Source: Rhizobium sp. Q54
GTDB lineage: Bacteria > Pseudomonadota > Alphaproteobacteria > Rhizobiales > Beijerinckiaceae
Reading direction: 5' to 3'
NCBI GenBank assembly: GCA_945875875.1
Contig: CAMCMI010000003.1
Coordinates: 1 to 33,231 of the forward strand
Length of the DNA stretch: 33,231 bases
How positions within the stretch are numbered: the first letter of the stretch is position 1; the number at the start of each line of letters is the position of its first letter. The notes beneath the pieces are model-generated. The model had not been told where the DNA came from. It searched no databases and was given only the letters and a program-made list of their open reading frames with translations. The translations under genes and the position numbers were made by a program. Of the stretch, positions 1-33,231 are shown piece by piece.

Positions 1-23
1 GCTGCGTCTTGTAAGAGAGCCGC

Positions 24-374
24 TCACTTTGAGGCTCCAGCTTTTGCGGGTTGCGCGGCGATCCACACGGCGATGGCGCGGGTCTCCTCCGGCGAATAGC
101 CCTTGGCGATGCGGTTCATCAACGTCGCCTCGCGCGTACCGCTGGAAAAGGCGGTCATTGCGTCTTCAATTTGTGCAGCGGTGAGGTTGGAAAGCGTCGG
201 CAGCGCTGAGCCAGACGCGCCGTGGCAACCTGAACACGAGGTCGCGCCAGCGGGCGCCTTCAACAAAGCGGCGGCGTCTTGCGCAAAGGCTGGCGCAGCA
301 GGCAGGCAGGCGAGCGAGAGAGCGCTCAGACAAATTTGCAATTGCATGACAAGTCGCGACCGGCTTCGCATCAT
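24..374 (-). CDS. small monoheme cytochrome c family protein, exported
   Basis: Internal start (MMRSRSRLVMQLQICLSALSLACLPAAPAFAQ signal peptide) in the 24..782 ORF; CSGCH haem motif; follows iorB on the same strand. Confidence 0.85.
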   Translation of the reverse strand: MMRSRSRLVMQLQICLSALSLACLPAAPAFAQDAAALLKAPAGATSCSGCHGASGSALPTLSNLTAAQIEDAMTAFSSGTREATLMNRIAKGYSPEETRAIAVWIAAQPAKAGASK

Positions 375-441
375 GCTCTTCCCGTTATGAGAGAGGCGGC
401 GGCTCGAAAGCCGCCGCCTTGTTTTCTGGTTTTGCGCAGGA

Positions 442-2607
442 TTACGCCTTGCGAAGATCCGTGTTCTTGATCGGCATATTGCGCACGCGCTTGCCGGTCG
501 CCGCAAAGATGGCGTTGAGAACGGCGGGCGCGGCGACGAAGATCGTCGGCTCGCCCACGCCGCCCCAGAACCCGCCGGTGGGCGCGATGATGCTTTCCAC
601 CGCCGGCATGTCGTCCATGCGCAAGATCGGGTAGGAGTCGAAATTCTCCTCGACAACCTTGCCGCCCTTGATCGTGATCTCCTGGAACATCGCGGCGCCA
701 AGACCGTAGGCGAACGAGCCTTCGATCTGGCGTTCGATCTGCGCCGGATTGACCGCATGGCCGCAATCGGTGGCGGCCACAATGCGATGCACTTTCAGGG
801 TGCCTGCATCGTTGACCGACACTTCAGCGCAGGCCGCCACATAGCTGCCATAGCCCATGTGCTGGGCGAGGCCGCGGAACACGCCCTTCTCTGCCGGCTT
901 GCCCCAGCCGCCCTTTTCCGCAACCGCATTGAGAACCGCCAGATGCTTGGGGTGGTCCTTCATCAGCTTGCGACGGAACTCCAGCGCATCAACCCCGGCT
1001 TCCTTGGCCAGTTCGTCCATGAAGCACTCAAGGTAGATCGCGTTCTGGTTGTTGTTCACGCCGCGCCAGAAGCCGGGACGGACCGGCGGGTTGCGCATGG
1101 CGTGATCGACCAGAATGTTGGGGATGGTATAACCAAGACGCCCTTCTGCGCCGCCAGCGTTGAGGCCCTGGAAAGTGGCCGGATCACGGCCCTTGTCCAG
1201 CGCTTCGGGACGGATGGTGGCGAGAATCGACTGGCCGGAAATGCGCATGTGCAGGCCGGTCAGATTGCCGTCCTTGTCGAGCGAGCCGGTCATCTTGCAC
1301 TTTGTGATCGGGTGATAGCACCCGCGCAATTGATCCTCTTCGCGCGACCAGATCAGCTTGATCTGCTGGCCGGGCATTTCCTTCGCGATCAGCACGGACT
1401 GACGAACGTAATCCTGGCTGGTGGCGCGACGGCCAAAACCGCCGCCCAGATCCATGCGATAGACTTCGCACTTGTCGAGCGGCAGGCCGGCGGCCTGCGA
1501 GGTGGTGGCCAAAGCGGCTTCGCCGTTCTGTGTCGATGTCCAGACTTCGCACTTGTCTGCCGTCCAGCGCGCGGTGGCGTTCATTGGCTCCATCGGCGCA
1601 TGGTTCTGGTAAGGCATGCTATAGGTTGCCTCCACCGTCCTGGCGGCGCCCTTGATCGCCGCCTGCACGTCGCCGCTCTGGTTGCCGATGAAAGCTTCGG
1701 TCGCGGTCAGGCCCTCGTTCAGCATGTCGTCGATGGCTTTGCTGTCGAGATTGGCGGACTTGCCGCTGTCGTACTCGATCTTCACGGCGTCAAGCGCGGT
1801 CTTGGCGCGCCACCACGTATCGGCGACCACGACCACGGCGTTCTCAATCTTGAGAACCTTCTTCACGCCGGGCATTTTTTCAGCCGCAGCAGCATCGAAG
1901 CTCTTCAGCGAACCGCCCCAGATCGGGCAATCCTTCACGGCTGCGTTGAGCAGGCCGGGGGCCTGGAAGTCGATGCTGTAAACCTGCTTGCCGTTGACCT
2001 TTCCGTCCTGTGCAAGGCGCTTCAGCGGCTTGCCGGCGATGGTCCACGTCTTGGGGTCTTTCAGCGGCGGGTTGGTGGGCGGGGTCAGCTTTGCGGCTGC
2101 GCCTGCAACCTTGCCATAGGTGGTCGAGCGGTTGGACCCCTTGTGCGTAATCACGCCCTTGGCGACGCTCACTTCAGCGACCGGAACCTTCCACTCGTCA
2201 GCGGCTGCCTGCAACAACATCATGCGGGCGGCGGCGGCGCCTTCGCGCATGGCTTTCTCGGAATTGCGAATGCCACGGCTGCCCGAGGTCGCAAAATCGC
2301 CCCAGACGCGCTTGCGGGCGACGTTCTGGCCGGGCGTCGGATATTCGTAGGTCACTTTGGCCCAATCGGCCTCAAGCTCTTCTGCCACGAGCTGGGCGAG
2401 GCCGGTGATCGTGCCCTGGCCCATTTCCTGGCGGCCAATGCGCACGACGATGGTGTCGTCGGGCCGGATGACGACCCAGGCGTTCACTTCAGGAGTGGCG
2501 CCCTGCGCGAGCGCTTCGTCGGAGATCGAGAAGCCAAGCGTCAGGCCGCCAGCGGATGCGCCGGCGCCGACGAGGAACGTGCGACGATTAAAATCAAGAG
2601 CGTTCAT
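442..2607 (-). CDS. iorB: xanthine dehydrogenase family, molybdopterin-binding subunit (isoquinoline 1-oxidoreductase beta-like)
   Basis: N-terminus NRRTFLVGAGASAGGLTLGFSI (Tat-like); GRQEMGQG, LGGGFGRR and GVGEPT molybdopterin-subunit motifs; next to the 2Fe-2S subunit. Confidence 0.9.
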   Translation of the reverse strand: MNALDFNRRTFLVGAGASAGGLTLGFSISDEALAQGATPEVNAWVVIRPDDTIVVRIGRQEMGQGTITGLAQLVAEELEADWAKVTYEYPTPGQNVARKRVWGDFATSGSRGIRNSEKAMREGAAAARMMLLQAAADEWKVPVAEVSVAKGVITHKGSNRSTTYGKVAGAAAKLTPPTNPPLKDPKTWTIAGKPLKRLAQDGKVNGKQVYSIDFQAPGLLNAAVKDCPIWGGSLKSFDAAAAEKMPGVKKVLKIENAVVVVADTWWRAKTALDAVKIEYDSGKSANLDSKAIDDMLNEGLTATEAFIGNQSGDVQAAIKGAARTVEATYSMPYQNHAPMEPMNATARWTADKCEVWTSTQNGEAALATTSQAAGLPLDKCEVYRMDLGGGFGRRATSQDYVRQSVLIAKEMPGQQIKLIWSREEDQLRGCYHPITKCKMTGSLDKDGNLTGLHMRISGQSILATIRPEALDKGRDPATFQGLNAGGAEGRLGYTIPNILVDHAMRNPPVRPGFWRGVNNNQNAIYLECFMDELAKEAGVDALEFRRKLMKDHPKHLAVLNAVAEKGGWGKPAEKGVFRGLAQHMGYGSYVAACAEVSVNDAGTLKVHRIVAATDCGHAVNPAQIERQIEGSFAYGLGAAMFQEITIKGGKVVEENFDSYPILRMDDMPAVESIIAPTGGFWGGVGEPTIFVAAPAVLNAIFAATGKRVRNMPIKNTDLRKA

Positions 2608-2621
2608 GTTTGTCCATCCCC

Positions 2622-3083
2622 TCAAGCGCCGCGAACGGCGGCGGCGGCCTGCTTGATGGCCGTACGAATGCGATTGTAGGTGCCGCAGCGGCAGATGTTG
2701 CTCATCTCGCGGTTGATGTCCTCATCGCTGGGAGTGGGCTTTGCCTTGATGAGCGAAGCCGCCGCCAAAATCTGGCCGGACTGGCAATAGCCGCATTGCG
2801 GCACGTCGTGCTCAAGCCACGCCTTCTGCACCGCCTCGACGATCTTGCCCGAAGCGCCCTCAATGGTGATGATCTTCTGGCTCGCGTTGACCGCGCTAAT
2901 GGGGAGCGAGCACGAGCGCACCGGCTCGCCGTCCACATAAACCGTGCATGCGCCGCACTGGGCGACGCCGCAGCCGTATTTCGTGCCTGTGAGGCCAAGC
3001 TGTTCGCGGATCGCCCACAACAAAGGCGTGTCGGGCTCAGCATTCACGTCCAGCGTTTTGCCGTTGATATTCAACTTCGCCAT
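2622..3083 (-). CDS. iorA: (2Fe-2S)-binding protein, IorA-like small subunit
   Basis: CGVAQCGACTVYVDG and CGYCQSGQILAA...ICRCGTYNRIR motifs, typical of the XDH-family two-[2Fe-2S] subunit. Confidence 0.92.
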   Translation of the reverse strand: MAKLNINGKTLDVNAEPDTPLLWAIREQLGLTGTKYGCGVAQCGACTVYVDGEPVRSCSLPISAVNASQKIITIEGASGKIVEAVQKAWLEHDVPQCGYCQSGQILAAASLIKAKPTPSDEDINREMSNICRCGTYNRIRTAIKQAAAAVRGA

Positions 3084-3333
3084 CTAATCCCTCCCAGGGC
3101 GTTAATTTCTGACGCCTTCGCTGGGGACAGGATCACGGACCGCGCTCAAGCCAAAGCTGTTGCACATAGCCCGCCCGCTCCCTCCAGCGCGCGCACACGG
3201 ATTTGACCTTACCGCGTCGCCGCCCGCTGGCAAGGGCCAAGGCCGGCTTTGAACCAGATTTTTATTAGCGTTCTAAAGTGGGGAGCGAAGGAGAGCATGC
3301 CGCCGGGTGCATGGCGCTCAGGGGCCGTGGCGT

Positions 3334-3855
3334 TCAAAGCTTGGGAGCGGGCCCGCCGACGGGCTTGTTGGCGCGAGCTTTAGCCAGAAACTCCGCTTCA
3401 ATATCGTGGAGAACCGGCATCATGTCCTCGGCGTCATCCCCAGAACATCGACCATAACCACCAGGCACTTGGCCGCTGACTTTTCCGTTGATGAATTGCA
3501 CAACGAGGCACATGCTTTTTACCTCTGGCGTTGCCGAGAATGTAAATGCGACCTCGAGCAAGCCCTTTGGCGGACCCATGTATTTGTACTCGACTGCAAC
3601 ATAACTAAATTTTGATCCGTTGGGCGATAAGGCGCTTGTAAAGCCCTCTCGCTGTACGGGCCATATTTTCAAGGAATCAAGCTTTTGAGGCATTGTCCTC
3701 ATCATGATCCCGAAAACAATAGCGCGTTTCTCTTCTTTTGAAAGCCCTTGCGATTCGAGCCGCTCCGCCCGGGCCAGCATCTCTGGCGTAGGACCGCCAA
3801 AACAACCACCGAGGAAAATGGGAAGTGCAATCGCAAGGAATAATTTGTATTTCAT
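3334..3855 (-). CDS. hypothetical lipoprotein
   Basis: MKYKLFLAIALPIFLGGC lipobox at an internal ATG; no recognised domain. Confidence 0.6.
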   Translation of the reverse strand: MKYKLFLAIALPIFLGGCFGGPTPEMLARAERLESQGLSKEEKRAIVFGIMMRTMPQKLDSLKIWPVQREGFTSALSPNGSKFSYVAVEYKYMGPPKGLLEVAFTFSATPEVKSMCLVVQFINGKVSGQVPGGYGRCSGDDAEDMMPVLHDIEAEFLAKARANKPVGGPAPKL

Positions 3856-3970
3856 ACTCAAAACCAGAAGCGATAAAAAAATCAAATTAAATGCGCTGAA
3901 CGCAACCGTCAACCCAGAGGAGTCAAACTGCGCCTGCAAGATCGACGTGTTTTCTTGACGAGCGTCCGTT

Positions 3971-5134
3971 TCAGGCGCTCTTCAGCAACCGATAGTCACT
4001 GAGAAATACAATCTCGCCGTCGCAGATCGTCGCTACGACTTCCGCCGATCCAAGGCCATTTCGGCGCATGAGGACGATGTCGCCGCGCGCCCCGTTTGCG
4101 ATGGTTCCTCTGTCGCCAAGTCCTGCTGCGCGTGCAGGGTTTGCCGAAACAAGACCCCAGCCGGTCGCGAGCGGGATTCCAGATTGCGCCTCCAGAACGA
4201 ATGGAGCTTGGGCAAGCGCTGGATAATAATAATCCGAGGCCAGAATCGTGCACCACCCAGCGCGAACCATTTCCGCAGCCGATGGGCAATTCGTATGACT
4301 TCCGCCGCGCAAAACATTAGGCGCGCCAAAGACAATTTCGTCTCCAGCTAACGAGGCCGCCTGCGCTACCTCATTCGTCACGGGAAATTCTGCGATCCCG
4401 ATACCTATTTCACGCAAACGCGTGCGGCTTTCAATATCAAGATCATCGTGGGACAGCGTCGGCACATCAGCAGCCTTTGCTGCAATAGTCAGCCGCCTGA
4501 TCGATCCCGCCACCTCATGTTCCCGGCTTGCGCATTGATCCACGAGCGCAAGAAAAGCCTCTTCCGAGAGCCCTGTCCTGCGCATCATGTCGCCGATTTT
4601 CTCGGGACGATGGCGAACCTTGATCGTACCGGTCAGGTGATCGTTGAATGCAAGCATGTCGATCTTTCCATGCTGCAACCAATCGATAATTTCATCCTCA
4701 GCATCGAGATTGAATGTCTCCTGACGCAGATGAATGCGGTGATCGACAAGGCAGTGCGGACGTACGCTCTCCACCGCGCCAACGAATATGCGCGCTGACT
4801 CGGCCCCGCGGAAGCCGGGCTCCCACGACCATGTCAGGCCATGAAAGGCCGTTGTGACGCCGTTTGCCGCAAGCTGTCGATCAGTATCCCTTAGCGCGAT
4901 GTTCATATCGAAGCGGACGTTTGGACGCGGCATGATTTGACGCTCGAATGCATCGCCATGGATATCTATGGCGCCGGGAAGCGCAAGGAGCCCGGCTGCG
5001 TCCAGCACCATGTGCGCAGAATCGGCGGGCGGATCCAAATGCACACCAGCGCCAGTCTGCGCGCGTGAGACGCCAATGTCGCAACGCTCGAACCCGCTTT
5101 CGAGCAGAACGTCGCTTCCCTTGATAACCAGCAT
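3971..5134 (-). CDS. phnM: PhnM-family amidohydrolase (alpha-D-ribose 1-methylphosphonate 5-triphosphate diphosphatase-like)
   Basis: PGAIDIHGDAFERQIMPRPNVRFDMNIALRDTDRQLAANGVTTAFHG and later ASDYYYPA / NPARAAGLGDRG motifs; divergent from phnDCE. Confidence 0.88.
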   Translation of the reverse strand: MLVIKGSDVLLESGFERCDIGVSRAQTGAGVHLDPPADSAHMVLDAAGLLALPGAIDIHGDAFERQIMPRPNVRFDMNIALRDTDRQLAANGVTTAFHGLTWSWEPGFRGAESARIFVGAVESVRPHCLVDHRIHLRQETFNLDAEDEIIDWLQHGKIDMLAFNDHLTGTIKVRHRPEKIGDMMRRTGLSEEAFLALVDQCASREHEVAGSIRRLTIAAKAADVPTLSHDDLDIESRTRLREIGIGIAEFPVTNEVAQAASLAGDEIVFGAPNVLRGGSHTNCPSAAEMVRAGWCTILASDYYYPALAQAPFVLEAQSGIPLATGWGLVSANPARAAGLGDRGTIANGARGDIVLMRRNGLGSAEVVATICDGEIVFLSDYRLLKSA

Positions 5135-5176
5135 GCAAAACCTCGCAAACATCATGCGACCTGCATAATGCGTGCA

Positions 5177-5194
5177 TTTGACAAAATGACGACA
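5177..5194 (-). promoter_or_regulatory. candidate Pho box oriented toward phnM
   Basis: Minus strand TGTCGTC-ATTT-TGTCAAA: two TGTC cores exactly 11 bp apart, 43 bp from the phnM ATG. Confidence 0.45.
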
Positions 5195-5206
5195 CAACAG
5201 CTGGCG

Positions 5207-5224
5207 CCGTCATATCGGTGTAGC
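5207..5224 (+). promoter_or_regulatory. candidate Pho box oriented toward phnD
   Basis: CCGTCAT-ATCG-GTGTAGC resembles CTGTCAT-N4-CTGTAAC (6/7 and 5/7); about 52 bp upstream of the phnD ATG. Confidence 0.4.
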
Positions 5225-5275
5225 AATTCATGTCTAGCGAAGCGCTATTATTATCCGCCATGGAAAGTCGGGGGT

Positions 5276-6163
5276 ATGAAAATGGGTTTTCGCTTTGCTG
5301 CTGCTGCGTTCGCCGTGATCGCTTCCATATCTGTCCTTCCTGCGCACAATGCGGCTCTTGCGCAGGAGCGTCTGCGCTTTGCGGTGACGGACGTGGAAGG
5401 TCTCGAAGGTCTTCAACGTGAATATGGCCCATTTAAAAGCGCTTTCGAAAAAGCTTCGGGCATGAAGCTCGACCTGTTTCCTGTATCCGGTCGCACCGCT
5501 GCCGTTGAGGCCATGGCTGCGGATCAAATAGACCTCGTTCTGACAGGGCCAGCTGAATACGTTGTTTTCCATGCCCGCTTAAAAGCGCAGCCTGTCGTAT
5601 CCTGGGGACGTCCTGATTATTATTCGCAAGTGGTTGTACTTGAGAATGGACCTATTCGCTCAAGCGGCGATCTGAAAGGCAAGAAAGTCTCTTTTGGCGA
5701 GATCGGCTCAACCTCCCAGCACCTTGGCCCGGCGCAACTTCTGCGTGACGCAGGACTTGTTCACGGCTCCGATTACGAGCCGGTTTACCTGAAGTTGGTT
5801 GTCGCCATTGAAGCGATGATCCGCGGTGATCTGGCGGCGGTTGGCATGAACAGAACGCATCTTGAGCGTGTTGTGAAGGCCTATCCTGATCGTCAATTCA
5901 AGATTTTGTACAAAAGCGCTCCGCTTCCCAACGATCTGATTATCGCTTCGCCGAAACTGAAGGCGGAGACCGTCAAAAAGATCCGGGCGGCGTTTGTCGA
6001 CAATGCAGATTCCATCATGAAGGCGGTCATTTCGACTTCTGAGAACGCAAAATTCGTCGGCGGCGCCTTCGGAGCCGAGCTGAATGACAGAGACTATGAC
6101 CCGGTTCGCATGATGTTCCGCGCCGTGAATGTCAATGAATTCACGAAATTCATAGGCAATTAA
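5276..6163 (+). CDS. phnD: phosphonate-type ABC transporter substrate-binding protein
   Basis: Signal peptide MKMGFRFAAAAFAVIASISVLPAHNAALAQ; PhnD-like core (DQIDLVLTGPAEYVV, DLKGKKVSFGEIGSTSQHLGP); followed by phnC and phnE. Confidence 0.88.
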   Translation: MKMGFRFAAAAFAVIASISVLPAHNAALAQERLRFAVTDVEGLEGLQREYGPFKSAFEKASGMKLDLFPVSGRTAAVEAMAADQIDLVLTGPAEYVVFHARLKAQPVVSWGRPDYYSQVVVLENGPIRSSGDLKGKKVSFGEIGSTSQHLGPAQLLRDAGLVHGSDYEPVYLKLVVAIEAMIRGDLAAVGMNRTHLERVVKAYPDRQFKILYKSAPLPNDLIIASPKLKAETVKKIRAAFVDNADSIMKAVISTSENAKFVGGAFGAELNDRDYDPVRMMFRAVNVNEFTKFIGN

Positions 6164-6167
6164 AGTT

Positions 6168-6965
6168 GTGAACGCACTGGTATTGAACTGTCCCGGATCG
6201 GCTGTAGAAACGACCATACCGCCGCTTCGCGTTCGCAACCTCGCAGTCTCGTTTGGCGCCAAGCGCATCTTCGACGGCATCGACCTTGATGTCGCCGAAG
6301 GTGAGGCGGTTTCGTTGATAGGCGGTAACGGCAGCGGGAAATCGACGCTCTTGCGCTGCATTGTCCGGCTCGTTGAGCCAACGGAAGGATCGATATTGAT
6401 CCGCGGACAGGACGTGCTGGGCTTGCGCGGAGAGGGATTGAGGCGCGCGCGATCCGGAATTGGATTCGTATTCCAGAAGCATAATCTTGTTCCGCGCCTG
6501 TCGGCTCTGTCCAATGTTTTGCATGGGGCGCAGGCGCGCGCAAAAGGTCCCGGGGTATGGTTTCAATCGCTGGCAAGTTCGCAAATGCGCGACGAGGCGA
6601 TGACATGGCTGGAAGCGGTGGGGCTTCTGCCGCAGGCTCTGCAACGCGTCGATAGTTTGTCAGGCGGCCAATCGCAAAGGGTCGCGATTGCGCGCATGCT
6701 GATGCAACGTCCAAAGCTCGTACTTGTCGATGAGCCAGACGCCAGCCTTGATCCCAAGACAGGCAGAGAGGTGATGGAATTGCTGCATCGTCTTGCGAAG
6801 GCCAAAGGCGTTCCAATTCTCATCGTCTCACATCGCCTCGAACATGTGAAAAGTTATTCTGATCGCATCATTGGCCTGGCGAGCGGGCGCGTTGCTTTGA
6901 ACGTCGAGTCCGGGTTGGCTGATCCTGCAAGCTTGCGCAGCTTTTTTGAGGACGCTGTATCGTGA
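6168..6965 (+). CDS. phnC: phosphonate-type ABC transporter ATP-binding protein
   Basis: Walker A GGNGSGKSTLLR, signature LSGGQSQRVAIARML, Walker B LVLVDEPDASLD; GTG start; PhnC context. Confidence 0.9.
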   Translation: MNALVLNCPGSAVETTIPPLRVRNLAVSFGAKRIFDGIDLDVAEGEAVSLIGGNGSGKSTLLRCIVRLVEPTEGSILIRGQDVLGLRGEGLRRARSGIGFVFQKHNLVPRLSALSNVLHGAQARAKGPGVWFQSLASSQMRDEAMTWLEAVGLLPQALQRVDSLSGGQSQRVAIARMLMQRPKLVLVDEPDASLDPKTGREVMELLHRLAKAKGVPILIVSHRLEHVKSYSDRIIGLASGRVALNVESGLADPASLRSFFEDAVS

Positions 6966-7771
6966 CTGACGCCTCGCGTTCCATCTCGCCGCGCCCCGCC
7001 ATTCCTCGCTTTGAGCGCCCAAGCGCCGGCGCTTTTATAGTCTGGGTCATCGTCATCGGGCTTGCCGTTTGGTCGGTGGGCGGCGTTGGCTTGTCGCCTG
7101 AACGTCTTGCGCGCGGGCTTCCCGCGCTCGGCGGCATTCTAAACCGCATGTTCCCGCCCGACCTTGAGCGATTGCCGCAAATACTGTGGTCTTTGCTCGT
7201 CACATTTCAGATGGCTGCCGCCGGAGCTGTGCTGGGGCTCATCCTCGCATTTCCCCTGGCAGCTCTGGCGGCGGAGGGCGTATCCCCGCATCCTGTTGTG
7301 CGGCAAGCCGCGCGTGCTCTCATCGCCTTGTTTCGCACGGTCCCGGATCTCGTTTGGGCTCTCCTGTTTGTGATCGCCGTTGGCCTTGGCCCGCCCGCTG
7401 GCGTGCTCGCTATCATGGTGGACAAAATAGGGTTTGCCGGACGTTTTTTCGCTGAGGCTATGGAAGAGACGGACAAGGGGCCTCGCGAAGCCCTTTCCGC
7501 TCTTGGCGCTTCGCGTATTGATGTTTTGGTCTGCGCGATTGTGCCACAAGCGATGCCGTCATTCATCGCCACCTCACTTTTCAGTCTTGAAAAAGCAGTG
7601 CGCGGGTCAGTGATTCTGGGCCTTGTAGGCGCAGGCGGCGTTGGCGTGGAGTTGAAGGTCGCATTCGATCTTTTCGCATACAGCACCGCGGCGACAATCA
7701 TCATCTGCATATTCCTGCTGGTCCTTGTCGTCGAGCAAGGCTCTAACTGGATCCGCCGGAAGCTTATTTGA
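6962..7771 (+). CDS. phnE: phosphonate-type ABC transporter permease
   Basis: Multi-TM; PhnE motif RTVPDLVWALLFVIAVGLGPPAGVLAI and EALSALGASRIDVLVCAIVPQ; overlaps phnC by 4 bp. Confidence 0.9.
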   Translation: MTDASRSISPRPAIPRFERPSAGAFIVWVIVIGLAVWSVGGVGLSPERLARGLPALGGILNRMFPPDLERLPQILWSLLVTFQMAAAGAVLGLILAFPLAALAAEGVSPHPVVRQAARALIALFRTVPDLVWALLFVIAVGLGPPAGVLAIMVDKIGFAGRFFAEAMEETDKGPREALSALGASRIDVLVCAIVPQAMPSFIATSLFSLEKAVRGSVILGLVGAGGVGVELKVAFDLFAYSTAATIIICIFLLVLVVEQGSNWIRRKLI

Positions 7772-8115
7772 ATAGATCAGAACGCCGACGTCCTGAAGTA
7801 AAACAGCAAAGAGTTCGGTCTGGTGAGTCATTTATGATTCCCGGATCCTTCTTTATTTTCCAGTAACGGCGACGCCCTTATCAATTGTCGATGTCGCAGC
7901 CGCAGTCAAAGGCAGCTGCTGGGCATCGACTTTTACTCAGCAAGCGCTGAAGCCTTCGTACGTCTCATATCCCCCTGACGCTCAATCGCGTTACAAAACT
8001 ATACACTTGTTTATGAATCTAAACTTCGCAGACAGGCCCTTATTCATCCAAGCGTCGCAATAATATCAAAATAGCCAAGTATTGGACTCACGCTTAGTAA
8101 AAAACAGGGGGCTCT

Positions 8116-9444
8116 ATGTCTTATCTTCAAACAACTCTGGCCTCAGCAGGCTCGATTCTGGTCTTCGCAAGCGCTTCTTATGCAGCTGACTTGCCGTCCA
8201 GGAAGTCGGCTCCGGTCGAATACGTCAAAGTCTGCAATGCATATGGCGCAGGCTATTTTAACATTCCCGGGTCAGACACCTGTCTGCGGTTGTCGGGCCG
8301 CGTACGTGCCGACTACATGTATATTCCAGGAAAGACGCTTTACAGCGGCGTCAGCAACACTGGCGTCCCCACCGTTTCCTCTCCGTCTGACGCCCAGCAT
8401 CTTCATGGTACGGAAATGCGCGCGCGCCTTTCGTTTGACGCCCGCACGCCCACAAGCCTTGGAACAGTCCAGACTGTCGCCCAATTCCGCATGGCGCGGA
8501 AAGGCGGCGTTTTGCAAAACGCCTCCGCCGCAACTAATACGAGCGCAGGGGTAAGTCTTGAGGCCGCTTACGTACGCTTTGCGGGCTTCACGTTTGGCGC
8601 AGCAAAAGACAACTTTGTCTTCATGGACCCCAAGATCTTCGGCGATGGTTATTGGGCCACGTTCAGCAATGGCGCCAAGCAACTTGCCTATACGGCTACA
8701 TTCGGCGGCGGCTTCTCAGGAACCATCGCTCTGCAAGACCGCGCTGATACGGCCAAAAGCGCCGGATCTGCAGGCGTCAGCAGCACTTATGAGGTTTACA
8801 ATTCAGCCCCGCAGGTCAACGTTAATTTGAACGTCGATCAATCTTGGGGTGCGCTCCAGCTCTCGGGCGCGTACTCCAGCATCTCCCTCAACAAGACAGA
8901 TAATTCCTACGACGAATCGAAGGGCGCATATGCTCTCGGCGCAGGGCTTAAGCTCAATCTGCCAATGCTTGCAAAAGGCGACACACTATGGCTCGCCGCA
9001 AATTTTGCTGATGGCATGTCTGAATACACTTCACTGTGGCTTTCGACGAAAGATGAACGCGGCGTAGGTGGTTTCTTCTCCTCGCTGCGTAGCTATGTCA
9101 CCACGCCGACAGGCATTCAGACCGTAAAGTCGTGGAATGTCGCAGCCGCGCTTGATCATTACTGGGCGTCCCAATATCGATCCACGTTCTTCGCCAGCTA
9201 CACAGGCTTGACGGCGCCCACCGGCGCAAAGACGTCTGCGTGGAACGGATCGGGCTTTTTTGGCGACGCTAACGCGTGGAATGCCGGCGCTAATTTTGTC
9301 TGGATGCCAGCGCGTAATTTTGAAATCGGCGCTGAAGTTATATACAGCCAGATCAAGCAGGACGTGCGCTCAGCAAATCTCTCCGTTTTTGACCGCACCG
9401 ACAGCAATTGGACCGGTCGCCTGCGCGTAGAGCGCAACTTCTAA
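8116..9444 (+). CDS. Rhizobiales-type outer membrane porin
   Basis: AADLPSRKSAPVEYVKVCNAYGAGYFNIPGSDTCLRLSGRVRADYMY N-terminus and aromatic C-terminal beta strand (LRVERNF). Confidence 0.9.
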   Translation: MSYLQTTLASAGSILVFASASYAADLPSRKSAPVEYVKVCNAYGAGYFNIPGSDTCLRLSGRVRADYMYIPGKTLYSGVSNTGVPTVSSPSDAQHLHGTEMRARLSFDARTPTSLGTVQTVAQFRMARKGGVLQNASAATNTSAGVSLEAAYVRFAGFTFGAAKDNFVFMDPKIFGDGYWATFSNGAKQLAYTATFGGGFSGTIALQDRADTAKSAGSAGVSSTYEVYNSAPQVNVNLNVDQSWGALQLSGAYSSISLNKTDNSYDESKGAYALGAGLKLNLPMLAKGDTLWLAANFADGMSEYTSLWLSTKDERGVGGFFSSLRSYVTTPTGIQTVKSWNVAAALDHYWASQYRSTFFASYTGLTAPTGAKTSAWNGSGFFGDANAWNAGANFVWMPARNFEIGAEVIYSQIKQDVRSANLSVFDRTDSNWTGRLRVERNF

Positions 9445-9457
9445 TTCAAAAAAAGAC

Positions 9458-9486
9458 GCGCCGCAGAGACTTGAGCTTTGCGGCGC
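9458..9486 (+). terminator. stem-loop after the porin (candidate terminator or mRNA 3' structure)
   Basis: GCGCCGCA-gag-acttgag-ctt-TGCGGCGC; no strong U tract. Confidence 0.55.
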
Positions 9487-9557
9487 ATCAACTGTATTCT
9501 TACTTAAATAAAAACTTTTATAATTCATAGATTACTCTGAAATAGTATCTTAATTAT

Positions 9558-9575
9558 GCGTCATGAAAGCGTAAC
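9558..9575 (+). promoter_or_regulatory. candidate Pho box upstream of the second phnC
   Basis: GCGTCAT-GAAA-GCGTAAC compared with CTGTCAT-N4-CTGTAAC (5/7 in each half, 11-bp period); about 40 bp upstream of the ATG. Confidence 0.45.
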
Positions 9576-9615
9576 GTACGATAGCTAGGACTGACCTCGA
9601 CACAACGAGGCGGGC

Positions 9616-10455
9616 ATGCTGAAGCTCCATAAAGTATCAAGAGAATTTGGCTCAACTTTGGCGCTTCGAGACATATCTTTTGATGTGCCCAACGGTCAGT
9701 TTGTTGTTGTCATCGGCCGTTCTGGCGCAGGCAAATCGACTCTGCTGCGCACAATAAACCGCCTCGTGCAACCATCAGCTGGCGATATCAGCTTCGATGG
9801 CTCCTCCGTTCTGAATTTGCGCGGCGACGATTTAAGACGTTGGCGCGCATCCGCCGCCATGATCTTTCAAGGCTTCAATCTCTCATCGCGCCTCAGCGTT
9901 CTGTCAAATGTACTCGTCGGATCAAGCAACGAAACATCGCAAATGCGTCGTCTGGTGGGCTTTTATACGCGAGATGAGAAGTTGCGGGCAGCTGCGCTTC
10001 TTGATGATTTGGGCATGCTTGAGAAAGCCTTTCAGCGCGCTGAAAGCCTTTCAGGTGGCCAGCAACAACGCGTCGCTATTGCACGCGCGCTTATGCAGAA
10101 GCCGAAAATTATCCTGGCCGATGAGCCGATCGCTTCTCTGGATCCGTTGAGCGCGAAAGTCGTGATGGACACGCTGCGCGACATCAACCGAAAGCACGGG
10201 ATCAGTGTTCTGTGCAATCTCCACAGCATAGACACGGCGCGTGAATATGGCGATCGCGTCATCGCATTGCGGGCCGGTGAGCTCGTCTTGGACGCGCCTA
10301 TTTCCGCTCTCGATGATTCTGCGGTGCGCGGCGTTTATGAGAATGCTGAGGAGCATCCGGCGTGCGGAAAGGTCACAAGCTTTTGCGCGCCCGAATTCGT
10401 CACAACAGTTTCTTCGACGGACACCAACACCAGAAAACAGGAACAGGTAGCATGA
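9616..10455 (+). CDS. phnC: phosphonate-type ABC transporter ATP-binding protein (second system)
   Basis: Walker A GRSGAGKSTLLRTINRL, LSGGQQQRVAIARALMQ, ILADEPIASLDP; PhnC-type NLHSIDTAREYGDRVIAL. Confidence 0.92.
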   Translation: MLKLHKVSREFGSTLALRDISFDVPNGQFVVVIGRSGAGKSTLLRTINRLVQPSAGDISFDGSSVLNLRGDDLRRWRASAAMIFQGFNLSSRLSVLSNVLVGSSNETSQMRRLVGFYTRDEKLRAAALLDDLGMLEKAFQRAESLSGGQQQRVAIARALMQKPKIILADEPIASLDPLSAKVVMDTLRDINRKHGISVLCNLHSIDTAREYGDRVIALRAGELVLDAPISALDDSAVRGVYENAEEHPACGKVTSFCAPEFVTTVSSTDTNTRKQEQVA

Positions 10456-11363
10456 ACAGGTCATCAACATTACGACTTGCGTTGGCGGCGGCGACAATTT
10501 TGGTTACCGGTGCGACCGCGCACGCAGATTGGCGCAACACTATTAAGGAAATCGGCTTTGGCGTCATTCCCGTAGAGACGCAGACGCAAACGACGGACTC
10601 GATGGATGACTTTGCGAGATACGCGAGCAAGAAACTTGGCGTCCCGGTCAAGACGTTCACTGCGACTGAATTTATCGGCATCAACAACGCACTGATCGCC
10701 AAACAAATTCACATGGCGTGGACAAGCCCTTCTGCGTACTCGGGATCATGGCTCGATTGTAACAAGTGCGTCGAGCCTCTGGTGACCGCGACGGACAAGG
10801 ATGGCAACCTTGGTTATAATTCGGTTCTTATTGTGAAGACCGACAGTCCTTACACATCGATCGAGGATTTGAAGGGAAAATCTGTTGCGCGCACTGAGCC
10901 CAATTCAAACTCTGGCTTCCTTGTGCCGACGATTGAATTCATCAAGAGGGGAACGCCGATCGAGACTTATTTCAAGTCCCCGGTTTCAGGCGGACACACC
11001 CAGTCTGTTCTTGGATTGCTGCAGGGAACTTATGACGCAGCTTTCACATGGACTACGAAGGGCGACGGCTACGGACAATTGCGCACCATGATGGATCGCG
11101 GGATGTTAAAGCGCGAGCAAATTCGGGTGATCTGGGAATCAAGCATCGTCCCGCCCCCTCCGATCATTGTTCGCTCTGATCTTCCGGAAGATTTAAAGGC
11201 GGATCTGACCAGGCTTTTCGTTGAACTGCACAAGGAAGATATGAAGCTTGCTGAAACCGTCGCGAAAGGCAAAACGCAGGGCTTTGTTCCGGTCAAGCAC
11301 GAAGTTTATCAGAGCACAGTCGATATGCGCATTCAATTGCGCGACAACCGCCGCCAGCGTTGA
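10452..11363 (+). CDS. phnD: phosphonate-type ABC transporter substrate-binding protein (second system)
   Basis: Signal peptide; PhnD-like IGFGVIPVETQTQTTDSM, DLKGKSVARTEPNSNSGFLVPTIEF; ATG overlaps the phnC stop. Confidence 0.88.
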   Translation: MNRSSTLRLALAAATILVTGATAHADWRNTIKEIGFGVIPVETQTQTTDSMDDFARYASKKLGVPVKTFTATEFIGINNALIAKQIHMAWTSPSAYSGSWLDCNKCVEPLVTATDKDGNLGYNSVLIVKTDSPYTSIEDLKGKSVARTEPNSNSGFLVPTIEFIKRGTPIETYFKSPVSGGHTQSVLGLLQGTYDAAFTWTTKGDGYGQLRTMMDRGMLKREQIRVIWESSIVPPPPIIVRSDLPEDLKADLTRLFVELHKEDMKLAETVAKGKTQGFVPVKHEVYQSTVDMRIQLRDNRRQR

Positions 11364-11383
11364 TCCTCTGCGTTAAATAATAG

Positions 11384-11413
11384 CGCGCCTCAAAGCTTGA
11401 GCTCTGAGGCGCG
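11384..11413 (+). terminator. intra-operon stem-loop between phnD and phnE
   Basis: Perfect CGCGCCTCA/TGAGGCGCG stem with CTTGAGCT loop core; stem shows a compensatory change relative to the hairpin at 9458..9486. Confidence 0.55.
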
Positions 11414-11433
11414 TCTGAAGTTCAGGCAGCAAG

Positions 11434-12342
11434 ATGGCCGTAATGAATTCAGGGATAACCATTTTGATTCAGCCTGAAACACGCGCCGAAGCCCTCGCGG
11501 TCTTCGACAAGACGAGCCAGGCCCATGCGCAATCAAATTTCCGCAAGACCTCACTTGGAATTATTGCCTTTGCTGCTGCAGTCGCGCTGGCGGCTCACGT
11601 CAGCCAATTTGATTTGATGCGCTTGATTACGGGGCTGCCGCGTATTGGAGATTTCCTGTCCGGCATGGTCCCCAGGCTTACTGCGGATAACCTTTGGGCC
11701 GATCTGGTCTATTGGTATTGGGGCCTCGATAAATGGCTTTATTTACTCTGGACGACGTTGATGATGGCGTTGTTTGGTGCTGTCGCCGGCACAACGCTTG
11801 GGGCCATATTCAGTCTTTTTGCAGCGAGAAATCTTGGTGCGCCGCGCTGGTCGGTTTTCTTTGTCAAGCGTATGCTGGAAATCGCCCGCACAGTCCCTGA
11901 TCTTGTGTTCGCTTTAGTATTTCTTTTTGCTTTTGGCCTTGGTCCGCTTGCTGGCGTTCTGGCTATTTCACTTCATACTCTCGGCGCTCAGGGAAAACTG
12001 TTTGCCGAGGTCAACGAGAATGTCGATATGCGGCCGCTTGAAGGCGTTCGAGCATGCGGCGGCTCCTGGCTTGACGAAATGACGGTCGGGCTTCTCCCGC
12101 AGGTTCTTCCCAATTACATCTCTTATACGTTCTGGCGCTTTGAGATTAACGTTCGTAGCGCAACGATCATCGGGTTCGTCGGCGCCGGCGGGATCGGGAT
12201 GGAGCTCTATGAAGCAATCAGCTTGAGTTACTTCGACGACGCAGGCGCAATCCTGTTGCTGGTGTTTATCACCGTCATGCTGATCGACATCGCAAGCGAA
12301 GCTCTGCGTACGAAAATCAGCAACGTTCGCGCTGTGACATAG
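11434..12342 (+). CDS. phnE: phosphonate-type ABC transporter permease (second system, permease 1)
   Basis: ARTVPDLVFALVFLFAFGLGPLAGVLAI, GVRACGGSWLDEMTVGLLPQVLPNYISY, GFVGAGGIGMELYEA. Confidence 0.92.
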   Translation: MAVMNSGITILIQPETRAEALAVFDKTSQAHAQSNFRKTSLGIIAFAAAVALAAHVSQFDLMRLITGLPRIGDFLSGMVPRLTADNLWADLVYWYWGLDKWLYLLWTTLMMALFGAVAGTTLGAIFSLFAARNLGAPRWSVFFVKRMLEIARTVPDLVFALVFLFAFGLGPLAGVLAISLHTLGAQGKLFAEVNENVDMRPLEGVRACGGSWLDEMTVGLLPQVLPNYISYTFWRFEINVRSATIIGFVGAGGIGMELYEAISLSYFDDAGAILLLVFITVMLIDIASEALRTKISNVRAVT

Positions 12343-12354
12343 AAAGACTTTCTG

Positions 12355-13206
12355 ATGAGCGCTTTTGACATAACAACTGCTCTCGACGACAGCGCTGTAA
12401 AGCGGCTTGAGGCTGCGATTGCGCCAGATTGGCGTTCGCGCGCGTTGCGCTGGGCCTATGGGCTTGGATTTACGGCTGTTATGATTTACGCGGCCTATGT
12501 GAGCGAAGTGCTTTCGCCCAAGATTTTCATCGGCCTGCCGAAGCTTGGAGATGCTTTATGGCTGATGCTGCAACCATCCGGTTTTAACTATTTACCGGAA
12601 TTTTTGTGGGCCTTGTGCGAGACAATCGCCATGGCGTTTCTTGGCACGTTGCTGGGCGCAATCGTAGCGCTCTTTCTTGCGATATTTTGTGCAAGGACGA
12701 CCTTTCCGCTCGCAGCCTTCAGGTTTGGCTTCCGCCGCTTTGCAGACGGCATGCGCACTTTCGACCATCTTATCTGGGCGCTTGTGTTCGTGCGCGCTAT
12801 CGGTCTCGGGCCTCTTGCGGGCATTCTTGCAATCGCACTCGTGGACGCGGGTACACTGGCGAAGCTCTATTCCGAAGCGATTGATAACTCGGACCCAAAG
12901 CCGGTTGAGGGCGTGCGCGCGTCGGGCGGCAGCTGGCTGGACGGTTTGCGTATCGGGCTGTTGCCGCAGGTGCTTCCCAATATTCTCTCGTCGACGCTTT
13001 ACATGTGGGAATCCAACACGAGGTCCGCGACTATTCTGGGCATCGTTGGAGCGGGCGGGATTGGCTACCAGCTCGCGGACCGGCTGCGTGTCTACGAATT
13101 TGGTCAAGCCTCTCTCATGATTATCATGATCATTGCTGCCGTATACCTGATCGATATGCTTTCAGGATGGTTGCGGCGGATGCTGATTGGCCGGACGAGC
13201 CGGTGA
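12355..13206 (+). CDS. phnE: phosphonate-type ABC transporter permease (second system, permease 2)
   Basis: FDHLIWALVFVRAIGLGPLAGILAI, GVRASGGSWLDGLRIGLLPQVLPNILS, GIVGAGGIGYQLADRL. Confidence 0.92.
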   Translation: MSAFDITTALDDSAVKRLEAAIAPDWRSRALRWAYGLGFTAVMIYAAYVSEVLSPKIFIGLPKLGDALWLMLQPSGFNYLPEFLWALCETIAMAFLGTLLGAIVALFLAIFCARTTFPLAAFRFGFRRFADGMRTFDHLIWALVFVRAIGLGPLAGILAIALVDAGTLAKLYSEAIDNSDPKPVEGVRASGGSWLDGLRIGLLPQVLPNILSSTLYMWESNTRSATILGIVGAGGIGYQLADRLRVYEFGQASLMIIMIIAAVYLIDMLSGWLRRMLIGRTSR

Positions 13207-13324
13207 ACATGCACGAAAACAAAATCATTTGGCGCCGTCGTCCCGCGCGCCGTCTTTTGCGCAAAAAAGCGCTGCATTGGAAGCAGGTCACTGCAAGTTG
13301 ACGACGTCGTCTGCACCTAGATTA

Positions 13325-13353
13325 TTTTCATAAAATTGTCACCGCACTCTCAT
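13325..13353 (+). promoter_or_regulatory. candidate triple Pho box
   Basis: TTTTCAT-AAAA-TTGTCAC-CGCA-CTCTCAT: three 11-bp-phased units matching CTGTCAT at 5/7, 5-6/7 and 6/7, followed by an AT-rich stretch (ATATTAATAAATAATAAT) before the start. Confidence 0.6.
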
Positions 13354-13376
13354 ATATTAATAAATAATAATAGGGA

Positions 13377-14165
13377 TTGATTGCTTTTGTGACGTGGGCA
13401 AAAATGCCGGCATTGTTGTTTGTTTTATTTGTCTTCGCGAGCGCAGGCGCAGCCGTTTACGTTGATAGTCCCGCCGTCGCCGTCTATGCGCTCAGCTTCT
13501 GGCACTATTACGTTTACTGGCTGGCGTACTTGTTTGGCGCATCGTCTCTGGCTGCGTTCAAACGTGACGCAATCTTGATGAAGAGCGCTTCGATTCTCAT
13601 TCTGGGGTGGGTTTATCTCTCCGCATCGCCCGATATCCTGTCAGTGTGCGTGGTGGCGTCTGGTTTTGCGCTCAACGCTTATGCAGCGCTCGTCCTTGGT
13701 TCGGACCGCACCTATTACGGCTATGAAATTGGCGCACTTCCCTTACGCCGGATCACATCGTTTCCTTATTCCATCACCGCGTACCCGATGTTGATCGGCA
13801 ATATCATCGGCTTCGGCGGCGCCCTGATCGACGCAGATTTTCGCGCGCATTGGTGGCCGCTTGCAATCGCGCATGGTGCGTTGAACATCAGTCTTCTGAT
13901 CATGGAGATGACCATAAGCGCCGGATCAGGGCGGGCGCGCACCGCTCAATCCAGCTCTGTTGCAGGGCGATTTTTCATCGGCTTGATCGGGCTGTCGGTG
14001 AGCGCGGCCATCGGTTACGCGGCTCCCGAGCCTCTTGGACCAACGATTGGGGCCCTGCTCGGCGCCGTCATCTTCCTTCACGCCTTTGCCCTTTATGACC
14101 GCTATTGCTTGGGCGCGGGGGCACGTTTCGAAAACCACAGCAGCGGCAACAGGAGCGTTACATGA
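13377..14165 (+). CDS. PEMT/phospholipid-methyltransferase-like integral membrane protein
   Basis: Multi-TM ORF with GSDRTYYGYEIGALPLRRITSFPYSITAYPMLIGNIIGFGGALI, resembling the eukaryotic-type PEMT core (LG..GTFLGDYFGI...V..FPFNI..NPMYWGS). Start uncertain (TTG 13377 or ATG 13404). Confidence 0.65.
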   Translation: MIAFVTWAKMPALLFVLFVFASAGAAVYVDSPAVAVYALSFWHYYVYWLAYLFGASSLAAFKRDAILMKSASILILGWVYLSASPDILSVCVVASGFALNAYAALVLGSDRTYYGYEIGALPLRRITSFPYSITAYPMLIGNIIGFGGALIDADFRAHWWPLAIAHGALNISLLIMEMTISAGSGRARTAQSSSVAGRFFIGLIGLSVSAAIGYAAPEPLGPTIGALLGAVIFLHAFALYDRYCLGAGARFENHSSGNRSVT

Positions 14166-15010
14166 ATTCTGCAGCGCACGTCACGAACGGACACATGCGG
14201 CTTGGCGACGAGGAAAAATCGTCCCGTTTGTTCATTGCGAGCGTCGGCAGTTTTGAGGACCCCGCAAGCCGCGGGACCATCGATGCGCTCGTAGGCTGGG
14301 TTGAAGATCACTACCGCGAAGACCTGCTCAACCGACCGTCAAAGCACGTCTATGTGCGAAAGCTGCCAGCTTCAGCGATCAAACAAATCGACCTTCTGCG
14401 CAACAGCTCCATCATCCACGCGCAAATCCTGCGACAGTTTCCAGAAGGCCACGTGATAACGCCCATGGCGCATACAGATGAGCTTTACATCTCCCACTAC
14501 AATAAGGATCGTGGCGGAGATCAGGGACTTTACGACAAGCATTACGACGGGAATTTACGCTTTCTCTCCTATGGCTCAGTCGTGCGCGCATTGATCTACC
14601 TGCAATCGGACGCCACCTATAAGGTCGTATTCCACGACAGCGGGATCGAAAAGGCATTCGTCACCTACGATTTCGGTCTGCTTGATTTTCATCGCGAACT
14701 GCATTGGGTCGAGGGCGAATACAATCCCGCCGACCAGCAGCGGATACTTTTGAAGTGCAATTATCTGGTCACGCCACGTCACGGCGGCTTTGCAGCGCAG
14801 GCCGTTAACGCCGCCAACACAATGGTCTTCTACGTGGTGAAAGCCGCGATGGAATATTCGAAGAGCCCGCGCAATCTGCCCCAACGGTTTGTCGGCCTGC
14901 TGTGCAATCTCTTCCGGACGCTCAACAACGTCCATCCCCTGATACCGCTGGCCCTGGTCGCGGGAACCCTCGCGCTGACGGGATGGCTGGCGTATCGCCT
15001 GACGCCCTGA
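14162..15010 (+). CDS. 2OG-Fe(II)-oxygenase-like protein with C-terminal transmembrane segment
   Basis: Candidate facial triad H127-Y-D129 ... H181 with R194 (KHYDGNLRF...VRALIYLQ...LHWVEGEYNPADQQRILLKCNY); C-terminal hydrophobic helix PLIPLALVAGTLALTGWLAY; overlaps the upstream gene by 4 bp (ATGA). Confidence 0.6.
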   Translation: MNSAAHVTNGHMRLGDEEKSSRLFIASVGSFEDPASRGTIDALVGWVEDHYREDLLNRPSKHVYVRKLPASAIKQIDLLRNSSIIHAQILRQFPEGHVITPMAHTDELYISHYNKDRGGDQGLYDKHYDGNLRFLSYGSVVRALIYLQSDATYKVVFHDSGIEKAFVTYDFGLLDFHRELHWVEGEYNPADQQRILLKCNYLVTPRHGGFAAQAVNAANTMVFYVVKAAMEYSKSPRNLPQRFVGLLCNLFRTLNNVHPLIPLALVAGTLALTGWLAYRLTP

Positions 15011-15022
15011 GGGCTGGCAGGA

Positions 15023-15050
15023 AGACCGCCCGTTTGAAGCCGGGCGTCTT
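15023..15050 (+). terminator. intrinsic terminator-like hairpin after the PEMT/2OG operon
   Basis: AGACCGCCCG-tttgaagc-CGGGCGTCTT followed by TCTAATTTCT. Confidence 0.5.
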
Positions 15051-15093
15051 TCTAATTTCTCAAAACCGAAGGTTTTGCGCCTCAAAAAGAGGC

Positions 15094-15110
15094 TTGGTAG
15101 GCCGGGAGGG
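15094..15110. repeat. direct repeat copy 1 (att-like), duplicate of the tRNA 3' end
   Basis: TTGGTAGGCCGGGAGGG, identical to 16365..16381. Confidence 0.8.
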
Positions 15111-15155
15111 GGCTAGGCAGGGCGCCTTGACCGGCGCCTACGCAGCGTCAGCAAG

Positions 15156-16220
15156 TTACTTGTTCGCATCAACATAGAGAAGCGCGGTCTTCTGCAGATT
15201 CGAGGAATGCTTGAAAATGTCATCCAATGTCTCGATTAGTATTCGCGCCTCCGCCTTGTTCTCGTCGAATATCCCTATGTACTTCTGGTTTCTGTTGAGA
15301 TGCATACGGCAAATGGGCTTGCGGTTATTGTCATCAACAAATATCCCAAAATAGCTTTGGTTGTCGCGGTAAGTAACCCGCTTCACGTCAATAGCCTCCC
15401 GCACGATAGCCCTGACGATTTGAAAAGCTTCGAGCTCTTCCTGCGTCGTCTCGATAGCGCCCTTCTCAGCTTCAATAATATCTACGCTGATAGACGGCGG
15501 CTCCGGTTCAACAATAGCTGATTTAAGTCGCTCGTTAAGCTGATCGTTGACAAATTGGGTAAGCGCTTTTTTCGTTAAGTCAGTAAACTGGTCGCGGATT
15601 TTTTCAGTGAATTTTCCCTCATAAACTTTGCTAACCATAAGGCGAATATAGTCGTCTCCTGGACTTTGAAACTGCCCTCTTATAACAGCCTTAATTTGAC
15701 TTACGTATTTCATCTCCTCCGCAGCGTTTATAATTGAATTTATGTCGAACTGGTTTTTTGTGATCTTCGAAAGCTCGGCGACAATGGTTTCGTCAACGCG
15801 CAACATATCCATTTCGAGAAATGGTTTCTCATCCATTTTATTTGGAGCGTCTAAATCAGTATAAAAACCGAAGAACTGCCCGTTTGTGAGAATCGCGATA
15901 CGGGCGTTCGTCGCATGAAAATATCGAAATAGCTGGGACGCGTTATTGGTATTGAGCGGCTCGCCTATTTTCTTGCACTCGATCAAAATCGAGATATCTC
16001 CATCTTTCATTATCGCATAATCAATTTTTTCGCCCTTTTTGGTTCCGATGTCGCAAACAAATTCTGGAACAACTTCGTTGGGGTCAAAAACATCATACCC
16101 AAGAACCTGACTAATGAACGGCATTATGAATGCGTTTTTCGTCGCTTCTCCAGTTTTGATGCTGGGGCCAAGGTTCTTGACTTTCGCTGACAACTGGCGG
16201 AGCCGTTCAATGAATTCCAT
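15156..16220 (-). CDS. solo restriction-nuclease-like protein (HsdR N-terminal/COG4748-like)
   Basis: KNAFIMPFISQVLGYDVFDPNEVVPEF and KIDYAIMKDGDISILIECKK (PD-(D/E)xK-like D...ECK), SQLFRYFHATNARIAILTNGQFFGFYTDL; start chosen after SD-like TTGGAG. Confidence 0.75.
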   Translation of the reverse strand: MEFIERLRQLSAKVKNLGPSIKTGEATKNAFIMPFISQVLGYDVFDPNEVVPEFVCDIGTKKGEKIDYAIMKDGDISILIECKKIGEPLNTNNASQLFRYFHATNARIAILTNGQFFGFYTDLDAPNKMDEKPFLEMDMLRVDETIVAELSKITKNQFDINSIINAAEEMKYVSQIKAVIRGQFQSPGDDYIRLMVSKVYEGKFTEKIRDQFTDLTKKALTQFVNDQLNERLKSAIVEPEPPSISVDIIEAEKGAIETTQEELEAFQIVRAIVREAIDVKRVTYRDNQSYFGIFVDDNNRKPICRMHLNRNQKYIGIFDENKAEARILIETLDDIFKHSSNLQKTALLYVDANK

Positions 16221-16364
16221 TAGCAATTCTCCAAACATCCCTGTCGCAGATGCAGCGGGAGGTACGAAAATAAAAAATCAAAAGCTGCTCAAGCTATACT
16301 CAAGGACAAGTTAAGACAAAGCGTGCGTCGAGACAACGCACCAAAGGCCGTGTTCGCAGTAAAA

Positions 16365-16381
16365 TTGGTAGGCCGGGAGGG
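16365..16381. repeat. direct repeat copy 2 (att-like) within the tRNA 3' end
   Basis: TTGGTAGGCCGGGAGGG, identical to 15094..15110. Confidence 0.8.
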
Positions 16382-16441
16382 AATCGAACCCCCAACCAGA
16401 CCGTTATGAGCGGTCGGCTCTAACCGTTGAGCTACCGGCCC
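16366..16441 (-). tRNA. tRNA with CAT anticodon (Ile2 or Met), CCA encoded
   Basis: GGGCCGGTAGCTCAACGGTTAGAGCCGACCGCTCATAACGGTCTGGTTGGGGGTTCGATTCCCTCCCGGCCTACCA folds as a cloverleaf; anticodon loop CTCATAA. Confidence 0.93.
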
Positions 16442-16450
16442 TCAGCCGCG

Positions 16451-16909
16451 ATGCGGCTTGGGGAAGTTGCGCTGGATTACACCGGCGCGGGGCTGGTGGC
16501 AATGGCGGGGGTGGGAGGCAACGTACTGCACCATCCAAAGAATGCGCTGCGCGAGAAACCCAAGGGCAAGCTCGCCGCTTTCCACGGCAAGGGAACGCAC
16601 GAGGTTGATGAGGTCGCCTATTCGGAGGTCGAAAACAGCGTGCAAATCAACGCAAGCCAATGTTTCAAACCCGTGCCGCAAGCCGTCTGGGACTTTCATA
16701 TCGGCGGCTACAGGGTCGTCGAGAAATATCTAAAATCCCGCAAGGGCAGGCGCCTGACGCTTGACGAAATCGACCATTTTGCAGCCACCGTCAAAGCGCT
16801 CGCCTTCACCATCGAGCAGATGGGACGAATCGACCTCGCCTATTACGCCGCTTTCGGGAGTAGTGGAAAAGCCAGCCGGGCGGATGACCTTGCAGCCGCG
16901 CCCATGTAG
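16451..16909 (+). pseudogene. remnant of Type ISP restriction-modification enzyme, C-terminal specificity domain
   Basis: INASQCFKPVPQAVWDFHIGGYRVVEKYLKSRKGRRLTLDEIDHFAATVKALAFTIEQM matches the C-terminal signature of Type ISP R-M proteins; methylase and helicase parts are absent. Confidence 0.65.
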
Positions 16910-16918
16910 GCTCATTCC

Positions 16919-17263
16919 ATGTCGCGAAACACCGCACGTCTCCCCCAGCCCGATCTCTTCGGCCCGCCGCCGCAGGGAGACCTGTTCGCGAGCCAGCCGG
17001 CTCCGGCGCGCTACGCGCCCAAGCCTGAATATGTTCGCAGCAGCCTCGACCAGCTTCTCGCGCGCCTCGTCGCTGCGCCGAACTGGTGGCTATGGACGGA
17101 TTGGGACATCGAGCGTTTCCGCGAGCGCGACCCCGCGTTTTTCTGCGCGCTGTTAAGCGACGATGCGGAGGCAGACCTTTGGCGCGCCCGCCTGCAAACC
17201 GAGATCGCACGGCTCAACGCAGCGTCCGGCCAGACGCGGCCGCCAGAGCATTCGAGCGAGTAG
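16919..17263 (+). CDS. hypothetical protein
   Basis: 115-codon ORF MSRNTARLPQPDLFGPPPQGDLF...; no recognised domain. Confidence 0.5.
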   Translation: MSRNTARLPQPDLFGPPPQGDLFASQPAPARYAPKPEYVRSSLDQLLARLVAAPNWWLWTDWDIERFRERDPAFFCALLSDDAEADLWRARLQTEIARLNAASGQTRPPEHSSE

Positions 17264-17319
17264 CCCTCTGGACGCCCCCAATTCCGCAGCTATGCTGGCC
17301 CCTCAACCGCGAGGAACGC

Positions 17320-17940
17320 ATGCTCACGTTTTTTCATTGCCCCGGCACCTGCAGCCTTGGAATTCATGTTTTGCTGGAGGAGGCTGGCGCGCCCTACCAG
17401 CTTTCCCTCGTCAATCTGATGAAGGGCGAGCAGCATGCACCCGCTTATCTGGCGCAAAACCCCAAGGCCAAAGTGCCTGCGCTGTTGCGTGAAGACGGCA
17501 GCCTGCTCACCGAATGGCCCGCCATCGCCACATGGCTGGCGCTGACCTATGACAAAGCCCTGTTGCCGATGGACGCCGAAGGGCTGGCGCGCACGCTGGA
17601 GGCGGTGGATTATCTTGTGGCCAGCATTCACATGCAGGGCTTCACCCGCATCTGGCGGCCCGATCATTTCGCGGCTTCCGAGGCTGAGCATCCCGCCATC
17701 AAGGAAAAAGGCCGCGCGATTTACGAGAAGGGGCTGGCGACGTTCGAGGAGAAGATTAAGGGGCGCGATTATCTGGGCGGAGAGCGCCCCAGCATCGCCG
17801 ACGCCGCGCTGTTCTACGTCGAATACTGGAAGGTGAACCGCCTCAAGGAGCCCCTGCCCGACGCGCTGGCGGGCCATTACGCCCGCATGATGCAGCGCCC
17901 GGCGGTTGTGCGCGCGCTGACGATGGAGGGGCTGCTTTAG
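17320..17940 (+). CDS. glutathione S-transferase family protein
   Basis: MLTFFHCPGTCSLGIHVLLEEAGAPYQL...NPKAKVPALLREDGSLLTEWPAIATWLA (thioredoxin-fold GST N-domain) and C-terminal LGGERPSIADAALFYV. Confidence 0.92.
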   Translation: MLTFFHCPGTCSLGIHVLLEEAGAPYQLSLVNLMKGEQHAPAYLAQNPKAKVPALLREDGSLLTEWPAIATWLALTYDKALLPMDAEGLARTLEAVDYLVASIHMQGFTRIWRPDHFAASEAEHPAIKEKGRAIYEKGLATFEEKIKGRDYLGGERPSIADAALFYVEYWKVNRLKEPLPDALAGHYARMMQRPAVVRALTMEGLL

Positions 17941-17951
17941 GGGCAGATGAG

Positions 17952-18034
17952 CGTCATCCCGGCGATAGGCCGGGATCCACGGCAGGCTATGAATTCACTC
18001 CCTGTCGTGGATGGCGGCCTCCGCCGCCATGACG
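17952..18034. repeat. intergenic palindromic repeat element
   Basis: CGTCATcccggc...GGATCCAC...CAGG / CCTG..GTGGAT...gccATGACG inverted arms between GST and rpoD. Confidence 0.6.
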
Positions 18035-18049
18035 GTGTGTTGGCGTCGA

Positions 18050-20119
<2,070 letters not shown>

Positions 20120-20263
20120 AAAACCTAACTCCGCGTCCTGAGCCGCCGGGCTGGACGCCCAAATGCGAATCAGCGGCGATTCGCCGTCGCTCCAAATTCA
20201 TCGGGACGCCTTAAGCGCCCGTTAACTCTACGCCATTGAGCGCACTTAAAGGGTTTGAACCCC

Positions 20264-22210
20264 TTAAAGCGCGCGTGTCTGGCGGCCTGACATCAGACCA
20301 AAGCCCTCAAGAGCCGCTTCCCGACCCTCAAGAGCGGCCAGTTCAGCCTGGATTTCCCGCAATCGGTCGAGATTCTGCTCTGTAGCATCCTGCCCCAGCG
20401 CCGTTTCGGCCGATTTCAGTTCCTTATGTAACGCCCGCGCCCGTCTATGCAAGGCCAGCGCCTGCCTAAGTGATTGTTCGGCGTCTTCTTCGGCGGCAGC
20501 AGCGGTCACGCACCACAGATTCGCCACCATCGACATGCTCTCGAAGCGGCCACGTTCTGGCCCAAGCCCGATGACGTCGAGCTCCGCGCGCAATTGCTCG
20601 GGGTTGTCGATAGCTTCAGCCGCCAGCGCGGTCAGGGCGTTGCGCAGGCGGGCGGCGTCGCGGCTTTCAAATTCCAGATCGGCCAGGTCTTCAAGATGGC
20701 GCGCGAGCAGAATGGGATGGTTCATCAGCGTCAGCACGATCTGGGCCTCGCGCATCGAGGCGCCGCTTCCGGAGGCGAACGTCTGGGTCTTTTGCAGCGC
20801 CGGGCTGCCGGTCAGCGGCTGCGAGACGTAGCCCTGCGGCGGCGGAGGCGCAAAACGTCCGCCCTTGAAAGCCTGACCGCCTGCGCGCGGCTGAAACGGC
20901 TGGCGCCCGCCACCCCGCTGGTCTCGCGGGCCTTTGCCGCGCAAAACATCAAGCCGGGCGCGAATGTCGTCGCGGTAATAGCCGCGCAAAGTCTCGTCCT
21001 TGATTTCGCGCAGCACCTCGTTCAGCCGCCGGTCGAGCGCGGCGCGCCGTTCGGGCGTATCAAGCGGCCCCGCCTCGACTTCGCGATTCCAAAGCACTTC
21101 CACCAGCGGGCGGGCTGTCTCGACGACCCGGGCGAGCGCTTCAGGCCCCTGCGTGCGCACGAGATCGTCGGGGTCTTGCCCGTCAGGCATAAAAGCGAAC
21201 CGCAGGCTGCGGCCCGGCCCCAGCAGCGGCAAGGCGGTGTCGATGGCGCGATGGGCGGCCTTGCGCCCGGCGCGGTCGCCGTCAAAACACAGGATCGGCT
21301 CCTCGGCCATGCGCCACATCAGCTCGACTTGATCGGGCGTCAGCGCAGTGCCAAGCGGCGCCACCACATTGGGGAAACCTGCCCCCGTCATGGCGATCAC
21401 GTCCACATAGCCCTCGACCGCAATGACGCTGCCCCTGTCGTAGGCGGGCTTGCGGGCGTTGTGGTGGTTGTAAAGCGTGGCGCCCTTGTGAAAGAGCGGC
21501 GTTTCCGGCGAATTCAGATATTTTGCCGGAACGTCCTTCTCCAGCGCCCGCCCGCCGAAGGCAATCACCTTGCCCGAACGGTCGCAGATCGGGAACATCA
21601 CCCGATCGCGAAACCGGTCGTAGGGCACCGCGATCCCCTCGCCGTGGACCAGCAGGCCAGCCTCGATCATCGTCTCCGCGCTGGCGCCTTTGCCAGCCAG
21701 ATGATCGCGCAGCGCGTATTTCTCGTCCGGCGCATAACCGATGCGAAATTGCTGCTGGATTGCGGGGGTCAACGCACGGTCCGCCAGATAGCCGCGCGCC
21801 TTGGCGCCGGTGCGCCCGTTCAGGCTCTGGCAGAAGAAATCGGCGGCATATTCCATCACCTCCTGCAGGCCGGCGCGCTTTTGCTCGCGGACCATCGCCT
21901 CCTCGGAAACGACAGGCATCGACAGCCCTGCCTCGCCCGCCAGCCGCTCCACGGCTTCGGGAAAGGGGAGCCCTTCCGTCATCATCAGAAAATCAAAGAT
22001 GTTGCCGTTCTGGCCGGACGAGAAGTCAAACCACGCCATTTTCTGGTCGTTGACAAAGAACGAGGGCGATTTCTCGGACGTGAACGGCGAGAGCCCCTTC
22101 CACTCGCGCCCGGCCTTGGTCAACTTGACGCGACGGCGCACGACTTCCGAAACAGGGAGCCGGACCTTGATCTCTTCGAGAAAGGACGGGGTGAAGCGGA
22201 CAAAGGACAT
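20264..22210 (-). CDS. dnaG: DNA primase
   Basis: MSFVRFTPSFLEEIKVRLPVSEVVRRRVKL, GLSPFTSEKSPSFFVNDQKMAWFDFSSGQNGNIFDFLM, EGYVDVIAM Toprim motif, FDGDRAGRKAA. Confidence 0.98.
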   Translation of the reverse strand: MSFVRFTPSFLEEIKVRLPVSEVVRRRVKLTKAGREWKGLSPFTSEKSPSFFVNDQKMAWFDFSSGQNGNIFDFLMMTEGLPFPEAVERLAGEAGLSMPVVSEEAMVREQKRAGLQEVMEYAADFFCQSLNGRTGAKARGYLADRALTPAIQQQFRIGYAPDEKYALRDHLAGKGASAETMIEAGLLVHGEGIAVPYDRFRDRVMFPICDRSGKVIAFGGRALEKDVPAKYLNSPETPLFHKGATLYNHHNARKPAYDRGSVIAVEGYVDVIAMTGAGFPNVVAPLGTALTPDQVELMWRMAEEPILCFDGDRAGRKAAHRAIDTALPLLGPGRSLRFAFMPDGQDPDDLVRTQGPEALARVVETARPLVEVLWNREVEAGPLDTPERRAALDRRLNEVLREIKDETLRGYYRDDIRARLDVLRGKGPRDQRGGGRQPFQPRAGGQAFKGGRFAPPPPQGYVSQPLTGSPALQKTQTFASGSGASMREAQIVLTLMNHPILLARHLEDLADLEFESRDAARLRNALTALAAEAIDNPEQLRAELDVIGLGPERGRFESMSMVANLWCVTAAAAEEDAEQSLRQALALHRRARALHKELKSAETALGQDATEQNLDRLREIQAELAALEGREAALEGFGLMSGRQTRAL

Positions 22211-22528
22211 GGGAGATTTTGGCTCGCGCTGAGACCGATCAATAGAGCGTCCGCAATCTTATGGAACAAAGATGAAACGCTTGTGCCCGTTATCCACAGG
22301 CAACGCGGATATTTACATAAGCTTGGCTAAACGTATATACAGACGTCATTGATTTTTCAGTTTTGAGCCAGATCCTGAATTTATCGTTTGAATGGGATGC
22401 GGAAAGAACCGCGCCACCGGGCCGGACGCGGGCATATATTTTGTGCGTCGCCTTCCCCAAGGTAATTAACAACAGCTCAACAGTAAGGCGCTAGTTTGCG
22501 ATCACGCAATCAACGTCGAGCTTGCCCT

Positions 22529-23662
22529 ATGCGCGCACCCAACACGATAGATTTCTGGCGCGGAATTGCATTGATGGAAATCCTCATCAATCACATTCCC
22601 GGCAACAGCCTGTCGCGCTTTACGCATCGGCAGTATGGCTGGTCTGACGCTGCTGAAGTGCTGATTTTCCTCGCCGGACTGGCGCTGGCCATGCGTTGCG
22701 GGAAAGGTTCTCCGGGCGGCGAGTGGCGCCGCGTGCTCAACATTTATGTTTGGTACGTCGCGTTTTCGCTGGTCCTGATTTGCGTCTATTCCATCGCATA
22801 TCTCAACGGTCAATCTGCTATTCTCAGTGACAATCGCACGATGCTTCCCAATGCGGAAACAATTGCGGGCGTAGTGCTTCTCTCCCATCAATTGCGCTAT
22901 TTCGATATTCTGCCGCTCTATATTGTTTCGTTTGCGATGGGCCCGCTGATCGCCTGGCTCGCGCGCAATAACCTAGCCGCGCTGGTGTGTTCCTCGTTCG
23001 CGCTTTACGCCGCCACCCGCATGTGGGGATTTGGCCTGCCCGCGTGGCCGGGGACGGGCGTCTGGTATTTCAATCCGTTCGCATGGCAGGCTTTGTTCGT
23101 GATCGGCTATGTTTGCGGCGTAAAGCGCGAGGCCCTCGCGCGCTTGATGGAAAGCCGCGCGCTGCTTGTGGCTGCGAGTATCGTTCTGGTGGTCGCCTTC
23201 GTCGCGATGCTGGCGGGCGTGCCCAATGAGCGCGTGCATGAGCGAACGGCGGTGGAGCTGGCGTTCTGGGGCAAGTCTTCGCTTGGCCCCGCGCGGATAT
23301 TGCACTTTCTGGCGTTGGCGCTGGTGGTTGCGCGCGTGGGCCGCTTTATCTTGCCGATGTTTCCGCTGGCGTGGACTTACGGCTCGATGCTGGGGCGCTA
23401 CGCCATGCCGACGTTCTGCTTTGGCGCCCTGTTCAGCGCATTGGCCCAGATTGCGAGCAATGCGGGCCTGCGCGGCATAGCGGTGGACGCTCCGTTTTTC
23501 CTGGTCTCTGCTTCCGTGCTGCTCGCAATCGCGTCGTTTTTGCGCGCCAGAAGGCGACGCGCGTTCATGGCCGCGGCTCTTCCCGCGCACGGCAAGTTCG
23601 AGGCGTTCGAGTTTTCAAAGCCGGATAAAAGCGCCAGCCGGCCTGTAAGCCGGGTTCTGTAG
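22529..23662 (+). CDS. opgC: OpgC-like acyltransferase family membrane protein
   Basis: TIDFWRGIALMEILINHIPGNSLSRFTHRQYGWSDAAEVLIFLAGLALA, typical OpgC N-terminus; multiple TM segments. Confidence 0.85.
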   Translation: MRAPNTIDFWRGIALMEILINHIPGNSLSRFTHRQYGWSDAAEVLIFLAGLALAMRCGKGSPGGEWRRVLNIYVWYVAFSLVLICVYSIAYLNGQSAILSDNRTMLPNAETIAGVVLLSHQLRYFDILPLYIVSFAMGPLIAWLARNNLAALVCSSFALYAATRMWGFGLPAWPGTGVWYFNPFAWQALFVIGYVCGVKREALARLMESRALLVAASIVLVVAFVAMLAGVPNERVHERTAVELAFWGKSSLGPARILHFLALALVVARVGRFILPMFPLAWTYGSMLGRYAMPTFCFGALFSALAQIASNAGLRGIAVDAPFFLVSASVLLAIASFLRARRRRAFMAAALPAHGKFEAFEFSKPDKSASRPVSRVL

Positions 23663-24021
23663 GGCTGCGCCGCAAGCGACGCAACGTGACGGCCATTCCT
23701 CTGGGACAATCGTTACCGACCGCCTCAAGCAACCAACCCGGACGACAACCCGGAGCGGGCCCAACGCCTTGCGGCGCTGTGTCGTCCCTATTTGGTCTTG
23801 CTCCCGGTGGGGCTTGCCATGCCGCGCCCGTTGCCGGCCGCGCGGTGCGCTCTTACCGCACCTTTTCACCCTTACCTGCCCGGAAGTCTCCCTCCGGCAG
23901 GCGGTTCAATCTCTGTGGCGCTTTCCCTGGGGTCGCCCCCGCCGGACGTTATCCGGCACCGTTTCTCCGTGGAGCCCGGACTTTCCTCTGTCGCAAGACA
24001 GCGGCCGTCCGGCCGACTGGC
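23633..24021 (-). ncRNA. rnpB: RNase P RNA (class A)
   Basis: Minus strand contains GAGGAAAGTCCGGGCTCCACGGAGAAACGGTGCCGGATAACGTCCGGC, GGTAAGGGTGAAAAGGTGCGGTAAGAGCGCACC and 3' ACAGAACCCGGCTTACAGGCCGGCTGGC; ends pair as P1. Confidence 0.96.
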
Positions 24022-24212
24022 CATTGGGGGGTAAGGGTTGGCGCCGGGCAGGTCAAGCAAACAAAGGCCTCGCAAACAAAGGTCTCGGCAAGCTGCGCGG
24101 GATTGGGAACCTTTAGCGCATGCGGGGGTTGACGAAAGCACGGCCTGCAGGCTTGATCTTATCTTTGCCCGTTTTTCGTCATGCGCTCGGGCGCATCTCT
24201 GGAGGATCTTTC

Positions 24213-24506
24213 ATGAAGCCATTTTTGTTGGCGGCCGCGCTTGCGACTGCACTTCCCCTCGCCGCTTGCAACACCCCGCAGCAGCGTGTCGGCGGCGGCG
24301 CACTGATCGGCGGCGCGACAGGCGCCGTCATTGGCGGCGCCGCGACCGGGCGGGCTGGCGGGGCGCTTGCGAGCGCAGCCATTGGCGCGGTCGCGGGCGG
24401 CGCCATCGGCGCAGCCACGTCGCCGCGTTGCGCCCGCGTCGGGTATGATCGATACGGCAATCAGGTTTGCGTTCGATATTACCGTCAATCGGGATATTAT
24501 CGCTAG
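24213..24506 (+). CDS. glycine-zipper lipoprotein
   Basis: MKPFLLAAALATALPLAACNT lipobox; GGALIGGATGAVIGGAATGRAGGALASAAIGAVAGGAIG glycine zipper; GGAGG SD. Confidence 0.8.
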   Translation: MKPFLLAAALATALPLAACNTPQQRVGGGALIGGATGAVIGGAATGRAGGALASAAIGAVAGGAIGAATSPRCARVGYDRYGNQVCVRYYRQSGYYR

Positions 24507-24580
24507 GGGTCCAGAGCAGCGAAAGCCTGGCCTGCCCGGGTCAGGCTTTCGTGTTTTGCACGATGTGCTAACGCTGGCTC

Positions 24581-25372
24581 ATGCGCGCCTTTGATCCTGA
24601 TTCACGACTGGTCTGCGATGTGGTCGCCTCGCCCCACCATGGCGCGCGGATCGGCTGCACCGCGCCCGACGCCATCGTGCTGCATTACACCGGCTTGCCC
24701 GGCGGCGAGCGGGACGAGGCATGGCGCCGCGATCCGGGCGGCGAGGCGCTGAAATGGCTCTGCGATCCGCGCTCGCAGGTCTCCGCTCATTACCTCATTG
24801 AAGAAGACGGCCGCATCATCCAGCTCGTGCCCGAAGCGCGCCGCGCCTGGCATGCGGGCCTGTCATCATGGCGCGGCGCGACCGACGTCAATTCGCTGTC
24901 CATCGGCGTCGAGATCGTCAACCCCGGCCATACCGCAGGCCTGCCGCATTTTCCCGGACGGCAGATCGACGGGGTGATCGCGCTTTGCCGCGATCTCATA
25001 ACTCGCCACAATATTGCGCCCGTGCGCGTGCTCGCCCATTCCGATGTCTCGCCCGGTCGCAAGGTCGATCCCGGCGAGCGCTTTCCATGGGCTGAGCTGG
25101 CGCTCTCGGGCGTTGGCCATTGGGTCGAGCCGGCGCCGCTGGAGGACGATTCCCCGCTCGTCTTTGGCGAAGAAGGCCAGCCCGTGCGCGCCTTGCAGGC
25201 GATGCTGGCGCTCTATGGCTACGGCCTGCCGCTGACCGGCGTCTACGACAAGACAACCCGCGATGTCGTGGCCGCCTTCCAGCGCCATTTCCGCCAGCAA
25301 CGCGTCGATGGCGCCGCCGACGTCTCGACGGTCAAGACGCTGCATGAGGTGTTGATGGGGATGCGAGACTAG
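24581..25372 (+). CDS. N-acetylmuramoyl-L-alanine amidase (AmpD-like) with peptidoglycan-binding domain
   Basis: IVLHYTGLPGG..., VSAHYLIEEDGRIIQLVPEARRAWHAG, SIGVEIVNPG, LAHSDVSPGRKVDPGERFPW; C-terminal PG_binding repeat. Confidence 0.93.
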   Translation: MRAFDPDSRLVCDVVASPHHGARIGCTAPDAIVLHYTGLPGGERDEAWRRDPGGEALKWLCDPRSQVSAHYLIEEDGRIIQLVPEARRAWHAGLSSWRGATDVNSLSIGVEIVNPGHTAGLPHFPGRQIDGVIALCRDLITRHNIAPVRVLAHSDVSPGRKVDPGERFPWAELALSGVGHWVEPAPLEDDSPLVFGEEGQPVRALQAMLALYGYGLPLTGVYDKTTRDVVAAFQRHFRQQRVDGAADVSTVKTLHEVLMGMRD

Positions 25373-25520
25373 GCTTTAGGGCGCACACGATTAGCAGCGG
25401 CGCCTCTGCTTCCTTCTCCCCTTGCGGGCAAAGGTGTCATTCGCGCTCGCAAGCGGCGGATGAGGATTTGCCTTCACTCCTTACTGCCCACTTCCCTCCT
25501 TGCAAAATTCTGCGGCTCGT

Positions 25521-25536
25521 ATAAACATATCTTTAT
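25521..25536. promoter_or_regulatory. candidate ArsR/SahR-type operator overlapping the start codon
   Basis: Palindrome ATAAA-CATATC-TTTAT directly before and into the ATG at 25535. Confidence 0.5.
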
Positions 25537-26551
25537 GTCGAACTTACCCCGCCGCCATACCGAGATCGCCTCCTTCGATGCTGTGCTGAACGCGCTTGAG
25601 GCAGCGGGGGAAACCACGCGGCTGCGGTTGCTGGCTCTGCTGGCGGAGGCGGAGATTACGGTTTCCGAACTGGTGGCCATTTTGGGCCAATCCCAGCCGC
25701 GCGTTTCGAGGCATCTGAAATTGCTGGTCGAAGCGGGTCTGATCGAGCGCCATCGCGAGGGCGCCTGGGCGTTTTTCAACCTTGCCCCCAATGGTGCGCC
25801 CGCCGCTCTCGCCCAACAGATTTTGAGCCGGATCGACGCCGCCGACCCGGTGTTGACAGCCGACAGGTTGCGGCTAACCGAAATCCGTCAGGCCCGGGCG
25901 CAACAGGCCGCCCGCTATTTCGCCGAACAAGCTGCCGATTGGGATCGCATCCGCTCGCTGCACGTTCCCGAGGCGGACGTTGAGGCCGCGATTGGTAAAA
26001 TCGTGGGCGATGGCCCACTTTTTGCCGCGCTTGACGTGGGAACTGGCACCGGGCGCATGCTGCAATTGCTCTCCCCCCATGCCGAGCGCGTCGTCGGCGT
26101 CGATCTCAGCCCCGCCATGCTCGCGGTGGCGCGGGCGGGCGTTGAGCGCGCCAATCTGCGTAATGTCCAGCTGCGTCAAGGCGACATGTACGCCCTGCCC
26201 GTCGAGCGTGACGCCTACGACCTCGTGCTGGTGCATCAGGTTTTGCACTATCTCGACGATCCGGTGCGGGCGCTGAAAGAGGCGGCCCGCGCCATGCGCC
26301 CCGGCGGGCGGCTTGTTGTGGTGGATTTTGCGCCCCATGCGCTGGAATTCCTGCGCGAGAGCCATGCCCATCGCCGGCTTGGCTTTGAGCGGGCGGAGAT
26401 CGAGGAAATCCTGCTCGAACTTGGCCTTGATATTCTGCCCGGCCGCGACCTGAAAGCGGGCCGCGCCGACAAGCTCACCGTTTCCATATGGGTCGCCCGC
26501 GATCCGCGCGTAGTCTCTGACTTTCTGCCCAATTCATTGGAGCTTGCCTGA
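25535..26551 (+). CDS. ArsR-family HTH fused to class I SAM-dependent methyltransferase
   Basis: HTH ETTRLRLLALLAEAEITVSELVAILGQSQPRVSRHLKLLVEAGLIERHREG followed by MTase LDVGTGTGRMLQLLSPHAERVVGVDLSPAML; next to metF and metH. Confidence 0.93.
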   Translation: MSNLPRRHTEIASFDAVLNALEAAGETTRLRLLALLAEAEITVSELVAILGQSQPRVSRHLKLLVEAGLIERHREGAWAFFNLAPNGAPAALAQQILSRIDAADPVLTADRLRLTEIRQARAQQAARYFAEQAADWDRIRSLHVPEADVEAAIGKIVGDGPLFAALDVGTGTGRMLQLLSPHAERVVGVDLSPAMLAVARAGVERANLRNVQLRQGDMYALPVERDAYDLVLVHQVLHYLDDPVRALKEAARAMRPGGRLVVVDFAPHALEFLRESHAHRRLGFERAEIEEILLELGLDILPGRDLKAGRADKLTVSIWVARDPRVVSDFLPNSLELA

Positions 26552-27453
26552 TGCTTGACGCCCTCCGCCCCAGCCGCGCCGGCGCGCCGCCGATCAACGT
26601 GTCGTTTGAATTCTTCCCGCCCAAAAACGAGGAGATGGAGACGGCGCTCTGGGGCTCAATCGAGCGTCTTGCGCCGTTGAACCCGAGTTTTGTCTCCGTC
26701 ACCTATGGCGCCGGCGGCAGCACCCGCCAGCGCACGCATGCAACGCTCGCGCGCCTGATGAATGAGACCAGCCTGAAGCCCGCCGCGCATCTGACTTGCG
26801 TCGGCGCAAGCCGGGCCGAGATCGACGAGGTCGTGACCGGCTATCAGGGCATCGGCGTGCGTCATATTGTGGCCTTGCGCGGCGATCCGCCGGGCGGCAT
26901 CGGCACGGCGTTCGCAGCCCATCCCGAGGGTTACGCGACCTCCACCGATCTGGTGGCTGGCGTGCGCAAGATCGGCGATTTCGAGGTCAGCGTTTCGGCC
27001 TATCCCGAAAAGCATCCAGAAAGCGCGACCTTCGATCAGGACATCGACGTTCTGAAGGCGAAGATCGACGCGGGCGCCACGCGCGCGATCACGCAATTCT
27101 TTTTCGAAAACGACATGTACCTGCGCTATCTCGACCGCGTGCGCGCCAAGGGGATTAACATCCCGATCCTGCCCGGCCTGGTGCCGGTGCAGAACTTCCG
27201 CCAGACCGCCTCGTTCGCGCAAAAGACCGGCGCCAGCGTGCCCGCATGGCTGGCCTCGCGCTTTGAGGGACTTGAGGAAGACGCCGCCACGCGCCGTCTT
27301 GTCGCCGCAGCGGTTGCCGCCGAACAGGCGCTCGATCTGATGGATCGCGGCGTGCAGGACTTCCACTTCTACACCATGAACAAGGCTGATCTCGTGTTTG
27401 CGATCTGCCACATGCTGGGCCTGCGCCCGCAGCCCGCACAGAAGGCCGCCTGA
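26551..27453 (+). CDS. metF: methylenetetrahydrofolate reductase
   Basis: [88 protein letters not shown]. Confidence 0.97.
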
Positions 27454-27454
27454 C

Positions 27455-30400
27455 ATGCAGCGCACCGCACAGGAAACCCGCGCCGCCCTTCGCGCCGCCG
27501 CCAAAGAACGCATCCTCGTTCTCGACGGCGCCATGGGCACGATGATTCAGGATTTGAAGCTCAGCGAGGCTGATTTTCGCGGGGAGATCTTCAAGGATCA
27601 CGCCCACGACCAGAAGGGCAATAACGACATTCTGATCCTGTCGCAGCCTGACGCCATTCGCGACATTCATCTGGCGTATTTTCTGGCCGGCGCCGATATT
27701 TGCGAAACCAACACGTTCTCCTCCACCTCGATTGCGCAGGCCGATTACGGCTGCGAATCTTATGTCCACGCGCTCAATCGCGACGGCGCAAGGCTTGCGC
27801 GGCAGGCTGGCGACATGGCGCAGGCTAAAGACGGCAGGCGCCGCTTTGTGGCTGGCGCGCTTGGCCCCACCAATCGCACCGCGTCCATCTCGCCCGACGT
27901 GTCGGACCCCGGCTATCGCGCCGTCACGTTCGATGAATTGCGCGAGGCCTATCGCGAGGCCGTTGTTGCGCTGATCGAGGGTGGCGCGGACCTGTTGTTG
28001 ATCGAGACGATCTTCGACACGCTGAACGCGAAGGCAGCTTACGCTGGCGCGCATGACGCATTCAGCGAGACGGGCGTTGAATTGCCCGTGATGTTGTCGG
28101 GCACGATCACGGACCTTTCAGGCCGCACGCTGTCTGGCCAGACGCCGGAAGCGTTCTGGAATTCGCTGTCGCATATCAAGCCTGTCGCCGTAGGCCTGAA
28201 TTGCGCGCTTGGCGCGCGCGAAATGCGCGCCCATATCGCAGAGCTGTCGCGCATCGCCGACACGCTGGTGTGCGCCTATCCCAACGCCGGTCTGCCCAAT
28301 GAATTTGGCCTCTACGACGAGAGCCCCGAATATATGGCAAGCCTGATGGGCGAGTTTGCGGATGCGGGCATCGTCAACATCATCGGCGGCTGCTGCGGCA
28401 CAACGCCAGATCACATTCGCGCCATCGCCGAGCGTATAAAAGACGCAAAGCCGCGCGTTATTCCAACGATTGCGCCGCTGCTGCGCCTGTCTGGCCTTGA
28501 GCCGTTTACGCTCACGCCCGACATTCGCTTCGTCAACGTCGGCGAGCGCACAAACGTGACGGGCTCAGCGCGTTTTCGCAAGCTCATCAAGAACGGCGAA
28601 TTCTCGGCGGCGCTCGACGTGGCGCGCGAACAAGTCATCAACGGCGCGCAAATCATCGACGTCAACATGGACGAAGGCCTGCTTGAATCCAAGCAGGCGA
28701 TGGTGACGTTCCTCAACCTCATCGCCTCCGAGCCCGACATCGCGCGGGTGCCGGTGATGGTGGATTCCTCCAAGTTCGACATTATCGAGGCTGGCCTGAA
28801 GTGCATTCAGGGCAAAGCCATCGTCAATTCGATTTCGATGAAGGAAGGCGAGGACAAGTTTCTCGAACAGGCGCGCATTGTGGCGAGCTACGGCGCCGCC
28901 GTCGTCGTGATGGCGTTTGACGAAGAGGGACAGGCAGATTCGTTCGAGCGCAAGGTCGCGATCTGCGAGCGCGCCTACAGGCTACTCGTTGATGAAATCA
29001 ACTTCCCCCCGCAAGATATTATTTTTGATCCGAACGTGTTTGCGGTCGCCACCGGCATCGAGGAGCACGATGGCTACGGCGTCGCGTTCATTGACGCCAC
29101 GCGTGAAATCCGCAAGCGCTGTCCGCACGCCCATATCTCGGGCGGCGTATCGAACCTGTCGTTCTCGTTCCGCGGCAACGACCATGTGCGCGAGGCGATG
29201 CATTCGGTGTTCCTGTTCCACGCCATTCAGGCGGGCATGGACATGGGCATCGTCAACGCCGGTCAATTGCAGATTTATGAAACCGTTGACGCCGAATTGC
29301 GCGAAGCCTGCGAAGACGTGGTGCTGAACCGGCGCAGCGATTCAACCGAACGCCTGCTGGCTCTGGCCGACCGCTTCAAGGGCGCGACGCAACAGGCCAA
29401 AGGCGCGGACCTTGCCTGGCGCGAGCAGCCCATCGACAAGCGGCTTGAACATGCGCTCGTCAACGGCATCACTGACTTTGTGGAAGTGGACGTGGAAGAA
29501 GCGCGCCTTGCCGCCAGCCGCCCGCTCGACGTGATCGAAGGTCCGCTGATGGCGGGCATGAACGTCGTCGGAGATTTGTTCGGATCGGGCAAGATGTTCC
29601 TGCCGCAGGTGGTGAAATCTGCCCGCGTCATGAAGCAGGCGGTCGCCTTCCTCATGCCCTATATGGAGCAGGACGCCAGCGGCGTCGCCGCCAAGGCCGG
29701 CAAGGTTTTGATGGCGACCGTGAAGGGCGACGTGCACGACATCGGCAAGAACATTGTCGGCGTCGTGCTCCAGTGCAACAATTACGAAGTGATTGACCTT
29801 GGCGTGATGACGCCCGCCGCGAAAATTCTCGACATTGCCCGCAAGGAAAACGTCGACATCATCGGCCTGTCCGGCCTCATCACGCCCTCGCTTGACGAGA
29901 TGTGCTATGTGGCGGCCGAGATGGAGCGCGAGGGTTTCCACATCCCGCTGCTGATTGGCGGCGCCACCACAAGCCGCGTGCATACTGCCGTGAAGATTCA
30001 CCCCAATTACAAGCTTGGACAAGCGGTCTATGTGACCGACGCCAGCCGCGCAGTTGGCGTTGTCTCCGCGCTGTTATCGCCAGCTACGCGCGATAATTAT
30101 GTTGAGACCATCCGCGCCGAATATCGCCGCGTGGCCGATGCCCATGCGCGCTCCGAACTCGACAAGCAGCGCGTGCCGATTGAGCGCGCGCGCGCCAATG
30201 CGTTGAAGCTCGATTGGGATTCGTTCACGGCTACCAAGCCGACATTCACCGGCGAGCGCACGTTCGCGACCTATGACGTCGCCGAGCTTGTACCCTATAT
30301 CGACTGGACGCCATTCTTCCAGACGTGGGATTTGAAGGGCCGCTATCCTGCATTGTTGCAAGACGAGCATCAGGGGCCGGTGGCGCGCCAATTGTTCGAC

Positions 30401-31177
30401 GATGCACAAGCCATGCTGGCGCGCGCGATCACCGAACGCTGGTTCGATCCCAAGGCCGTGATCGGCTTCTGGCCTGCGAACGCGGTTGGCGACGACATTG
30501 AGCTTTATAAAGGCGAATCGCGCACCGAAACGCTGGCGACCTTGCACACGCTACGCCAGCAATTGGCGCGGCGCGACGGGCGCGCACATATCGCGATGTC
30601 GGATTTCATCGCGCCCAAGACCAGCGGCAAAGCCGATTATATCGGCGCGTTTGTGGTGACGGCGGGCGCCAATGAGGAGCGCATCGCTGATCGCTTTGCG
30701 CGCGCCAACGACGATTATTCCTCCATCATGGTCAAAGCGCTGGCCGACCGCATTGCAGAAGCCTTCGCCGAGCGCATGCACATGCGCGTGCGCCGCGAAT
30801 TCTGGGCCTATGCCGCAGACGAGACGCTGTCGATTGAAGACATCATCGCCGAGAAATATCGCGGCGTGCGCCCCGCCCCCGGCTATCCCGCGCAGCCCGA
30901 CCATACCGAGAAGGCGACATTGTTCGACCTGTTGAAAGCCGAGCGCCGCGCTGGCGTGAAGCTCACGGAGAGCTTTGCGATGTGGCCCGGCTCGTCCGTG
31001 TCCGGCCTCTATCTCGCCCACCCCGAAGCGCATTATTTCGGCGTGGCGAAAGTTGAGCGCGATCAGGTTGAGGATTACGCGCGCCGCAAAGGCATGGGCA
31101 TTACGCAAGCAGAGCGCTGGCTTGCGCCTGTGCTGAATTATGATCCGACGTCTTATGGGAGAGAGGCGGCGGAATAG
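27455..31177 (+). CDS. metH: cobalamin-dependent methionine synthase
   Basis: [64 protein letters not shown] (B12 domain), C-terminal AdoMet activation domain ([19 protein letters not shown]). Confidence 0.98.
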
Positions 31178-31196
31178 CATTGGGCGCTCCGCCTTT

Positions 31197-31220
31197 CCTT
31201 CTCCCGCAGGCGGGAGAAGG
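31197..31220. terminator. hairpin between convergent metH and response regulator (possible bidirectional terminator)
   Basis: Perfect 11-bp stem CCTTCTCCCGC-AG-GCGGGAGAAGG. Confidence 0.55.
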
Positions 31221-31244
31221 CGGCGTGTTCGTCACTGCCCGAAA

Positions 31245-31859
31245 TTAAGCCGTCACCCGCCCCAGCTTTACGGCCAGCCGCACGATTGACGCCACAGAAT
31301 CGAGCTGGAGTTTTTCCATCAACTGGGCGCGATAGCTCTCGACCGTGCGGGCGCTGATGCCAAGCTGGGTTGCGATGGTCTGGCTGGTCATGCCCTCGGC
31401 CACCAGATCGAACACCTCCACCTCGCGCGGGGTCAGACGCTCAAAGCGGGTTTCAGCCTCGCGGTTGGCCTGCCTGCCTGCCTGCCGCTCGAAGCGCGAG
31501 GCGAGGCTGCGGTTGATGGCGGCCACAAGACGCACGTCGTCCACCGGCTTTTCGATGAAGTCCTGCGCGCCCGCCTTCAGGCCCGCGACCGCCATTGGCA
31601 CGTCGGCATGTCCCGAGATCAGCACCACTGGCGCGTCGATGCCCCGCTGGGCGAGTTCGCGCACGAGCGCTATGCCGTCGGTGCCGGGCATGCGCACGTC
31701 GGCGATCACGCATCCAACGTCTGCGGCGCCGGGCGAGGCCAGAAACGCATCGCCCGATTCATGCAACTCCACCTGATAGCCATAGACGCCGAGCATATCG
31801 CCCAGCGCCGAGCGCACGGCTTCCTGATCGTCCACGACCGCAATTTTAGGATGGCTCAC
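31245..31859 (-). CDS. FixJ/NarL-type response regulator
   Basis: Receiver VVDDQEAVRSALGDML...VIADVRMPGTDGIALV...LISGHADVPMAVAGLKAGAQDFIEKPVD; LuxR HTH LTPREVEVFDLVAEGMTSQTIATQLGISARTVESYRAQLMEKL. Confidence 0.95.
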   Translation of the reverse strand: MSHPKIAVVDDQEAVRSALGDMLGVYGYQVELHESGDAFLASPGAADVGCVIADVRMPGTDGIALVRELAQRGIDAPVVLISGHADVPMAVAGLKAGAQDFIEKPVDDVRLVAAINRSLASRFERQAGRQANREAETRFERLTPREVEVFDLVAEGMTSQTIATQLGISARTVESYRAQLMEKLQLDSVASIVRLAVKLGRVTA

Positions 31860-33231
31860 TGACGTCCCCTTCTCGCAGACCCGGCGCCGCCGGGATGACG
31901 AACCGAAATTCTGTGGCGCCCGGCTCTCCGCTTTCGAGCCAGATGCGTCCCTGATGAGCTTCCACTATACTCGCGCTGATTGCCAGTCCCAGTCCAAGCC
32001 CGTCTTTTTTTGTGGTCGCCAGCGCCTCGAACATGCGGGCGGCAAATTCTGGATCGACGCCGGGTCCGTTGTCGCGCACGACAAACTCAATCTGCGAGCC
32101 ATTGGGCGCCATGCGCGCGAGCACAGCGACGGCGCCATTGGCGATTTTTGCGCTGCTCAGGGCAGCGATGGAATTGTCCATCAGGTTCATCAGCACTTGC
32201 TGAATCTGGATGCGGTCGCAATAGCAGGCGGGCAGGCGCGGCTGAACGTCGCTGGCGATACGCACGCGCTTTTCCACAGCCAGCGGGCGCATCAGCGTCA
32301 GCGAATCGGTCACGATGGTCGCAGGCTGCGTGGGTGCGCGACCAGGATCTCCGCGACGCAGAAACTCGCGCGTGCTGCGCAAGATCGCGGCGGCGTGGTC
32401 GATCTGTTCAACGCTGCGGTTGACGTAATCACGCACGCGGGAAATGTCGGCCTCCGGCACCTCGGCCAGTTTCTGCGCCGTGCGGGCATAGGCGCGCGCC
32501 GCCGTCATCGGCTGGTTGATCTCGTGCGAGAGCGCGGAGGCGAGCCCGGTGACGAGCTGGAAACGGTCGGCGCGGGCGGCCTCCGATTCTTTCTCTTTCA
32601 ACAGCGCGCGGGCGTTGCGGGCGGAACGGCTGGCGGCGTCGCGCTCGCTCGACACCGCGCCCGCCAGCAGGCCGGCGGCCGTGAGCACGGCCATCAAGGT
32701 CTGGAAGCTTGTGAAGGCGCTGGCGTCATAGCCAAACAGATCGAGCCCGGCCAGCAGCGCCAATTGCGTGGCCGCCAGCGCGATGCAGGCGCCGTCCAGC
32801 CCGTTGCGAAGGGCCGCGAATACAATGGGCAGGAACAGGAACGAGAACGCCTGATAGGCGCTCTGCTCGCCCTGGCTCAGCATGAACAGGACGGAGGCGG
32901 CGGCCGCCAAAGCGGCGGCTGAAACGCCCGCGACAAACGATGAATCGGTCATTTGCGCCCGCACACGCGCGCGCGACGAGCGCAGCACCAGCGGCGTGAC
33001 CACGGCGATGCCAATGAGATCGCCCACCAGCATCGGCCACCAGTCCAGCGCCGCCTGCGCAACGCCCAACGCCCCGGCGCCGAGCAGAAATACGATGAGG
33101 CACAGGCCCACGATCAGTGCGCCGCCAATCGCCGCGCTTAGCAGCAGCGCCACGTCGCGCACCCGCTCCAGCCTTGAATCGAGATTGAGCGCGCGCGCAA
33201 ACTCGGCCACCGCCACATAGCCCAGCGTGAT
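31846..33231 (-). CDS. sensor histidine kinase with N-terminal MASE1-like membrane domain (partial, 5' end outside window)
   Basis: Frame stays open to the window edge (ITLGYVAVAEFARAL); H-box ALSHEINQPMTAARAYA, N-box LMNLMDNSIAAL, G-box VRDNGPGVDPE; overlaps the response regulator by 14 bp. Confidence 0.92.
   Translation of the reverse strand: MTLGYVAVAEFARALNLDSRLERVRDVALLLSAAIGGALIVGLCLIVFLLGAGALGVAQAALDWWPMLVGDLIGIAVVTPLVLRSSRARVRAQMTDSSFVAGVSAAALAAAASVLFMLSQGEQSAYQAFSFLFLPIVFAALRNGLDGACIALAATQLALLAGLDLFGYDASAFTSFQTLMAVLTAAGLLAGAVSSERDAASRSARNARALLKEKESEAARADRFQLVTGLASALSHEINQPMTAARAYARTAQKLAEVPEADISRVRDYVNRSVEQIDHAAAILRSTREFLRRGDPGRAPTQPATIVTDSLTLMRPLAVEKRVRIASDVQPRLPACYCDRIQIQQVLMNLMDNSIAALSSAKIANGAVAVLARMAPNGSQIEFVVRDNGPGVDPEFAARMFEALATTKKDGLGLGLAISASIVEAHQGRIWLESGEPGATEFRFVIPAAPGLREGDVSEPS

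Follow-up and report, generated by a model that had tools for sequence, protein, structure and literature searches.

A candidate lipid-modifying gene pair behind a Pho box: a PEMT-like methyltransferase and a membrane-anchored oxygenase of a new family

Proposed function and layout of the gene pair

The 33,231-nt stretch of DNA analysed here (Rhizobium sp. Q54, GCA_945875875.1, contig CAMCMI010000003.1, positions 1–33,231, forward strand; hereafter the window) carries two coupled genes that, on balance, we believe form a small lipid-modifying operon, one that N-methylates and then hydroxylates a membrane aminolipid and is induced by PhoB in the window organism. The family, the fold, the catalytic residues, the pairing and the Pho box were all computed. 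In our assessment the kinds of enzyme are known but this variant of them is uncharacterised, and its oxygenase family is new; a search of the available literature for this pairing of PEMT-like and oxygenase genes found no paper describing it. If the proposal is true, it would introduce two enzymes that jointly modify a lipid, one of them from an oxygenase family that Pfam lacks, and perhaps an undescribed lipid as well.

From these data we infer the lipid substrate, the order of the steps, hydroxylation as the outcome and the induction. The PEMT-like protein would act in the inner membrane and move methyl groups from SAM onto the amino group of a membrane aminolipid, with phosphatidylethanolamine or a close analogue as the likeliest substrate. 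The oxygenase, anchored by its C-terminal helix, would then hydroxylate the same lipid using Fe(II), O2 and 2-oxoglutarate. Under phosphate shortage, phosphorylated PhoB would switch the operon on in the window organism. As a PEMT-like protein and an oxygenase stand together behind the strongest Pho box found in the draft genome, the probable role of the pair is to modify a membrane lipid under phosphate scarcity. Since a methylated phospholipid spares no phosphorus during phosphate starvation, the substrate is possibly a phosphorus-free or phosphonate compound.

The window comes from a 2.83 Mb draft genome that is 77% complete; on the evidence of gene 2, its closest relative is a MAG of an uncultured member of the Rhizobiales. 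The pair is small and tightly linked: as the first-pass annotation had noted, gene 1 and gene 2 overlap by 4 bp (ATGA) at 14162–14165 of the + strand, and the phosphonate transporter operon and three-unit array that it had placed ahead of them were found there as well (Table 1). The TTG opening the gene 1 reading frame lies 170 bases beyond the end of phnCDEE (13206) and leaves almost no leader space downstream of the promoter. The match to the family profile starts at 13389, and the closest relative of gene 1 aligns from about ATG 13404. Because of the cramped leader and the points at which these alignments begin, TTG 13377 is unlikely to be where translation truly starts, and GTG 13389 or ATG 13404 is likelier.

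Table 1. Coordinates of the pair, its putative regulatory elements and neighbouring features (L, locus handle)
Feature	Sequence	Position	Strand	Basis
Gene 1, PEMT-like integral membrane methyltransferase	window	13377–14165	+	PF04191 above cutoff; TTG-started ORF
Gene 2, membrane-anchored 2OG/Fe(II)-oxygenase-like protein, new family	window	14162–15010	+	HxD...H...R, AlphaFold model, Foldseek
Three-unit Pho box	window	13325–13353	+	draft-genome pattern search; shuffled windows
AT-rich segment, expected -10 region of PhoB-activated promoter	window	13354–13370	+	sequence reading; inferred from position relative to box
Intrinsic-terminator-like hairpin with T-rich tail, 3' of gene 2	window	15027–15046	+	consensus match only
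phnC-phnD-phnE-phnE phosphonate ABC transporter operon (context, outside pair)	window	9616–13206	+	TIGR02315, TIGR03431/TIGR01098, TIGR01097
phnM	window	3971-5197		
Aminotransferase, PS decarboxylase and Mpo1-like trio	L054	8320-11636		
Aminotransferase, PS decarboxylase and Mpo1-like trio	L011	10872-14093		

The two proteins and their near-obligate pairing

The gene 1 product had been described as polytopic and PEMT-like, and both points held. It is polytopic, its score of 27.4 bits against PF04191 (PEMT) exceeds the gathering cutoff of 25, the Pfam search gave no competing family, and PF04191 is matched by 41/41 aligned family members (E<=0.01). Residues R111, Y114, G115, E117, F129, P130, P137, M138, G141, H166 and E177 are among those invariant in the family. 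The conserved RTYYG, FPY, HPM and terminal Glu motifs probably resemble the core of the eukaryotic PEMT. The structure model is all-helical (pLDDT 83.6) and gave no significant Foldseek match among solved structures, so the family support comes from the sequence profile only. Membership of PF04191, itself a profile assignment, leaves the substrate of the methylation unfixed.

For gene 2, neither the single sequence nor the family profile had a match in Pfam or NCBIfam or a credible one among PDB sequences, and on these searches a known family was rejected. Against Pfam nothing was found up to E = 10, and the 47 members of the family gave only scattered, weak and unrelated matches. The Asp/Arg hydroxylase family PF05118, to which OlsC and LpxO belong, was also without a match in this search. 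The oxygenase family of gene 2 is thus new and absent from Pfam, and its mean column identity of 66% looks like strong constraint for a family without a name.

Folding pointed to the class of this protein. The AlphaFold2 model of gene 2, built from the 47-sequence alignment (pLDDT 84.8, pTM 0.83), has P3H1, PHD2 and further 2-oxoglutarate oxygenases as its top solved Foldseek matches. Their E-values run from 9e-6 to 8e-4 at probabilities of 0.99-1.00, and the TM-scores are modest, reaching 0.56 at most. Viral 2OG oxygenases are also among the structural matches. A search for the double-stranded beta-helix fold in such a model had been proposed in the first-pass annotation, and the matches to P3H1 and PHD2 bear the fold out. 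The HxD...H...R motif had been read correctly, at H127/D129/H181/R194: the two histidines and the aspartate are invariant in 47/47 members and R194 is present in all 46 readable rows of the 47. In the model H181 lies within strand 180-184 and R194 is the first residue of strand 194-205, and these are the positions at which a 2OG oxygenase should carry its distal histidine and the arginine that binds 2OG. The C-terminal TM helix that had been suggested is predicted at residues 260-278, and likewise in each of the 47 family members. Gene 2 is therefore well matched, as a prediction, by an Fe(II)/2OG dioxygenase with a double-stranded beta-helix fold.

Pairing of the two genes was followed in a scan of one genome per species, which yielded 50 loci with gene 2 relatives of 57-78% identity. 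The PEMT gene lies directly upstream of the oxygenase gene in 45 of these and is convergent to it in one (L049); the remaining four are cut by contig ends. In other words, the genes adjoin in 46/46 loci with room on the contig, which answers the co-occurrence test that had been suggested earlier. The 4-bp overlap is possible in 32 of the 45 same-strand pairs. L049 holds the most divergent gene 2 relative, and since its PEMT gene is convergent yet adjoining, adjacency survives rearrangement. Pairwise distances of gene 1 and gene 2 proteins are correlated (r = 0.89, 41 loci). Both genes occurred in the same 4 of 395 alphaproteobacterial genomes (at most six candidates per genome scored for gene 1), and in a wider phylum search of 399 genomes the gene 2 profile matched only the window's own genome. 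Taken together, the comparisons support a near-obligate pairing across genomes and a pair spread over rare bacterial lineages. A plasmid search gave no match, and plasmid carriage was rejected.

At L049 (10758-12358) there is a further gene that the PEMT gene overlaps by four bases and whose product has an HxD...H...R motif by eye. This extra protein had no Pfam match and no significant similarity to gene 2 in a profile comparison.

Pho box, neighbouring genes and alternative readings

The array upstream of gene 1 consists of three 7-base units with an 11-bp period (TTTTCAT-AAAA-TTGTCAC-CGCA-CTCTCAT), the architecture that PhoB boxes share (PMC4415409). A pattern search of the draft genome ranks it first, at 2 mismatches over the 21 specified bases, and none of the shuffled windows reaches its score (0 expected). 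At <=3 mismatches the draft genome holds two occurrences of the pattern, this one and one before a polyphosphate kinase gene (ppk). In other genomes matches precede pstS, phoU, phoX-like and phosphate-porin-like genes (named by reading translations), which validates the pattern. As it also finds the pstS, phoU, phoX-like and ppk promoters, PhoB control of the operon in the window organism is likely and, locally, well supported. The Pho control claimed in the first-pass annotation thus stood for this locus but not for its relatives: the box is not conserved in orthologous loci, where the next best has 5 mismatches over 3 units, and the same-genus locus L006 has only a weak two-unit site. A Pho box as a family-wide trait was rejected, since relatives are without it.

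Many Reyranella loci carry another promoter element, GGTAACN4CTGACACA, upstream of the PEMT gene. Of six genomes searched for it, five had one occurrence each and the other had three; being nearly unique to the pair's promoter in each genome, it was rejected as the site of a broad regulon. Upstream of the PEMT gene in L010, L013, L015, L016, L018, L027, L029, L030, L032, L035 and L051, GGTAACN4CTGACAC is followed by a TTATCGTT-like stretch.

In Reyranella-type loci three further genes recur beside the pair, encoding a class III aminotransferase that seems to carry a membrane segment at its N terminus, a PS decarboxylase (PF02666) and an Mpo1-like protein that falls slightly below the Pfam cutoff. 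The last two point to lipid chemistry, as does the behaviour of the module as a whole. Of 75 Reyranellaceae genomes, 31 have the pair's oxygenase, 34 the aminotransferase and 29 both (odds ratio 113; p = 2e-13, the p-value ignoring shared ancestry). The trio was all-or-nothing across the genomes tested, and in the L031 genome single open frames, of 750 and 762 residues, contain the aminotransferase match together with the Mpo1-like one, which suggests a fusion. Such co-occurrence, the movement of the trio as a unit, the apparent fusion and the closest solved relative of the aminotransferase, a mycosubtilin synthase domain, favour a pair that is the tailoring end of a longer aminolipid pathway, in which the trio builds the amine that is then N-methylated and hydroxylated. 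Yet the window genome, G000, the complete same-genus genome G003 and G029 all lack the trio, and about 21 of the 50 pair genomes lack it too, the aminotransferase included. The aminotransferase is for this reason not essential to the pair, and the trio was rejected as an essential partner. We consider the longer pathway somewhat unlikely. A new aminolipid class is a tentative and rather doubtful proposal: in Reyranellaceae five proteins would make it (the membrane aminotransferase, the PS-decarboxylase paralogue and the Mpo1-like protein, together with the PEMT-like methyltransferase and the new 2OG oxygenase), while the window organism would have a PhoB-induced two-enzyme version acting by methylation and hydroxylation of a lipid in phosphate starvation. 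The trio offers a second entry point to the question, in cultured Reyranella, next to a tightly linked pair behind a strong Pho box in the window organism.

The pair of the window sits in a phosphonate island formed by phnM, a phnDCE set, a porin and then phnCDEE; at 3971-9444, phnM is divergent from a second phnDCE transporter, which is followed by a Porin_2 gene. At L011 a phn cluster also lies beside the pair, with phnC, phnD and phnE assigned by similarity, phnH and phnM by profile, and phnG and phnI by reading. Both loci would suit enzymes that make or dismantle N-methylated aminoethylphosphonate headgroups, either of a phosphonate-bearing lipid or in phosphonate metabolism. Against this, phosphonate genes adjoin the pair in these 2 of about 46 loci, none was seen near the pair at L006 or at the Reyranella loci examined, and no connection to characterised phosphonate hydroxylases emerged, gene 2 having matched none of the known families. 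Adjacency in two loci is suggestive, no more; phn linkage as a general feature was rejected, and we regard a phosphonate role as improbable. The parts and the local Pho box described in the first-pass annotation were borne out, while Pho control and phosphonates as the theme of the pair were too broad. Could the shared target of the two enzymes be something other than a lipid, namely a small molecule, a quinone or a protein? PF04191 by itself would allow it, and protein prolyl hydroxylases are among the structural matches of gene 2, but both are membrane proteins, and their partners, the PS decarboxylase and the Mpo1-like protein, are of lipid type, so we hold a non-lipid substrate to be decidedly unlikely. 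An old, differently regulated pair may also have landed by chance behind a Pho-regulated phosphonate island, with a function unrelated to phosphate. That relatives, L006 included, do not share the box would agree with this; the position of the box directly before the pair's own promoter region, and its rank in the draft genome, argue against it, and we think an incidental association unlikely.

Relation to known systems and other features of the window

The reading that we prefer, PhoB-induced methylation and hydroxylation of a membrane aminolipid, resembles several known systems in part. Gene 1 is like PEMT/Opi3 (PF04191) in its membrane topology and motifs and differs in being bacterial and always paired with an oxygenase gene. 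Gene 2 is like OlsC/LpxO in concept only, as a dioxygenase-type route to lipid hydroxylation, but it belongs to a conserved family of its own with a C-terminal TM helix. It shares the modelled fold and the HxD...H...R motif with PHD2/P3H1, from which it differs by its 12-16% identity, its termini and its membrane anchor. With PmtA of A. tumefaciens and S. meliloti, gene 1 may share the N-methylation of PE in alphaproteobacteria (PMC3972451); PmtA is a small peripheral enzyme (PMC3972451), whereas gene 1 encodes an integral protein whose one match is PF04191. Pho-controlled lipid genes have a known precedent: PhoB in S. meliloti drives the swap of phospholipids for phosphorus-free lipids (PMC3972451). 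The window operon would share PhoB control of membrane-lipid genes with btaAB and other rhizobial lipid-remodelling genes (PMC3972451), but its enzymes differ and its PhoB control is not conserved in relatives. No ornithine or betaine lipid pathway genes (OlsBA, BtaAB) were recognised within the window.

Two further features of the window were seen downstream of the pair. Next to a tRNA-Met gene (16366-16441), the segment 15156-16909 encodes an orphan protein of HSDR_N type and a fragment of a Type ISP specificity domain, which may be what is left of restriction systems. An OpgC-like gene (22496-23662, +) and the gene of a class A RNase P RNA (23630-24020, -) overlap slightly on opposite strands (22496-24020).
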